Shown here: positions 1 to 64,000 of the stretch, one piece after another
How the letters are laid out: each line of letters begins with the position of its first letter
Position numbering within the stretch: position 1 is the first letter of the stretch
Source: Planctomycetaceae bacterium
GTDB lineage: Bacteria > Planctomycetota > Planctomycetia > Pirellulales > PNKZ01
Length of the DNA: 64,000 bases
Reading direction: 5' to 3'
NCBI GenBank assembly: GCA_016793115.1
Contig: JAEUIN010000207.1
Coordinates: 1-64,000, forward strand
Notes under the pieces: model-generated
What the model saw: only the letters and a program-made list of their open reading frames with translations
Databases searched by the model: none
Told to the model about the DNA's origin: nothing
Position numbers and translations under genes: made by a program

Positions 1-68
1 CCGCCGCGTCTCGACACGCCGACGTGCCGGCCGGCGCCCGACGTTATTGGAGGCCGCAGGGAGCGGTG

Positions 69-112
69 AAAAAACGACTCGGCCCGACGAACGCCGCGTG
101 TTCATCGGGCCG
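69..112 (-). terminator. Rho-independent terminator after the Cys-rich protein gene
   Basis: A 13-bp stem with one mismatch (arms 80-92 and 100-112, 7-nt loop) is followed on the minus strand by a short gap and a run of six T (69-74). It lies about 30 nt past the stop of the minus-strand gene that ends at 144. Confidence 0.75.
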
Positions 113-143
113 GGCCGCGTTCGTCAGGAATCCGAGCAAGCGT

Positions 144-734
144 TTACGGTACGCCGAACAATCGTCCAAAAGCGGTAGGAGATTGCCCGGGCGTGGGTTG
201 AGCCGCCTCTTGAGCGGCCGGCGGGGACGGCTCGGCGGCGGGTTCGTCGTCGGGAATCGCCACAAGAATCGGCTCTTCGTACGACACTTGCAGCAAGCCT
301 TGTTGTCGCGCTGCGTCGAGGGCGAGCCGTGTTTCCGTCGCGGTGGCAGGGCGGGCCTCGGCGCAGTGATTACAGCCGCGGCAGCGACTGACGACGACGC
401 ACTTCCAGCCGTGCTTCTCTTCGACCACCGGGATCTTCATGAGCTTCGCCTTGGTGCGGATGCCGCAGCAAGTCGGTTGCATCACCTTTTCACACTTGCA
501 GCAACCTTGGCAGTCGCACACTTTCTTGCAGCCGACGCACTTGCTGTGTCCGTGCAAGCAAAAATCTTCGCAGACCAAGCAATACTCGTACGTCGTCACT
601 TTCGTGACGTCGGGGACGAGGCGGCACACTTTCGAGCAGTTGCCGCCGCCGCAACTCCGGCAGAAGCAACCGGCGTCGGCTGCGGTCGCCCAACCGGCGA
701 GCAGCGCGAGGGCCGCCAGCATCATGCGTGTCAT
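144..734 (-). CDS. Cysteine-rich secreted protein of unknown function
   Basis: The 196-residue product starts with a clear Sec signal peptide of about 21 residues ending in ADA. Residues 22 to about 115 then hold 21 cysteines, many in CxxC, CC and CxC spacing, followed by a Pro/Ala-rich tail without cysteine. Such a pattern suggests a disulfide-stabilised or metal-binding exported domain, but I recognise no named family. The start is supported by an AAGGAA Shine-Dalgarno seven bases upstream of ATG. The gene follows the porin gene on the same strand after 98 nt and has its own terminator, so the two may share a transcript. The function is unknown. Confidence 0.8.
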   Translation of the reverse strand: MTRMMLAALALLAGWATAADAGCFCRSCGGGNCSKVCRLVPDVTKVTTYEYCLVCEDFCLHGHSKCVGCKKVCDCQGCCKCEKVMQPTCCGIRTKAKLMKIPVVEEKHGWKCVVVSRCRGCNHCAEARPATATETRLALDAARQQGLLQVSYEEPILVAIPDDEPAAEPSPPAAQEAAQPTPGQSPTAFGRLFGVP

Positions 735-832
735 ATTTCGTTCCTTTCAGCGATGGTATTGGAGTCGTTGCGAACTCGCCGCGGCGCTCGCGTCGCCGTT
801 CCACGTCGACGACGCGAGCCGCTGCTGCGGCG

Positions 833-2581
833 TTAGAAGTCCAAGGCGATGCGAGCGCCGAACCCATAGGCAGTGCCGCCGGTCTGGGTTTGCCCGCCGA
901 TCGCCGGCGATGCGGCGCTGGGACCGCGGTCGGAGATCACGAAGTTGTATTGCAGTTTCATGTTCGGATTGAGGAAGTGGTTCAGGCCGATCGTGTGGTC
1001 GTACACGGTGCCGCCGCCGACGCCGTTGACGGCGCCTGCGCTAAACGAGTTGACGTTCGCCAGCCGCGGATCGTTGAGATCGAGCAGCGTGTAGCGATAG
1101 AGAAGCTGCCAGGCGCCGCCGGTGAGCAGCGCGCGCCCTCGGCCGTTTTTAATGAAGTGAAAGTTCTCGTAGGGCACGACCCGGCCGAAGCTCGCGGTTT
1201 TCCGTTCGTATTCGCGATGTTCGCCGGTGAGAAAGTAGCCGACTTGCGCGTAGTAACCTTGGAAGTAGGCCGTACCGAGATTCGGGCCTTGAGCCAGATT
1301 GACGGCGCTCGTGTTCACGTGCACGTTTTGGTTCCACTGACCGAAGTATTCGGCTTGGAATTGCCATGGGCCGGCAAGGACGGCGATTTCCGGAACGACC
1401 AAGTACTCCTGGTCGGAGAAGAAAATCGTCGTATCCGCGACGCTCGACCACGACTGCGAGATGCCGTTGCGGAGCGAAGGCCGGGCCCGAATCCGCGCTT
1501 GCCCGTCGACGCACTGCCGCTCGGTGACGCTGCAGCCGACATGCACCATGTAGCGGCCGTGCGATTCTTCGTCGTAAACCGGCGTCCAGGTCAGACGTTG
1601 GGCGGCATCGTAGCCGCCGGCCTCATAGGCGAAGACGTTGTAGCTGTTCGCGCACAGCGAGGAATGAAACGTCATCGTCTGGTCTTCGTTGTAATTCCAC
1701 ATCACGACGCCCGGCTGAAAACCGTTGTTGAAGCGACCGACGAAGGCGTCTTGGTTCAGCGAGCGTTCCATAAAGTCGAGGAAGCGGCTGCTGTTGGCAT
1801 GCTCGAGGCCGTTGCAAGGCTTGACGTTGCCGACGCGAAAATTGCCGAACAGCGGGACGTCGTGCATACCGACCCAGACGTCGGTCGGGGCCGGTACGCC
1901 GAAGAATTGCCGGTCATAGGCGTTCTTGATGTTGTTGTTCGGCGCGAACTGATTGGTGCTGCCGTTCGTGTTGAACGAGTTGATAAAGTCCAATTCGACG
2001 GCGAAGTCGAACTGCTCATAGATCGTCCCTTCGGTGCCGAGCCGCAGGCGGCGGAAGTCGACCGCGGTGTCGCCTTGATTGCCGCTGAGACCGCGGAAGT
2101 AGGAGCCGGAGGCATCGCTCCACCCAGAGGTGTCGAACTGCGTTCGACCGCGCCACTTCACTTTGAATGCTTTATCTTCCGTCTCGAGCGCCGCGCCCTC
2201 CTTCCACTTGCCCCCCATTTTTGTGTCGCTACCGACGATCGTGCCCTTTGCGGTTGCGGCCTTCGCGTCTTGTTTCTCTTCCGCGAGAGCGGCGAACCGC
2301 ATTTGTTGATCTTCGTATTGCTCCTCCAACAACCGGAGCCGCTCTTCCATTGCGGCGTAATTGGCCGCACTGTAGCCCGCCTGCTGTGCAGCGACGGGTT
2401 GCGCGAACGGCTGTGTTCGATCCAACGTCTCCGCCCGGGCGGCGGCAAGCAGGCTCGGCGGTTCCGGTTGTTGGGCCGCGGCGGCCATGGGGGACAGACC
2501 GGCCATGATGAAGGCCAGACTTCGGGCGACTTTGCCGCTCAGCAGCCGCCGGCAGGTACGAGGAAACCAGCGAAGAGACAT
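833..2581 (-). CDS. Outer-membrane porin, OprO/OprP (phosphate-selective) type
   Basis: The 582-residue product has an N-terminal export signal, a short coiled coil at about residues 77-107 (METs/Glu/Leu-rich heptads), and then a long beta-barrel domain rich in aromatic girdles and Gly-Asn turns, ending in a C-terminal aromatic residue (LDF) as outer-membrane barrels do. The middle resembles the phosphate-selective porin O/P family of Planctomycetes. I placed the start at the Met at 2581 because AAGGA lies just upstream and the signal peptide begins there; a longer frame to 2653 is open but lacks these signs. Substrate specificity cannot be read from the sequence. The upstream region holds a repeated octamer that may be a regulator site. 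Confidence 0.8.
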   Translation of the reverse strand: MSLRWFPRTCRRLLSGKVARSLAFIMAGLSPMAAAAQQPEPPSLLAAARAETLDRTQPFAQPVAAQQAGYSAANYAAMEERLRLLEEQYEDQQMRFAALAEEKQDAKAATAKGTIVGSDTKMGGKWKEGAALETEDKAFKVKWRGRTQFDTSGWSDASGSYFRGLSGNQGDTAVDFRRLRLGTEGTIYEQFDFAVELDFINSFNTNGSTNQFAPNNNIKNAYDRQFFGVPAPTDVWVGMHDVPLFGNFRVGNVKPCNGLEHANSSRFLDFMERSLNQDAFVGRFNNGFQPGVVMWNYNEDQTMTFHSSLCANSYNVFAYEAGGYDAAQRLTWTPVYDEESHGRYMVHVGCSVTERQCVDGQARIRARPSLRNGISQSWSSVADTTIFFSDQEYLVVPEIAVLAGPWQFQAEYFGQWNQNVHVNTSAVNLAQGPNLGTAYFQGYYAQVGYFLTGEHREYERKTASFGRVVPYENFHFIKNGRGRALLTGGAWQLLYRYTLLDLNDPRLANVNSFSAGAVNGVGGGTVYDHTIGLNHFLNPNMKLQYNFVISDRGPSAASPAIGGQTQTGGTAYGFGARIALDF

Positions 2582-3150
2582 GGGAGTTTCATCCTTGGAG
2601 TCGGCGACTCGATCTTTTGGAACAACGGCGGGTTGCGCGTTGATTTCCGGCAAGGCGCAGTAGCACTTTCGCGGCGCTTCTTCGCGTCGTAGCGGGTAAT
2701 CGGGTCTTGAGAGTTCAGCGGGACTAAACGATGAAATCGAAAATCTACATTTCGCAGAATGTTAGAATTATGTTGCGTGGACCCCGCGTAACGACGATCA
2801 AGGTCCGGCTATAACTGATTTAACGGTTGTGCAGACAAACCGTGACGGTTGTACCGAACATGCAAACCGAACTTTGGAACTGGACGATGGTCGATTTGTC
2901 CGAGAGGCGCGGCCACCCGAGGCGTCGCAAACGACATCTCACGAGTTATCCAGGGCAGGAGAATCGCTAGGCCCGTTACAACCGGTACGCGCCGCGAAAA
3001 AAGTACAACGAAGCCAGGCCGTCACCGCTGAAGTCGTGAGGGGAACTTGCCGACAAAACGCAGTCGATTCGATGATGCCGGCAGGCTCCGAAGATTACAT
3101 CTCTTAAAGCTCCGCTCTCGGCCGTGCTCAACCGAAGAGGAACAAAGCAA
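2582..3150. other. Intergenic region between the porin and SDR genes
   Basis: About 570 bases lie between divergently transcribed genes and contain no convincing coding sequence. Short open frames here lack ribosome sites and family resemblance. A possible minus-strand -10 element (CATAAT, 2767-2772) lacks a well-spaced -35. The region also holds the repeated octamer listed separately. Confidence 0.6.
2823..2852. promoter_or_regulatory. Repeated ACGGTTGT motif, possible activator site for the porin
   Basis: ACGGTTGT occurs at 2823-2830 and again at 2845-2852, exactly 22 bases (two helical turns) apart. The second copy is half of a palindrome, AACCGT-G-ACGGTT (2838-2850). The spacing is typical of sites for OmpR/PhoB-type dimers, but no known consensus is matched. 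The site lies 240-270 bases upstream of the porin start. Confidence 0.3.
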
Positions 3151-3930
3151 ATGCCCGTTTTAGATCGATTCCGCTTGGATGGCCGACGGGCCTTAGTGAC
3201 CGGCGGCTCGCGCGGGCTGGGGCTGGAAATGGCTCGCGCGCTATGCGAGGCGGGAGCGGAAGTCGTGATCGTGGGGCGCGACGAAGGGCACTTGGACGAT
3301 GCGGTGGAAGAACTCTCCGCCGGCGGCGGGAGGGCGTTTTCGCTCGCGGCCGATTTGGCCGACGGGGACGAGGCCGCGCGAATGTGCGCGCTGGCGCTCC
3401 AATCGTTCGGCCCGATCGACATCGCGATCAACAACGTCGGCGGGCGGCGGATCAACTTCGCCACCGAAGAGATGCCGCTCGAAGAGTGGCGGCGGATCGT
3501 CGAGTTGAACTTAACGCAGGCGTTCGTCTGCACGAAGGTCTTGGGCGCGCCGATGCTTGAGCGTGGTTGGGGCCGCGTGATCAATGTGGCGTCGATCTCC
3601 GGCTTCGTCGCCGGCAAGCCGATGCGCGGGCGATCGTACGAAACTTCAAAAGCGGCGCTGGCAATGTTCACTAAAGCCGTGGCCGCGGACTGGGCACCGC
3701 GCGGGGTGACGGTGAACGCGATCGCTCCGGGGACGTTTCTCACCGACGCGAATCGACGCTGGTTCCACGAGCGGCCGGAGTTGAAAACCGAAATCGAAGC
3801 GACGGTGCCGATGGGCCGTCTCGGCGAGCCGAGCGAAATCGCCGGGCTCGCCCTTTACCTTGCGAGCGACGCTTCCAGCTATATGACCGGATCCGTCGTC
3901 GTCATCGACGGTGGTCGGCTCCTTTGGTGA
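3151..3930 (+). CDS. SDR family oxidoreductase
   Basis: A 259-residue short-chain dehydrogenase/reductase with the full classical motif set: TGGSRGLG nucleotide-binding loop at 17-24, NNVG at 94-97, the tetrad residues Asn120, Ser in VASIS (148-150), Tyr163 and Lys167 (YETSK), and a C-terminal IDGG. This is the layout of NAD(P)H-dependent FabG-like or gluconate-5-dehydrogenase-like enzymes. I chose the ATG at 3151, behind AGAGGAA, rather than the longer frame from 3124. The substrate cannot be inferred, and the neighbours do not suggest a pathway. Confidence 0.85.
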   Translation: MPVLDRFRLDGRRALVTGGSRGLGLEMARALCEAGAEVVIVGRDEGHLDDAVEELSAGGGRAFSLAADLADGDEAARMCALALQSFGPIDIAINNVGGRRINFATEEMPLEEWRRIVELNLTQAFVCTKVLGAPMLERGWGRVINVASISGFVAGKPMRGRSYETSKAALAMFTKAVAADWAPRGVTVNAIAPGTFLTDANRRWFHERPELKTEIEATVPMGRLGEPSEIAGLALYLASDASSYMTGSVVVIDGGRLLW

Positions 3931-4076
3931 TGCGGCGAAGCGTCCTCAGGCCGGCCAAAAAGTTTCCTCGCAGAGACTCGCAGGCCGTGTTACCGTGCGA
4001 GATGGCGCGGAAATTCAAGTGAGGCGTCGAGGCATCTGCGATGAATCCTAACTTGCGTCGATCAAAGACGCGCAGA

Positions 4077-4107
4077 GTGCGCATCTATTCCAGCGGTAGA
4101 TGCGCAC
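4077..4107. repeat. Inverted repeat, unit 1 (GTGCGCATCTA arms)
   Basis: Perfect 11-bp arms at 4077-4087 and 4097-4107 enclose a 9-base loop. No T-tract follows on either strand, so it is not a normal terminator. A second, related unit lies 21 bases further on. Confidence 0.75.
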
Positions 4108-4128
4108 ATTTAAGTAAGACAATAGAGG

Positions 4129-4157
4129 TGCGCAACTATCGGCCGAATAGATGCGCA
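4129..4157. repeat. Inverted repeat, unit 2, related to unit 1
   Basis: Arms of 11 bp at 4129-4139 and 4147-4157 with one mismatch and a 7-base loop. The arms share the TGCGCA(T/A)CTAT core with unit 1, so the two are tandem copies of one palindromic element, as in REP-like repeats. Confidence 0.7.
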
Positions 4158-4429
4158 GCGGATCGACTCGAAGTCGACGTAACTGCGCCGGCGAAGGTCG
4201 AATCGTCGCACGCTGGAAAGGCGTTTGTCGGCAATTCCCGGCGACGCCGTTTTCCTTCGTCGGGGCAAATAAACAAACATGCGAAGTGGGGCATTTGCCG
4301 CCGTTATTTCCGTCCGCCGGATTGATAGACTTGTCACAGGATTCGGTTTGTCGCGGTGACGCGGCATCGGTCTGTTTTGTGCCGGCTTCACCGTCGGAAG
4401 TTCTTTCTTTGGGTACGGCAAAGATTTCT

Positions 4430-5545
4430 ATGAGCATCAACTGGAACTGTGTGCGACCGATGGTCTTGGGTTTGTTTTGCATCGTCGCCGCGGGATGCGA
4501 CCCGGCCGTGAATGTTCCCGCCGATGTGAGGCCCGACGCGGGATCGTCCGTGACCGAAAGCGGGCCGAACCCGGAACCGGCGACATGGAGCGAGATCGTC
4601 GGCGTCGTCGATCTGCGAAAGTTTCCGGTCATGGAAAAGGCCGTGTACGTTCAGCAGAATGCCGCGGGCTCGCATTTCACCTTGCCGATGGGAGACGTCG
4701 CGCAGGCAATCGACTTTCATAAAGCTAAGCTCGCCGAATTCGGTTGGAAGCCGGAAAGCGACCCGAAGCTCTGGCAAGTCCTTCCTCAAGGCGCGCAGCT
4801 TTTCTTTAACAAAAACGGACAGCGACTCTACGCCAGCATCGGCGTGAGCGGTGATGGAAACTTGAACGCCGGACTATTTCATCTTGCCAATATCGACGCG
4901 CGTCGATTTCCTCGCACCGCCGTTGCGGAGCTGGTCGAAGAGTTGCCTTCGCGCGTAATCTATCGCACCTTGGCGGACGGGGAAAAGATCCGCAAGTTCA
5001 TGAGCGAGGAACTGGCGAAGCAAGGCTGGCAGGAGTTTCGTCGCCCGCCGATAAAAGGGTTGCCGCCCGGAATGGGAGGCACGAACAACGAAGCGCGGTT
5101 CTTGAAAGGCGCCGTCGGCGTCGACGTGATGACTTACCCGATCGACGGCGAGACTCAGGTGATGACCGGCGTGCGCGTGTTGCCGAACCCGTTGCCGGTG
5201 ATGACCGAAGCGCGTGCCGTTGAGTATGAAGAAGATCCGGTGCAATTGACGTATGCGACGCCTGCCGACGTCGGCGCGGTGCTCGCGTTTTACCGCACTG
5301 AAATGCCGAAGCTGGGTTGGAAGGAAGACGAAGCCGCGAGTAAGAAGGACGCCGAGCGACGCGAGGCGGCAAAGAAGGCGAAGTTCGATAAGCCGAAGGA
5401 TCCGAAGGCCGGCGATCTGGACGACGCGGAAGTCGTGACCTTGCGATTCGACGCGCCGGATCGGCGACCGTTACGCTTCGAAGTGTTGCACAGCGGCGAA
5501 GTGTCGTTTGTGCGTTTCACTCCGTGGCCGGAAGAGAAGAAGTAG
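4430..5545 (+). CDS. Lipoprotein with three repeated segments, unknown function
   Basis: The 371-residue product begins with a lipoprotein signal (hydrophobic stretch ending in IVAAGC, lipid-modified Cys at about residue 23). The mature part contains three spaced copies of a segment in which an acidic turn leads into an amphipathic helix ending in GW: LAEFGWKPE, LAKQGWQEF and MPKLGWKED, at roughly residues 100, 200 and 300. This indicates an internal triplication of a small alpha/beta domain. A charged Lys/Asp-rich linker follows the third copy. I do not recognise a named family. The ATG at 4430 is preferred because the signal peptide begins there, although the frame is open upstream to 4151. 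Confidence 0.75.
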   Translation: MSINWNCVRPMVLGLFCIVAAGCDPAVNVPADVRPDAGSSVTESGPNPEPATWSEIVGVVDLRKFPVMEKAVYVQQNAAGSHFTLPMGDVAQAIDFHKAKLAEFGWKPESDPKLWQVLPQGAQLFFNKNGQRLYASIGVSGDGNLNAGLFHLANIDARRFPRTAVAELVEELPSRVIYRTLADGEKIRKFMSEELAKQGWQEFRRPPIKGLPPGMGGTNNEARFLKGAVGVDVMTYPIDGETQVMTGVRVLPNPLPVMTEARAVEYEEDPVQLTYATPADVGAVLAFYRTEMPKLGWKEDEAASKKDAERREAAKKAKFDKPKDPKAGDLDDAEVVTLRFDAPDRRPLRFEVLHSGEVSFVRFTPWPEEKK

Positions 5546-5686
5546 CGGGCAGCCATCCTGTCGTTGGGACGATGTGCGATTATCGCGCAAGGGCGATAGA
5601 AGATTGCTCAGTGGTCGGCTCCGTTGCGACGTATACCATTCTACGTTTTCGCAAAAGATGGCTGTGTTACTTGCGGCGGTTGAGCG

Positions 5687-7054
5687 ATGGACCGAGCGTG
5701 GTTGCCGAGCTGGATGAAGTGGTTCCGCGCTCTCGCGGAACATGCCCGCAACTCAGGACTCACGCGGCCGCAACTCTTGGAGTTGCAGCGGCGCAAGTTT
5801 CGCCGGCTGGTGCGGCACGCCGCAAGCCGTTCTCCGTACTATGCAAGAATCGTGCGCGAGCGGCGGATCGACGTCGAGTCGTGTCGCGTTGAAGACTTCC
5901 CGGTGCTCCGCAAGGCGGACGTCGTCGAGAGGTTCGACGAGATCGTGACCGTGCCGAACATCGATCGACGCTCCGTCGACGATTTCTTGCGTCGGTCGAG
6001 CGACCCTCGTGATGTGATGCACGGGCGATATCACGTCGTGCATAGCTCGGGATCATCCGGAACGACGGCGATTTACGTCTATGATCACGACGAATGGATT
6101 CAAGGCTGCAGTCTGTTTATGCGCACTTCGCCGTTGCGAAAGCTGCGCCGGCGCGTCGCCTTCGTCGGCGCGACGCGGGGCCACTTCGCCGGCGTGAGCA
6201 TGATGCTCAACGGGACGACGGGATTGAATCGATTGTTCTTCGATATCGCGCTCGTCGACGTCGGCGATCCGTTTGAGAAGATCGTCGCCGATCTAAATCG
6301 CTTTCGCCCGGACACCCTGGCGGGCTACGCGACCACGGTCAAGCGTTTAGCTCAGGCTCAGCGGGACGGGCGTCTTAAGATTAAGCCCGACGAGGTAGGC
6401 ATCGGCAGCGAGACGATTCGTTCCGAAGATCGGCACTTCATCGAAGCGGTGTTCGGCGTGCGGGTGCTGAACGTTTACTCGACGTGTGAGTGCCTGCATA
6501 TGGGAATGCCTCTCACGGACGATGATTCCATGTATCTCATGGAAGACGAGATGATCTTCGAGTTACATGAAGATCACACCTGCGTGACCAACCTATTCAA
6601 TTGGACGATGCCGCTGATTCGGTATCGCTTCGACGACGTGCTTCAACCGGCCGACGAAGGGGAGTCGCCGCTACCGTTTCAGCGCGTGAAGAATGTCGTG
6701 GGCCGCTCGGAAGCGACGCTGGAGTTTATTCGTCCCGACGGATCAAGCGAGTCGCTGCACCCGGCACTCGTAGAAACATTCTATGCGCCGGGAATCGTGA
6801 CCTGGCAGGTTGAGCAAAGGGCGGTGGATGCGATTGAGTTTCGAGCCGTCTATGAAGACGGCCTAGCTGCGGAAAACCGTCGGCAAGTTGCCGCGGCGGT
6901 GGCTCGTAAAATCGATAAGGTGCTGCGTGCGAAGAAACTGGAACACGTGCGATTTGAATTGCGGGAAGTCGCCGAGTTGAATCCTGATCGTCGAACCGGC
7001 AAGTTCCGAATCATTATCCCGCTCGGCGAGAGGACCGATTCAGTAAGCTCTTGA
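5687..7054 (+). CDS. Adenylate-forming enzyme, phenylacetate-CoA ligase/CapK-like
   Basis: The 455-residue protein belongs to the PaaK/CapK (coenzyme F390 synthetase-like) branch of AMP-forming enzymes. The phosphate-binding loop SSGSSGTT sits at 120-127, followed by a GIGSE and an NVYSTCE segment that corresponds to the adenylate-binding motif, and a C-terminal small domain with RTGKFR. Such enzymes activate a carboxylic acid as an acyl-AMP, often passing it to CoA or a polysaccharide acceptor. The start is uncertain: ATG 5687 gives the longest product, ATG 5714 is possible, and neither has a strong ribosome site. The gene stands alone, so the substrate is open. Confidence 0.75.
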   Translation: MDRAWLPSWMKWFRALAEHARNSGLTRPQLLELQRRKFRRLVRHAASRSPYYARIVRERRIDVESCRVEDFPVLRKADVVERFDEIVTVPNIDRRSVDDFLRRSSDPRDVMHGRYHVVHSSGSSGTTAIYVYDHDEWIQGCSLFMRTSPLRKLRRRVAFVGATRGHFAGVSMMLNGTTGLNRLFFDIALVDVGDPFEKIVADLNRFRPDTLAGYATTVKRLAQAQRDGRLKIKPDEVGIGSETIRSEDRHFIEAVFGVRVLNVYSTCECLHMGMPLTDDDSMYLMEDEMIFELHEDHTCVTNLFNWTMPLIRYRFDDVLQPADEGESPLPFQRVKNVVGRSEATLEFIRPDGSSESLHPALVETFYAPGIVTWQVEQRAVDAIEFRAVYEDGLAAENRRQVAAAVARKIDKVLRAKKLEHVRFELREVAELNPDRRTGKFRIIIPLGERTDSVSS

Positions 7055-7222
7055 AGGAAATCTACGGCACGCTTCCGCGATGCAGCCGTGGGCCTGATCG
7101 AAAGTTGATCACTGTGCGGCGGCGTGCCGACACACGATAATCTGCATTCGCATTTCGCAAGCGATTAGTTTGCGACTTGCATTCTTTCGCGTTTCATCGG
7201 CATCGGCGATTTCTTCGACTCA

Positions 7223-8332
7223 GTGTCTCAGACTTCTTTGGCGGATTTCTTCTCGCCTGACTACGCTACGGCAAGGCGGCGTTTTCGTGAGGCTGCGACG
7301 CGTCGCGGCTGGAAACTCAGCGCCTATCCGATCGCCGAACTGGGCCCTGCCGGCGAGGAATTGACGATCGACGTAGCCGTGTCGCCCGGATCATCCGGCG
7401 AGCAGGCATTGGCCGTGAGCGGAGGCGTTCACGGCGTTGAAGGATTCTTGGGCTCGGCGGTTCAGCTATCGCTGCTTGAGCGAGAGCGTCTCGTCGACAC
7501 GGATTTGGCGAACATTCGCGTCGTGTTAATCCATGGATTCAATCCCTACGGATTTGCTTGGCTGCGGCGCACGAATGAAAACAATGTCGATCTCAACCGC
7601 AATTTTCATCGCGATCCGGCGGACTTCCTCGGGGCGCCCCCGGCTTATGCTCAGCTGGACTCGTTGCTGAACCCCAGCGGCGCGCCCCGTCGATGGGAAC
7701 TGTTCCCGCTTAAGTTGGCACCGGCCGTCCTGCGGCACGGTTTCGACGGGCTGCGCCGCATCATCGTGGAAGGGCAACACGAGTTTCCGCAAGGACTGTT
7801 CTTCGGCGGCTCGGAACCTCAATTGAGCCGGACGATTTTTGCGGAGCATCTCGACCAATGGCTCGGCGGCGCGTCGGACGTCGCACATCTCGATCTGCAC
7901 ACGGGATTGGGACGTTGGGGCGAGTGCCAACTTCTTTGCGACTACCTGCCGAGTCCTCTTCAACGACGCCGATTGCAGCGAGCTTATGGCGCGGTCGGAG
8001 TCGACCTTCTCGATGCCGAACATCTGCCCTATCTACCGCGCGGCGGTTTCGGCGCGTGGTGCGCGGCGCGACCGAATCGCAATTATCTCTATGCTTGTGC
8101 CGAGTTCGGAACGTATTCCGGCTACCAGATGCTTTGCGGCATGCGGCGCGAGAACCAATTGCATCGCTTCGCATCGGACGCACCGGTCACCCACCCGGTG
8201 AAGCGGCGGATCAAAGAACTCTACTGTCCCTCGTCGATCGAGTGGCGACGGCGAACGGTGGAATGCGCCGGGCGACTTGTCGATGGTGCGGTTCGCATGT
8301 TGGCCGAACTCGGCGACGAAGGCGCTCGCTAA
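7223..8332 (+). CDS. DUF2817 family M14-type metallocarboxypeptidase
   Basis: The 369-residue product matches the DUF2817 group of zinc carboxypeptidase-like proteins. A zinc motif HGVE (His70, Glu73) lies in GGVHGVEGFLG, followed by NNVDLNRNF, which carries the conserved Asn-Arg pair, then HLDLHTGLG supplying the third zinc ligand and AEFGTY near the C terminus with the candidate catalytic Glu. The start is a GTG. There is no signal peptide, so a cytoplasmic role, perhaps trimming peptides or amides, is likely. The natural substrate of the family is not known to me. Confidence 0.8.
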   Translation: MSQTSLADFFSPDYATARRRFREAATRRGWKLSAYPIAELGPAGEELTIDVAVSPGSSGEQALAVSGGVHGVEGFLGSAVQLSLLERERLVDTDLANIRVVLIHGFNPYGFAWLRRTNENNVDLNRNFHRDPADFLGAPPAYAQLDSLLNPSGAPRRWELFPLKLAPAVLRHGFDGLRRIIVEGQHEFPQGLFFGGSEPQLSRTIFAEHLDQWLGGASDVAHLDLHTGLGRWGECQLLCDYLPSPLQRRRLQRAYGAVGVDLLDAEHLPYLPRGGFGAWCAARPNRNYLYACAEFGTYSGYQMLCGMRRENQLHRFASDAPVTHPVKRRIKELYCPSSIEWRRRTVECAGRLVDGAVRMLAELGDEGAR

Positions 8333-8347
8333 AACGACACAACGCGC

Positions 8348-9115
8348 TTACCCGGGTCTGGTCTCCTCGCGCGTGCGATCGTCCGCGGTCGGCATCGGCC
8401 TTGACGGTATAAATTGGCCGATGACCCAACAGCCGGAGGCCCAGCATAGCCCGGCTAGCCATCCGCCGAGGACGTCGCTCGGATAATGCACGCCAAGGTA
8501 GATGCGACTCAACCCGACGAGCAAGGTAAGCAGGATACCCCAAGCCAGCACATACGATTTAGCCCACCCCCCGCGCACGGTCTTCATGAACATGACCCCC
8601 ACGGTCAGATAGACGACGGCGGAACTCATCGCATGACCGCTTGGAAAGCTCGCGCTGGACACTTCCCGGAGGTGCGGTACGACATCGGGCCGAGGCCGCG
8701 CAAAGATCCATTTTAGGGCGACGGAAGCCAAACCGCCTCCACCCACGGTGGCGATGGTGAGCAGCGCGACGCGACGTTGACCTTCCAAAAAGAAAAAGCC
8801 GACGATCGCAATCGTAATCATTCCCAGGACTGCCGGTCCGCCTAACGCCGTCAGGTCGAGCATCGTTCCGCGAAGCCAAGCCGGCCCGATGGGCACTTCG
8901 GGATCGTCGAGTCTTCGTAAAGAAACGAGGATTCGCTCATCCAGAAGTTGAGTTTCGCCCGCGGTAATCTCGTCGGCTAGCTCCACGAAAAGGTAGGTGA
9001 AGCCCAGCGCCAACGACAGACCTGCCGCTAGTAGCACTTCCCAACGTCGGTGACGACGAAGGTAATCACCGCGATGTTTGACGGCATCGAAGAATTTTAA
9101 AAGTGCAGTCTTCAT
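8348..9115 (-). CDS. PAP2 family membrane phosphatase
   Basis: A 255-residue integral membrane protein with the three phosphatase motifs of the PAP2 superfamily: KWIFARPRP (135-142), PSGH (158-161) and SRIYLGVHYPSD (203-214, with the catalytic His210). About five hydrophobic segments surround them. Family members remove phosphate from lipid phosphates such as phosphatidate or undecaprenyl pyrophosphate; which one applies here is not visible. It is convergent with the DUF2817 gene (15-nt gap) and divergent from the TIGR03067 gene. Confidence 0.88.
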   Translation of the reverse strand: MKTALLKFFDAVKHRGDYLRRHRRWEVLLAAGLSLALGFTYLFVELADEITAGETQLLDERILVSLRRLDDPEVPIGPAWLRGTMLDLTALGGPAVLGMITIAIVGFFFLEGQRRVALLTIATVGGGGLASVALKWIFARPRPDVVPHLREVSSASFPSGHAMSSAVVYLTVGVMFMKTVRGGWAKSYVLAWGILLTLLVGLSRIYLGVHYPSDVLGGWLAGLCWASGCWVIGQFIPSRPMPTADDRTREETRPG

Positions 9116-9248
9116 GCGGATTTTAGAGCTTATCGGAATGCCGGAGGCAATCCGTAGTCGTGAAGCGACTCAAGTTGGCGATTCCGTGTGGGCGCGTTAC
9201 GATGCAATCAAAGTGCGTCGTCGGTTCCGTGCTCGAAGGAGTGCAGCA

Positions 9249-9722
9249 ATGTTGCGTCGAGTAATTGCGTTTCTCGCGTGCTGGATCATTCTTCCGTGCC
9301 TCTCTCCGGGAATTGCCGCCGAACAGGTCGGGACCAAGGCGGACCAACCGGACGCCGAACGCATCAAAGGGGTCTGGGTATTAGAGGAATATGATCGGCC
9401 AAACGATCTGTTCACCGACAAGTCACACACGGTGCAGATCAAGTTCGAAGATCAGAACTTCGAGTTCAAAGTTTTGAAGGACGGTGGTGCGATCCTACAG
9501 ATCGGCGGCACCTACTACGTCGACGATCAACAAACACCGAAGCTGCTCGACATTACGCTTTCGGGCGACGGCGGGTCGACGCCTCTGTATGCGATCTATG
9601 ATTTTAAGGGTGACAAGTTGCGGGTGCGCATCCGCGACAACAATGGTCCGCGACCCGTTGACTTCGAACCCGCCTCGGACTGCCAGACGTTTACCTACCG
9701 GCGTGCTGAAGAGTCGCAATAG
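9249..9722 (+). CDS. TIGR03067-type secreted planctomycete protein
   Basis: The 157-residue product carries an N-terminal signal peptide (cleavage after GIAA) and then a domain opening with IKGVWVLEEYDR and ending in TFTYRR. This is the pattern of TIGR03067, a lipocalin-like domain family expanded in Planctomycetes and of unknown function. An AAGGAG ribosome site seven bases upstream fixes the ATG at 9249. The domain is a single copy. Confidence 0.75.
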   Translation: MLRRVIAFLACWIILPCLSPGIAAEQVGTKADQPDAERIKGVWVLEEYDRPNDLFTDKSHTVQIKFEDQNFEFKVLKDGGAILQIGGTYYVDDQQTPKLLDITLSGDGGSTPLYAIYDFKGDKLRVRIRDNNGPRPVDFEPASDCQTFTYRRAEESQ

Positions 9723-9895
9723 CGAGTTAGCTCCGCTCATCGCGGTCGTCAGATATCGACTGCGCAAGATGTGATTGTCGCATGTCGCGGGAGTAATGCT
9801 AAGTTGCCGCGGCATCCTGCCTTCGGTGTATACTGAGATTCACCGCTACCTTCCGTCTGCGACTCTCCGTCTTCACCCCGCCTTCGGAGCGTTTC

Positions 9896-12397
9896 GTGAA
9901 TCGCTCTCCCCTGCTGATTTTGGCGCTGCTTGCGCCGATTCTTTGGCCGGAACGTCACTGTGCCGCCGACCCTGTCAGGTTTAGCCGCGATATTCTGCCG
10001 ATCCTTAGCGACAATTGCTTTCATTGCCACGGTCCCGACCCGAAGCACAGAGCGGCCGATTTGCGGCTGGACGACCGAGATGCGGCGATTGCACACGGTG
10101 CGTTCAAGCCTGGCCAAAGCGCCGCTAGTGAACTTCTTCGTCGACTGACTTCGAACGATCCTGAGGAGCGGATGCCGCCGGAGTCGTCGAATCGAAGGGT
10201 CTCGGCGGACCAGATTGAGTTGATTCGGCGCTGGATCGACGAAGGGGCGGTATGGGGAAAACATTGGGCCTTTGAAACTCCGGCATCGCCGCCAATTCCG
10301 GAAGTGACTCTAAAAGCTTGGCCAAGAACGCCGATCGATTCATTCCTTCTTGCGCAATTGGAGCGTGAGGGTTTGCGCCCCTCGATTGAGACGGACAAGT
10401 CGACGCTTTTGCGACGTGTATCGCTCGATCTGACGGGTTTACCTCCCACACCGGAAGATGTCGACGAGTTCTTGCTCGACAACTCGGCCGATGCCTACGA
10501 GCGGGCCGTCGACAAGCTGATAGCTTCGCCGCGCTACGGTGAGCGTTGGGCGTGGGATTGGCTCGACGCGGCACGGTACGCGGACAGCAACGGCTACCAG
10601 GGTGATCCGGATCGTACGATGTGGCCGTGGCGCGATTGGGTCGTCCGCGCCATCAATTCCGGAATGCCCTACGACCAGTTCACGATTGAACAACTCGCCG
10701 GCGACCTTCTCCCGGGAGCGACGAAAGAGCAGAAGCTAGCCACAGGCTTCAACCGTAACCATATGTTTAACGGAGAAGGGGGACGCATCCCTGAAGAGAC
10801 TCGCGTCGAGAATGTGATGGACCGCACGGATACGACGGGGACGGTCTGGCTAGGACTAACGGTCGGCTGTGCTCGCTGTCACGATCACAAGTTCGATCCG
10901 ATCACTCAACGCGGCTATTACGAACTCTACGCGTTCTTCAACAACACTTCTGAGGAAGGAAAGGCTGCCGGCGGCGGACGAACGGGGGGCATTCCACCTG
11001 TAATCGACTTCGCCACCGAGTCCGAGCGTAAGGTTCAGGACTTGCTCGATAAGAATGTTCGCGACGCTGCGGCAGCCGTGAACAAGGTGGAAATCGGATT
11101 GTTTCCCCGCGACGGTAAGTCGCCGGCTGGAGCCTCTCCAAAAGCGGCCGAGCTCTCCGGAAACGTGCTTGCGGCACTGAATACGCCGGCTCAATCTCGT
11201 GGAGCCGATGCGCTGCGCGAGATGGTACTTTATTTCAAGGATCGGGAGCCTGCCTACGGCCAATTGCTCGCGGCGCATAAGACGGCCGTCGACGAGCGCG
11301 ATCGGGTCGCAGCCCGCTTGCCGCGCGTGATGGTGATGGACGATCTTTCGAAACCGCGGGAGACGTTCATGCTCGAAAAAGGGGCATACGACAAGCCGCT
11401 TGACAAGGTAACCGCGAAACTTCCCGAAGGTTTGCTGTCCCCTGAGAGAGGCGCGCCGAATAATCGGCTGGGACTCGCGCGTTGGCTTGTCGACGCGCGC
11501 CACCCGCTGACGGCCCGCGTGACGGTCAATCGATATTGGCAGGCATTTTTTGGAACAGGGCTAGTCAAGACGGTTGAGGATTTCGGTGTACAGGGAGAGC
11601 GACCGTCGCATCCGGAATTGCTCGATTGGTTGGCCGTCGATTTCGTGAAAAGCGGCTGGGACGTCAAGCGACTTCATCGGTTAATTGTCACCAGCGCCGC
11701 CTACAGGCAGTCGTCGAAGGTGTCGAAGGCCCTTGTGGATCGTGATCCGGACAATCGCTTGCTGGCCCGCGGTCCTCGATTCCGGATGCCCTCTTGGATG
11801 ATTCGCGATCAGGCGTTGGCGATCGCGGGCTTACTTGTGGAGAAACAAGGAGGGCCGAGCGTCAAGCCTTATCAACCTGAGGGGATCTGGGAAGAAGCGA
11901 CTTTCGGCAAGAAGACTTACGTGCAAGATCACGGCGACGCGCTCTATCGCCGCAGTCTCTATATTTTCTGGCGGCGGATCGTCGGGCCGACGACGTTCTT
12001 CGATGTATCGCCTCGACAGGTCTGTACGATCAAGACGTTGCGAACCAATACGCCGCTGCATGCCTTGACGACGCTGAATGACACCACCTACGTCGAGGCT
12101 GCGCGCTCGCTGGCACAGCACGCACTGAAGCAAGGCGGCGCGACCTCCGACGAGAGGCTCGCCTGGGCATTTCGGCGCGCCACGTTGAGAGCGCCGACGC
12201 AAGAAGAACTCTTTGTCTTAAACGCGACGCTTCGCCGACTCCAATCGCAGTACTCGGCGGATTCCGAAGCGGCGAAAAAGCTCCTTACGGTCGGCGAGTC
12301 GAAAAACGATCAGTCGCTCGATCCGGTGGTCCATGCCGCGTACACGGCCGTGTGTTCGGCGATTCTTAATTTAGACGAGACGCTGACGAAGCAATAG
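9896..12397 (+). CDS. PSD1/DUF1549-DUF1553 cytochrome c domain protein
   Basis: The 833-residue exported protein has a signal peptide of about 24 residues, a Planctomycete-type cytochrome c domain with NCFHCH (heme-binding CxxCH at 41-45), a DUF1549 domain beginning near WPRTPIDSFLL (about residue 140) that includes a second CxxCH (VGCARCH, about residue 324), and a C-terminal DUF1553 domain with NRYWQAFFGTGLV and LLDWLA. The start is GTG behind GGAG. DUF1549/DUF1553 proteins are hallmark periplasmic proteins of Planctomycetes, usually encoded next to a DUF1501 protein as here (23-nt gap). Their biochemical role is unproven; carbohydrate or sulfated-polysaccharide breakdown has been suggested. 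Confidence 0.9.
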   Translation: MNRSPLLILALLAPILWPERHCAADPVRFSRDILPILSDNCFHCHGPDPKHRAADLRLDDRDAAIAHGAFKPGQSAASELLRRLTSNDPEERMPPESSNRRVSADQIELIRRWIDEGAVWGKHWAFETPASPPIPEVTLKAWPRTPIDSFLLAQLEREGLRPSIETDKSTLLRRVSLDLTGLPPTPEDVDEFLLDNSADAYERAVDKLIASPRYGERWAWDWLDAARYADSNGYQGDPDRTMWPWRDWVVRAINSGMPYDQFTIEQLAGDLLPGATKEQKLATGFNRNHMFNGEGGRIPEETRVENVMDRTDTTGTVWLGLTVGCARCHDHKFDPITQRGYYELYAFFNNTSEEGKAAGGGRTGGIPPVIDFATESERKVQDLLDKNVRDAAAAVNKVEIGLFPRDGKSPAGASPKAAELSGNVLAALNTPAQSRGADALREMVLYFKDREPAYGQLLAAHKTAVDERDRVAARLPRVMVMDDLSKPRETFMLEKGAYDKPLDKVTAKLPEGLLSPERGAPNNRLGLARWLVDARHPLTARVTVNRYWQAFFGTGLVKTVEDFGVQGERPSHPELLDWLAVDFVKSGWDVKRLHRLIVTSAAYRQSSKVSKALVDRDPDNRLLARGPRFRMPSWMIRDQALAIAGLLVEKQGGPSVKPYQPEGIWEEATFGKKTYVQDHGDALYRRSLYIFWRRIVGPTTFFDVSPRQVCTIKTLRTNTPLHALTTLNDTTYVEAARSLAQHALKQGGATSDERLAWAFRRATLRAPTQEELFVLNATLRRLQSQYSADSEAAKKLLTVGESKNDQSLDPVVHAAYTAVCSAILNLDETLTKQ

Positions 12398-12420
12398 CCT
12401 TACAGAGCGGTTCATTAACG

Positions 12421-13902
12421 ATGACTCCCTTGGAAGCTACGCACGCGCATCTTACGCGCCGAAATCTTTTCGGGCGAACGGCCGTAGGTATTGGAACCGC
12501 GGCTTTGGCAACATTATTGGGTCGCTCGTCAAATGCGGCTGATGCCGCTCGCAACGCCGACGACGGCGTATCGCGAATAGGCGGACTTGCGAAGTTGCCG
12601 CACTTTCCCTCGAAAGCGAAGCGAGTTATCTACCTATTCCAAAACGGGGCGCCGTCGCACGTCGATTTGTTCGACTACAAGCCGATGCTCAAGAAGATGC
12701 ACGGCACGCAGATTCCTGATTCCGTCGTGGGCGGGCGACGATTCAGCACGATGACCGGCACGCAAACCGCACGGCCCTGTTTGAGCGCAATCACTAAATT
12801 CGCGCAGCACGGCAAAAGCGGCGCGTGGGTTTCCGATTTCTTGCCGCGTGTCGCGGAAATTGCCGACGACCTTTGTTTTATCAAATCACTTCACACAACG
12901 GCCGTGAATCACGCGCCGGCGATCACTTTTTTTCTCACCGGAAGTGAGCAGGCGGGCAGGCCCAGCATGGGGTCGTGGCTCAGTTATGGTTTGGGTAACG
13001 ACACGCAGAACTTGCCTGCGTTCGTCGTGATGACCTCGCGCGACAAGGAGGCGTCGTGCGGCCAGATCTTTTACGACTTCTATTGGGGAAGCGGTTTTCT
13101 ACCGACGAAATATCAAGGAGTGAAGTTTCGCGGCAGCGGCGATCCCGTGCTTTATCTTTCCAACCCCGATGGGATGAGTCGCACGATTAGGCGTGATATC
13201 CTCGACGGCCTGGCGAAACTCAATGAACTTCAGCTGCGCGAATACGGCGACCCTGAGATTGCGACGCGAATTTCTCAGTATGAAATGTCGTACCGGATGC
13301 AGATGAGCGTGCCGGAGTTGACTGACTTTTCCGATGAGCCGGCCCATGTGCTCCAAATGTACGGCCCGGACGTTCATCGCCAGGGGTCCTATGCTTACAA
13401 CTGCCTGCTGGCGCGGCGTCTTGCCGAGCGTGGAGTCCGATTTGTGCAACTCATGCACGCCGGCTGGGATCAGCATCGCAACTTGAATACGCAGTTGAAG
13501 ATTCAATGCACCGACGTCGATGCGCCGTCCGCCGCATTAGTGAAAGATCTCAAACAGCGCGGGCTGCTCGACGATACGCTGGTGATTTGGGGCGGCGAGT
13601 TTGGGCGAACTCCGTTCCTGCAGGGCAAAATCGAAGAAACGAAGCAATGGGGACGCGATCATCATCCCTACACTTTTACGGCGTGGATGGCAGGCGGCGG
13701 CGCAAAGCCGGGCTTGAGCTATGGAGCGTCCGACGAATTCGGATTCAACGCGGTCGACGATAAAGTGCACGTCCATGATTTCCAGGCCACGATCCTGCAC
13801 TTGTTAGGCATCGACCACACGAAGCTGACATATAAATTCCAGGGACGTTACTTTCGCCTGACCGACGTACACGGCGAGGTCGTTAAGCCGTTACTTGCGT
13901 AG
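12421..13902 (+). CDS. DUF1501 domain protein, Tat-exported
   Basis: A 493-residue DUF1501 protein. The N terminus has a twin-arginine-type signal (TRRNLFGRTA followed by a hydrophobic stretch ending near SSNAADA), so it is probably exported folded. The core shows the alkaline-phosphatase/sulfatase-like fold signatures of the family: LFQNGAPSHVDLFDYKP near the N terminus, NHAPA, GWDQH, WGGEFGRTP and GRDHHP. It follows the DUF1549/DUF1553 gene directly and should be co-transcribed. The substrate of the family is not established. Confidence 0.9.
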   Translation: MTPLEATHAHLTRRNLFGRTAVGIGTAALATLLGRSSNAADAARNADDGVSRIGGLAKLPHFPSKAKRVIYLFQNGAPSHVDLFDYKPMLKKMHGTQIPDSVVGGRRFSTMTGTQTARPCLSAITKFAQHGKSGAWVSDFLPRVAEIADDLCFIKSLHTTAVNHAPAITFFLTGSEQAGRPSMGSWLSYGLGNDTQNLPAFVVMTSRDKEASCGQIFYDFYWGSGFLPTKYQGVKFRGSGDPVLYLSNPDGMSRTIRRDILDGLAKLNELQLREYGDPEIATRISQYEMSYRMQMSVPELTDFSDEPAHVLQMYGPDVHRQGSYAYNCLLARRLAERGVRFVQLMHAGWDQHRNLNTQLKIQCTDVDAPSAALVKDLKQRGLLDDTLVIWGGEFGRTPFLQGKIEETKQWGRDHHPYTFTAWMAGGGAKPGLSYGASDEFGFNAVDDKVHVHDFQATILHLLGIDHTKLTYKFQGRYFRLTDVHGEVVKPLLA

Positions 13903-13972
13903 CTGCGGTTCGATCTGAAGAAGCTTGTTTGATCGATTGACGCAGGCTGAAGCGGTCGCTTCGCAGTTGCGA

Positions 13973-15397
13973 TCAGCCGGCCTGCTCGAGACCGCCGGCT
14001 TGGTTGAGCTTGTTGTAGAGCGTTTTCAAGCTGATGCCGAGTTCTTCCGCTGCTTTGGGTTTGTTGCCGTTATGACGCTCGAGCGCTTCGTGGATCGCCG
14101 CCATTTCAATTTCGCGGAGCGTGTGCGCCGAAGTCGGCAACCTGAAGTGCGGCCCCTTGACGGCGGAAGAAATTGCTACGGTTGGAGGCGGCGCAGCCGC
14201 AGCGGCGGCCTTGCCCAAACGGCTCGGAAGATGCACCAGGCCGATCGCGCCCGACTCGCACAGAATGGCCGCATGTTCGACGACGTTTGCCAGTTCCCGA
14301 ACATTGCCGGGCCACAAGTGAGCTTGTAAAGCCTTCATCGCCTCAGGCTCGAACAGTAAATCGTCCGGCTTTGCGGTCGGACGAAGCTTCATCAGCAAAT
14401 GTTTGGCAAGTTGGGGTATATCGACCGAGCGTTCTCTCAACGCGGGAAGCGATACCTCGAAGGTGTTGATTCGAAAAAGCAAGTCTTGGCGGAAGTCCCC
14501 GTCGGCGACCATCTTTTCCAGATTGCGGTGCGTCGCGCAGACGATTCGCACGTCGACGGTAAACGAACTGTTGTCGCCGACTCGACGAACTTCGCCGCAC
14601 TCCAGAACGCGCAGCAACTTGGCTTGCATCGACTTCGGCAGTTCGCCGATCTCGTCGAGAAACAAAGTTCCTTTGTCTGCGACTTCAAACAGACCTTGTC
14701 GGTGTTCGTCGGCGCCGGTAAACGCGCCCTTTCGATGGCCGAAGAGTTCGCTTTCAATCAAATTCTCCGGCAACGCTCCGCAGTTGACGGCCACAAACGG
14801 CGCTTCGGCCCGTAGGCTTTGCTCGTGAATCGAGCGAGCGACGAGCTCCTTACCGGTTCCAGTTTCCCCAAGTATGAGGATCGTCGACTCGGTCGGAGCA
14901 ACGCGCTTGACGACGTTGCGCACCTGCTGCATTGCGGCCGAATCGCCGATGAGTTGCGTCTTACCTTCGACGCGTTCCAGCCTCCGCTTGAGGGCTCGAT
15001 ACTTATTTAACCATTCGCGCCGCTCGCCCACTCTTTGCAATAGCGCATCGAGTTCCGCCATCTTAAACGGCTTAGTCATGTAGTCGAACGCGCCGAGCTT
15101 CACCGCGGCGATTGCAGAATCCATCGTCGACTTGCCGGTAAGTACGACGGCTTCCACGGCCGGATCGAGTTGTTTTGCGCGCTCGATGACTTGAATGCCC
15201 GACATGCCGGGCATGTCGAGATCGACGATGAGGCAGTCGTAGCTATTGCGTTCCAACGCGGCGACGGCGGTGAAACCGTCGGGACAAACCGTGACTTCAT
15301 GCCCAAATCGCGGCAGTTCCAGGCTCATGAGTTGCTGCAGATGAGCTTCGTCGTCGGCGTACAGAAGTTTGAGCTTCTTAAGCGGCTTTGGACTGAT
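13973..15397 (-). CDS. NtrC-type sigma-54 response regulator, probable AUC start
   Basis: Receiver domain (phosphoacceptor Asp59 in DLDMPG, switch Lys in TKPF near 109), AAA+ domain with Walker A GETGTGKE, GAFTGA loop for sigma-54 contact, and Walker B GTLFLDEIGEL, then a Fis-type helix-turn-helix (PKAAEELGISLKTLYNKL). It is therefore an activator of sigma-54 promoters. The frame has no ATG or GTG near the receiver's first strand; the only ATG (15595) lies deep in the kinase gene. A strong AAGGAG sits eight bases before an ATC codon at 15397-15395, which gives a normal receiver N terminus. The start thus overlaps the kinase gene by 20 bases. A sequencing or assembly error turning ATG into ATC is the alternative. 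Confidence 0.88.
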   Translation of the reverse strand: MSPKPLKKLKLLYADDEAHLQQLMSLELPRFGHEVTVCPDGFTAVAALERNSYDCLIVDLDMPGMSGIQVIERAKQLDPAVEAVVLTGKSTMDSAIAAVKLGAFDYMTKPFKMAELDALLQRVGERREWLNKYRALKRRLERVEGKTQLIGDSAAMQQVRNVVKRVAPTESTILILGETGTGKELVARSIHEQSLRAEAPFVAVNCGALPENLIESELFGHRKGAFTGADEHRQGLFEVADKGTLFLDEIGELPKSMQAKLLRVLECGEVRRVGDNSSFTVDVRIVCATHRNLEKMVADGDFRQDLLFRINTFEVSLPALRERSVDIPQLAKHLLMKLRPTAKPDDLLFEPEAMKALQAHLWPGNVRELANVVEHAAILCESGAIGLVHLPSRLGKAAAAAAPPPTVAISSAVKGPHFRLPTSAHTLREIEMAAIHEALERHNGNKPKAAEELGISLKTLYNKLNQAGGLEQAG

Positions 15398-16982
15398 GGC
15401 TGGTCTCCTTACCTGCGGACGAGATCGGCAGCCGAAGCGTAAAGCGCGACCCTTTGCCGGGTCCTTCGCTTTCGGCGGACAATGTTCCTTGGTGATTTGC
15501 AACGATGCGGTAGCTGATCGACAGCCCGAGGCCAGTGCCTTGACCGCCGCGGCGACGAGTGAAGAAGGGCTCGAACAAGTGAGCGCGAACTTCATCGGAC
15601 ATTCCGCAACCGTTGTCGGCTACGGTCAATTCGGCCGCCCCCGGGCGCGCGGCGACTGCCAGCGTCACTTTGCCGCCGTCGTCGAGACTGTCGAGCGCGT
15701 TAGTGAGCAAATTGAGTACGACCTGCTTGATTTCCCGCGCGTTGACGACGACATAGATCGGCGTCGCGGGCGTGACGTGGATGTGTTTGTTGTGGTACTT
15801 TCCGACGTGGCGCACGACATCGACCACGTCCTGCACGATCTCACAAAGGTCGGCCGCGGCCCGCTGGGCGTCGCCGACACGCGAGAAATCGAGCAACTTT
15901 TCAGTGATCTCTTTGCAGCGAAATGATTCTTTCTCGATCACGTCGAGATAGGTCGCAATGATTTGGTGATCAGGCTGGTCGGCGGCGAGCAATGGTCGCA
16001 CGCGACTCTGCAGCGACTCCGCGCAGACCGCGATCGAGGCCAACGGATTGTTGATCTCATGAGCGACGCCCGCCGCCAGAAACCCTACGCTCGCCAGTTG
16101 TTCGCCGCGAATAACCTGCTGAGTCCGTTCGGCGACTTGCTTGTCGAGGTCGTTATTGATTTCCAAGAAACTACGCGTCATTTCGTTCATGTTTCGCGCG
16201 AGTTCCGACATTTCGTCATGAGTTTGAATGCGAATCCGATATTCGAATTCGCCCGACGCCATCCGCCGTGAACCGGAGATGAGTTTGCGCAGCGGTCGGA
16301 ATACCCAGCGATAAAAGAGGGCGAGCAACAGGACCGTGGAAATGATGGTCGTGATCGTCGTAATCCAGCCGACGATGATCAGAGTGCGATATTGGCCGCG
16401 AGCCTCCTCGACCGACTCCTCGATGTTTTCATGTAAATAGGTCGGCAGACGGCGAGCCAATGATTGGAGCCGATTCAACTCCAAATCGAGCCGCTCCGCC
16501 TCAAGTCGAGTCGTGAACCATTTTCCGGACGTATTAAGTCGGTCGATTTCCTTGAGCGTTGCGACTATGGCGAGCGTCGTTTCCTGCTCTTGCCGGCTGT
16601 CGGTGATAGGCAGGCCGTAATCGTAGGCAGCCGTGTCCGTGAGCCGGTTTTGGTAGCGCTCAAATACTTTGCGCGCTTCGGAAGTCTTGGCGCGCAACCC
16701 GCTTTGTAGGTTCTCTTCCGCGGTGCGTCCGACGGGCTGGAGCAGGGCGGCGTCGCTGCCCGCCGGAAGACGGCCTGCATACCAAAGTACTCGTAATTCG
16801 CCCGCTACGCGTCCGAAGTCGTTGGCCAGCGTCAGTTCGGGTACCCGCCGATACAGACTGCGGACCATACAGCGATAGGCGTACAGCCCGTGAATCGAAC
16901 TCCACGCGAGCGAGCCCACCACGCACGCCAACAGTGCGAAGACGAAGTAGAGCTTATTGCGAATTGTCCATTTCGAAAGCAA
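15378..16982 (-). CDS. Membrane sensor histidine kinase with HAMP domain
   Basis: The 534-residue kinase has TM1 at about 11-26, a periplasmic helical sensor domain of about 170 residues, TM2 at 200-224, a HAMP domain (225-278), a dimerisation segment with phospho-acceptor His308 in AGVAHEINNPLAS, and a HATPase domain with N box NLLTNALDS, DNGCGM and GTGLGLS. It is the partner of the overlapping NtrC-type regulator. The start is a TTG preceded by a perfect AAGGAGG; the frame is open further upstream but has no better start. The signal sensed is unknown. Confidence 0.9.
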   Translation of the reverse strand: MLSKWTIRNKLYFVFALLACVVGSLAWSSIHGLYAYRCMVRSLYRRVPELTLANDFGRVAGELRVLWYAGRLPAGSDAALLQPVGRTAEENLQSGLRAKTSEARKVFERYQNRLTDTAAYDYGLPITDSRQEQETTLAIVATLKEIDRLNTSGKWFTTRLEAERLDLELNRLQSLARRLPTYLHENIEESVEEARGQYRTLIIVGWITTITTIISTVLLLALFYRWVFRPLRKLISGSRRMASGEFEYRIRIQTHDEMSELARNMNEMTRSFLEINNDLDKQVAERTQQVIRGEQLASVGFLAAGVAHEINNPLASIAVCAESLQSRVRPLLAADQPDHQIIATYLDVIEKESFRCKEITEKLLDFSRVGDAQRAAADLCEIVQDVVDVVRHVGKYHNKHIHVTPATPIYVVVNAREIKQVVLNLLTNALDSLDDGGKVTLAVAARPGAAELTVADNGCGMSDEVRAHLFEPFFTRRRGGQGTGLGLSISYRIVANHQGTLSAESEGPGKGSRFTLRLPISSAGKETSHQSKAA

Positions 16983-17173
16983 CGGCGACCTCCTTGTCGC
17001 GCGCTTCGGAGAATGAAGTCGACCCTTGTGCGGAAATCCGTTCCGACGGTGAGGGGAGTGTAGCCGCCCTTTGCGAAATCGATCAAGACACATCCGGTAC
17101 CGTCGACTTAGTGTGACAGTCCGCCAGAAAGACGGAATTGTCGCTTTCCGGGGCGTCTGCTACGGTTTGCGAC

Positions 17174-18532
17174 ATGCCCGCCGCAAGCAAGCAATCATCG
17201 CCTCCGAGCACCTCTGAGCGAAATGACTTCAGACCGAAATTCGCACGCTATTTTACGGCGATTTTACTATTCTTGGCCGTTTCGATCGGAGGCTATCTCG
17301 GCTTCTATCGCTATCATCTCAAGCGCTTCCAGGCGGTAGCGCCAGGCGTGCTTTATCGCGTGGCTCAGCCGACCGAGCTAGGGATCGAGATCCTCGCCCG
17401 CCTTTACAATGTAAAGACTCTAGTCAGCTTGCAGTTGATGGACTTTCGGCTCCATCGTGGTTTGTTCGATCCGGGGGCGGCCGACGGCCGAATCGAATCC
17501 GAGTATGCGCGCACGGCCGGCTTAAACCCCGTGCAGTGGCCCATGGGTGTCGAGCAGTCGTGGCCCTGGCCGACGCCTTGGCAGTTCGAAGAGTTCTTTC
17601 GGCTTGTCGATGATCCCCGCAATCATCCGATCGTCATTCATTGCATGGGCGGCAGGCATCGCACCGGCACGCTTTCGGCGCTCTACCGCTTGGAATACGA
17701 TCGATGGCCGATCGAGCGCGCACTCGCGGAGATGTACTCCTTTCGCTTCGGCGGCGCGATTCCGGCGCAAGAGCACAATTTGCGCACGTATGCGCCAAGG
17801 CCCCGTCCGAGCGATTCGGAGTGGCTCGTTTTGCGGGAACAATTCGGCGCCGTTCTCTCGCCCCTGCCTTCCGACTACGAAGCGTTTGTTCGCCGGCTGC
17901 GAGAAGCCGGCGCAGATCAATCGCTCCAAAGCGCATTAGCCGGCTATCTGTCGAAAGACAATCCATTTCGGCTTCCGCTGGCGGAGCGATTGATTGACGA
18001 CCCCAGCCATCCTCTGGCCGAAACGGCGACGAACTTGGCGCTTCGCACTTTGAATATGGAGAACGCCGACGAGGCGAGCCTCGCTTCCGCGGCGAGCCTC
18101 ATCGCCGACTACGGTTCGACCGATCAGCAGAGTCGCTTGTCGGCGGCGCTCGCGAGCGAGACGACGTCACCGGCGCCGTCCGCGCGCTATGAAGCGCTCG
18201 TGCGCGGCGTGACGAACCGCTATACGCGTAACCGGATTCCGTTTCTCAAGCCGTTGTTGACGGACCTGCGAACTCGTCGTGACCCGGCGCTCGCAAAGTA
18301 TCGCTACTGCGACACGGCCCTGTATCGGCTCGCGGCAATTACCGACGACTTGGAAATCCTCAATTGGACGGACGAACTCGAGCGAGAACTCGGTCCGGCC
18401 GCGGCACTGGCTTGGTTCGCCGCGCATTCCGAGGCGGAGCGACTAGTCAAGTTTATCCGGCCGACGCCGACGCTTGTCGTGCAACAGTCCGACGGCACCG
18501 AACAAGAGGATCTTTCTAGGATGCGGCGCTAA
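17174..18532 (+). CDS. Membrane-anchored DSP-type protein tyrosine phosphatase
   Basis: The 452-residue protein has one transmembrane segment at about residues 28-46 and then a dual-specificity-type phosphatase domain opening with FQAVAPGVLYRVAQP. The signature HCMGGRHRTG supplies the nucleophile Cys157 and Arg163 of CX5R. The remaining 270 residues are helical and of unknown type. The domain resembles Siw14/atypical DSPs, which can act on phosphoproteins or inositol pyrophosphates. ATG 17174 is chosen; a TTG at 17138 in the same frame is possible. It diverges from the two-component genes and converges with a PP2C phosphatase. Confidence 0.78.
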   Translation: MPAASKQSSPPSTSERNDFRPKFARYFTAILLFLAVSIGGYLGFYRYHLKRFQAVAPGVLYRVAQPTELGIEILARLYNVKTLVSLQLMDFRLHRGLFDPGAADGRIESEYARTAGLNPVQWPMGVEQSWPWPTPWQFEEFFRLVDDPRNHPIVIHCMGGRHRTGTLSALYRLEYDRWPIERALAEMYSFRFGGAIPAQEHNLRTYAPRPRPSDSEWLVLREQFGAVLSPLPSDYEAFVRRLREAGADQSLQSALAGYLSKDNPFRLPLAERLIDDPSHPLAETATNLALRTLNMENADEASLASAASLIADYGSTDQQSRLSAALASETTSPAPSARYEALVRGVTNRYTRNRIPFLKPLLTDLRTRRDPALAKYRYCDTALYRLAAITDDLEILNWTDELERELGPAAALAWFAAHSEAERLVKFIRPTPTLVVQQSDGTEQEDLSRMRR

Positions 18533-18563
18533 CTTTCGTTATCGAAAGCTCCGCCCTCTTTTC

Positions 18564-19853
18564 CTATTCGTCGTCTAGGATCACCGGCCCATTGGCGGCC
18601 GGGCGTCGTCTCCGGAGTTCGCGCATTAGGCCGCTGATCGCCAGTCCAAAATGACGTACGGCGACGCCGAATTGCCCGGCGGCTTTCGCCTTGCGGGCTG
18701 CATCGCATTCCCGCTCGTACGAACTCGTGTTGACATTGAACTGCTGCTGCGTCGCCGAATCGCGAAGTTGTTGCGCCAGCGATTCTAATTTCGCCGCGAA
18801 CGCATCGTTGACTTGGCAGACGAGCGACGTGTGCGGTCCGCCCCCGAGCGGACGAGAGCGCCAAATTCCGGAACTGCTCGTCATCAGCTTGGCAAACGCC
18901 ACTAATCCAAGCACCAAACTTAAAGCCGCCGCCGCCAAGCCGGGAATGACTTTGCCGCTGACCGTGAGTGCCGCGCCGAGCACCGCGGTCGTTCCCATCG
19001 CGGCCCAGACAACAGGATGAACCAATTCGCCGGCCGGGCGGCGCGGCATCTTGGGCGGTTTGGCGTTCTGCACGGCCGTGAGATCGACGACCTTGGCGAT
19101 CAGCACCGTAATGTTGTCCGGCCCGCCGCGCAAGTTGGCTAGGTCGATGAACGTCTGAGCGGCTTCGGCCGGCGGCATCGACGCCAAGATGCCGCCGATC
19201 TCGTCGTCTTCGACTTGTCCGCTCAAGCCGTCGCTGCACAGCAGGAATGTGTCGCCCACGGCCAGCGGAAACGGACCTTCCAGGTCGACGCGCACGTTTG
19301 CGTCGTGGCCGAGCGACCGCGTGATGTAATTCTTCGGAATGAAAGCGGGGATTTCCGCGCCTGTTTGCTTGGCGGCGGCCCGCATCTCCCAAACCACGCT
19401 GTGGTCAAACGTTAATTGTTCCAGCCGCGTGCCGCGTAGGCGATACACGCGACTGTCGCCGACGTGTCCGCAGAGCGCGCCTTGCGGCATCAGCACCAAG
19501 ACGCTCGTCGTGGTCCCCATCCCTTTGAAATCGGGATTCTGCGAGCCACGTTCGAAGATTCGCCGATTACCCTCTTCCAGTGCGGCCTTGAGAGCAAGCG
19601 GCGGCGGTGCATCGGGTTGCTTGAAGTATTCAAGCGGAACCGTGTCGCACGAGATCTTACTGGCCAATTCGCCGGCTGCATGTCGGCCCATTCCGTCGGC
19701 GACCATGAAAAGATGGCCGCGACGGAAGAAGTCGACTTCGTTTCCGGCGAGCATGCTCGCTTTTGAGTCTTGATTATTGGCGCGTCGCAAGCCGACGTCG
19801 GTGAGCTCCGCATGCTCGATGCAAGCCTGCCAATAACCGACTGGATTATGCAT
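18564..19853 (-). CDS. PP2C-family Ser/Thr phosphatase with membrane segments
   Basis: Residues 1-265 form a PP2C/Stp1-like phosphatase domain with the metal-binding motifs NNQDS, VADGMGRH, GHVGDSRVYR, CSDGLSG and GGPDNITVL. Two hydrophobic segments follow at about 280-325, and then a cytoplasmic helical tail of about 100 residues. Such enzymes reverse Hanks-type Ser/Thr kinase phosphorylation, and membrane-bound forms are common in Planctomycetes, which encode many such kinases. No kinase gene lies nearby. A promoter with TATAAT is visible upstream. Confidence 0.88.
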   Translation of the reverse strand: MHNPVGYWQACIEHAELTDVGLRRANNQDSKASMLAGNEVDFFRRGHLFMVADGMGRHAAGELASKISCDTVPLEYFKQPDAPPPLALKAALEEGNRRIFERGSQNPDFKGMGTTTSVLVLMPQGALCGHVGDSRVYRLRGTRLEQLTFDHSVVWEMRAAAKQTGAEIPAFIPKNYITRSLGHDANVRVDLEGPFPLAVGDTFLLCSDGLSGQVEDDEIGGILASMPPAEAAQTFIDLANLRGGPDNITVLIAKVVDLTAVQNAKPPKMPRRPAGELVHPVVWAAMGTTAVLGAALTVSGKVIPGLAAAALSLVLGLVAFAKLMTSSSGIWRSRPLGGGPHTSLVCQVNDAFAAKLESLAQQLRDSATQQQFNVNTSSYERECDAARKAKAAGQFGVAVRHFGLAISGLMRELRRRRPAANGPVILDDE

Positions 19854-20165
19854 GTTGTCGCGTCGAAAGTCGTAGCGGCGACCGTGCTACGATCTCGGCG
19901 GGTGATGCCGAAATTGCAGTGCCGGCGATGTGCGGGTCAGGCTCCGGATTCCTCGATTATAGCCCGTTGGAACTACGTTTGACAGCATCCAGTTTTGCGT
20001 AACGTGGCCTGTCGGCGAACCGGCCCGCGTAGCGGCGGCGGCATAATCGATGTAGCCGGCCAAGTCCTCGCTTTCTATACTCCGCCGCCTCCTCGACCTC
20101 GGAACGTGCCGCCCAGGTCGATTCACCTCACATCCCGGCACCTCAACTCTCCCGTTGAGCCCGAA
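19854..20165. other. Divergent intergenic region
   Basis: About 310 bases between the PP2C gene and the PEGA lipoprotein gene. It holds the PP2C promoter listed separately; an exact TTGACA on the plus strand (19979-19984) lacks a good -10. I see no RNA gene or small ORF. Confidence 0.5.
19956..19985 (-). promoter_or_regulatory. Sigma-70 promoter for the PP2C gene
   Basis: On the minus strand CTGTCA (19985-19980) and a perfect TATAAT (19961-19956) are separated by 18 bases. Transcription would start about 95 bases before the PP2C start codon. Confidence 0.5.
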
Positions 20166-20798
20166 ATGTTGCGATTGACTCGCGTTTTGATCCTGCGCCA
20201 AATCCTGACCGTCGCCCTGCTATTGAGCACGTCGGCGGTCGGCTGCGTACAGCGGCGAATGACCGTCAGAACGAATGTTCCGGGCGCGCAGGTCTATGTC
20301 GACAACACGGAAATCGGCCGCACGCCGGTATCGACCGACTTCATCTACTACGGCGATCGAACAATCCGCCTTGTCAAAGACGGCTATGAGACGCAAATCG
20401 TTAAGCAGCCGGTGAACGCGCCGTGGTATCAATGGCCTGGTCTCGACTTCTTCGCCGAGAACGTTTGGCCGTTTGAAATTCGCGACGAGCGGCAGTTCAA
20501 CTATCAACTCCAGCCGCAGTACATCGTACCGACGGAGACGCTTCTCTCGCGCGGCGAAGAGTTGCGGCGCACCAATGCCGCGGCCGTGGCGCTCCCGACA
20601 CCTGCGATCGCGGCCCCCGCGACGACCGGGCCGCAGCCCGTCTCGACGCCCGGAATCATCGCCCCTCCGGCTTTCCTGACGCCGCCGCAAACGACGACGC
20701 CGCCTCCGGCAATGAGCCCGCCGCCGTCCGTTGCGCAGCCGGCTCTTCCCGGTTATCCCTCCACGTCGCCGAATCCATATGTCACTCCTGGGCGCTGA
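20166..20798 (+). CDS. PEGA-domain lipoprotein
   Basis: The 210-residue product starts with a hydrophobic lipoprotein signal ending in SAVGC (Cys near residue 23). A PEGA domain follows at about 31-75: NVPGAQVYVDNTEIG, then TPVS and LVKDGYETQ. The last third is a Pro/Thr/Ala-rich low-complexity tail, probably an extended linker or cell-wall-facing segment. PEGA domains occur in bacterial surface and periplasmic proteins and are thought to bind envelope components. The start at 20166 is chosen because the signal peptide begins there. Confidence 0.8.
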   Translation: MLRLTRVLILRQILTVALLLSTSAVGCVQRRMTVRTNVPGAQVYVDNTEIGRTPVSTDFIYYGDRTIRLVKDGYETQIVKQPVNAPWYQWPGLDFFAENVWPFEIRDERQFNYQLQPQYIVPTETLLSRGEELRRTNAAAVALPTPAIAAPATTGPQPVSTPGIIAPPAFLTPPQTTTPPPAMSPPPSVAQPALPGYPSTSPNPYVTPGR

Positions 20799-20823
20799 CG
20801 TTCGCGCCCCCGCCGCCGTCCGA

Positions 20824-21954
20824 TTACGCCGTCGGCTTCGCCATCTTTATTTCGAAGCGATTCTGTTTCGATATGTTCTGTCGATTCAGAACGGGTGAAT
20901 AGTCGCGAGCCGCGACGGTTAGTCCGTCAGCCTTGAATTCCAAAAGACGCAGCCAGCCGTCGCCGCCGTTGGGCTTCATTTGGAAGTTTACGAGCACTTG
21001 GTGGACATCGCGTCCGGCGGCCGTCTTCGTCACGGTTCGTCCGAGCCCGTCGCCGATCACGTGGCCGTTGAGCGTGAGAATAAAGTTCTCATGCTTGCCG
21101 ACGAGTTTCTGCCACAACTGCTCTCCGTCGTTCACGTCGTCCGCCGAGTTCTTCGCAACGCGGTAATTGTGGGGATTCCAGGTCTGTCGAGGCCCATACT
21201 TCGCCCAGTCGTAGCGAGTCTCGTCGTAATACATGTAGGCGTGCGTGATGAGAATCGCTTCGTGGTCGGCATGGCTCGCCGTCACCTCGTTCGCCCAGCG
21301 AACGACGTCGTTGCGCGGACCGAATTCCAGCGATAACACCAGGAACTTGCGATCACCGACCGCGAACGTTTGGTAGCTGTTTTCCATCCGCTCCGGTTCG
21401 CGGTCGTAGGTGCCGCCGAAGTTCGGACGCTCGCGGAATTTGGCGATGGGAAAGTAATCGTTGTACAACGTCGTTCGATCCGAACAGCCGCCGCGCTCAC
21501 TATAGTCGTGGTTGCCGAGCGTGATGAAATAGGGGACATGGCCGTCGAGCTTCGTCATCGCCTTCAGAGCAACGTCCCATTCGGCCGGGTTGTTGTGGTT
21601 GGTCAGATCGCCCAACTGCAACGCCGCCGCGATTTTGTATCTCTTCTTGTTGGCGACGATCCATTCCGTTTGGGCGTGGAAGTTCGCCGGGTACTTCTCG
21701 CTGTAGTGTTGCGTGTCGGGCATGACGACGACGGTAAACGAATCGTCGGCCGGTTGCGGCGGCTCCCCCTCGGCAAACACCGCGTCGGCATAGGGATCGA
21801 CTTTCGGCTTGGCCGCAGGCTTCGGTTGCCGCTTGGGTTCGATCGCAGGCGTCGTAGCCGGTTCCGCGGCCGGTAAAAGAGTCGGAACCGCGGTACCCGT
21901 CGAAAGAGCGTAGGCCGCGCCGCGTTGCAGGAGTTCACGACGAGAGAGCGACAT
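20824..21954 (-). CDS. Tat-exported metallophosphoesterase
   Basis: A 376-residue calcineurin-like phosphoesterase. The N terminus has a twin-arginine motif (SRRELLQRG) and a hydrophobic stretch, followed by a Pro/Lys-rich linker. The metal-binding blocks are in order: MPDTQHY, LQLGDLTNHN, TLGNHDYSE, LITHAYM and LNGHVIGDG. The start has GAGG upstream. It is a paralogue of the gene at 51572-52672, with the same overall block order. The substrate may be a phosphodiester or phosphomonoester outside the cytoplasm. Confidence 0.87.
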   Translation of the reverse strand: MSLSRRELLQRGAAYALSTGTAVPTLLPAAEPATTPAIEPKRQPKPAAKPKVDPYADAVFAEGEPPQPADDSFTVVVMPDTQHYSEKYPANFHAQTEWIVANKKRYKIAAALQLGDLTNHNNPAEWDVALKAMTKLDGHVPYFITLGNHDYSERGGCSDRTTLYNDYFPIAKFRERPNFGGTYDREPERMENSYQTFAVGDRKFLVLSLEFGPRNDVVRWANEVTASHADHEAILITHAYMYYDETRYDWAKYGPRQTWNPHNYRVAKNSADDVNDGEQLWQKLVGKHENFILTLNGHVIGDGLGRTVTKTAAGRDVHQVLVNFQMKPNGGDGWLRLLEFKADGLTVAARDYSPVLNRQNISKQNRFEIKMAKPTA

Positions 21955-22132
21955 GGCGACCTCGTTCCGATTGGCTCGTGGATGGGACGACTTTTGCCCA
22001 CTAAATTAATCGAGCCGACGACGCGAGACAATTCTTCCAGGCGGCTGTTTGCGGATCGGCTTCGCGTAAGTCGTCCTCGGTTGTACATAATCGCGTTTGG
22101 CGCCAGTCCGTTACATCGATGAATCTGCAACT

Positions 22133-22843
22133 ATGGCCGACCAAAGGATTCGCTGGGCCGCGCAAATCGAAGGCGTCGGCGAACTCTCGTTGTTGGGAAG
22201 TGCCGACGCCCCTTATTGGCGCAGCCGCTTCGCGGGAACATCGCTCGAAGTCGCAGAGGTCGACGGGCGTGCGCAAATTTTGTTGATTGCCGCGCGGCTT
22301 CGCTTCGCGGGAGTTTCGTTCCGCGAAGTCAGCATCTCGGTCTTCGTTTCGCGAGTGCTTCACGATCGAATGCAGACCGGGTCATTTCTCCTGCAGGCGT
22401 ATAACTCAAACCGCTTGTTCGCCTTTTGCGAGCGCACATTGTTTTCGACTCCTTACAACTACGGACGTGTCGACGTCGCTGCCGAGATTCCCGGTGCGGT
22501 GACGGTCGACGTCGGTCGACGATGCATTCTCGACCTGCATTTCGCAGCCGATTCGACGGACGGCGGGGAACGGCCGATCGCGACCGGCGACGCCGGCTGG
22601 GAGGGGCCGGTCTTCTTGCCCGGTCGGCGCCCTCAGGACGACGCCCGACGTTATTTTGCGGCCAAGCTCCACGGTCTTACGCACGCTTCGCCGTTTCTGC
22701 CGGATCGCGATCGCTGCGAGCTCCTTCCCGGCCCGACGGATGAAGCCGTCCAATCGCTCGTCGATTCGAACTTTAGCCCGCGGCAATGGTCGCTGCGGGC
22801 CAACGCGTTTCACGCTAAGTCGAAGACGTACGACGTGGATTAG
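22133..22843 (+). CDS. Hypothetical protein, possibly acetoacetate-decarboxylase-like fold
   Basis: A 236-residue soluble protein without signal peptide or membrane segment. The pattern of beta strands (ISVFVS, FAFCERTLFSTPYNYGRVDV) is faintly like the YqjF/DUF2071 and acetoacetate decarboxylase-like proteins, but I cannot confirm this. The end is Lys/Asp-rich. It lies 136 nt upstream of hemQ on the same strand, which might mean a shared transcript. ATG 22133 is preferred to 22097 because the protein pattern begins there. Confidence 0.6.
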   Translation: MADQRIRWAAQIEGVGELSLLGSADAPYWRSRFAGTSLEVAEVDGRAQILLIAARLRFAGVSFREVSISVFVSRVLHDRMQTGSFLLQAYNSNRLFAFCERTLFSTPYNYGRVDVAAEIPGAVTVDVGRRCILDLHFAADSTDGGERPIATGDAGWEGPVFLPGRRPQDDARRYFAAKLHGLTHASPFLPDRDRCELLPGPTDEAVQSLVDSNFSPRQWSLRANAFHAKSKTYDVD

Positions 22844-22979
22844 CCGCCCGGCCGCGAGCGGTCGGAACGCATCGCCGACGCCGCGCCTCGTTGGTATGAT
22901 GGCCGTTCGCGACTTGGTCGCTCGGCGATCGCAGTCGAGTTCGTTCACGCTCCGTATCGTTTGAAGAAGGGTTGAAGCT

Positions 22980-23888
22980 ATGTCGTACGGTCCGCCTCCG
23001 GGTGTCGGTAGTCATGGTTCCGCATCGGCCGGCGCTTCTGGTCGGCCGGGCAGCGCCGCCGCGCCGAGTACCGCGGTTTCGCTCTCGCCCGATGAAGGTT
23101 GGCACTGCACGCACTCTTACTACCGCTTTGATCGCGCGGCGCTCAAGGGCTTCACGGCCGCGGAACTGGCCGAAGGGCTAAAGCAATTCGAAGCATTGCT
23201 TGATCCTGCGGCGGCGGAGCAACCGGCGCGGATGCAAACTTCGCTCGTCGCCGGGCATCGGGCCGATTTCAGCACGATGGTGCTTGATTCGTGCCCGCTC
23301 AAGGTCGACTCCGTCCATCAGAAGCTTCTCGCATCGCCGCTGGGGCCGGCGATCGTGCCGACTTACTCGTTCGTGTCGCTGACGGAAGTTTCCGAATATG
23401 TGCCGACCGTCGCACAGTACGGCAAGCGATTGGTCGAAGAGGGAGAAGATCCCAACGGTCCGGCTTACGCCGCAAAGCTCAAGGCTTACGAATCACGCGA
23501 GGCCATGATGCGCACGCAGCGGCTGACGCCGGACTTGCCTGCGTGGCCGAACACTTGCTTCTATCCGATGAACAAGAAGCGCGAAACGGCGGAGAACTGG
23601 TTCCTCCTGCACGGCGACGAGCGGCATCGCTTGATGGCTGAACACGGCCGCAGCGGAATGAAATTTGGAGGCAAGGTGACGCAGTTGATCACCGTCGCCG
23701 TGGGACTCGACGATTGGGAGTGGGGCGTTACGTTGTGGGCCCGCAATCCGCAGTTTCTCAAAGAGATCGTCTACACAATGCGGTTCGACGAAGCCAGCGC
23801 CCGCTTCGCCGAGTTCGGCCCGTTCTACGCGAGCTACGTGATGACGCCCGACAAGGTGCTGGAGCACTGCCGGATCGCACGGCCTTAG
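22980..23888 (+). CDS. hemQ: HemQ, coproheme decarboxylase (chlorite dismutase family)
   Basis: The 302-residue protein is a chlorite-dismutase-family coproheme decarboxylase, which converts iron coproporphyrin III to heme b with hydrogen peroxide in the coproporphyrin-dependent pathway. The diagnostic YPMNKKR is at 195-201, giving the catalytic Tyr195 and Lys199, and the proximal heme His is His222 in EHGRSGMKFGGKV. GLDDWEWGVTLWA and MRFDEASARFAEFG match the family closely. Residues 1-40 are a Gly/Ser/Pro-rich extension not usual in HemQ. A purine-rich GAAGAAGGG precedes the ATG. No other heme genes are in the window. Confidence 0.92.
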   Translation: MSYGPPPGVGSHGSASAGASGRPGSAAAPSTAVSLSPDEGWHCTHSYYRFDRAALKGFTAAELAEGLKQFEALLDPAAAEQPARMQTSLVAGHRADFSTMVLDSCPLKVDSVHQKLLASPLGPAIVPTYSFVSLTEVSEYVPTVAQYGKRLVEEGEDPNGPAYAAKLKAYESREAMMRTQRLTPDLPAWPNTCFYPMNKKRETAENWFLLHGDERHRLMAEHGRSGMKFGGKVTQLITVAVGLDDWEWGVTLWARNPQFLKEIVYTMRFDEASARFAEFGPFYASYVMTPDKVLEHCRIARP

Positions 23889-23930
23889 CAGGTTGCAGGC
23901 GAGCGGTGGGGAGGCAGGCTCCGCCGCTCG

Positions 23931-24710
23931 CTACCCTTCTTGCGACTTCGTGGTCGGTTCTTTCTTTTCCGGGGCCGCCGCGCCGGCTTTTGGAATGAGA
24001 TAGATCACGACCTTCGTCTTCTCGGGCGGGATCAAATCCGTGTTCGCTTCGAACATCAGCGCCGCATTGGCCGCCGGGCTTTCCACCGGTAGGTCGAGCA
24101 TTGCGCTCGGAAAGTTCGAGATGCAGATGAAGTCGCCGTCCTCCGCTTGGTAGTACTTCTTGTTGTCCTGCGGGTCGACCCAGAAGCCGCTGCCGCCGAA
24201 AACCCAAGGGATGTCGAGTTCCTTCTGCGTCTTAGAGTTGCGAATCCAACGCCGAGCATCGACCTGTTGCTTCTTGCCGGCCGAGTCGGTCCATTCCACG
24301 AGCACCTCGATTTCGGTGCCCCGCGCCGGCGTGAACTCCGGCTGGAAGCGGGCCGGATTCCCGGGCGCCGCGCCGATCGCCAAAAGTCCGGCATGAACGA
24401 TATAGGCTTTTGTCTCTACGGAAACGATCGCTTCGTGCTCTTTGGTTCGCTTGAGGCAGGCGAACAGTTCCAACGGCCCGCGCCGCAAAACGACCTCGCC
24501 GCGCATGACGATCTGCTTCTTTTGCGGATCAATCCAGACTTTGGCGTCGGGGTCGAGGCGCTTCAGGCCGGGGATGGGGGGCTCCGCATCGTCGGCGAGC
24601 AGAGGAGCATTCGGCTGGGGCATAGGCTGTGCGACCGCGACGCCATGGAAGCTGAACAACGCAGCAATGAAGAGGCCGACTGCAACCGAAAATCCTCGAC
24701 TCCGCACCAT
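23931..24710 (-). CDS. YdjY-domain secreted protein
   Basis: A 259-residue exported protein with a signal peptide cleaved near AVAQP. The mature part resembles the YdjY domain: VWIDPQKKQIVMRGEVVLRRG, then a segment with ELFACLKRTKEHEAIV, GTEIEVLVEW and FGGSGFW followed by GDFICISNFPSAMLDLP. The function of this family is unknown. AAGGAG eight bases upstream fixes the ATG at 24710. The C terminus is a charged Lys/Glu/Pro tail. Confidence 0.78.
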   Translation of the reverse strand: MVRSRGFSVAVGLFIAALFSFHGVAVAQPMPQPNAPLLADDAEPPIPGLKRLDPDAKVWIDPQKKQIVMRGEVVLRRGPLELFACLKRTKEHEAIVSVETKAYIVHAGLLAIGAAPGNPARFQPEFTPARGTEIEVLVEWTDSAGKKQQVDARRWIRNSKTQKELDIPWVFGGSGFWVDPQDNKKYYQAEDGDFICISNFPSAMLDLPVESPAANAALMFEANTDLIPPEKTKVVIYLIPKAGAAAPEKKEPTTKSQEG

Positions 24711-24861
24711 ACGAGTTCTCCTTTTGACCACTCCTTGGCCGAGTCGAGCGCGATGCGTATATTCAGACGTTCGCGTCGCGGCGTAGCGATCGGTCACATG
24801 AAGTCATCGTATCGGATTGTCGTCGCAGCCGCCAACTCTTCACGAGGTCGCCCGATTCCGC

Positions 24862-26064
24862 ATGGCAACATCCATCGAAGACGCCCCCCGCAGCCGCCGG
24901 GGGCGAGTGAAACCGACGGCTGCTGAAAAGTCGGCGGAACGGAACGCGGCGACGTCGACGGCCGCGAAGAAGCCGGCCGCCGCCGATGATGTCGTCGCGA
25001 TTTTCCAAGCCGCCGCCCATGGCACGCGCGTCGACGGACTCCCCTTCTTCTGCGAGGCCGGCGACGCCTTGACGGCTGGCGCGGTGCAATTGGCGAACGT
25101 GCATTCGCTTTCCGTGGCCGCCCTCGGCGATACGAAGCAATCGGCGGCGGTGAAAGCTTTGCTGCGACGCGTCGTCGCGCGCGATGGAATTCCGACGACG
25201 GAGAAAAAGGGGATACCGGTTCCTCCGGCCGCATATCACAGCGAAGCGCGACAGCGCACCGTGATGCGGACCGATTGGTCGCGCAGCGCCGCGGAGTTGG
25301 CGCTCGATTGGTCGCAACCGGAGATTCGCATCGAGTTTTGTGTCGGCGGACGCGAACTGCTCCGCGGCGTGATGGGAATCGCTGTCGAGGTCGACGGCGC
25401 GCCCGCACGGCCGACGACGGCCTGGGAAGAGGTTTGCTGGGAATCCAACGTCGACGTCGACTATTTGGAACTGGAAATCGCATTGGGCGCGCACCGCTTG
25501 CAGCGGCAATTTATCCTGACGCGCCGCGACGGATTGTTGTTCGTCGCCGACACGGTTTTGCTCGCGACGCGGGGAAAGGTGCGGTGCGAGCTGCGACTGC
25601 CGGTCGCCGGCGATGTGCAATGGCGGCCCGCCGCGGAGATGCGGGAGGGCCTGTTGACGAACGGCAAAGCGAAAGCGTTGGTTATTCCGCCGACGCTGCC
25701 CGAGTGGCGCAGCGAGAAGCGGGGCGGCGAGTTGGAGGTCGACGCCGGCGGCGTCGCCTTATCGCAGATCACGGGCGAAGCGCACGGTCTGCATTTGCCG
25801 CTGATGTTCGTTTACGACTCGCGCCGCGCAGGCCGCGAATGCACTTGGCGGCAGTTGACCGTCGGCGAAGACATGCAGATCGTCGCGCCGGATAAAGCGG
25901 CCGCGATCCGCCTGCAGATCGGCAACGAGCATTGGCTCGCCTATCGCTCTCTGACGGAGCGGGCGAACCGGACGTTTATGGGAATTAATCTGCAGACTAA
26001 CTTTCTGCTGACGAGATTCACGAAATCCGGCGAAAGCGAACCGCTCGTCGAGATCGACGACTAG
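24862..26064 (+). CDS. Hypothetical protein, beta-rich
   Basis: The 400-residue product starts with a basic, Ala-rich stretch (to about residue 50) without a clear signal peptide, followed by a long domain of alternating beta strands that superficially resembles the C-terminal part of heparinase II/III-like proteins. I recognise no catalytic motif. It ends 12 bases before the AUU start proposed for yggS, so the two are probably co-transcribed. The ATG at 24862 is the first good start; a TTG at 24817 is also in frame. Confidence 0.6.
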   Translation: MATSIEDAPRSRRGRVKPTAAEKSAERNAATSTAAKKPAAADDVVAIFQAAAHGTRVDGLPFFCEAGDALTAGAVQLANVHSLSVAALGDTKQSAAVKALLRRVVARDGIPTTEKKGIPVPPAAYHSEARQRTVMRTDWSRSAAELALDWSQPEIRIEFCVGGRELLRGVMGIAVEVDGAPARPTTAWEEVCWESNVDVDYLELEIALGAHRLQRQFILTRRDGLLFVADTVLLATRGKVRCELRLPVAGDVQWRPAAEMREGLLTNGKAKALVIPPTLPEWRSEKRGGELEVDAGGVALSQITGEAHGLHLPLMFVYDSRRAGRECTWRQLTVGEDMQIVAPDKAAAIRLQIGNEHWLAYRSLTERANRTFMGINLQTNFLLTRFTKSGESEPLVEIDD

Positions 26065-26076
26065 GAGACCTGCGCG

Positions 26077-26811
26077 ATTAACGATCGGCCGTCGCAAGAC
26101 GTTTCACGACGCATCGCCGCCAACTACTCGGCCGTATTGTCGCGCGTCGCCGCCGCGGCTCGTGCGGCGGGACGCGAGCCGAATGCAATACGGCTGATCG
26201 CCGTGACGAAGTACGTCGATGTCGCGACGACTCGACTGCTCGTCGACGCCGGTTGCCGCGATCTCGGCGAATCGCGTCCTCAGCAGTTGTGGGACAAAGC
26301 GGCCGAACTCAGCGCACTGGAGACTAGCTGGCACTTGATCGGCCATATGCAGCGCAATAAGTTGCGTCGCACGTTGCCGCTCGTTCACCTATTACATTCC
26401 GGCGATTCGTTACGATTGCTTCAAGAAGCGAACGCCGAAGCGGGGCGGGCCGGAATTGTGCGCGTACCGGTGTTGCTGGAGGTGAATGTCTCGGGCGACG
26501 CAACGAAGCACGGTTTTGGGCTCGAAGAGGTGCCCAGGTTGGCGGACCAATTGGCGACGCTGAGCTATCTCGACGTGCGCGGGCTGATGTGCATGGCCGG
26601 TTTGGAAGGGAACAAAGACGACGCACGGCGCGACTTCGCGAAACTGCGGCTACTAAGCGAGCGACTGCGAGGGGAGTGGGCCGGCCGGTTCGCTCTCAAC
26701 GAGCTTTCCATGGGGATGAGCGGGGATTTCGAAGCGGCGATCGCCGAAGGTTCGACGATGGTTCGCATCGGATCGGCACTTTTTGAAGGACTCGACGAGA
26801 CGGCGGGCTAA
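26077..26811 (+). CDS. YggS/PLPBP-type pyridoxal phosphate-binding protein, probable AUU start
   Basis: A fold-type III alanine-racemase-like PLP-binding protein that helps keep PLP homeostasis. The PLP lysine is in LIAVTKYV (Lys45), and LNELSMGMSGDFEAAI and STMVRIGSALF are the usual phosphate-binding and C-terminal blocks. The N-terminal helix RRIAANYSAVLSRV matches the family but lies upstream of the first standard start, a TTG at 26137. Between the in-frame stop at 26062 and that TTG there is no ATG or GTG; an ATT at 26077 follows AGGAG with nine bases spacing. I therefore annotate an AUU start, 244 residues. A DUF167 gene follows after 3 nt, a common pairing. Confidence 0.85.
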   Translation: MNDRPSQDVSRRIAANYSAVLSRVAAAARAAGREPNAIRLIAVTKYVDVATTRLLVDAGCRDLGESRPQQLWDKAAELSALETSWHLIGHMQRNKLRRTLPLVHLLHSGDSLRLLQEANAEAGRAGIVRVPVLLEVNVSGDATKHGFGLEEVPRLADQLATLSYLDVRGLMCMAGLEGNKDDARRDFAKLRLLSERLRGEWAGRFALNELSMGMSGDFEAAIAEGSTMVRIGSALFEGLDETAG

Positions 26812-26814
26812 ACG

Positions 26815-27123
26815 ATGGCCGTTAAATTGGACGTTACGGCGGCCGGAATTGCCTTCGGTGTGAAGGCTCAACCGGGTGCGCGAAAGAACGCCGTGCGCGG
26901 CGAGCACGATGGTTGCCTCAGAGTTTCCGTCACTCAGGCCGCGGAGAAGGGAAGGGCCAACGAAGCAATCGCGGCCGTACTAGGTGAAGCACTGGGATTG
27001 CGAACGAATCAACTCGCTTTGATCTCGGGGGCGACCAATTCACGTAAACGATTCGTTGCGTCGGGTATTACCGTCGAAGAACTGAACCGGCGGATCGCTT
27101 CGTGTTTAACCGAGTCGAGTTAA
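26815..27123 (+). CDS. DUF167 (YggU) family protein
   Basis: The 102-residue protein shows the family pattern: VKAQPGARKNAV near the start, LRVSVTQAAEKGRANEAI in the middle and LISGATNSRKRF with VEELNRRI at the end. The family is a small conserved domain of uncertain role that is often encoded next to YggS. Its start ATG lies 3 nt after the yggS stop, so translation is probably coupled. The gene converges with greA, with only 13 nt between the stops. Confidence 0.87.
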   Translation: MAVKLDVTAAGIAFGVKAQPGARKNAVRGEHDGCLRVSVTQAAEKGRANEAIAAVLGEALGLRTNQLALISGATNSRKRFVASGITVEELNRRIASCLTESS

Positions 27124-27136
27124 AGGGCCGCCCCCC

Positions 27137-27616
27137 TTACTCTTCGTAGCGAATTTCGAGAATTTTGAAACGCATCTTTCCGGCAGGAACGTCAATCTCG
27201 ACTTTCTGCCCGACCTTTTGACCGACCAGGCCTTGGGCCAACGGGCTGGTGATCAAGATCTTGCCTTCGTCGTAGTTCTCATCGCCCGCGCCGACAAGGA
27301 CAAATGTCTCTTCATCGCCGAACTCCAAGTCTTTCACGACCACCGTGGCCCCAAACGCCACTTCGTCTTTCGGCATCGTCGACAAGTCGATGATCTGCGC
27401 GCGGCTGAGCTTGTCATTCAACAAGTTGATCTTGGCCTGCAGCATGCCTTGGCTTTCGCGAGCGCCGTGATACTCGGCATTCTCCTTCAAATCCCCCTCG
27501 GCGCGCGCTTCCGCGATGCGCTTTGCAACCGCGGGCATTTCGACGTCTTCGAGGTGTCGCAATTCGGCTTTGAGTTTATCGTAGCCCGAGCGACTCATCG
27601 GGATGTATTCGGCCAT
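27137..27616 (-). CDS. greA: Transcription elongation factor GreA
   Basis: GreA, 159 residues. The N-terminal coiled coil carries the acidic tip region ([19 protein letters not shown]), followed by the C-terminal FKBP-like domain with [37 protein letters not shown]-like strands (here [11 protein letters not shown]) and [10 protein letters not shown]. It binds the RNA polymerase secondary channel and stimulates cleavage of backtracked transcripts. The ATG has GGAG upstream; the longer frame to 27679 is not needed. The leader between its promoter and start contains a terminator-like hairpin (see below). Confidence 0.95.
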
Positions 27617-27634
27617 GACAATCTCCGCAAACGC

Positions 27635-27667
27635 AAAAAAAGACGACCTCGTCCGATAGGCGAGGCC
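27635..27667 (-). terminator. Terminator hairpin in the greA leader
   Basis: On the minus strand a 7-bp stem (27667-27661 and 27651-27645, one G-U pair, 9-base loop) is followed by GTC and seven T (27641-27635). It could end the upstream zinc-ribbon gene transcript, but it sits only about 19 bases before the greA start and downstream of a promoter-like sequence. Confidence 0.6.
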
Positions 27668-27677
27668 GCATGAAACC

Positions 27678-27706
27678 ATTTTGATCGGAACGGACCGAAC
27701 TGTAAA
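27678..27706 (-). promoter_or_regulatory. Probable promoter for greA
   Basis: TTTACA (27706-27701) and CAAAAT (27683-27678) are separated by exactly 17 bases on the minus strand. The predicted start near 27671 gives a leader of about 55 bases that includes the terminator-like hairpin. Confidence 0.45.
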
Positions 27707-27740
27707 GGCGACGCTACGACCGGAGGGTGAAGCAGGCCGC

Positions 27741-28472
27741 TTACTTTCGGCCTCGGCTTTGGCCGGGGGCGCGATCTTCCGGCAGATAGAGCAAGCGTCC
27801 GCAAACTTGGCAAAGCACGATTTTATCCATGAGCAGCGAATTCATCGTGTTCGCGGTGATGGTGTGGTAGCAACCGCCGCAATGTTCGCCTTCGACCTGG
27901 GCCATTCCATCGGCTCCCTTAGACCTGACCATGCGCCCATAGGTGTCGCGTAGATCCTCAGGCAAATTCTTTTCCGAAGTCGAGAGTTCCGCCTCGAGTC
28001 GCTTGTAGTCGCCGTCGAGTAAGCCTTGTTGATCCCGAATGGCCTGCTGAACTCGGGACATTTCTTCCTTGGCTTTGATCAAAGTCTGCTCGGCTTCGCC
28101 GATCTGCTTCTTGATCGTCTCGACTTTCTCCATGCCTTCCAAGATTTCATCTTGGAGGACGCTCCCCGACATTTCGTCGGCGGCGATCTGATCCCGCAAA
28201 GCTTGATACTCGCGATTGCTCTTGGATTGATTGAGCTTCACTCGCAAGTCGATGATTTTGCCTTCGCTGCTCTTGAGTTGGAGTTGCTTTTGGTCGACCG
28301 CGACTTTGGCGTTCTTTTGGTCGTTCTTGAGGCGGTTCACCTCGGCGTCGCAGCGCGCGACATTCAGTTCGTGGGCCTTCAATTGCTTGGGCCCCCGCTC
28401 AAGCCGCTCGCGCAGGTCGGAAAGCTGGATATGAATGCGATGGAGTTCTCGCAAGAGGGCGGCATTGTTCAT
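27741..28472 (-). CDS. Coiled-coil protein with C4-type zinc ribbon
   Basis: The 243-residue protein consists of a long antiparallel coiled coil (about residues 5-180, very rich in Glu, Lys, Gln and Leu) and a C-terminal zinc ribbon with CGGC...CQVC near residues 197-225. This matches the zf-RING_7/C4-type zinc ribbon family found next to RNA polymerase and replication genes in many bacteria; the molecular role is not established, with nucleic-acid binding as a likely guess. It lies between rpoD and greA on the same strand. Confidence 0.85.
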
Positions 28473-28528
28473 ACGGTCTTATTCGCTCCGCAGCGGCGGG
28501 AGAACGTCGTCGGTAATTGGTTATTTCC

Positions 28529-28537
28529 AGTATAACA
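28529..28537 (-). promoter_or_regulatory. Extended -10 promoter for the zinc-ribbon gene
   Basis: TGTTATACT on the minus strand fits an extended -10 (TGnTATAAT) with one mismatch. There is no good -35, since that position is taken by the rpoD terminator stem. Confidence 0.35.
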
Positions 28538-28569
28538 AAAAAACGCCGCCGGTCTTGCGACCGGCGGCG
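28537..28569 (-). terminator. Rho-independent terminator of rpoD
   Basis: A perfect 11-bp GC-rich stem (28569-28559 with 28554-28544, 4-base loop) is followed on the minus strand by seven T (28543-28537). It lies 74 bases past the rpoD stop codon. Confidence 0.9.
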
Positions 28570-28642
28570 CGAATTTAGACAAACTGCGAGTCGCTTCGTC
28601 GCGAAGACTCGCTTCTCGGCGCTTTCAACTCCGCGGCCCCGA

Positions 28643-30328
28643 TTACGACGTCAGGGCCAAACCGGTGAGGAAGCCTTCCAATTGTTGGCTGCGCACCGGG
28701 TGTTGTAGCTTCCGAACAGCCTTGGCCTCGATTTGGCGGACGCGTTCCCGCGTCACCTTGAAGATGCGGCCCACTTCTTCGAGCGTATAGGTATACCCGT
28801 CGCCCAAGCCGTAGCGAAGGCGAATGATTTCCCGTTCGCGATATGTCAACGTCTTGAGCAAGCCTTCGATCTTATCGCGGAGCATCACTTGAGATGCGCT
28901 CGTAATTGGGCTTTGGGTGTTGTCGTCTTGGATAAACTCTCCGAAGGCCGCGTCTTCGCTTTCGCCGATCGGGCGATCGAGGCTCACCGGCTGCCGACCG
29001 ATGCTCATCACCCGCTTCGTTTCTTCAATGCTCAGTTCGGCTGCGATCGCCGTTTCCTCCGTCGTCGGTTCGCGACCGAGTTCTTGTTGCAATTTCTTGG
29101 CCACGTTGCGAAGCTTCGAGAGCACGTCGATCATGTGGACCGGAATCCTAATCGTCCGGGCCTGATCGGCGATCGCCCGCGTGATGGCCTGCCGAATCCA
29201 CCACGTGGCGTACGTGGAGAACTTGTAACCGCGGCGATATTCGTACTTATCGACGGCCCGCATCAACCCCGTATTGCCTTCTTGGATCAAGTCCAAAAAG
29301 CTCAAGCCGCGATTGCGATACTTCTTGGCGATCGAGACGACCAACCGCAAGTTGCCGCCGGAAAGTTGGCGCTTGGCGTTTTCGTATTCGCGAAATTGAA
29401 CCTTGATCCGTTCGAGCTTGATGCGGAGCGTTTGCGAGCTCTCCATCGTCGAACACATCAGGTCGCGCAGTTCTTTGCGCAGGTTGGCGCGATCGTCTTT
29501 CGCCGCGGCGTTGCCTTCCAAATTGCCGATCTTCAGTTTGAGCGATTCCATGCGGACGAGCATCGAATCAAGCTGACGAATCATCGGTTGGACGCGGCGC
29601 GTGCGCAAGCTCAATTCCTCGACGAGGACGAGCATCTTATGGCGGCGCGCGAAGATTTTGCGACGCAGCGCGCGACGCTCTTCCGGAGCGGTCGCTTTGC
29701 TGAGGCAGCGTTTGAAGTCGCCGCGGTTTTCCTTCATGAGCCGTTCGAGCGTCGCCAGGTTGTGCGGCATACGCTGCAGAATCTGCTCTTTCGTCAATTG
29801 CTCCGTGAGCGACACCTTGATCGTGCGATCGAACGGCAGCGCGCCTTGGTGCACTTTTTTGAGAGTTTCGACCGTGTGGTGCATCGCGTAGTAGCAGCTC
29901 AACAGCGAGCGCCGGAAGCGCTTGCGGGTGATTTCGATCTTCTTCGCCAGCGAGATTTCCTGCTCGCGCGTGAGGAGCGGAATTTCCGCCATTTGGCCGA
30001 GATAGAGACGAATCGGGTCGTCGCTCCACTTCGGCGTGTCGGCGGCCGATTTCTTCGTCGGACGGGGCATCGTCGCCGGGCGCTCGTCTTCATCGAAGTC
30101 GAGCAATTGCTGCTTGCCGGCCGCAGTCGCGGGAGCGTCGGCCTTCGGCGCGGGGGCCTCGGTCACGAGCTCGATCCCCATGTCCTCAAGCGCAATCAAA
30201 AGATTGTCGAGCTTGTCGGGGTTGACCGCTTCATCCGGCAGGTAATCGTTCACCTGATCGTAGGTGAGATAGCCTTGGGCCTTGCCGGTCGCGATGAGTT
30301 GCTGCAAGTCGTTGTCTGCGTGGTCCAC
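28643..30328 (-). CDS. rpoD: Primary sigma factor RpoD (sigma-70)
   Basis: The 561-residue housekeeping sigma factor. Region 1.1 is short (about 1-60), region 1.2 starts at [11 protein letters not shown], a non-conserved basic insertion of roughly 150 residues follows, and region 2 is canonical with [32 protein letters not shown] and [10 protein letters not shown] (the -10 binding segment). Regions 3 and 4 end with [22 protein letters not shown], the -35-binding helix-turn-helix. The start is GTG behind GGAGG. The gene follows dnaG on the same strand, has a promoter of its own and ends in a strong terminator. Confidence 0.97.
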
Positions 30329-30380
30329 TTGGTTTCCCTCCCGTGCGTGGATTTCGAAACAAAATCCGGGTTGAAGCGAA

Positions 30381-30403
30381 AACTTTCACTACCGGTGAAA
30401 GTT
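30381..30403. promoter_or_regulatory. Palindrome in the rpoD leader, possible operator
   Basis: AACTTTCAC (30381-30389) and GTGAAAGTT (30395-30403) form a perfect 9-bp inverted repeat around a 5-base centre. It lies 53 bases before the rpoD start and downstream of the promoter. No T-tract long enough for a terminator follows, so a protein-binding site or RNA hairpin is more likely. Confidence 0.5.
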
Positions 30404-30439
30404 GCGGATCGCTTACCGCCGAACTTCGTTTCCAAGACA

Positions 30440-30469
30440 ATTATGGTCGTCGTCGACCGGCCCGTTCAA
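30440..30469 (-). promoter_or_regulatory. Sigma-70 promoter for rpoD
   Basis: TTGAAC (30469-30464) and CATAAT (30445-30440) are 18 bases apart on the minus strand, between the dnaG stop and the rpoD start. It would allow rpoD transcription independent of dnaG. Confidence 0.5.
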
Positions 30470-30515
30470 GTTCCCGATTTGGCCGGCCTGCGGCGACCGC
30501 CGCCGTTCGACATCC

Positions 30516-32411
30516 TTACCCATCCGTGGGTACGGAAATGCCTTGGCGGTTCCGCTCACGCTTCAGCAGTGCCTGAAGCCGAGCGAGTTGCGGATCGTTT
30601 TGGTGCTCCTCATGATAACGAGTCGAATCGGAATTTTCAGGGGGCTCCGTCGCCGGCCGATCGGAATTCGAGCGTTCGTGTAAGACGCGCACGAGTTCGC
30701 GAACCTCTTCGATCGTCGCCGCACGGTTTTTAGCGCGCCGATTCTCGTCGAGATCGATCAGCGCTTTCTTAAGCGTCGCATCTTCCAGTCGCAGCATTAG
30801 GCGATCGAAGTCGGCGAGTACGCCGTCGTGGTGGAGTTCGCAAGCCGCGGAATAGATCTCGCGATGCAAGCCGCGCCGGAGATCCTCGCATGTCAATGAC
30901 TCCTGAACGTCGGCGAGTAGCTCCGGTTGGTGAATCAAAATTTCCAGCAGCCAAGTTTCCGCTTGGCGAAATCGCGGCAAATCCGGCTGATCGACGAACT
31001 GGTCGCTCGGAGGCTCTGCATGATCGCCGCCGCCCCGAAGGCGAAGATCGCGGACCGGCGCCGATTCGGCCTTTTTCCTGCGATCGGCGAGCGATTTACG
31101 CAGTTTGTCTTCAGGGATTCGCGTGAGCATGTGCAAGCGAGCGACGGCGGCATTAGCACGAATGCTGAGTTCCGTAGAAAACGAGTCGAGCTGAGATTCC
31201 GCCTTTGCCAAGACGTCGAGAATCGCGTCGGCGATGGCGCTCGCCTCGTGCAACGAAGGGTTGCCGCCGCAGCGGGCAGCCATCATGCGATACTTGTGTT
31301 CCAAAGCGTCCGGTGCTCGCTCCACGCGGGCCGCAAACTCTTCCGCCCCGCGTTCCAATAAAAAATCGGCCGGATCGAGTTCGTCGGGCAACGTGAGCAC
31401 TCGCAGATCGACGTTCTCCGCGACGAACAATCCGAGCACCTCATCGGTTCGCTTCTGACCGGCTTCGTCGCCGTCGAGCGTCAGCACGACTTTGTCGGCG
31501 AAGCGCTTAAGCAATTTTACGTGTCGCTCGCCAAGGGCCGTGCCCAGCACGGCGACGGCGTTCTTGAATCCACATTGATGGGCGATGGCGACGTCGGTAT
31601 AGCCTTCCATGACAAGCGCCGTGCCCGTTCTCTGAATCGCTTCCTTGGCGACATCGAGTCCGTACAGCAGGTTATGCTTTTGAAACAGCGGCGTTTCGGG
31701 CGAGTTGACATATTTCGCCGGGCTGTCGTCGGAGATTCCGGGCAGCACACGGCCGCCGAAGCCCACGGGCCGGCTTTGCGGATCGCGGATCGAGAACAAC
31801 ACGCGTCCGCGAAAGCGATCGTAATAGCCCGGGCCGTTCGTGCGCTCGCCGATCAGGCCGGCCTGGGCGAGGATCTTTTGCGGAAACTGCGTTTGCCTCG
31901 CTTGCTGCACCAGCCAGTCCCAACTGTTGGGCGAGTAGCCGCAATGGAAGCGAACGATAGTATCGTGCGTGAGTCCGCGATCGGCGAGATACTTGCGGGC
32001 CGGTTCCGCCTCGGGGGCGTTGAGCAGATAGGCGTGAAAGCGCTGCTCGGCCCAGGCAAGGGCCTGGAGCATGTCGCGCTTTTCAACGGCCGCATTGACG
32101 TCACCGGAAGCGCCGCGAGGCTCGAGCTTGATGCCGGCTTTATCCGCCAACAGCTGCAGGGCTTCGCCGAAGTCGCACCCTTCCATCTTCATAACAAACG
32201 TGAAGATGTCGCCGCCGATGTCACAAACCCAGCACTTGAACGATTGACGTTCCGGATTGACTTGCAGGCTGGGGCGGCTGTCGTCGTGCCAGGGGCAGAG
32301 GGCCTTGTAGCCGCGTCCCTCGCGTCGCAACTGCACGTAGTCGCCGACGAGTTCGGCGATGTCAACCGCCTGTCGCACGCGCTCTTTAGCGTCGGCCCAA
32401 TCGAAACCCAC
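30516..32411 (-). CDS. dnaG: DNA primase DnaG
   Basis: The 631-residue primase makes RNA primers for DNA replication. The CHC2 zinc finger (CPWH ... CWVC) lies at about 42-66, and the primase core follows with YFRGRVLFSIRD-like (here YDRFRGRVLFSIRD) and the Toprim motifs MEGYTD and LTLDGDEAG. The C-terminal part is the DnaB-binding helical region. I chose a GTG at 32411 because AAGGGAG lies seven bases upstream and the zinc finger follows at the normal distance; the frame is open to 32642. It forms the dnaG-rpoD arrangement of the macromolecular synthesis operon, without rpsU. Confidence 0.95.
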   Translation of the reverse strand: MGFDWADAKERVRQAVDIAELVGDYVQLRREGRGYKALCPWHDDSRPSLQVNPERQSFKCWVCDIGGDIFTFVMKMEGCDFGEALQLLADKAGIKLEPRGASGDVNAAVEKRDMLQALAWAEQRFHAYLLNAPEAEPARKYLADRGLTHDTIVRFHCGYSPNSWDWLVQQARQTQFPQKILAQAGLIGERTNGPGYYDRFRGRVLFSIRDPQSRPVGFGGRVLPGISDDSPAKYVNSPETPLFQKHNLLYGLDVAKEAIQRTGTALVMEGYTDVAIAHQCGFKNAVAVLGTALGERHVKLLKRFADKVVLTLDGDEAGQKRTDEVLGLFVAENVDLRVLTLPDELDPADFLLERGAEEFAARVERAPDALEHKYRMMAARCGGNPSLHEASAIADAILDVLAKAESQLDSFSTELSIRANAAVARLHMLTRIPEDKLRKSLADRRKKAESAPVRDLRLRGGGDHAEPPSDQFVDQPDLPRFRQAETWLLEILIHQPELLADVQESLTCEDLRRGLHREIYSAACELHHDGVLADFDRLMLRLEDATLKKALIDLDENRRAKNRAATIEEVRELVRVLHERSNSDRPATEPPENSDSTRYHEEHQNDPQLARLQALLKRERNRQGISVPTDG

Positions 32412-32469
32412 GGCGAACTCCCTTACGCCCGCAACCTTGCGCCCCCACGGCGTCGGCCCGCCCCGGGCC

Positions 32470-32486
32470 TTGCGGATCATCCGCAA
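32470..32486. promoter_or_regulatory. Palindromic operator candidate at the dnaG start site
   Basis: TTGCGGAT-C-ATCCGCAA is a perfect 8+1+8 palindrome. It begins at the last base of the predicted -10 element and so covers the predicted transcription start of dnaG, the usual position of a repressor site. Confidence 0.5.
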
Positions 32487-32513
32487 TCTTACCAGTTCGC
32501 AGCGCTCGGTCGA
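32486..32513 (-). promoter_or_regulatory. Probable dnaG promoter, extended -10 type
   Basis: TCGACC (32513-32508) and TAAGAT (32491-32486) are 16 bases apart on the minus strand, and the -10 is preceded by a TG (TGGTAAGAT). The match is moderate. Confidence 0.35.
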
Positions 32514-32745
32514 GGAGTGGGGCGACGAACGGAGGCTCGTCGCGACTGCTTTGACCGGAGCTTGAAGTCTGGAGTGGCCCGAAGCGGGCGGGATTATAGG
32601 AATGCCGTTTTTTCTGGTCAACGTCGGTTTTTCCGCCGGCATTGCGGTTATGGCATCGCTTGCGGTACGCTGTGCGGCAATCCTATGGCTGGGCCGCAGA
32701 GCGTTGTGGAATCACGCACCAAAACTTTTTGCAAAGACGCTTTTT

Positions 32746-33129
32746 ATGAGCCAACAAGCGAACCAATTGGCGATGTGCGAGCGACACGACGGCGTGCTCA
32801 CCGTGCTGGTGTTGTTGGGCGAAATTCGCGATTCGCACACCGCCTACGCATTTCGCGACGAAGTGATCGCCGAGATGAAGCAGGCGACGACTCGTGACGT
32901 CATTTTCGACCTGAGCCGCGTCCGGTTCATCGGCAGCGTTGGATTTTTGGCGTTTCTCGGCGTGCGTCGTCAGCTTTCCGGCGGGCGAATCGTGCTCTGC
33001 CACATGAGCGATTCGATTCGGGAGGTGTTTCAAGTGTGCCGCTTGATCGCGAACAGCGACAAAGGCGCGAAGGCGCCCTTTGAAGAAGCCGAGACGCTCC
33101 ACGACGCGCGGCAGATGCTGCAGCGGTAG
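32746..33129 (+). CDS. STAS-domain protein, anti-sigma factor antagonist type
   Basis: A 127-residue single STAS domain protein of the SpoIIAA/RsbV type, which controls partner anti-sigma kinases by serine phosphorylation. The conserved phosphorylation segment reads FDLSRVRFIGSVGFLAFLG; the target Ser is kept but the preceding Asp of the usual DSSG is Gly and the second Ser is Val. No anti-sigma factor, phosphatase of the PP2C-SpoIIE type or alternative sigma gene is adjacent. The ATG has no clear ribosome site. Confidence 0.78.
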   Translation: MSQQANQLAMCERHDGVLTVLVLLGEIRDSHTAYAFRDEVIAEMKQATTRDVIFDLSRVRFIGSVGFLAFLGVRRQLSGGRIVLCHMSDSIREVFQVCRLIANSDKGAKAPFEEAETLHDARQMLQR

Positions 33130-33144
33130 CGCACGGCGAACGGC

Positions 33145-34290
33145 TCAGCGCACGTCTTGCGCGAGCAGCCAGTCTTCCAGAATGATGTGCTCGATAAAAG
33201 GCGCGCGCATCAGCCCGACGCGCGTCGAGAGCACCGGAGCGAGCCAGGCCCGCCGTGCGATCAACGACACCGCCTGCTTGCCCCAGCTATTGAAGCTGCG
33301 GCCCGTGGTTTGTGCCCGAACGTTGTCGCTGAGTCTCTTGAACGTCGCGGGAATCAAGTTGGGATCGGGGCCGACGTGGACGACCGTCTCCGCGCCGCTG
33401 CCGAGGATTTCGCAGACGCCGTCCCACAATCGCTGTGGACGCTGGAGCCAATCGACGATCGTTTCGCGTGCATTGAACGAGTCATAACTGAATCGGCCGG
33501 TGACGAGCGAGAAGACGTTGGGCAGCGGCGCTTGCAGACCGCCGCCCATCGAGTGCATGGCTAATCCGGCGCGACACGGGACGTTGCGTTCCCACAATAG
33601 AGGAGTGTGGAGCGGCGGCCACGCGCCGTCGGCCTTGCGTAAGTTGATTCGCGTGCCCAGCGCGGAGTGCATCCGATCCTTAAAGCGGGCGAGCGTGTCG
33701 CGCTGGCCGATCAATAGCACAGTATTCGGCGAGAGATACGAAGAAACGGCGATGACGCCGCGGCCGTCTTGATTGATCTCGATGCAAAGCCTATGCACAG
33801 CTTCGAGATTGAGCTCCGGACCGCGCGAGAATAAGATTCCCATCGATGCGTCGCGGGCCAGATCGGCGCAGTCGCCCGCCAATTGAAATAGCGGCGGGAG
33901 GACTTGCTCGACCACGAACGTTCCACCCGCGACGAGCGCCGTCAGCTCTCCGAGGCTATAGCCGACGGTAAACTTTGTGCCGCGATAATCGAGCCCGAAG
34001 AACTGGTCGAGCAGTTCGAGCTGCGCCATTTCGACGGCGATGATGAGTGCGATGTCTTCCGCGAACGTGTCGAGCGTGCTCTCGCGACCTGCACGCACGC
34101 GTTCGACCAAATCGAGCGGTCGGTGCATCGCATCAGCGAATACGGAACCGGCAAGTTTCAGATGGCGCTCGACAATCGGACCATAGGCCGGGTGGGCGAG
34201 AAGCTGGGGAGTCTTGCCGAGGTTCGTGAGGTTGAAGCCGCGGAAGGCCAGCGTCGTAGTGGCGACTCGTTGTGTCCAGAGTTGAGCCAT
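33145..34290 (-). CDS. Stand-alone acyltransferase, malonyl-transferase (FabD) fold
   Basis: The 381-residue protein has the acyltransferase core of FabD and polyketide synthases. The nucleophile is in GYSLGEL (Ser112, usual GHSxGE), and the catalytic His is in PPLHTPLL. The N-terminal oxyanion motif GQGSQ of FabD is absent; the corresponding place reads FRGFNLTNLG. This points to a Planctomycete-type variant with a different acyl donor or acceptor. It diverges from the H4MPT-type operon (167-nt gap) and overlaps no other gene. Its pathway is unknown. Confidence 0.7.
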   Translation of the reverse strand: MAQLWTQRVATTTLAFRGFNLTNLGKTPQLLAHPAYGPIVERHLKLAGSVFADAMHRPLDLVERVRAGRESTLDTFAEDIALIIAVEMAQLELLDQFFGLDYRGTKFTVGYSLGELTALVAGGTFVVEQVLPPLFQLAGDCADLARDASMGILFSRGPELNLEAVHRLCIEINQDGRGVIAVSSYLSPNTVLLIGQRDTLARFKDRMHSALGTRINLRKADGAWPPLHTPLLWERNVPCRAGLAMHSMGGGLQAPLPNVFSLVTGRFSYDSFNARETIVDWLQRPQRLWDGVCEILGSGAETVVHVGPDPNLIPATFKRLSDNVRAQTTGRSFNSWGKQAVSLIARRAWLAPVLSTRVGLMRAPFIEHIILEDWLLAQDVR

Positions 34291-34457
34291 CGCGGTGCAG
34301 ATCCGGGGACGAGATATCGCCGTCGGTCGACTCGATGCGTGTTTGTCGCGGCGGCGGCGTGCCTAGAGGCATAGACGCTTGCCGCTCGCCGGGCGGGCAA
34401 CTACAACCAAGTATTCGGCTATTCGCCGCTCGCGCCCCGCGAAATTATACGGTTCTT

Positions 34458-35276
34458 ATGTCGGAAGCGTCTCAACTTGAACTTGCCGGCCGCACGGTCG
34501 TCGTGACCGGCTCGTCGGGGGGCATTGGTCGCGCCATTGCTCAGGAGCTGGCGTCGGCCGGAGCCGCTGTCTTGGTTCACGGCCGCGGCAACGCCCGAGG
34601 TGCCGATGAAACGGCCGCGGCAATCCTCAAGCTCGGCGGCACGGCGAAGGTCTGTCTGGCTGACTTGGCCGATCCGCAAGCTTGTGCCGAGCTTGTGGAA
34701 ACCGCTTGGAAGTGGCGAAGCGGGGTCGACGTTTGGGTGAATAACGCCGGAGTGGATGTGCTGACCGGGGCGGCGGCCCAATGGACTTTTGAGCGAAAGT
34801 TGCAAGCACTTTGGGCCGTTGACGTGGCGGCGACTATGCGACTGTCGCGCGACGTCGGTCGGGCGATGTTCGAACGTCGCGCGGGGGCGATCGTGAATAT
34901 CGGCTGGGATCAGGCGGAGACCGGCATGGCCGGCGACAGCGGCGAGATGTTCGCCGCCGTGAAGGGGGCCGTGATGGCATTCACGCGCAGCCTTGCGCAT
35001 TCGTTGGCCCCGCACGTGCGGGTTAATTGTGTAGCTCCCGGCTGGATCAAGACGGAGTGGGGTGACGACGCCTCCGATTATTGGCAACGACGCGCTATCC
35101 GAGAATCGTTGCGTGAACGCTGGGGAACACCGCAGGATATTGCCAGGGCGGTACGTTTCCTGGCTTCGCCTGCAGCCGATTTTATCACGGCACAGATTCT
35201 GCCTGTAAACGGCGGGCTGCGACACGGCGAAGCCTATCCGCACCGCGATGCCGATTCGACGCCGTCGAAAATGTGA
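34458..35276 (+). CDS. SDR-fold protein with degenerate catalytic residues
   Basis: The 272-residue product has an intact Rossmann signature (VTGSSGGIGRA, then NNAGVD) and the C-terminal VNGG of FabG-like SDRs. The catalytic centre is altered: the YxxxK Tyr is Phe (FAAVK), and the segment that normally reads NISS is NIGW, removing the catalytic Ser. The Lys is present. The protein is probably a cofactor- or ligand-binding protein rather than a normal dehydrogenase, or a reductase with an unusual mechanism. It is the first gene of a six-gene plus-strand operon; the next start lies 16 nt after its stop. Confidence 0.75.
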   Translation: MSEASQLELAGRTVVVTGSSGGIGRAIAQELASAGAAVLVHGRGNARGADETAAAILKLGGTAKVCLADLADPQACAELVETAWKWRSGVDVWVNNAGVDVLTGAAAQWTFERKLQALWAVDVAATMRLSRDVGRAMFERRAGAIVNIGWDQAETGMAGDSGEMFAAVKGAVMAFTRSLAHSLAPHVRVNCVAPGWIKTEWGDDASDYWQRRAIRESLRERWGTPQDIARAVRFLASPAADFITAQILPVNGGLRHGEAYPHRDADSTPSKM

Positions 35277-35292
35277 GCTTCGGGATCTCGAT

Positions 35293-36756
35293 ATGTCGCG
35301 GGAGCATATTCAATTTATCACCGGTCGGTTGGCCGAATTTTCTCTTCGCAAGATCCTGGATCCGCTGGCCGCACAAGTCGGCTTCGATTATTCGGTCGAT
35401 GTGCTGCACATTACCGTGGCCGCGCTGATGTCGCCCGAGTGGATCGCGAAGCGCGTCGCCAAAATCGCTGAGGCCACGCGCGTGATCGTGCCCGGCTATT
35501 GCGCCGGCGAACTGGAGCCGATTACCAGGGCATGCGGGAAGCCGGTCGAGCGCGGACCGAAAGACCTGCGCGACTTACCGGCGTTTTTCGGTTGCAAACC
35601 AGCGGCGACCGAAGACTACGGCAAGCACGACATCGAAATCGTCGCGGAAATCAATCACGCGCCGCGCCAATCGCGCGAAGAGATTCTACGGCAAGCGCGA
35701 GCGATGGCCGCCGACGGTGCCGATGTGATCGACGTCGGTTGCGATCCCGGTACGACGTGGAGCGGCGTGGCCGAAGTCGTGCGCATGCTGCGCAGCGATG
35801 GGCTGCGCGTGTCGATCGACAGTATGAATCCCGTCGAAATCGCCGCAGCCGTCGCCGGCGGTGCGGAATTGGTGTTGAGCGTCAATTCGCAAAATCGCGA
35901 ATTCGCCGCCGATTGGGGCTGCGAGGTGATCGTCGTACCCGACGCCCCGAAAACGCTCGCCGGTTTAGACGATACGATCGACTATCTGGCGGCCCGCGGC
36001 GTGCCGTTGCGGATCGACCCGATCTTAGAGCCGATCGGGTTCGGGTTCGCCGAGAGCTTGGGACGCTACCTCGACGTACGCGGCCGCTACCCCGACGCGG
36101 AAATTCTAATGGGAATCGGCAATCTGACCGAACTGACGGCGGCCGACAGCGGGCCGATCAACTTGCTGCTTTTGGGCATCTGTCAGGAACTCGGGATTCG
36201 CAGCGTGCTCACCACACAAGTCATTAATTGGGCGCGATCCTCAGTGCGCGAGTGCGCCGCGGCACGCGAACTGACGCGTTACGCCGTCGCGACGAAAAAC
36301 TTGCCGAAGCGCGTCGACGACCGGCTGGTGATGTTGCGCGATCCCCGCTTGTTTGAATATGGCGAGGAAGGATTGGAGCGGCTGCGGCGGGAAATTCGGG
36401 ACGACAATTATCGTATTCTCGTCGAAAACGGCGAGTTGCACGTGCTGGCCGCAGGCATGCACTTGCGGGGTCGCGATCCGTTTGAATTGTTCGACGATAT
36501 TCATGCACATAAGCCGAAGAATCTCGACGCCGGACACGCGTTTTATTTGGGCTTTGAGATGGCGAAAGCGCTCACGGCGCTGACGCTTGGCAAAGACTAT
36601 CGCCAAGATCAGGCATTGCGCTGGGGAATGCTCACGCAAGAGGAGGAAAGTCATCGCGAGCGGAAGAGGCGACGGGAAACGGCGGCGAAAGGCGAGGTTG
36701 CGAAGGATGAAAATAGGCCGACGATTCTACCGACTGCGAACGAGGGCGACGAATGA
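35293..36756 (+). CDS. DUF6513/dihydropteroate synthase-like protein
   Basis: The 487-residue protein has an N-terminal domain of the DUF6513 type (about 1-140) and a dihydropteroate-synthase-like TIM barrel: VAEINHAPRQSREEILRQA, DVIDVGCDPG, VSIDSMNPVE and ILEPIGFGFAESLG. The classic C-terminal SxR pterin motif is not obvious. Such proteins accompany tetrahydromethanopterin genes in methylotrophs, methanogens and Planctomycetes, and are thought to condense a pterin with the beta-RFAP-derived side chain. The last four bases overlap the pabB start (ATGA), so the genes are translationally coupled. Confidence 0.75.
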   Translation: MSREHIQFITGRLAEFSLRKILDPLAAQVGFDYSVDVLHITVAALMSPEWIAKRVAKIAEATRVIVPGYCAGELEPITRACGKPVERGPKDLRDLPAFFGCKPAATEDYGKHDIEIVAEINHAPRQSREEILRQARAMAADGADVIDVGCDPGTTWSGVAEVVRMLRSDGLRVSIDSMNPVEIAAAVAGGAELVLSVNSQNREFAADWGCEVIVVPDAPKTLAGLDDTIDYLAARGVPLRIDPILEPIGFGFAESLGRYLDVRGRYPDAEILMGIGNLTELTAADSGPINLLLLGICQELGIRSVLTTQVINWARSSVRECAAARELTRYAVATKNLPKRVDDRLVMLRDPRLFEYGEEGLERLRREIRDDNYRILVENGELHVLAAGMHLRGRDPFELFDDIHAHKPKNLDAGHAFYLGFEMAKALTALTLGKDYRQDQALRWGMLTQEEESHRERKRRRETAAKGEVAKDENRPTILPTANEGDE

Positions 36757-38180
36757 CGACGGCGTCCGACGATTTTGTGCCGCTCGTTCAGGAACTCTCG
36801 CCGCCGCCCGACGCGGAGGCGGTGTTTCTGCGGTTCGCCGAGCGCGAACACTGCGTTTTCTTCGACAGTGCCCGGCGCGATCGAATGCTCGGTCGCTTTT
36901 CGTTCTTAGCCGCGGAGCCGTTCGAGTTTGTTATGGAGTCGATGGAGTCGCCGAGCGCCCTGGAGCGACTGCGCATGTCGATTGCGCAGTTCGAGGCGAG
37001 TCGAATCGTCGGGCTGCCGCCGTTCCAGGGCGGTGCGGCCGCGATGCTCGCTTACGATCTTGGGCGGCAGTTGGAGCGACTTCCCGCATCGACGATTGAC
37101 GAATTTGGTGCGCCGGCGCTTGCCTTTGGATTGTACGACGTCGTCGTCGCCTGGGATCACGAAACGAATCGCGCCTGGATCATTTCGCAGGGCTTTCCCG
37201 AACTCGATCCGAGCGCCCGGCGCGAGCGAGCCGCAGCCAGATTGAGGCACTTTCGCAGCTTGCTCGCCGCGCCGATTCCTTCACCGCGGCAGGTACGAAC
37301 GTCGCGGTCGCCGTCGATCGCGGCCGACGCGTTAGCTCCGCAATTCCCTGTACGCGGCATGCCGGAGCTCACGAGCAACTTCGACAAAGCCGGTTACCTC
37401 GCGGCCGTGCGGCGTGCGATCGATTACATCTACGCCGGCGACATCTTTCAGGTGAACTTGGCGCAGCGCCTACTCTATCCGGCGGTCGATGATGCCGTCG
37501 AGTTGTATATTCGGCTGCGGCGGCGCAACCCCGCCACTTTCTCCGCGTACGTCGATTTTGGCGACATGCAGATTGCCTCGGCGTCGCCGGAGCGATTTTT
37601 AAGCGTTGTCGACGGCGAAGTGGAAACTCGTCCAATCAAAGGGACTCGATTGAGAACGTCGCTGCCTGAGGTCGACATGTATTCGGCGGCCGATTTGTAC
37701 GAAAGCGAAAAAGATCGAGCTGAGAACGTGATGATCGTCGACCTGTTGCGCAACGATCTTTCCCGCGTCTGCACCGACGACAGCGTTTTCGTGCCGCAAC
37801 TCTGCGCCGTCGAGAGTTATGAATTCGTGCAGCATTTGGTATCGGCGGTGCGCGGTAAACTGCGGCCGGGGCTGACTGCGATCGATGCGTTGGCCGCCTC
37901 CTTCCCCGGCGGTTCAATTACCGGTGCTCCCAAGATTCGCGCGATGGAAATTATCGCCGAGCTTGAGCCGACGACGCGCGGACCGTATTGCGGCAGCTTG
38001 GCTTATCTGGGATTCGACGGCACGATGGATTCGAGCATCTTGATTCGTACCATCACCGCAGCCGGCGGGTGGTGGCAAGCCCCGGTCGGCGGCGGCATCA
38101 CAGCCCAAAGCGACCCACAAAAGGAATACGAAGAAACTTGGCACAAAGCCGAAGGATTGATTCGCGCCCTTCGCCCCTAA
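36753..38180 (+). CDS. pabB: Aminodeoxychorismate synthase component I (PabB)
   Basis: A 475-residue chorismate-utilising enzyme. The motif RPIKGTR (about residue 290) has the Lys that distinguishes PabB from anthranilate synthase TrpE, which has Ala there. Other family blocks are IYAGDIFQVNLAQ, EKDRAENVMIVDLLRNDL, SFPGGSITGAPK and PYCGSLAYLGFDG. With PabA it makes 4-amino-4-deoxychorismate from chorismate and glutamine; a lyase (PabC), not in this window, then gives 4-aminobenzoate. Here the product probably serves H4MPT, and possibly folate. The start overlaps the preceding gene by four bases. Confidence 0.88.
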   Translation: MTTASDDFVPLVQELSPPPDAEAVFLRFAEREHCVFFDSARRDRMLGRFSFLAAEPFEFVMESMESPSALERLRMSIAQFEASRIVGLPPFQGGAAAMLAYDLGRQLERLPASTIDEFGAPALAFGLYDVVVAWDHETNRAWIISQGFPELDPSARRERAAARLRHFRSLLAAPIPSPRQVRTSRSPSIAADALAPQFPVRGMPELTSNFDKAGYLAAVRRAIDYIYAGDIFQVNLAQRLLYPAVDDAVELYIRLRRRNPATFSAYVDFGDMQIASASPERFLSVVDGEVETRPIKGTRLRTSLPEVDMYSAADLYESEKDRAENVMIVDLLRNDLSRVCTDDSVFVPQLCAVESYEFVQHLVSAVRGKLRPGLTAIDALAASFPGGSITGAPKIRAMEIIAELEPTTRGPYCGSLAYLGFDGTMDSSILIRTITAAGGWWQAPVGGGITAQSDPQKEYEETWHKAEGLIRALRP

Positions 38181-38210
38181 AACTGTAAACAAGAATCGAA
38201 AAACCGTTCT

Positions 38211-38870
38211 TTGATCCTGCTTATCGACAACTACGACAGCTTTGTGCACAACTTGGCCCGCTATGTGCGCCGGCTCGGGAGCGATACGCACGTCGTGCGC
38301 AACGATGCCGTCGACGTCGCGGGAATTCGTCGACTCAAGCCGTGCGCCATCATTTTGTCGCCGGGACCAAGTGCGCCTGCCCAAGCTGGTTGCTCGCTCG
38401 AAGTAGTCCGCATGTTGCGCGACGAAGTACCGATTTTGGGGATTTGCCTAGGGCACCAAGTTGTCGCTGAAGCGCTCGGCGGAAAGGTTGTTCGTTCGCC
38501 GGTTCCAGTTCATGGACGAACTGCGGAGATTCGCCACGACGGGGCTCGCTTGTTTTCCGGCTTGCCGTCGCCCTTGAGAGTGGCCCGCTATCACTCCCTT
38601 TGTGCCGAAGTCGGGTCGCTGCCGAGTAGCCTGCGCGCGACGGCCCTGAGCGACGACGGCGTCGTGATGGCCTTGGAGCATGTCGCAAAGCCGGTTTTCG
38701 GCGTCCAATTTCATCCGGAGTCCGTGCTGACCGAAGGGGGCTACCGACTGCTTGCCAATTTTCTTACGCTGGCGGGGCTGCAGCCGCCGGCGGATTTGCC
38801 GACGCTCGACTCGGAACGCGCCCCTCCGACCATCGACCCGGACTTGCCGGACTTCCCGATTACGTTTTGA
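38211..38870 (+). CDS. pabA: Aminodeoxychorismate synthase component II (PabA), glutamine amidotransferase
   Basis: The 219-residue class I glutamine amidotransferase supplies ammonia to PabB. The catalytic triad is visible: Cys79 in LGICLGHQ, and His and Glu in FGVQFHPESV. The N terminus ILLIDNYDSFVHNLARY is typical. The start is a TTG at 38211, 30 nt after pabB; no ATG lies near. The PabA/TrpG family is ambiguous by sequence, but the PabB partner and the operon point to pABA. A Pro-rich tail of about 25 residues ends the protein. Confidence 0.85.
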   Translation: MILLIDNYDSFVHNLARYVRRLGSDTHVVRNDAVDVAGIRRLKPCAIILSPGPSAPAQAGCSLEVVRMLRDEVPILGICLGHQVVAEALGGKVVRSPVPVHGRTAEIRHDGARLFSGLPSPLRVARYHSLCAEVGSLPSSLRATALSDDGVVMALEHVAKPVFGVQFHPESVLTEGGYRLLANFLTLAGLQPPADLPTLDSERAPPTIDPDLPDFPITF

Positions 38871-38873
38871 CGC

Positions 38874-39470
38874 ATGATCCTCGAAGGCTTGATGACGACT
38901 CGGAACGACGACGGCACGGCCAACGTGTCGCCGATGGGGCCGATCGTCGATGCGGACCTAACGACGTTCGCACTGCGGCCCTTTCAAACATCTACGACTT
39001 ATCGCAATCTCAAGCGGACGGGCGTCGGCGTGTTTCATGTGACCGACGACGTCGAAATGCTGGCTCATGCCGCCATCGGACGTTTGGAACCGACGCCTGC
39101 GATGATCGACACGCCCGGTGTCGACGGTTTTATATTGGCTGGGGCTTGCCGCTGGTTCGCGCTGCGTGTTGAGTCGCTCGACGACCATGACGAGCGGACG
39201 ATGATCGTTTGTCGGGCGACGGCGAAGGGAGAACTGCGACCGTTCTTCGGGTTAAATCGCGGAAAGCACGCAGTCGTCGAAGCGGCGATCATTGTGACGC
39301 GTCTGCACTTGACTTTGCCCGCCGACGTCGAGCGTCAGTTCGATGCGCTTCGCCCCCTTGTCGATAAGACCGGCGGCGACGCGGAGAAACGGGCCTTCGC
39401 TTTTCTGGAAGATCATGTTCGCACCGCGCAGGCGGCGGCCGGGCAACGAACCGAGGTTCGGCATGCCTAA
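38874..39470 (+). CDS. DUF447 domain protein
   Basis: A 198-residue protein starting MILEGLMTTRNDDGTANVSPMGP, the pattern of DUF447, a flavin-reductase-like split-barrel family. DUF447 genes occur with H4MPT biosynthesis and C1-transfer genes in methylotrophs and methanogens; the biochemical role has not been assigned. The start lies 3 nt after the pabA stop, and the last 8 nt overlap the beta-RFAP synthase gene. Confidence 0.8.
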   Translation: MILEGLMTTRNDDGTANVSPMGPIVDADLTTFALRPFQTSTTYRNLKRTGVGVFHVTDDVEMLAHAAIGRLEPTPAMIDTPGVDGFILAGACRWFALRVESLDDHDERTMIVCRATAKGELRPFFGLNRGKHAVVEAAIIVTRLHLTLPADVERQFDALRPLVDKTGGDAEKRAFAFLEDHVRTAQAAAGQRTEVRHA

Positions 39471-40428
39471 CGCCGCCCTCCTCGTGAGCGCGCCGAGCCG
39501 CTTGCACTTCGGCATGTTCTCTTTCGGCGTGCCGACATTGCGACAGTTCGGCGGAGCGGGCGCAATGATCGATCGGCCGGCGCTGGTGCTACGAATTGCG
39601 CCTTCCACGCATTGGGAATATGTCGGCGGCCCGATCGAGCGTATTCGGCAGGCCGTAGACTCCGTGCGAGCGGCGGATTGGGGACGCGATCTGTCGCCGG
39701 TTCGAATCGAAGTCTTGTTTGCTCCGCCGGCCCACACCGGTCTTGGAACCGGCACCCAAACGGCGCTTACGGTCGTGGCCGGACTGCGGCACTTTTACCA
39801 TTTGCCGCGGCTCGCGGCCGCGGAATTGGCGCGAGCCGCGGGACGTGCAAAGCGCTCGGCCGTCGGGCTCTACGGCTTCCTGCACGGTGGCCTCATCGTC
39901 GAGGCGGGCAAGTTGTCGCACGACGTCGTCGCGCCCCTCGCCGCCCAAGTGGAACTGCCTCAGGCATGGCGATTCGTGCTCGTTCGGCCACGAGCGCAAG
40001 AGGGGCTCTCGGGAGATTCGGAGCGGGCGGCGTTCGCCGGCTTGCCGTCGGTGCCTCAGGCCTTGACCGATGAATTATGCCGTATTGCGCTGCTTGATTT
40101 GGTTCCGTCGGCACGAAGCGGCGATTTCGCCGGCTTCGCCGAGGCGCTCTATCGATTCGGCCATGCGGCCGGACGCTGCTTCAAAAGCCATCAAGCCGGC
40201 GTTTATGCAACAGAACAACTCGCAACCTTAGTGACACGAATTCGCTCGGCGGGGGTTGCCGGCGTCGGCCAATCGTCTTGGGGACCGACGCTCTACACGC
40301 TCCATCCAACGGCCGAAGCGGCCCAAGAGTTTGTCATGTCGTGCGAGCGTTGGGCCGACGCACCGCGGTACGACGTCGTGCTCGCCGCACCGAATCGCGG
40401 CGGGGCGACGTTTCAATTCGAGGCATGA
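39463..40428 (+). CDS. Beta-ribofuranosylaminobenzene 5'-phosphate (beta-RFAP) synthase
   Basis: The 321-residue protein belongs to the GHMP kinase superfamily and opens with APSRLHFGMFSFG, then GGAGAMID and the nucleotide-loop-like GLGTGTQTAL. It matches beta-RFAP synthase, which condenses 4-aminobenzoate and PRPP with release of CO2 and PPi in the first committed step of tetrahydromethanopterin biosynthesis. The start ATG lies inside the end of the DUF447 gene (8-nt overlap). It is the last gene of the operon and converges with the PQQ-like repeat gene after 6 nt. Confidence 0.85.
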   Translation: MPNAALLVSAPSRLHFGMFSFGVPTLRQFGGAGAMIDRPALVLRIAPSTHWEYVGGPIERIRQAVDSVRAADWGRDLSPVRIEVLFAPPAHTGLGTGTQTALTVVAGLRHFYHLPRLAAAELARAAGRAKRSAVGLYGFLHGGLIVEAGKLSHDVVAPLAAQVELPQAWRFVLVRPRAQEGLSGDSERAAFAGLPSVPQALTDELCRIALLDLVPSARSGDFAGFAEALYRFGHAAGRCFKSHQAGVYATEQLATLVTRIRSAGVAGVGQSSWGPTLYTLHPTAEAAQEFVMSCERWADAPRYDVVLAAPNRGGATFQFEA

Positions 40429-40434
40429 GCGAAA

Positions 40435-41685
40435 TCACCGCGATGTTGATTCCGTCGGCAATTCGACGCAGACAATTTCCGTATCGCTGCGAGCGAAGAC
40501 GTGGTTGCCTGCGAAAGCCGGATGCGCCCATGTGAAATCGATGATCTTGGTGCGCGATTGTTCGTGAAAGCCGTTGCGCGTGAAACGAGCCAAGACAAGC
40601 TCCCCTTCGGCGTTGAGTGCGATGACGCGATCGGAGTCGCCAAGCCAAACGAGCGAGGCGTGCGGATTACGTCCTCGCGGCGTGAGTGTATTCTCGTCGT
40701 CCCAAAGCTTCTTACCGGTCGCGAGGTCAAAGCAAGTGATGCCGTACTGCTTGTCAAGGAGATAGACGAGTCCGTCACGGTAGAGCGGCTGCGACATAAG
40801 TCCGCGCAAATCTTTTTTGTCTTCCCAAGCAAGGGCGGCATCGGTTCGCTTAGGACCGAGCTTGATGGCCTTTGAGCCTTCCCAATAACCGGCGACGAAC
40901 ACTAGTCGGTCGCGGTAAATAGGCGTGGCAATCGAAACTCCGTAAGTGACGTTGTAGGGGATCTTCCATTCGACGCGGCCGGAGTCGGGCTCGAGGCCGA
41001 GAATGTGTTTGGGAGTCCAGCAGAGTAGTTGCGCGCCGGCCGGGCCGTCGATCAAGACCGGCGTGGCGTAGCCGGCCGGATCGTCGCCGCTGCGCCAGAG
41101 TTCTTCGCCTGTCGTCAGGTCGAGAGCTTGAAAGCACCCGCCTGGTTGAGCTGCGACATGGATAATCAATGAGTTTTTCCAAACGACCGGCGAGGCCGCG
41201 AAGCCCCATTCCGGGAGCTTGGCATTATCGCGCGCTATCGTGTTGACCGACCAGATGAGCTTGCCGGTCTCAAGGGCGAAGGCGCAAACATGTCCCAGCG
41301 AGCCGAGCGTATAGACACGGTCGCCGTCGATGGTTGGAGCCGCGCGCGGGCCGCTGCCGTAAGGCAAGTCGCCGTACTTGCATTCGTACTCATGCGTCCA
41401 GTGCGTGCGGCCGGTGGCGGCGTCGAAGCAAAGCACTCGCTCGACTTCGCGCGGTTCCTTCTGCCGATCCATGGTCAGCACATAGGAACCTGCGACGCTG
41501 ATGCCTGCGTAGCCTCCGCCGATCTGCCGCTTCCAAAGTTGCTTCAGTCCGGCTTCCGGCCACTTCTCGGGCAACGTCGGCGCGTGCCACGTGCCGTCCC
41601 CGCGTACGCCCCGCCACCGGGGCCAATCTTCGGCCGACGCGGCATCACAGAGAATAAAGCCGCAAATAAACGACAATAATCGCAT
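40435..41685 (-). CDS. Secreted PQQ-like beta-propeller protein
   Basis: A 416-residue exported protein with a signal peptide ending in DAASA and the Planctomycete opening WPRWRGVRGDG, followed by seven or so PQQ-like (pyrrolo-quinoline quinone dehydrogenase type) propeller blades with recurring ALDLTTGEELWR-type strands. Such proteins are often annotated as outer-membrane assembly or PQQ-binding-like proteins, but no cofactor residues can be assigned. ATG 41685 is preferred since the signal peptide starts there. Confidence 0.8.
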   Translation of the reverse strand: MRLLSFICGFILCDAASAEDWPRWRGVRGDGTWHAPTLPEKWPEAGLKQLWKRQIGGGYAGISVAGSYVLTMDRQKEPREVERVLCFDAATGRTHWTHEYECKYGDLPYGSGPRAAPTIDGDRVYTLGSLGHVCAFALETGKLIWSVNTIARDNAKLPEWGFAASPVVWKNSLIIHVAAQPGGCFQALDLTTGEELWRSGDDPAGYATPVLIDGPAGAQLLCWTPKHILGLEPDSGRVEWKIPYNVTYGVSIATPIYRDRLVFVAGYWEGSKAIKLGPKRTDAALAWEDKKDLRGLMSQPLYRDGLVYLLDKQYGITCFDLATGKKLWDDENTLTPRGRNPHASLVWLGDSDRVIALNAEGELVLARFTRNGFHEQSRTKIIDFTWAHPAFAGNHVFARSDTEIVCVELPTESTSR

Positions 41686-41771
41686 GGGATCGTGAAGCGA
41701 GATTGAAACCGACGAAGGCATAGCAAGAAGCGGCGAACCGCGTTCAGTCGCGTCGCTCAATGATTCAAAGG

Positions 41772-42818
41772 TTACTTTGGCTGCGATTTCGCCGTCTCGA
41801 GCGTCGGCAGGACATCTAGCTTCGTGAACGCGTTCCATTTTGCGTCGATCGCCGAATGGTCCGGCGCGCCGTTGTGGACCCACAAGCCGTAGCGAAGCCG
41901 CAGCTCTTTGTCCGGCTCGACGGTAATCGACTTGTCGAACGTCAGTGCGGCGCCCATCCAGCCGTCGTCGCGAACGTGAAAAACGGTCGGATAGTTCGGG
42001 TTGTTCGGGTGATCAAACAGCGTCACGCCTTCGATCGATTTGCTCGTCGTCGGCCCGGAGTAGTCGCACCACTTGGCGGGCAACCGAAACGCGCCGCCGA
42101 CGCGATCGCCGGCCGGCCCCTTTTCATTGAAACCACCCTCGGAATTGCGAATCTGCCCGCTGCCGTCGTGGACGGTCATTGATTTGCGAACGCGTACGGC
42201 GACCAAGCCGAACGGCGTTTGTTCAAAAGTCGCCGGTTTGCCTTTCACGGTGAATTCGAGATCGATTACCGTCAGAAATTCATCGCCCGGAAGCGGGCGA
42301 ACTTCCACACGGCGCCGCTCTATGAGCAATAGTTCTTGCGTGTCGTCGGCGATCCAATGGTTGACCGCGATCAGCCACGCGCTTTCGTCGGTGTCGCCGA
42401 ATTGCTCGATGACTTGAGGAACGATCTTGCCGAGTTTCGGACCACGGTCGCCCCAGAAGTTTACGCCGTTGACGATGTGGTGCGAAACCCAGAACGAATT
42501 GTGATGGCTATGGCCGATCGGATCATGCGGGTGTCCCATTCGCGAGAGCGACAAACCGGAGGGACCGATGAGCGGATAAAGATACGGCCGGCGATCCGTC
42601 GGATTGAAGTGATAACGTGTCAGTTCCCGATCACCTCGCACGAAACGAGCTTCGAAGTGCGGCGACGGCTCGACCTGCATCAGCGGCACCGGTTTGGGAT
42701 CGAGCGCCGGCAACGAATGTGCGCGGTTCGCCGGCAAGGCGGGTTCTTCAGCCGCGACGGCATGAGAGAGGAAAGCGGCCGTCAACACGCACAGCGTGCG
42801 CAGGACACTGTTCGGCAT
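41772..42818 (-). CDS. DUF6807 (PmoA-like) secreted protein
   Basis: A 348-residue exported protein with a signal peptide cleaved near AVAAEE. The domain is DUF6807, often called PmoA family: YHFNPTDRRPYLYPLIGPSG, HPHDPIGHSHHNSFWVSHH, VEVRPLPGDEFLTV, EGVTLFDHPNNPNYP and LRYGLWVHNG. Several His residues sit close together, which may be a metal or sugar site. Despite the name there is no evidence for methane oxidation; these proteins are common among Planctomycete carbohydrate-related genes. Confidence 0.8.
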   Translation of the reverse strand: MPNSVLRTLCVLTAAFLSHAVAAEEPALPANRAHSLPALDPKPVPLMQVEPSPHFEARFVRGDRELTRYHFNPTDRRPYLYPLIGPSGLSLSRMGHPHDPIGHSHHNSFWVSHHIVNGVNFWGDRGPKLGKIVPQVIEQFGDTDESAWLIAVNHWIADDTQELLLIERRRVEVRPLPGDEFLTVIDLEFTVKGKPATFEQTPFGLVAVRVRKSMTVHDGSGQIRNSEGGFNEKGPAGDRVGGAFRLPAKWCDYSGPTTSKSIEGVTLFDHPNNPNYPTVFHVRDDGWMGAALTFDKSITVEPDKELRLRYGLWVHNGAPDHSAIDAKWNAFTKLDVLPTLETAKSQPK

Positions 42819-42923
42819 AGCTGCGATTCCAGGCGGGAAGCGGCGGGCGGGCGGAAGACCGTCATCGTATTCGATGCCGGACCGCGAGGGTAGATCCGCG
42901 CTGCCTAATCCATCCAACGGCGA

Positions 42924-43421
42924 TTAACGGGCAAGACGGCGCGCTTCGGCAACGCTCATCGATGGGCGCCCGGCGGTGCTCTGCTTCGCTCGCTGCATTC
43001 GCGCAACCCAGAGTTGACCGGCCGCCGCTTCGCGCTCCGCAACCGAGTCGCTTAGCAACGCGCGGTCCATGGCCCGCATATCGTGAATCTGTGCGCTGAC
43101 GCTCACGCCGCCCGCCGAAACGCTGCTCGCTCCGGCCGTTTTGCCGAGTCCGGGCATGCCGTTCGTTCGCGATCCACTCGCACCTCCGTCGACACCGCCG
43201 GAAAACGCACCGCCCGAATCCGGTACCATGACCGTAGTCGAGATAGTAAAGAAGTTGAACTGCGGCAACTGCACCGTCGTGCCGGGGGGAACGACTAGCG
43301 GATTACTCGGATCGAAGCGAGCGGGCATGCCGGGTGGAAGCTCCATCGGCGACGAGGGTGCTTGAGCGAAGCTCATAGCGGCGAGTAAGAGGGAGCAGGC
43401 GATTGTCCGAACAAGCGACAT
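42924..43421 (-). CDS. Small secreted protein of unknown function
   Basis: A 165-residue product with a signal peptide cleaved after SFAQA. The mature part begins with a Pro-rich stretch, has a Gly/Ser-rich linker at about 85-110 and ends in a basic helical segment (MRAMDRALLSDSV...). I recognise no family. It precedes the DUF6807 gene by 105 nt on the same strand. Confidence 0.6.
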   Translation of the reverse strand: MSLVRTIACSLLLAAMSFAQAPSSPMELPPGMPARFDPSNPLVVPPGTTVQLPQFNFFTISTTVMVPDSGGAFSGGVDGGASGSRTNGMPGLGKTAGASSVSAGGVSVSAQIHDMRAMDRALLSDSVAEREAAAGQLWVARMQRAKQSTAGRPSMSVAEARRLAR

Positions 43422-43552
43422 GGTTGGCGCTCCGTCGATTGGCCGTACGGCATTGTACGACGATCTCGCGCGACAAGGCAAATCACTTGGGAACGGGGCC
43501 GCGTTTCAGCTTGAAACTGGCGCGCCCTCACCAGTAGGCGCAGCGGCCGTGG

Positions 43553-44839
43553 TTAGACGATCTCGTTGTCCGAGCCGCCGACCACCTTCATCGCCTCGCT
43601 TTTCGCCCCGTCGCGGTCGTCGCGGATGAAGTTGCCGGCCACGCGGCTTCGTTTTACATCACGGAGCAGCAGGCCGACGTTGTCGTTGTCGAGCAGCGTG
43701 TTATTCGCGATGTGCATCCGATCGCAGCGTTCGACGAGTAGTCCGGCTTCGGCGTGATGCACGCCTTGAATGTGGTTGCCGGTGATGGTGCAATCGCGAC
43801 TATTGCGAATGATCAGTCGATTGGTGCCGGAGGCGGCGTTGGTATGTGAATAGGCCGGATTACGGTCGAGCACGTTGTCTGCGACGACGACGGCGATGCA
43901 GTCTTCCACGAGCAGACTGTGGTCGAAGCCCATCCAGAACGTGTTGCCGGTCACGGCGACGTCGCGGCAGCCTTTGAGATGAATGTTGGTGCGCACGTCG
44001 CTGAACACATTGGCCGCGATCGTCACGTGGCCCCAAGTTGCGCGGCCTTCCTTGCCTTCATCGCCGCGGCCGAGAATCCGAATGTTCGCAGATTCAGGAC
44101 TCTTGGAATTGTGCTGAATGGTGCAGCCGGTAATTGCCACTTCCGCCGTGCCGTTGGTGCTGCCTGAGCAGTCGATCAAGACATTCGCCGTCGGTGCGCC
44201 GTCCGGCGAGTGGTTCGATTCGATGTCGCAGGTGCCGATATGCACGTTGCGTACGTCGCCGCCGCGGAAGACGATGCCGCCGCCGTCGCAGTAGCTGATG
44301 TGTGAGCCGACAATGTTCGACTGATGCAGCGAGAGGTTGTCGTAGAAGACGCCGATGCCCGTGTTGTGATAGATATGGCAATCGCTGATGAGAATGTTGC
44401 GATTACGGTTCACCAACCGAATGCCGTGGCGGCAGCGCGTGATGAGCGTTCGCGTGACGGTGAACATCATCGTCCCTTCGACTTCGATGGCGTCGGCCTC
44501 GGCGTGCGTGCCGACGAACTCAAGACCGTCGACGATCGGCATCCGCTGATTGCGCCAGACGTTCGCCTCGAACGTCTCCGGGGCGGCGGAGCCTTTCACA
44601 TGCGTGCCGACGAACTTTAAGGCCGGACCGGGCCCGGCCATGACGATGCGAGCCGTGCCGTGACCTTCAAAGGCGGTGAAGCCGGTCTTGTCGAGGTCGA
44701 CGACGACGGTGCGCGAAAGGAGGTAATCGCCGCGGGGGAAGTCGAGCACGCCTTCGCCGTCGCGCAGCGCGTGTTCCAGGGCTTCGGCGCAGTCCGTCTT
44801 GCCGTCGCCGACGGCTCCATAGTTTTGGACCTCGGGCAT
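43553..44839 (-). CDS. Right-handed beta-helix protein (pectate-lyase-like)
   Basis: The 428-residue product opens with the glycosyl hydrolase family 28/polysaccharide lyase N-terminal pattern (NYGAVGDGKTDCAEAL) and continues as about ten coils of a parallel beta helix rich in Asn ladders (ITGNHIQG, IANNTLLDNDN). No signal peptide is visible, so it is probably cytoplasmic or exported by another route. It overlaps the RidA gene by one base and ends the operon. No catalytic residues can be assigned. Confidence 0.75.
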   Translation of the reverse strand: MPEVQNYGAVGDGKTDCAEALEHALRDGEGVLDFPRGDYLLSRTVVVDLDKTGFTAFEGHGTARIVMAGPGPALKFVGTHVKGSAAPETFEANVWRNQRMPIVDGLEFVGTHAEADAIEVEGTMMFTVTRTLITRCRHGIRLVNRNRNILISDCHIYHNTGIGVFYDNLSLHQSNIVGSHISYCDGGGIVFRGGDVRNVHIGTCDIESNHSPDGAPTANVLIDCSGSTNGTAEVAITGCTIQHNSKSPESANIRILGRGDEGKEGRATWGHVTIAANVFSDVRTNIHLKGCRDVAVTGNTFWMGFDHSLLVEDCIAVVVADNVLDRNPAYSHTNAASGTNRLIIRNSRDCTITGNHIQGVHHAEAGLLVERCDRMHIANNTLLDNDNVGLLLRDVKRSRVAGNFIRDDRDGAKSEAMKVVGGSDNEIV

Positions 44840-45312
44840 TAGATCAGCTCTCCGACAACTTCGAATGTAAATTCCACTTCGACTGGTGCGTTGAGCGGCA
44901 GCGCGTTGACGCCGACCGCGGCCCGCGCATGTCGTCCGGCGGGCCCCAGCAGGTCGACGAGCAATTGGCTCGCGCCGTTGGCGACTTGCGGCTGATCGTA
45001 GTAATCGTTTTCCGATTGAACGAAGACGCCGATGCGAACTACCTTGGCGACTTTCGAGAGATCGTCGCCCAACTCGGCTTTGAGAATCGCTAAGCCGTTA
45101 AGCACGCATTGCTTCGCGCATTCTTGGGCCTGCTCTAGGTCGACGGCGGAAGGAACTTTTCCGGTCGCCAGGAGCTTGCCGGCGGCAAAGGGGAGTTGGC
45201 CGCTGATAACGACTAAGTTGCCGGTCCGCACGCACGGAATATAGGCGGCGACCGGCTTCGGCGGGGCGGGGAGGGCAAGCCCCATTTCGGCGAGACGGGC
45301 TTCGATCGACAT
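44839..45312 (-). CDS. RidA family protein
   Basis: A 157-residue Rid/YjgF/YER057c/UK114 protein, which hydrolyses reactive enamine/imine intermediates released by PLP enzymes. The domain shows [31 protein letters not shown] and [22 protein letters not shown] with the conserved Arg. A 10-residue extension precedes the core. AAGGAA lies upstream of the ATG. It sits two genes after threonine synthase in the same operon, a plausible source of enamine. Confidence 0.88.
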
Positions 45313-45385
45313 GAAAATCAGTTCCTTGATATATGCGACGCGGTCGGACTACGGTGGCTTGCGCTTCCGGCTCGCGCTTGTATGC

Positions 45386-46348
45386 TTAGCGCGGTTTCGG
45401 AAAATTAAAATACTCGATCGCAGCATTGCCCGCGAGCACTAGGAGGACGTCGCGGCTTAAGGCTTCTACGACGCGTTCTTGAGCCTCAAAGGTGAACGCG
45501 CCGAGATGAGGCAGCACAATGACGTTGGGCATTTGATCAAATGGACTCGGTCCCGGCGGCTCGACGCGGCGAACGTCGAGCGCCGCGCCGGCGATCTGCC
45601 GTGACTCGAGCGCCGCAAGCAGCGCCGGTTCGTCGATGACTTCGCCGCGGGCCGTGTTGATCAACACGGCCGATGGTTTCATTACCGCCAATTGCGGCGC
45701 GCTGATCAGACCGTTCGTTTCCGGCGTAAGCGGCACATGGAGCGTGACGACATCGGCCTCGGCGAGCAGCGCTTCGAGCGACAGCAACGTTGCGCCAAGC
45801 CGGGTCAAGGCAGGGGAGCCGGGCTTGAGCCAGGCGTCGGCCGCGATGATCTTCATCTCGAAAGCGCGGGCTCGCTCGGCGGTCATCTGGCCGATGCGGC
45901 CGAAGCCGACGACGCCGAGAGTTTTGCCTGCGAGCTCGGTGCCCATGTAACGTTGACGGTTCCAACCGCCGGCGCGCGTGTCGGCGTCGGCGGCGGGAAT
46001 GTTGCGGGCCAACGCGAGCATCAGCCCGATCGCCAGTTCCGCGACTGAAACGGCGTTCGCGGCGGGCGTGTAGCTTACTACGATTCCGGCGGCCGTAGCC
46101 GCGGCGATGTCGATATTGTCGACTCCGACGCCGGCCCTCGCGACAATCTTCAACTGCGGCGCGGCGACCAGCAGTTCGCCGGTGACTTTCGTTTGATTGC
46201 GGATGATGAGCGCGCCGGCATCGACGACGGCCGCTTTTAACAACTCGGGCGACTTCCACAATTGCGGGTCGTACACGACCTCATGCGCGGCGCGCAGAGC
46301 GTTGATCGCGGGGCCGGCGACGTTTTCACTGATGAGGATTTTCGGCAT
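45386..46348 (-). CDS. D-isomer specific 2-hydroxyacid dehydrogenase (SerA-like)
   Basis: A 320-residue NAD-dependent D-2-hydroxyacid dehydrogenase. NAD binding is by VVGFGRIGQM, and catalytic residues appear in NTARGE (Arg), RRVEPP (Glu) and LPHLGAFT (His). The length matches a catalytic core without the ACT regulatory domain of full-length phosphoglycerate dehydrogenase. Substrate: 3-phosphoglycerate or another 2-hydroxyacid, not decidable. It precedes the RidA gene in the operon (73-nt gap). Confidence 0.82.
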   Translation of the reverse strand: MPKILISENVAGPAINALRAAHEVVYDPQLWKSPELLKAAVVDAGALIIRNQTKVTGELLVAAPQLKIVARAGVGVDNIDIAAATAAGIVVSYTPAANAVSVAELAIGLMLALARNIPAADADTRAGGWNRQRYMGTELAGKTLGVVGFGRIGQMTAERARAFEMKIIAADAWLKPGSPALTRLGATLLSLEALLAEADVVTLHVPLTPETNGLISAPQLAVMKPSAVLINTARGEVIDEPALLAALESRQIAGAALDVRRVEPPGPSPFDQMPNVIVLPHLGAFTFEAQERVVEALSRDVLLVLAGNAAIEYFNFPKPR

Positions 46349-46393
46349 GGTTAAGAGTCAATTCCGCGTGTGCCTCGCTGCGCTCGACGCACC

Positions 46394-47644
46394 CTACGAA
46401 TTTACCAGCGCCGTGTAGTCGATCGGCTTAGTGCAATCCAGCGTAGCGTCCGCCGGCGGGAGTTCGTATTTTAGGCCGCTCGCGCAATTGAACAGCACGC
46501 ACGACTCGCTCGGCTTGATACGCCCCGAAGCGATCTCTTGCTTGTAAGCCGCATAGGTCGCGGCACCTTCCGGACACATAAGAAAGCCTTCACGCTGCGC
46601 AACTTCGTCGCGCGCCGCCAAGATTTTGTCGTCGTCGACGGCGACGGCGAAGCCGTTTGACTCTCGCACGGCTCGCAACATGAGGAAGTCACCAACGGCG
46701 ACCGGCACGCGAATGCCCGACGCCACGGTGTGAGCGTTGGGAAACAATTCGGCGAACTCGCTGCCGGCCTCGTACGCGTTCACGATCGGCGCGCAGCCCG
46801 TCGCCTGCACGGCGACCATGCGCGGCAGCTTGCCGGTAAGCCAGCCGATGGATTGCAACTCTTGAAACGCCTTCCACATGCCGATCAGTCCGGTGCCGCC
46901 GCCGGTGGGGTATAGGATAACGTCTGGGACCGACCAATCGAACTGCTCGGCGAGTTCGAGGCCCATGGTCTTCTTGCCCTCGATGCGGTAGGGCTCTTTC
47001 AGAGTTGAAAAATCGAACCAGTTCATCGCCTCTTTGCCTTGTCCGACAATGCGGCCGCAATCGTTAATCAGGCCGTTCACGCGCCACACCTTCGCGCCTT
47101 GCGCGGCGATCTCGCGAACGTTCACCTCCGGTGTGTCGGCCGGGCAGAAGACGAAGACTTCCATGCCCGCTCGTTTGCCGTAGGCGGCGAGCGCCGCGCC
47201 GGCGTTGCCGTTCGTGGGAATCGCGACGCGCGTCACGCCGAGTTCCTTCGCCATCGACACGGCCACACAGAGCCCGCGGGCCTTGAACGAGCCGGTCGGC
47301 AAGCGGCCTTCGTCCTTGACGAATATCTCGCCACCGCCGGCTTTGAGCCGGTCGCAAGCGATCAGAGGCGTCAGCACTTCTCCTAGGCTGACAATGTTCT
47401 GAGTTCTGCGAATCGGCAGGAATTCCCGATAGCGCCAGAAATCGGCGGGTCGCCGTTTGATGTCGTCTTTAGAAACGGCGCGAGCCACCGCCGGCAGATC
47501 GTATCTCACCAAGAGCGGCCGGCCGGCCTTGGATAGTCCGTGAAGCACGTCGGCTTCATAGCGATCGCCCTTCAGCCCGCACTCAAGATGCGTGACGAAC
47601 GTTGGGCGATCGGTCGTGAGATTCGAGAGATGATGAAGCGACAT
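46394..47644 (-). CDS. Threonine synthase
   Basis: The 416-residue PLP enzyme is threonine synthase-like, converting O-phosphohomoserine to threonine. The PLP lysine is Lys121 in PTGSFKARG, with PTNGNAGAALAAYG and PTGGGTGLIGMWKAF as the phosphate-binding blocks. The N-terminal region that carries a zinc ribbon in many members is degenerate; only one Cys (ECG) remains. A related PLP lyase is possible. It lies in a minus-strand operon with RidA. Confidence 0.82.
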   Translation of the reverse strand: MSLHHLSNLTTDRPTFVTHLECGLKGDRYEADVLHGLSKAGRPLLVRYDLPAVARAVSKDDIKRRPADFWRYREFLPIRRTQNIVSLGEVLTPLIACDRLKAGGGEIFVKDEGRLPTGSFKARGLCVAVSMAKELGVTRVAIPTNGNAGAALAAYGKRAGMEVFVFCPADTPEVNVREIAAQGAKVWRVNGLINDCGRIVGQGKEAMNWFDFSTLKEPYRIEGKKTMGLELAEQFDWSVPDVILYPTGGGTGLIGMWKAFQELQSIGWLTGKLPRMVAVQATGCAPIVNAYEAGSEFAELFPNAHTVASGIRVPVAVGDFLMLRAVRESNGFAVAVDDDKILAARDEVAQREGFLMCPEGAATYAAYKQEIASGRIKPSESCVLFNCASGLKYELPPADATLDCTKPIDYTALVNS

Positions 47645-47711
47645 AGCTGTTCTTGAGTGGTAAAACTTATTTAGCGGCCGGCGTCGCGCGGCGTCCGTCG
47701 AAGTGACCGGC

Positions 47712-48362
47712 TCAAGCGTCTTTCGGCACCTTCGACCAGTCCTTTAAGAACAATTCCACGCCCTGATCAGTGAGCGGGTGATTGTAGAGTTGCTCAAGGA
47801 CTTCGTAGGCCATCGTGCAGCAATCGCTTCCGGCGAGCGCCGCCTGAAGCACATGCTGCGGATGCCGGACGGCGGCCGTGAGGATTTGGGTTTCAAAGTC
47901 GTAGTTGTCGTAGATTTCGCGAATCTGCCGGACGACTTCCATTCCGTCATGGCCGACGGCGTCGAGCCGGCCGACGAACGGGCTAATGTACGTCGCGCCG
48001 CACTTCGCGGCCAACATGGCCTGCAGCGGGGAAAACGTCACCGTGACGTTCGTGCGGATGCCCTCCGCGGCGAAGACCTTCACGGCTTTCAAGCCTTCGC
48101 GGACGATTGGAACTTTGACGACGACGTTTTTATGGATCGCCGCGAGCTTGCGTCCTTCGGCCACAATTTCGTCGGCCTTGAGAGAGATTGTTTCGAGACT
48201 GATCGGGCCGTCGACCAGGTCGCATATCTCGCGATAGACTTCGGCCGGCTTGCGGCCTGTCTTGGCGACGTGCGTCGGATTGGTCGTCACCCCATCGACG
48301 ATGCCCCAGCTTGAGGCTTCGCGAATCTGGGCGACGTCGGCGGTGTCAATGAAGAGTTTCAT
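47712..48362 (-). CDS. Small transaldolase / fructose-6-phosphate aldolase
   Basis: The 216-residue short transaldolase has [16 protein letters not shown] at its start, [13 protein letters not shown] and Lys83 in VVKVPIV as Schiff-base lysine, and [11 protein letters not shown]. The length fits the MipB/TalC group that includes fructose-6-phosphate aldolase rather than the long TalA/B proteins. It lies 11 nt after the MFS gene. It probably works in pentose-phosphate or sugar catabolism. Confidence 0.88.
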
Positions 48363-48373
48363 GGCGGATTTTG

Positions 48374-49675
48374 TCAGGCCTCGGGAAGCGGCTGGTTCTT
48401 GGTTTCCGGAAGGAACATGATCACGACAAGGCCGAGCAGATACGTAGTTGAGAGGATCGACAGCGCCCCCGGCAACGAGAGTCCGTCGATCGCTTTGACC
48501 GCGCCGGCCAGCGGTAGCATCACCGCCGAGACGATGCGTCCTCCGTTGAAGCAAACGCTCGTACCGAGCGCACGGAGTTGCACCGGGAATAATTCAGGAA
48601 AGTAAACCGCATAGCCCGCGTGCATGCCGAATGTGAAAGCGCCGTAGAACGGTAACAGCAATAAGAGTTGATGGTAAGTCTGCGGCAAGTAGCAGGTGAT
48701 CGGCACGATCGCCAACCCGGCCAGATGGGCTACGATGAAAGCGCGGCGGCGGCCGAGCCATTGGGCGAGAGGGCCGAAGGCGATGAGCCCGAGGCCGCCG
48801 CCGGTGGCTTGCACGATACTGTAAGCGAATTTTGCGCTCTGCTTCGCGGCGTCGGGCGACATGCCGGTCCGCTCAGCCGCGATGCGGGCTAGGTCTTGGC
48901 CGGCGATCGTCACCGCCCAGAACGTCGCTAAGCCGACCGCGGCCAGTAGGACGCCTGCGATTGCACGCCCGCGCCAACGCACGTCGCCGAAGAGGTCACG
49001 TAGGCTCCCCTTGCGCACATTGCGATTGGTTTCGGCACGCTCCGCCGCTTCGGGTTCATGAATGCTCGCGCGAACCCAGAGAATGAGCAACGCCGGGAGC
49101 ACGCCGATCAAGTAGGCATAGCGCCATTGCGAACCGACAACGATCGCCACAATGCCAGCCATCCAGGTGCCGAGCGTACTGCTGCCGTGGAATATGCTCG
49201 CCGCTTGCGCGCGGGCATGCTTGGGAAACACCTCGCTGACCATCGCCGCCGCGACGGCCCACTCTCCGCCGATGCCCATCGACACGAGGAACCGAAGGAT
49301 ACCGACCGTCCACAAGTCGTTCGCGAAGTATGTGAGCCCGCTGAAGATCGAATACATCAGAATGGTGACGATCATCGTCGGTTTGCGCCCCCACCGATCG
49401 CCGAGAATGCCGAAGACTAACCCGCCTACCATTCCGCCGGCGAGAAACACGCCGAGATAAACATCGCCGAGGAAAGCCTTCAGTTCGCGTTTCTGCTCCG
49501 CGGAATCGGCGACGACGAGTTCGTTCAACAAGTCTTCGCGCGTCGTATTGAACACTTGACCTTCGTAGACGTCGAAGATCCAACCGGCACACGCGATGAC
49601 GAGCACGAGCCACTGGTAGCGGCTGACGCCTTGAAACCAACGCAACGTTGATGCGGATGAATCAGATTGCGCCAT
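48374..49675 (-). CDS. MFS transporter, sugar/acid:H+ symporter type
   Basis: The 433-residue integral membrane protein has 12 predicted transmembrane segments and the MFS motif [10 protein letters not shown] after TM2. The [15 protein letters not shown] segment after TM4 and the [14 protein letters not shown] segment in the second half are typical of sugar-porter and sialic-acid/shikimate (SHS) types. It is the first gene of the operon; the transaldolase start follows after 11 nt. The substrate is probably a sugar or sugar acid. Confidence 0.85.
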
Positions 49676-49874
49676 TTTGTATTTAATACGCGAGCCGGGA
49701 ACGTGGTCGTCCGGAGTTGCTGTACTAGGCACACCGTAGGCATTGCGAAGCACGGAGCATACCGGGTGCGGTGGTACGTGCAAGCCTCAGAGGCTCCGAT
49801 TGAAAACGCCGTGCGGTTGCGACTCTCAGTGCGGCAGCCTAGAGTAGCAGTTCCCACCTGGCCGGAGTTTCAGC

Positions 49875-51542
49875 ATGCCAATACTAGCCCGCCGAATCAC
49901 GACTACCTTGATCGTCGCGCTTGCGTTTTCGTTGATCGCATCGTCGCACGCATTGAGCGCCGAGGATGTAAAGCCACGACTCATCGTCGTCGTCAGCATC
50001 GATCAGTTTCCGGCCGAATACCTGGAGCGCATGCGCAAGGGCTTCGCGGCGGACGGCTTTTTCAACGCCGTGCGCGAGCGCGGTGCGGAGTTTGTCGAAT
50101 GTCACCACTCGCACGCGTTCACAATTACCGGACCGGGGCATAGTACGCTCTGCAGTGGGGCATCGCCCGGCACGACGGGTATTATCGACAACGATTGGTT
50201 CGATCGTACAAGCGGCAAGACATTGTATTGCGTCAGCGACCCCTCGGTGCGGCTGGTCGGCGCGGCGGGCGAGAAGACGATGTCGCCGAAGAATCTGGAG
50301 GTCGGTACGCTCGGCGATCAAATGAAGCTGGCTTCGAACGGCCGCAGCAAAGTGCTTGGCGTGGCACTGAAGGATCGGGCGTCGATTCTTATGGCGGGCC
50401 ACATGGCCGACGCCGCTTATTGGCTCGATTCGAATTCGGGCAAGTGGGTCACCAGCACCTACTACCGCGAGCGATTGCCGGACTATCTCACCGCCTACAA
50501 CGAAACGGAGCAAGCGAAGATTTACGGCGGCAAGGAGTGGGCCCTGCTGCTCGATAAGAAGTTCTACGACGAATACTATTCGGACAACGCTCCGTTCGAG
50601 ACGAATGTCGCCGGAATCGGCCGGACGTTTCCTCGCACGTTGCCGAAGCCCGATGAGAAGAGTTATGAAAAGGCGCTCACGACATCGCCTTTCGGTAGCG
50701 AAATGACGCTGGCCGTGGCGCGGCTCGTCGCGACCGAAGAGCAACTCGGCAAAGACGACGATTGTGACTTACTCTGCATCAACCTTTCGAGTAACGACTA
50801 TATCGGCCACGCCTTCGGGCCGTATAGCTTGGAGGTGCAAGATATGACGTATCGCACCGACAGAATGCTCGGTGAGTTCTGCTCGTTTTTGGACGAGCAA
50901 GCGGGAGCCGGCCGATGGACGCTGGCGCTCTCGAGCGATCACGGCGTCGCGCCGGTGCCGGAGCATGCCGTGATGATGCGGTTGCCGGCGCGGCGCGTGC
51001 CGAGCGAGCATTTTGAATCGTTGCGGAAGTCGTTGGAGCAACTGCTCGGCAAACACTTCGGCACGCCCGCCGGAAAGACGAAATACATTCGCCATCTCGA
51101 TAGCAACATGGCCTACCTCGACGACACGCTGCCGGAATTGGCGGGGGAGAATTTCTCGAAGGCGCAGCGGCTGGTCCGCGACGCTCTGCTTAAGGACGAC
51201 GCGATCTACAGCGCCTACACTCGTGATGAACTCGTCGCCGGCGGCAACTCGGACGAGTTGTTTGTGCGAACGCGGCTGTCGTTCAATCAGAGGCGTAGCG
51301 GCGACGTGCTGTTTTGCATGAAGCCGTACTACATCGCCGGTAATACGACCGCGACGCACGGCAGTCCTTGGCAATACGACACCCATGTGCCGCTGTTGTG
51401 GATCGGCTGCGGCGTGAAGCCGGGCAAGCATTTTCGAACCGTATCGCCCTCGCACCTGGGGCCGACCATGGCACGGCTGCTCAATGTCGATGCCCCGAGC
51501 GGTTCCACCGTGGAAGCATTGTCGGAAGTCGTCGGGAATTGA
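49875..51542 (+). CDS. PafA-like secreted alkaline phosphatase
   Basis: A 555-residue exported enzyme with a signal peptide ending near ALSA. The alkaline phosphatase superfamily residues are present: SIDQF (metal Asp), TITGPGHSTL (Thr nucleophile as in PafA), SNDYIGHAFG (Asp and His), SSDHG (Asp-His) and HGSPWQYDTHVPLLW (metal His). This layout is that of the calcium-independent PafA-type phosphomonoesterase. GGAG lies before the ATG. A metallophosphoesterase gene follows after 29 nt, suggesting a phosphate-scavenging pair. Confidence 0.87.
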   Translation: MPILARRITTTLIVALAFSLIASSHALSAEDVKPRLIVVVSIDQFPAEYLERMRKGFAADGFFNAVRERGAEFVECHHSHAFTITGPGHSTLCSGASPGTTGIIDNDWFDRTSGKTLYCVSDPSVRLVGAAGEKTMSPKNLEVGTLGDQMKLASNGRSKVLGVALKDRASILMAGHMADAAYWLDSNSGKWVTSTYYRERLPDYLTAYNETEQAKIYGGKEWALLLDKKFYDEYYSDNAPFETNVAGIGRTFPRTLPKPDEKSYEKALTTSPFGSEMTLAVARLVATEEQLGKDDDCDLLCINLSSNDYIGHAFGPYSLEVQDMTYRTDRMLGEFCSFLDEQAGAGRWTLALSSDHGVAPVPEHAVMMRLPARRVPSEHFESLRKSLEQLLGKHFGTPAGKTKYIRHLDSNMAYLDDTLPELAGENFSKAQRLVRDALLKDDAIYSAYTRDELVAGGNSDELFVRTRLSFNQRRSGDVLFCMKPYYIAGNTTATHGSPWQYDTHVPLLWIGCGVKPGKHFRTVSPSHLGPTMARLLNVDAPSGSTVEALSEVVGN

Positions 51543-51571
51543 TCGTTCGCAGCCGGAGTTTCGGTTCCAGT

Positions 51572-52672
51572 ATGAAGGCAGGTTGGATGATATCGCCGCG
51601 TTGGTTCGCCGTCGTTCTTTTGGCGTTGTGCGTGCGGCTCGCTCCGGGAGCTGAAGCCGAGCCAGTCGTTTTCGGCAAGGAGACTTTGCCGCCGCTGCCG
51701 AACGGCGCGTTCACCGTCGTCGTCGTGCCCGACACGCAGTCGTACCGTGGGCGCGGTTGTAAGGCGACTCCCGATAGCACCGATCCAGTGACAAATGAAA
51801 ACCTAGCCGCGCAGGTCGAGTGGATTCTCAAGCATCGCGACGATCAGAACATCGTCTTCGTAAGCCATGTGGGCGATATTGTAGATCGAAATACGGTGGA
51901 CCAATGGGCCGTTGCGAAGCAACAGCTCGACAAGCTTCGCGGCATCGTGCCGTTCGGGTTGACCGTGGGGAACCACGACATGACGAGCAAGGGCGATGCT
52001 CGACTGTTTCAGCAGCATTTTCCGGCGTCGAGCTTCCGAGAGTATCCATGGTATTTAGGCTGTTACGAGCACGACCGAGCCGATCAAAACGTTTCGACGA
52101 ATAACGTAAACAGCGCGCAGACGTTCGCGGCGGGAGGACGGCGATTCCTCGTTATCCATCTCGAGTGCAATGCGCCGGACGACGTGTTGGCTTGGGCGGA
52201 CGATGTAATGCGTAAGAATTCCGAGAAGCATGTGCTTGTCACGACCCACATGGATTTGGGCATCGTGGAGCATCCCCAATCGCCCGAGGGCTATATCCGC
52301 GACCCGAAGGGGCGGATGCGTTGGGTGAAGATCAACGGCGCACGCGGCAACAACGGCGAACAGCTTTGGGAAAAACTGTTTCGCAATCACGCCAATCTGA
52401 AGCTTATTTGCTGCGGCGATCAGAGCCGTGTGACGGCGCTCCGTTTGACGAGCGTGGGCGACGCGGGGAATCCGGTTCCGTCGCTGCTGAGCGACTATCA
52501 ATCGCAGCCCGTATTGCGGTTGATGCGATTCGGACCGGAAGAGAATAGGGTTCACGTCCTGACGTACGACGTCGAACAGAGCGTGCTGGTCGAGAGAACC
52601 AAATACGTCGCCGACGTGAACCAGCACCAATTCACGCTAGATTATTCGCCGGGGGCGGCGTCAAGCCGATAG
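51572..52672 (+). CDS. Secreted metallophosphoesterase
   Basis: A 366-residue exported calcineurin-like phosphoesterase with signal peptide ending in PGAEA. Metal-binding blocks are VVPDTQSY, VSHVGDIVDRN, LTVGNHDM, VTTHMDL and CGDQSR. The last His-rich block (GH in relatives, as LNGH in the paralogue at 20824-21954) is replaced by CCGDQ, so one metal ligand differs. It follows the PafA-like phosphatase gene and should be in the same transcript. Confidence 0.83.
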   Translation: MKAGWMISPRWFAVVLLALCVRLAPGAEAEPVVFGKETLPPLPNGAFTVVVVPDTQSYRGRGCKATPDSTDPVTNENLAAQVEWILKHRDDQNIVFVSHVGDIVDRNTVDQWAVAKQQLDKLRGIVPFGLTVGNHDMTSKGDARLFQQHFPASSFREYPWYLGCYEHDRADQNVSTNNVNSAQTFAAGGRRFLVIHLECNAPDDVLAWADDVMRKNSEKHVLVTTHMDLGIVEHPQSPEGYIRDPKGRMRWVKINGARGNNGEQLWEKLFRNHANLKLICCGDQSRVTALRLTSVGDAGNPVPSLLSDYQSQPVLRLMRFGPEENRVHVLTYDVEQSVLVERTKYVADVNQHQFTLDYSPGAASSR

Positions 52673-52680
52673 CGGCCGAC

Positions 52681-52715
52681 AAAAAAAACACACGGGAGTC
52701 GTCCGACTCTCGTGT
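52681..52715 (-). terminator. Terminator of the EF-hand gene, possibly bidirectional
   Basis: A 13-bp stem with one mismatch (52688-52700 and 52703-52715, 2-base loop) is followed on the minus strand by seven T (52687-52681). It lies between the convergent metallophosphoesterase and EF-hand genes. Confidence 0.8.
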
Positions 52716-52741
52716 GCTTAAAGTTTACTACTCGCGAGCCG

Positions 52742-53353
52742 CTAATTCTTGTTCGCGCCAGGCTTCTTGCCTGCACCCGGATCGCCGCCCGCGCGCATCT
52801 TTTCGAAGGCTTCCTTCGCGGCCGCCTTTTCGGAGTCGTCGAGTTTGCCGTCGCCGTTCTTGTCGAACTTCTTCAGGAACGCTTCGCGGCGAGCGCCTTG
52901 ATCGCCGGCTCCGGGCTTGCCTGCCCCCGGTTTCCCGGCTCCCGACTTCCCTTCGCCCGGCTTTCCCGCGCCGTCCCCAGGCTTGCCGCCGCGCATCTTC
53001 ATGAACTGCTCGCGGGCCGCGTTCTTTTCCGAGTCGTCGAGTTTGCCGTCGCCGTTTTTGTCGAATTTTTTCAGCATCTCTTTCATCATCTCGGGACTCG
53101 GACGACCGCCGGCCCCGCCCGGTCCGCCGCCGAATTGGCCGGGCGTGCCGGGCTTGCGATCACCCATCGCCGCACGCGCGGCCTGCATTTCGCTCTGGTC
53201 GAGCTTGCCGTCGCCGTTCTTGTCGAACTTCTTAATCATCGCTTCACGACCCGGCACGCCTTGCGGCTTCTTCTCGTCGGCGGCGGAAGCCGCCGTCGCG
53301 AGAGAGAGACAAAGCAATGCGGCGATCAAAGCACGCGTGAGACGCACTAACAT
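52742..53353 (-). CDS. Secreted EF-hand protein with three EF loops
   Basis: The 203-residue exported protein (signal peptide ending in SAA) contains three nearly identical EF-hand loops, DKNGDGKLD(Q/D)SE, with all calcium positions (1, 3, 5, 7, 9, 12) filled by suitable residues. Between loops 2 and 3 is a Gly/Pro/Ala/Lys repeat region. Such Planctomycete proteins probably bind Ca2+ outside the cytoplasm. The three loops are also almost identical in DNA, which suggests recent duplication. It follows the WD40 gene on the same strand after 143 nt. AGAGGA precedes the ATG. Confidence 0.85.
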   Translation of the reverse strand: MLVRLTRALIAALLCLSLATAASAADEKKPQGVPGREAMIKKFDKNGDGKLDQSEMQAARAAMGDRKPGTPGQFGGGPGGAGGRPSPEMMKEMLKKFDKNGDGKLDDSEKNAAREQFMKMRGGKPGDGAGKPGEGKSGAGKPGAGKPGAGDQGARREAFLKKFDKNGDGKLDDSEKAAAKEAFEKMRAGGDPGAGKKPGANKN

Positions 53354-53496
53354 GACAAATCCTCTCGTTCCGGGTGCGATTTCGGCCCAGGTCGGGAGTC
53401 CGCCGCCCAAGGCCCAATTCAAACATAGCTGACGAATCAAACCCCGCCCGGCGGCGAAGGTTTCGCCGGAAAAAAGAAACTCGCTCGCAGTCGCCG

Positions 53497-56295
53497 TTAC
53501 CGCGCCGCTTGTTGCGTCGCGGTTTCGGAAGGAACCGCGAACGTACGGATTTCCGCCGCGGTCTCGGCGTTCCAGACGCGGAGCACGCCGTCGTGGCCGC
53601 CGGCAACGATGGTCTTGCCGTCGGCGGTGACGGCGGAGCAATAGACGAAGTCCGTCGCTCCGGGGTAGTTCTTCGTCGTCTGGCCGTTATCTCCGTTGAC
53701 CAAGCGAACCGACTTGTCGCCGCTCGTGGCGACGACGCTGAGCCCGGCGCCCGCGAACGCCAGCGACGTGACTTCCTTCGTGAACCCGGTGACGGTCCGC
53801 TTCTGTTCGCCGGTCCCGACGTCCCAAAGCTTCAGCACGGAATCGGCTCCGGCGCTGGCGAGCGATTTGCCGTCGGCCGACCAGGCGGCGCCGAGCACAT
53901 GATGCGTGTGGCCTTCATAGCCGCGGACGAATTTGCCGTCGGTGACGTTGAAGACTTTGAGGAACTTGTCCGCTCCGCAGGAGGCGAGATGCTTGCCGTC
54001 GGGAGAAAAGCGAACGCCGAGGACGACGTCGCTGTGGGCGTCAACGATTTCGCGCGCGAGCGAACCGTCGGCGACGTTCCAAAGTTTCAGTTCGCCGCTG
54101 CGCGACGGTTCGCCGCCGCCGGAGGCGAGCAATTTGCCGTCGGGGCTGAAGTCCAGAGAAGTCACACGATCGACCAACGTGCGGCTCGCCGGGTCGCCGA
54201 TCGTTCGAACGAGTTGCCATTCGCCCTCGAATGAGCGAACGGCGATCGATTTATCGGCCGAGGCGGCGACAATACGATTGCCGACAAATGTGATATTGGT
54301 GATCGGGGCCGCCGCACCGCCCACTGCTTCGAGCGGTGTGCAATTGTCCGCCGAGTAGAACGACAGGAGCTTGTCGTCGCCTCCGACGGCGATCGAGAGG
54401 CCGTCGGCGGAGAATGCGACGCTGCGGAGCGGAGCTTGCGCCTCGCCGGCCCGCTTCTGTGCCGCGACGAGTTGCGCTTCGACATCCTTCTGCTTTTGCT
54501 CCGATGCCTTAAGTTGGGCTTGGGCGGCGGGCACCGCATCGGCCGATTTCTTGGCGGCCGCCTTCGCTGAAGTTACGGCGCGGCCGGCGGATTGCGCCGC
54601 AGTATTCGCATCGCTCTTCGCTTTTTCGGCGTCTTCCGCCGCTTTCGTCGCCTTGGTCAGCGCGTCGGCCTTGGCTTTGTCTTTTTCGTTGCCTTTCGCG
54701 GCGGTCTCGGCCTTTTGCTTCTCGCCGGCGGCTTTCGCGGCGGCTTCAGTTTTCTCTTTCAACGTTTTGTCGGCGGCGACTTTGGCTTCCTCGGCCTTCT
54801 TCACGCCGTCGGCCTCGGTTTTGGCGTTCTTTTCCGCCTCGGCGACGGCCGCTTTGTCGGCGGCGACGGCCGCTTTTGCCAAGCCGACCGAGCGATCCAG
54901 CGCCGCGACTTCGCGAGCGACTCGTACGTCGCCCCGGGCTTCGCCCGCCGGTTTGCCGTCGGCCATGTTCCAGACCCTCACCGCTTTGTCGACGTTCGTC
55001 GCGGCGATGCGGCTTCCGTCGGGGCGTACCGCGACCGACGTCACTTCCGCGCCTGCCTTCGTCATTGCGCGAACCTGCTTACCGTCGGCCGCGTTCCAAA
55101 CGACGACGTTGCCCCCTTCATCACCGGAGACGATCTGCGTCGGCGCCGACGGCACGACGGCCAGCGACGTGACACGCTTGCCGGGAACGGCGAATTCACG
55201 AACGGCGGCGAGTTTCGCGTCACCCGCTTTGAACGCGGCGACACGAATCTTGCCGTCGACCGCGCCCGCCGCAAGCTGTGTTGCGTCGGCCAGAAACGAG
55301 ACCGCCGTGAACTCCGCCGGAGCGTCGAGTTGAGCAAGTTGCTTGCCGTCGGCGGCGTTCCAAATGCGGAGCGACTTATCGGCTGACGCGGTGGCGATTT
55401 TAGCGCCGTCCGCCGAGAAAGCGACGGCCCTCACCGTTCCCTTATGCCCAATAAGTTTTGCCCCGGGTTTACGATCCTCCACGTTCCAAATGCCGACCTC
55501 GTTGCCGACCGCGGCGGCGACGATTTTGCCGTCGCGCGAGGCGGCCAGCGCGGTCGGGGCGACTGCGAGCGGTCCCCCGAAAAGCGGCTCCATCGTCGCC
55601 TGCGGGCGCCGCCACAGCTTGATCGTGCGGAAGCCGCCGGAAGCCAAGAGAGTCCCGTCGGGACTAAAAGCGAGAGCCTGTATCAGATCAAGATCGGCGA
55701 CGCCGGGCTTCGAGTAGAGGCCGGATTTAAGCAAGGACGGGTCGGTGAGCCGACCGAGCGAGCGGCCGGTCGGCACATGGTAGATGAATATCTGATTGGC
55801 GCGACCGCAGGCGGCGAACTGGCCGTCGTTCGTGAGTGCTACGGCGAAGATCGGCTGAACGCCCGACGGCAGCGGTTGCCAGACAATCGTCTCTGCGGCC
55901 GCGGCGCCTATTTTCGCACCTTGATCGATCCACAGCTTAATGACCTCGATTTCCTTGGCCGTCAGTCGCTTGGCCCCGACTTTGTTATCGGGCGGCGGCA
56001 TTTGCTCGTCTTCGGTCGCCAGGGCACGCGTGACGAGTAAGCTCTCTGCGCCTTTACCGGCCACTGCTGCGGCGCCGGAATCGCCCCCCTTCAAAATCGT
56101 CGCGGGCGTTTCGAGAATGAGGCTCCCTTCCTTTTTCGAAGCATTGTGGCACGCGGTGCAGTTCTTCTTGAGAACGGGAGCGACGTGCTTGCCGAAATCG
56201 ATCGGCTCCGGCGAGCTATCTGCGGCGTCGGCGGGCGCGGCGGCGAACCACACAGCGGTCGACGAAAGTATCGCAAGGGAGAGTGAACGGAACAT
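53497..56295 (-). CDS. Secreted cytochrome c-type/WD40 protein with central coiled coil
   Basis: A 932-residue exported protein. After the signal peptide a Planctomycete cytochrome c domain has NCTACH (CxxCH, near residue 45) and MPPPD with the Met ligand. WD40-type repeats (LASGGFRTIKLWR, VWNAADGKQ, RVWNMADG) fill about residues 140-430. An Ala/Lys/Glu coiled coil of about 150 residues separates them from a second WD40 group (about 630-920). The fusion of heme domain and two propellers is typical of Planctomycetes. GAGGA lies before the ATG. Role unknown; it is in a set with a PPC and a DUF1549 protein. Confidence 0.88.
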   Translation of the reverse strand: MFRSLSLAILSSTAVWFAAAPADAADSSPEPIDFGKHVAPVLKKNCTACHNASKKEGSLILETPATILKGGDSGAAAVAGKGAESLLVTRALATEDEQMPPPDNKVGAKRLTAKEIEVIKLWIDQGAKIGAAAAETIVWQPLPSGVQPIFAVALTNDGQFAACGRANQIFIYHVPTGRSLGRLTDPSLLKSGLYSKPGVADLDLIQALAFSPDGTLLASGGFRTIKLWRRPQATMEPLFGGPLAVAPTALAASRDGKIVAAAVGNEVGIWNVEDRKPGAKLIGHKGTVRAVAFSADGAKIATASADKSLRIWNAADGKQLAQLDAPAEFTAVSFLADATQLAAGAVDGKIRVAAFKAGDAKLAAVREFAVPGKRVTSLAVVPSAPTQIVSGDEGGNVVVWNAADGKQVRAMTKAGAEVTSVAVRPDGSRIAATNVDKAVRVWNMADGKPAGEARGDVRVAREVAALDRSVGLAKAAVAADKAAVAEAEKNAKTEADGVKKAEEAKVAADKTLKEKTEAAAKAAGEKQKAETAAKGNEKDKAKADALTKATKAAEDAEKAKSDANTAAQSAGRAVTSAKAAAKKSADAVPAAQAQLKASEQKQKDVEAQLVAAQKRAGEAQAPLRSVAFSADGLSIAVGGDDKLLSFYSADNCTPLEAVGGAAAPITNITFVGNRIVAASADKSIAVRSFEGEWQLVRTIGDPASRTLVDRVTSLDFSPDGKLLASGGGEPSRSGELKLWNVADGSLAREIVDAHSDVVLGVRFSPDGKHLASCGADKFLKVFNVTDGKFVRGYEGHTHHVLGAAWSADGKSLASAGADSVLKLWDVGTGEQKRTVTGFTKEVTSLAFAGAGLSVVATSGDKSVRLVNGDNGQTTKNYPGATDFVYCSAVTADGKTIVAGGHDGVLRVWNAETAAEIRTFAVPSETATQQAAR

Positions 56296-56362
56296 GATGC
56301 ATCCTCGAATGGGGCGAGCGGCGAGCGTGCAGGTGGGAGGCGGACGAGTAGGCGACGGAAAG

Positions 56363-58867
56363 TTACTTGGCGGGTTTTTTCGAATCGACAGGTTTCGGCG
56401 GTTCGACCAAACGAACGACGAGATTGTTCGATGTAAGCGGTACGTTGGCGATTGAACGTGGTGCGACCGCTTTTTGCTTCGCGTCGGCGGAGGCTTGCGC
56501 CGTCTTCAGCGCGGCTTCGGCCGCTTGGAGCTTCGCAGCGGTCTCCGCCACGGCTTTATCGGCGGCCGGCTTCTTTGCCTTGTCGGCCGCCGCAGCCGCT
56601 TTCTTCTCAGTTTCGAGGGCGGTCCGCCGTTCGGCGACGACTTTTTCAATCGCTTGCTTCCGTTGCGCGGCGGACTCGGCGCTGCGCTTGTCGCGGACGT
56701 AGTTGAGCTTCGCCTGTGCCGCCAGATAGAAACCGAATTCGCCAAGCGGAGCGTTCGCCGCGGTTTCAAGCGTGAGTTTCGCTTCTTGTGCGTTGCCGGC
56801 GACTTTCACCGTTGCGGCTTTCACGCCGGCGGGGAGTCCGGCCGCAGTCAATAAGACTTCATCTTTAAAGTCCGCGCGGCGCACCAGCTTGATCGGAACT
56901 TCAAGTTTTTGTCCGCGCGCCGTTTCGGGAATCTTGCCGTCGCCGAGTTGAATTGTCAGCGGCATCTTCTCCGCGCCGTTGACGGCCAACGCATAGTCGC
57001 GGGCCACGCGTCCTTCCGCCGATTGATTGTTCGTGGGAGCCGCCGTGGTGAATACGACGGTACGCGCTTCGTGCTTCAACTTGAGCGCATCCGCCTCGCC
57101 TTCGCCGACGATGCGAATCGACCCTTGCCAATCGGCGACACTTTCAGCGGCGGTCAGGGAAAGCGTCGCGGCGTTTTGCCCGGCGGCAATGACCGCCGAG
57201 GAAGCGACGACACCGGCGGGCAAACCTTCGACGCGCAGAGAGACCGGGCCGGTGAAGCCGTCGCGACGCTCGGCAAGCACGGTCAGCATCGATGTTTCGC
57301 CCGCGCGAAGTAAAGAACCGGCGGGGCCGTATTTGCGACCGTCGTTGTTGTCTTTCGAGCCGGCCAAAGGATAGGCATACGCGGCGAGACGAAAGTCAGG
57401 AGTCGGCTTTCGGAGGCTCAGGCGATAGATCAGGCGAGCTTCGCCGCGGGTGTCGCCGTAGAGGTCGCGAACGAGGACACGGAAGCGACCGTCGGCGGGT
57501 GCGGTGAAGATGTACGACGCGTCGTTCGAATTGAGACTCAATTTGACGCCGGGGGGCGCTTTACCTTCGTCGTCGATTTCTTTGAGGTCGCCCCATGCCG
57601 TCTTGCCGTCGGCCGATTTATTGGCCTGCTGCAGGAGCAGCACCGGGTCGGTCTTCAGGCCGAGTCGCTGTGCGGTGATTTCAATGGAGACAGCTTCACC
57701 TTTCTTAGCGTCGAACGCGAAGCAATCCAGGTCGCCGCGGCGGAGGAATTGGCCGGCGATTTCGCAGGGCACCGTCACTGGTTGATTTTGTTCGCCGCCC
57801 TTGGCGTCGGAGCCGTCGTTGGGCTCTTGTTCGAGTACGACGGGGTTCGACACACAATTGAGTACGACCGAATTGGAAGGCCCCGACGACGTCTTTAAAC
57901 GGTATTCGCGGCCGTCGATGAAGGATTGGGCCGCATCGAAATAGCCGGGCGCCGTGAGTCGATCGGCGGATTCGTCGGCGGGGACGTCGGCGGGGACGTC
58001 GATCTCAACGTCGAGGCGTTCCAGCGGCCTACCAAATACAACGGCTTCGGGTGCCGGTTTGCCCCCGGGAAGATTGCGGCCGTAGACGGCGAGTTTGTTC
58101 TTCGCGCCCAAGCGTACAAACGGCGGATACACGAAATCGACGTATGAGCCCTGATGCAAAGCGAGGCGGTAAAAAAAGTCGGAGCCGCCGCCGTAGGTGA
58201 AATCGTACAAGTTGATGAAGTAATCGCCGTCGGCCGGAATGACGAGGTCGACGAGCGGGTCGCGACGATTCACGTCGCGGCTGCGGGCCAACTCGCGTCG
58301 CGTGGCGTCGTAGACGACGAGCGTCGCGTCGATCTTCGAGTCGATGCGTTGTCCGAACACGTCGATGATAACACGTGCTCCCTTCTGTCCGCGAAAACGA
58401 AACCAGTCTTCCGTATTCGCCGCGACGGAACCGTTGACGACCGTACCGACGTCGATGGGGGCGGCCTTGTCGAATGACTGGTTGCCGGCGGGTTCAAGCG
58501 ATTCTTTCCAACGGTCGACGGCAAAAGTGAGCGGGTTGGAGACGCCCATCGCGCCTGCGGCGCGGACATCATAAAGGCCCGGCGGCACATCGGCGGCAAT
58601 CGTCACGACAAAGCGATTGTCGACCGGCTCGCTTTGCCCGTCGAAGACTATGGAGGGACGCGTCGCCTGCTTGGCCTGAATTCCCGGATGGGAAAACAGC
58701 AGCCGATCGATTCCGTCGGCTTCGGTCGCATTAACGGCCACGTCGACGGCGGTGCCCGCTTGGCCGCCGCAGGGCGTGAGCGTCTTGAGTTCAACGACCG
58801 GCAACTGTGCCGCGGCGGAGGACGCAAACACGAGAAGCAGCGACGAAAGCGTTAGTGGTCGAATCAT
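56363..58867 (-). CDS. Large secreted protein with PPC domains
   Basis: The 834-residue exported protein (signal peptide ending ASSAAAQ) starts with an Ig-like/TIG-type domain, followed by bacterial pre-peptidase C-terminal (PPC) domains recognisable by DWFRFRGQKGARVIIDVFGQR, DGDYFINLYDFTYGG and DCFAFDAKKGEAVSIEI, which repeat. A C-terminal Lys/Ala-rich coiled coil of about 100 residues ends the protein. PPC domains bind proteins or polysaccharides in secreted enzymes. It lies between the DUF1549 and WD40 genes on the same strand, with gaps near 60 nt. Confidence 0.82.
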   Translation of the reverse strand: MIRPLTLSSLLLVFASSAAAQLPVVELKTLTPCGGQAGTAVDVAVNATEADGIDRLLFSHPGIQAKQATRPSIVFDGQSEPVDNRFVVTIAADVPPGLYDVRAAGAMGVSNPLTFAVDRWKESLEPAGNQSFDKAAPIDVGTVVNGSVAANTEDWFRFRGQKGARVIIDVFGQRIDSKIDATLVVYDATRRELARSRDVNRRDPLVDLVIPADGDYFINLYDFTYGGGSDFFYRLALHQGSYVDFVYPPFVRLGAKNKLAVYGRNLPGGKPAPEAVVFGRPLERLDVEIDVPADVPADESADRLTAPGYFDAAQSFIDGREYRLKTSSGPSNSVVLNCVSNPVVLEQEPNDGSDAKGGEQNQPVTVPCEIAGQFLRRGDLDCFAFDAKKGEAVSIEITAQRLGLKTDPVLLLQQANKSADGKTAWGDLKEIDDEGKAPPGVKLSLNSNDASYIFTAPADGRFRVLVRDLYGDTRGEARLIYRLSLRKPTPDFRLAAYAYPLAGSKDNNDGRKYGPAGSLLRAGETSMLTVLAERRDGFTGPVSLRVEGLPAGVVASSAVIAAGQNAATLSLTAAESVADWQGSIRIVGEGEADALKLKHEARTVVFTTAAPTNNQSAEGRVARDYALAVNGAEKMPLTIQLGDGKIPETARGQKLEVPIKLVRRADFKDEVLLTAAGLPAGVKAATVKVAGNAQEAKLTLETAANAPLGEFGFYLAAQAKLNYVRDKRSAESAAQRKQAIEKVVAERRTALETEKKAAAAADKAKKPAADKAVAETAAKLQAAEAALKTAQASADAKQKAVAPRSIANVPLTSNNLVVRLVEPPKPVDSKKPAK

Positions 58868-58926
58868 AGCGGCGACCGGCGGGAGGGCGGGGCGGGAATT
58901 CAAGCGGAGAAAGCAAGTGCGTGCGA

Positions 58927-61479
58927 TCAATGGTTGAAAAGGAATTCCTTGGTATTCAGTAAAGCCCACAGAATGTCCTCATAGGCGAGCTGTTTTTGCT
59001 TGTCGTCGGCCCGGCCGATATAGGCCTCGGCCGTGGCAAGCTCTTCCGCCGAAGGTTCGCGGGAAAATGCCGTGAGATAAAGATTGCGAATCTTTTCCTT
59101 CAGCGACTGACCGGCGTCTTTCGCGAGGGTCGCAGGTCGCGAGGTCGCCGACGAAAGCTTCGTTTGAATTTCTTGAGAATTCAGCAGGTGCAGGCTCTGG
59201 GCGAGGCTGGCGTCGGTCGAACGTTCGCATTCGCAAGCGCTGGCCGCTTCCGGCTTGCCGAAAACGGTGAGGAAGTAAGAGTTCACGCCGTTATCAGGAA
59301 TTTGCACCGCACGCGTTCCAGCCGGCAAGCCGGCGAAACTCGTCGAACTCGCGGCGACAGCGTCCAGTGCGTCGAGCAACACTTCGGCGTTCAATCGCTT
59401 CGGGTAGTAGCGAGAGAAGTTCTGCTTGTCGCGGCCGTTGAACTCGTTCGGTTCCGCGCTCAATTGATAGGAGCGACTTTTGCAGATCGTACGTACCAAG
59501 TCTTTAAGGTCGAACTTCGACTTGATGAAGTGCTGCGAAAGCGCGTCGAGCAATTCCGGATTTGTCGCCGGGTTGGTCACGCGCAGATCGTCTTCCGGAT
59601 CCACAATGCCGCGACTGAAGAAATGCTTCCAGTAGCGATTAACGAGTGCCGGGGCGAAGAATTTATTTGACGGATCGGCCATCCAATCGGCCAACGACTG
59701 CCGAGGGTCGCGTTCGGGGGCCAGAGTGAGCGCGGCGCCGCCCAGCGGAGTCGGCGACAACTTCTCGCCGGTCTTGGGGTTCACCGCGCTCGCCGTCCCG
59801 CGACGGTGGAATACTCGCTCCTCGTCGGCCGCAGTTCCCGCCTTGCGCCCTACTTGAGAAAAGAACGCCGCGAACCCGTAGTAGTCACGCTGGCTCCAGG
59901 CCTCAAATGGGTGATGATGACAGCGAGCGCATTGAATGCGCAAACCAAGGAACAATTGCGCCGTGTCTTCGACTTGTTGGTCGATCTCTTTGACCTCGCG
60001 ATACCAAGCGACCGGCGGGTTGTCGCTCATTTCGCCGCCGGCGGCTAAGACGCCGCGGACGAATTCGTCGTAGGGTTTGTTTTCGTAGAGGCTCTCGCGA
60101 ATCCAGGCGTGGAATCCGTAAGTACCTCGCATATATGTCGGTGTCTTGCGGCGATTGCGGAGAATCGCACTCCACTTGTTGGCGAAGTAATCCGCGTAGT
60201 CGGGGCTATCGACGAGTCGATCGATCAAACGATCGCGCTTCGCCGGATCTTTGTCGGCCAGGAACTTCGTTGTTTCATCGAGCGTGGGCAGCCGTCCGGC
60301 AATGTCGAGCGTGGCGCGGCGGACGAACGTCGCGTCGTCGCACACGGCCGACGGAGGCATGCCCAAGCGTTTGAGTTTGGCGAAAACGAGATCGTCGATG
60401 AAATTGGCGGGGGGCGGTAGCGATTCGACCTTGGCTCCCATGGGAACCGTGGAGCGGAAGACGGCGACAAGCCCCTGAAAGCGCGTCATGACGGCGGCGT
60501 CGCCCGCGAGATCGGTCGTTTTCACCAAGCCGGTTCGAGAAACCTCGGCCATGTCGGCCGAATTGGAATCGAACTGAGCCATGCGCGTCACATCGGCAGT
60601 ACTGCCGTCGTTGTAATAGGCCGTGACGAGCAACTGTTGCTCGCCGCCGGCGGTCATCGTACGTTGCGCCGGAGAAACCTCGATGCGCGTGACGATAGGA
60701 TCGGCGGACGTGCCGTAGGGCATGCCTTGCATGATCCACCGGCGCAGCAAGCGGTATTCGAGCGACTCGGCTTCAAGGCGCGCGCCGCCCCCGTGCGGCA
60801 CGGCATTGATCGCCTTTGTAAGTAAGAGGCTCGTATCTGGGGCGCCCGGAGAGAGACGCCGGCTGCGGCCTTCTTTGACCAAGTGTTCGTAGTCTTCCGC
60901 AGGTTCAAAACCTAGCAGCGACAGTTTGAACCCGTTTTGACCGCCCGATTTGCCGTGGCAACCGCCGCCGTTGCAGCCAAATTTCGTAAACAGCGGAGTG
61001 ATCTGATTGGGAAAGTTGACGAGCGGGGCATTACGGTAGTTTTCGACCGTGAGTTCGATCGAGGCCGACTTGCCCGAGGCGTCGGTCGCCGTCACCTTCG
61101 TCTTACCGTCGGCCAAGGGGACGACGAGCCCGGTGCCGTCGATACCGACGATTCCGGCAGGCGTCGTCGAGTATTTCACCGTTCGTGTGACGTCGCGTTC
61201 AACGCCCGCATTAAATTGCGCAGTAACGATCAGTTGCGATTGGGCGTCTTGGCCGCGAAGAGCGGCCGGCTTTCCCGGAGCACCGGCGGCTGCGATTGAC
61301 AGCTCGACGGGCGTTCCTAAACCCGAAGTAGCTGCGGGCGTCAAATCTGGAAGACTCGGAGCCTTCGCCGCGGCACCGGAGGCAATCAGCGTTGTGATGG
61401 CAGCGAGAACCAGGAACGATGGTTCGATTCCAATGCACAGTCTCGAACGATGATAAGCCGGGGGCGCGAAACGGCTCAT
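58927..61479 (-). CDS. DUF1549/DUF1553 protein with BIG2 domains and CX4CH motif
   Basis: The 850-residue exported protein starts with a signal peptide, has bacterial Ig-like (BIG2-type) segments at about 75-150 and again near 275-340, and a cytochrome-like motif FGCNGGGCHGK in which the cysteines are separated by four residues (CX4CH). DUF1549 follows with IQCARCHHHPFEAW (canonical CxxCH), and DUF1553 with NRYWKHFFSRGIVDPEDD. A strong GGGAGGA site precedes the ATG, and a well-matched promoter lies upstream. The role of the family is unproven. Confidence 0.9.
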   Translation of the reverse strand: MSRFAPPAYHRSRLCIGIEPSFLVLAAITTLIASGAAAKAPSLPDLTPAATSGLGTPVELSIAAAGAPGKPAALRGQDAQSQLIVTAQFNAGVERDVTRTVKYSTTPAGIVGIDGTGLVVPLADGKTKVTATDASGKSASIELTVENYRNAPLVNFPNQITPLFTKFGCNGGGCHGKSGGQNGFKLSLLGFEPAEDYEHLVKEGRSRRLSPGAPDTSLLLTKAINAVPHGGGARLEAESLEYRLLRRWIMQGMPYGTSADPIVTRIEVSPAQRTMTAGGEQQLLVTAYYNDGSTADVTRMAQFDSNSADMAEVSRTGLVKTTDLAGDAAVMTRFQGLVAVFRSTVPMGAKVESLPPPANFIDDLVFAKLKRLGMPPSAVCDDATFVRRATLDIAGRLPTLDETTKFLADKDPAKRDRLIDRLVDSPDYADYFANKWSAILRNRRKTPTYMRGTYGFHAWIRESLYENKPYDEFVRGVLAAGGEMSDNPPVAWYREVKEIDQQVEDTAQLFLGLRIQCARCHHHPFEAWSQRDYYGFAAFFSQVGRKAGTAADEERVFHRRGTASAVNPKTGEKLSPTPLGGAALTLAPERDPRQSLADWMADPSNKFFAPALVNRYWKHFFSRGIVDPEDDLRVTNPATNPELLDALSQHFIKSKFDLKDLVRTICKSRSYQLSAEPNEFNGRDKQNFSRYYPKRLNAEVLLDALDAVAASSTSFAGLPAGTRAVQIPDNGVNSYFLTVFGKPEAASACECERSTDASLAQSLHLLNSQEIQTKLSSATSRPATLAKDAGQSLKEKIRNLYLTAFSREPSAEELATAEAYIGRADDKQKQLAYEDILWALLNTKEFLFNH

Positions 61480-61564
61480 GCGGGATCCTCCCTAACGGAT
61501 GGCAGGCGGCCGGGGTGGGGTATTGGCCAGCGGGCGGGAGCTGCAAAGCACGCAGCTACAGGGA

Positions 61565-61593
61565 ATTATGTTCCGGCCGAACTAAAAAATCAA
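61565..61593 (-). promoter_or_regulatory. Sigma-70 promoter for the DUF1549-PPC-WD40 genes
   Basis: TTGATT (61593-61588) and CATAAT (61570-61565) are 17 bases apart on the minus strand. The predicted start is about 75 bases before the ATG at 61479. A short hairpin (AGCTGC/GCAGCT) lies in the leader. Confidence 0.55.
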
Positions 61594-61645
61594 CAGAAGT
61601 GAATGCATCTTTTCACCTTGATGCGAAGCCGGCTTTTTGCAGGAC

Positions 61646-62521
61646 TCAACCGCCGTGGATTTCAAGCGGCTCGATATGCACGACGACGTCGACGATCTTC
61701 CATGAACCGCCCAAAAGGTGTGCTTTGACGGCACCTCCGATGTTGTGCCCTTGCCGCACGCTGAGGTTCTCGTCGACCTGCACGTGGATGTCCATGAAGA
61801 GCCCTAGTCCGCTTTTCCGAACTCGCATTTTCTCGATCTGAACGACTCCCGGCACCTCCGCCGCATGGCGTCGAATCGCGTCGAGGGTCGGGTCATCGAC
61901 GGACGCGTCCATGATTTCGGACAGTGCGGAGCGAAACAACGTAACGCCGTTGTAGGCGATGACAAGACAGGCGGCGAGCGCAGCCCAATCGTCGGCCGCG
62001 GCATAGCCGCCGAACAAACTGACGACGATGCCAATCAGCACGGCCAAGGACGTGAGGGCGTCGGAGCGATGATGCCAAGCGTCCACATGCAGGGCCGTAC
62101 TACCGAGTTCCGTACTTGTGTTGCCCACAAAGCGAAATAGGGCTTCCTTCACGGCGACCGTCGCAATGAGCACCGGCAGGGTGAACCACGCCGGCGGCTC
62201 GTGGGGAACTCGAATCTGGTGGATGCTTTCCACGGCGATATACGCGGCCGCCGCCAAGAGCGCGAGCGATGCTAAGGCTGCGGCAAGCGATTCCGCTTTC
62301 CCATGGCCGTACGGATGGACGTCGTCGGCCGGTTTGGCCGAGATGCGCAAACCGCTCCAAACGATCAGCGATCCGACGATGTCGGTCGTCGATTCGATTC
62401 CGTCGGCGACCAGCGCTTGGGAGTCGCCGATCAAGCCGACCGCGGTTTTCACGACGGCCAAGGTCAAGTTAACGCCGACTCCGACCGCGACGGCTCCAGT
62501 TCCTGAAGATGAAGCACTCAT
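61646..62521 (-). CDS. Cation diffusion facilitator (CDF) transporter
   Basis: The 291-residue membrane protein has six transmembrane segments and the CDF C-terminal cytoplasmic domain (GVVQIEKMRVRKSG...). Metal site residues: IESTTD in TM2 (HxxxD or DxxxD in most members, ExxxD here) and HHRSD in TM5 with the His and Asp of the transport site. It exports divalent metal such as Zn2+, Mn2+ or Fe2+; the altered TM2 residue leaves the metal open. It follows the sialate O-acetylesterase gene on the same strand (29-nt gap). Confidence 0.88.
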   Translation of the reverse strand: MSASSSGTGAVAVGVGVNLTLAVVKTAVGLIGDSQALVADGIESTTDIVGSLIVWSGLRISAKPADDVHPYGHGKAESLAAALASLALLAAAAYIAVESIHQIRVPHEPPAWFTLPVLIATVAVKEALFRFVGNTSTELGSTALHVDAWHHRSDALTSLAVLIGIVVSLFGGYAAADDWAALAACLVIAYNGVTLFRSALSEIMDASVDDPTLDAIRRHAAEVPGVVQIEKMRVRKSGLGLFMDIHVQVDENLSVRQGHNIGGAVKAHLLGGSWKIVDVVVHIEPLEIHGG

Positions 62522-62550
62522 CGTCGTCGCATACCGGTGAGAGTCGACAA

Positions 62551-64000
62551 CTACTTCTCGCTCGGCGAAGACGCGGCGTTCGGAACGTCCGTGCGAAAGG
62601 GAACCGCCGGCAAGTCGAAGCTGTTATAGAGATTGCAGACTGGGAAGTCGGCCCAGGCGTAGCGGACATGACGAGGTTGCGGCACCTTTTCGGATTTCAC
62701 AAGAACCGCCGGTCCGACGATCAGCGCCTCTGCCGGTTGGAATTGGCCGTCGTCGCCGGCAAGCGTGAAGCCGAGCAGTCTATCTCCGGTTTTTTTTAAG
62801 CCGTCGCCTGCTCGATCGAAAGCGACGACGATGTGATCGTTAATGACCGCGTGGCTCTTGTATACTGGACCGGAGTAGGGGAGGGACTCACCGTAGGCGA
62901 TCGCGCGTGCAGCCAAAGCGAGTCGCTTGCCGATCGGTTCCTTCTCGGCAGGGTGCATAGAATAAGCATCGCCGTAATCTGTGGAAACGATCATCGCCGT
63001 GTTCGGAGTGTTTTCCCAGACGCGTGCCTGAGCCTCGCGAATGAGAGCTAAGTTGGGGGCATTGGCTAGCGACCCCGGCGGCTTAGCCGGGGCGACCTGC
63101 ACGAACAGAAACGGTAACTCCGGCTTTCCCCAGGCTCGGCGCCAATCGGCGATCTGAGCGGCGAATAGTTTGTCATAGAATGCCGCCGTTTTGGAGGCGT
63201 TGTCCCCTTCGTAGCAAATCACTCCGCGTACGGCGTATTGAGCGATCGGTGAGACCATGCCGTTGAAGAGCGTGCCGGGCGCCAACGGATCTTTGCGACC
63301 CGGCAACGTGTCGTCGACGATCGGTTTCAGCGCGGGGTTGGATTCAAGAGTTTTCTTTTGGACCCAAGCTTCCGTGGTCGACAAGTAATGCGAGCAGTTG
63401 ATGAGTCCGATCGGAACTTCGGTCGCCGCGGCAAGTTCGCGTCCGAAGTAATAGCCGACCGCCGAGAAATTCGAAATCGTCGCCGCCGAGCCGACCGACC
63501 AAGTGGAAGAGTTTGAATACTTCGGTTCGTCGGCAGGCTCCCTCGCAACGTTGTAGAAGTGCAAACGCCGATTTTCCGGCGCAATCATTGCCGCACCCGA
63601 GTTCTTCGAGCGAAACACGCTCCATTGCATATTTGACTGTCCGGCGCATACCCACACTTCGCCTACAAACAAGTTGTGAACCGTGTGCGACGAGGTGCCC
63701 GTAACTTCCAGCGTGTAGGGTCCGCCGGGAGTAAGCGAAGGCAACACGGCGCGCCAGCGTCCGTCCTTCACGACGCCTTCGACGACGTGTTCTTGAAAGC
63801 GAACGATGACGCGATCTCCGTCGTCGGCCGTGCCGAAAACAGGAACTTCTCCGCCCTGTTGAAGAACGGCGTTGAATGTGAACATTTCATCGAGTTCGAC
63901 GGCGCCATGTGCAGGGCTCGGGCCTAGCGCCGCCAAGAACAGAAGGAGACCGGCGGCAAGCGTCGCAGAGCGACGACGACTGTTGCGGTGTTGTTGTTCC
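62551..64000 (-). CDS. Sialate O-acetylesterase-like SGNH hydrolase (5' end outside window)
   Basis: The reading frame runs off the window edge; in-frame codons beyond 63936 encode a hydrophobic stretch that completes a signal peptide (LAAGLLLFLAALGP), so the true start is just outside. The product is an SGNH hydrolase of the sialate O-acetylesterase (SASA/DUF303) type, with VWVCAGQSNMQWSV (block I, nucleophile Ser), ICYEGDN (block III-like) and MHPAEKEPIGKRLAL (catalytic His, block V). It removes acetyl groups from sialic acid or acetylated plant polysaccharides. About 480 residues are visible. Confidence 0.87.
   Translation of the reverse strand, partial: EQQHRNSRRRSATLAAGLLLFLAALGPSPAHGAVELDEMFTFNAVLQQGGEVPVFGTADDGDRVIVRFQEHVVEGVVKDGRWRAVLPSLTPGGPYTLEVTGTSSHTVHNLFVGEVWVCAGQSNMQWSVFRSKNSGAAMIAPENRRLHFYNVAREPADEPKYSNSSTWSVGSAATISNFSAVGYYFGRELAAATEVPIGLINCSHYLSTTEAWVQKKTLESNPALKPIVDDTLPGRKDPLAPGTLFNGMVSPIAQYAVRGVICYEGDNASKTAAFYDKLFAAQIADWRRAWGKPELPFLFVQVAPAKPPGSLANAPNLALIREAQARVWENTPNTAMIVSTDYGDAYSMHPAEKEPIGKRLALAARAIAYGESLPYSGPVYKSHAVINDHIVVAFDRAGDGLKKTGDRLLGFTLAGDDGQFQPAEALIVGPAVLVKSEKVPQPRHVRYAWADFPVCNLYNSFDLPAVPFRTDVPNAASSPSEK

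Follow-up and report, generated by a model that had tools for sequence, protein, structure and literature searches.

Initiation at AUU and related codons is described for infC, which starts at AUU, AUC or AUA and is reported to be autoregulated by its own product. In one reconstruction, 1 in 61,358 ancestral AUG starts and 1 in 5,080 ancestral GUG starts became AUU (PMC5622118). AUU starts are thus very rare; the earlier note on this DNA called them rare outside infC, and pcnB and cvfC1 are further documented cases. The pcnB gene of E. coli is reported to start at AUU, and this start to limit expression. In S. aureus, cvfC1 (AUU) and ccpN (AUA) are reported to yield about 10% of the output of an AUG reporter in poor medium (PMC13009471). 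An excess of IF3 reportedly lowers re-initiation and Shine-Dalgarno (SD) sequences raise it (PMC2268962), and translational coupling has been proposed between pipX and pipY, a cyanobacterial relative of yggS (PMC9605639). Our search of the literature on YggS and start codons, judged by titles and the opening lines of abstracts, returned nothing on the start of yggS.

We analyzed a stretch of 64,000 nucleotides (the window) from a Planctomycetaceae bacterium, which lies in contig 242 of a draft genome of 7.3 Mb (411 contigs, 99.1% complete, 7.9% estimated contamination). The open frame of yggS spans positions 26065–26811 (+) and opens directly after a TAG (26062–26064, +). Its product scores 150.5 bits against TIGR00044 (cut-off 106.25) and 57.5 bits against PF01168 (cut-off 24.1), which places it in the YggS family of PLP homeostasis proteins. 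Read from the proposed AUU start codon, an ATT at 26077–26079 (+), the gene covers 26077–26811 (+) and comprises 244 codons plus the stop. The frame is intact and the protein matches all 24 columns found without variation in an alignment of 34 relatives. K45, in the VTK motif, is invariant across the 34 aligned sequences, and we take it to be the PLP-binding lysine (K36 in E. coli YggS). The TAG is the stop codon of an upstream open reading frame (24817–26064, +) of unknown family, which ends in SEPLVEIDD and shares the frame of yggS in the window; a profile search against Pfam and NCBIfam at E ≤ 0.001 returned no match for it. Homologues of this ORF, with pairwise identities of 41–58% and ending in EI(D/E), precede yggS in at least four related genomes (G001, G002, G003 and G006). 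Downstream of yggS lies a gene of the YggU/DUF167 family (26815–27123, +; PF02594, 64.1 bits for a cut-off of 30.9). Two ORFs on the opposite strand also neighbour yggS (27137–27679 and 28643–30328, both −); judging by eye, they resemble GreA and a primary sigma factor.

Between the in-frame TAG and the TTG at 26137–26139 (+), the first canonical start codon, the frame contains no ATG, GTG or TTG, and an AGGAG at 26063–26067 (+) lies 9 nt before the ATT, both as the earlier note had described. This SD-like motif overlaps the TAG and its predicted duplex with the anti-SD has an energy of −7.3 kcal/mol. The only other AUN codon ahead of the TTG is an ATC at 26113, inside the conserved helix. We estimated how often such a configuration arises by chance from 238 interior ATT codons in 49 long ORFs of the window: a 5-base SD match 4–10 nt upstream was found for six of them (2.5%) and a 4-base match for 17 (7.1%). 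We further compared 50 ORFs of the window, picked mechanically by length so that some may not be genes, and yggS alone presents an SD-preceded ATT, ATC or ATA before its first canonical start, barring one ATC that adjoins an ATG. In the ORF at 53497–56505 (−), the first ATG comes right after an ATC that has GAGG 4 nt before it, and this ATG is the simpler start. A run of at least 24 codons before the first canonical start was observed in 11 of the 50 ORFs and is not rare by itself; the weight of the case for AUU lies in homology rather than in the length of this run. The RNA fold predicted for the window pairs the AUU (unpaired probability 0.02–0.08), which counts against a start there. An RNA fold around the start shared by the window, G003 and G001 was sought and none was found, the AUU being open in G001 and mostly open in G003, so that we do not claim a shared structural control.

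We then compared the start of yggS across relatives. The family comprises seven genomes including that of the window, all of which possess yggS; four form the genus set (the window's genome, G000, with G001, G002 and G003) and three belong to other genera (G004, G005 and G006). The ATT is retained in three of the four genomes of the genus, including the window's, and G002 has ATG; candidate ATG starts were found in G004, G005 and G006. The sequence ATT AAC occupies the homologous place in the window, G003 and G001, which are separate assemblies. The earlier note had proposed checking the codon in close relatives, and the outcome favours AUU: two of the three congeners carry ATT preceded by an SD-like motif at the homologous place, which makes a base error in the window assembly very unlikely. 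The draft state of the genome and its estimated contamination leave some room for a sequencing or assembly error, or for a decaying gene, and we consider this highly improbable, given the ATT AAC of two other assemblies, the intact frame and the conservation of the 24 invariant columns.

On a broader scale, we read the start region of yggS in 180 loci from four samplings (30 + 80 + 21 + 49), after removing four loci that repeated counted genomes; near-identical records may remain, and the survey covers only part of the 282 genomes with a yggS match. The 80 loci of the second set are the best 80 of a scan of named genomes (36–58% identity), which possibly omits very near genomes and yielded no close relative. 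One of the 180 loci is truncated by a contig end. In the 30 codons that precede the Asn of helix 1, the 179 readable loci contain an ATG (156), a GTG instead (16), a TTG instead (5) or none of these (2), counts that reflect the availability of canonical codons and are not proof of their use as starts. The two loci without any canonical codon are those of the window and G003, and G001 belongs to the five loci with a TTG. Accordingly, a search for an in-frame canonical start upstream of the ATT returned none in the window or G003 and one TTG in G001. This TTG lies five codons before the ATT, inside the upstream ORF, with a predicted duplex of −10.9 kcal/mol that is stronger than the duplex at the ATT of G001; the stretch is G-rich and includes a contiguous SD match of only three bases. 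The yggS of G001 may therefore start at this TTG.

The position of the start determines how much of the N-terminus is translated. The AlphaFold2 model of YggS (mean pLDDT 95.4, and 79 over the first ten residues) places helix 1 at residues 7–30 numbered from the ATT (26095–26166, +), and the window, G001 and G003 all retain the RIAxN sequence of this helix. Because the TTG is codon 21 counted from the ATT, a start there would remove 14 of the 24 predicted helix residues, in line with the half that the earlier note had stated. Residues 4–230 of the solved E. coli YggS (1w8g) align to residues 13–240 of the window protein, and the TTG aligns near residue 12 of the E. coli protein. It could be argued that yggS nevertheless starts at this TTG with a first helix shortened in this species: it is the first canonical codon of the frame, G003 presents a GTG at the equivalent place (the same offset of 20 codons after the ATT), and three other solved relatives align only from about residue 30–34. 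However, the TTG lacks an SD (−1.7 kcal/mol) and the duplex at the GTG of G003 is weaker still (+1.9 kcal/mol), G001 has no canonical start near this place, its next one after the ATT being 38 codons on, and such a start would discard 14 of the 24 helix residues although RIAxN is conserved in the three species. We therefore regard a start at the TTG as quite unlikely.

The three ATT-bearing loci differ in how the ATT is embedded. In G001 and G003, a GGAG lies 7 nt before the ATT (predicted duplex −6.4 kcal/mol in both) within the codons GTG-GAG-ATC of the upstream ORF, and its presence there may be incidental; the SD bases are thus different from those of the window, where AGGAG overlaps the stop. 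The upstream ORF of G001 and G003 is in another frame than yggS and ends 2 nt past the ATT, forming an ATTAA stop-start overlap, whereas 12 nt separate the upstream stop from the ATT in the window. In the upstream ORF, the conserved EID codons stand 18 nt before the ATT in the window but 1 nt before it in both G003 and G001, a 17-nt difference that breaks the frame. In contrast, the distances from the ATT to the RIA codons (33 nt in the window, 36 nt in G003 and 21 nt in G001) are all multiples of three. Over the first eight helix codons, G001 and G003 differ at 1, 1 and 6 sites for codon positions 1, 2 and 3, a coding-like pattern; comparisons of these two species with the window are less skewed (2, 2, 3 and 3, 3, 4). 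Overall, the upstream ORF and yggS share one frame in the window and G006, and are in different frames in G001, G002 and G003.

This last comparison bears on a further alternative, in which ribosomes read through the TAG at 26062, the only codon that parts the two in-frame ORFs in the window, and YggS is part of a fusion protein. The shared frame of G006 is compatible with such a fusion, but the upstream ORF is out of the yggS frame in G002 as well as in G003 and G001, where it ends in ATTAA. We rejected read-through on this difference in frame and judge its probability to be slight.

Several observations thus converge on the ATT itself: ATT-AAC with an SD-like motif in two congeners, a frame that is kept 3′ of the codon and broken 5′ of it, and the loss of helix residues that a TTG start would impose. 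These results suggest that yggS is very probably translated from the AUU at 26077–26079, as the earlier note had proposed, and that the yggS genes of the two sister species probably also start at AUU. The conservation of ATT in G001 and G003 does not by itself point to selection for AUU, because the third base of the codon also starts the upstream TAA and is not free to change to G. In the window, the last T is free of any stop overlap and is one step away from ATG, yet ATT is kept.

We further analyzed the history of this codon. The tree of concatenated IF3, upstream ORF and YggS sequences for six taxa, (G005,(G006,(G002,(G000,(G001,G003))))), groups the ATT trio with support of 97/97 among ATG outgroups and G001 with G003 with 77/79, G005 being a long branch. 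The tree of the upstream ORF agrees with it (trio 88/90; G001 and G003 98/95) and the IF3 tree groups the trio weakly (59/87). The trees built on yggS only conflict with the concatenated tree: with 51 rows, L003 groups with the ATG-bearing L004 (98/85) and the trio forms one group in none of 200 bootstrap trees, and with six rows G000 groups with G003 (96/92) and leaves G001 outside. Preferring the concatenated tree over the yggS-only trees, we consider it likely that ATG changed to ATT a single time, before the three ATT-bearing species diverged. Because the upstream ORF ends in EIDD in both G002 and the window, the stop-start overlap seen in G001 and G003 (ATTAA) is probably the derived state.

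The earlier note had cited infC of E. coli as the precedent for an AUU start. We examined 31 infC loci (L114–L133 and L156–L166), of which 27 were readable by the motif that we used; by our reading, 23 of these present an ATC at the conserved N-terminus and the other four are without this ATC. In eight of the 23, the interval from the upstream stop to the ATC is free of canonical starts. In the window's own genome, infC presents GGAGG 8 nt before the ATC and a TTG five codons upstream. G002 contains two matches to IF3_N (G002:C84 and G002:C119, loci L156 and L157), the second of which does not contain the motif by which we read the starts. AUC thus seems to be the start codon of infC in this order, which would accordingly make use of AUN initiation. 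The parallel that the earlier note drew with infC stands, except that the codon of this lineage appears to be AUC rather than AUU.

These elements suggest how the start would operate. The AGGAG 9 nt upstream would place the 30S subunit on the AUU, which the initiator tRNA would read as formyl-methionine. Some of the initiating ribosomes would probably be those released from the upstream ORF at its TAG, which overlaps the SD, so that translation of yggS would be coupled to that of the upstream ORF. By analogy with other AUU and AUC starts, the output of the yggS AUU would be below that of an AUG and would be sensitive to IF3. The ATT probably took the place of an ATG only once, before the window's species separated from G001 and G003, and has been retained since.

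Whether the AUU does more than initiate can be seen in two ways. It might serve as a start without any regulatory role, the ATG having been lost by a small deletion or substitution, with a weak start being sufficient and then locked by the stop codon in G001 and G003; we give this about an even chance. The ATTAA overlap of these two species fits it and a low demand for YggS is plausible, but the T of the window is free to become G and the ATT stays there, with a different and stronger SD. Alternatively, yggS could be under AUN initiation control together with infC, such that YggS synthesis follows the level of IF3, termination of the upstream ORF, or both, a possibility that we consider rather doubtful. 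If true, this joint control would amount to a translational switch peculiar to the lineage that acts on the balance of vitamin B6, two of the species having an unusual AUUAA stop-start overlap.

An AUU start is of a rare kind, usually associated with low protein output and missed by gene finders, and a gene finder restricted to ATG, GTG and TTG would misplace the N-terminus of YggS in the window and in G003. An AUU shared by three species outside infC, with ATG in G002 and G006, offers a natural comparison to study what keeps weak starts.

The mechanism proposed for yggS is a known one; the gene and the lineage are new. Like infC with its AUU, AUC and AUA starts, yggS would combine an AUN codon, a preceding SD and a weak start, but infC is autoregulated, whereas yggS is not known to be linked to IF3 and its ATT was seen in just three species. 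The pcnB gene of E. coli is likewise a chromosomal gene with an AUU start; it is a different gene and its start was studied by experiment, whereas the start of yggS is proposed from sequence comparison. cvfC1 and ccpN of S. aureus are reported to share with yggS a conserved non-canonical start and an SD, and to differ from it by their Gram-positive host, extended SD motifs and proof by ribosome profiling (PMC13009471). Finally, sigR of Streptomyces is reported to use a rare start that gene finders overlooked, as would be the case for yggS, but its codon is GTC and its repression by IF3 is reported to have been demonstrated experimentally (PMC5472188).
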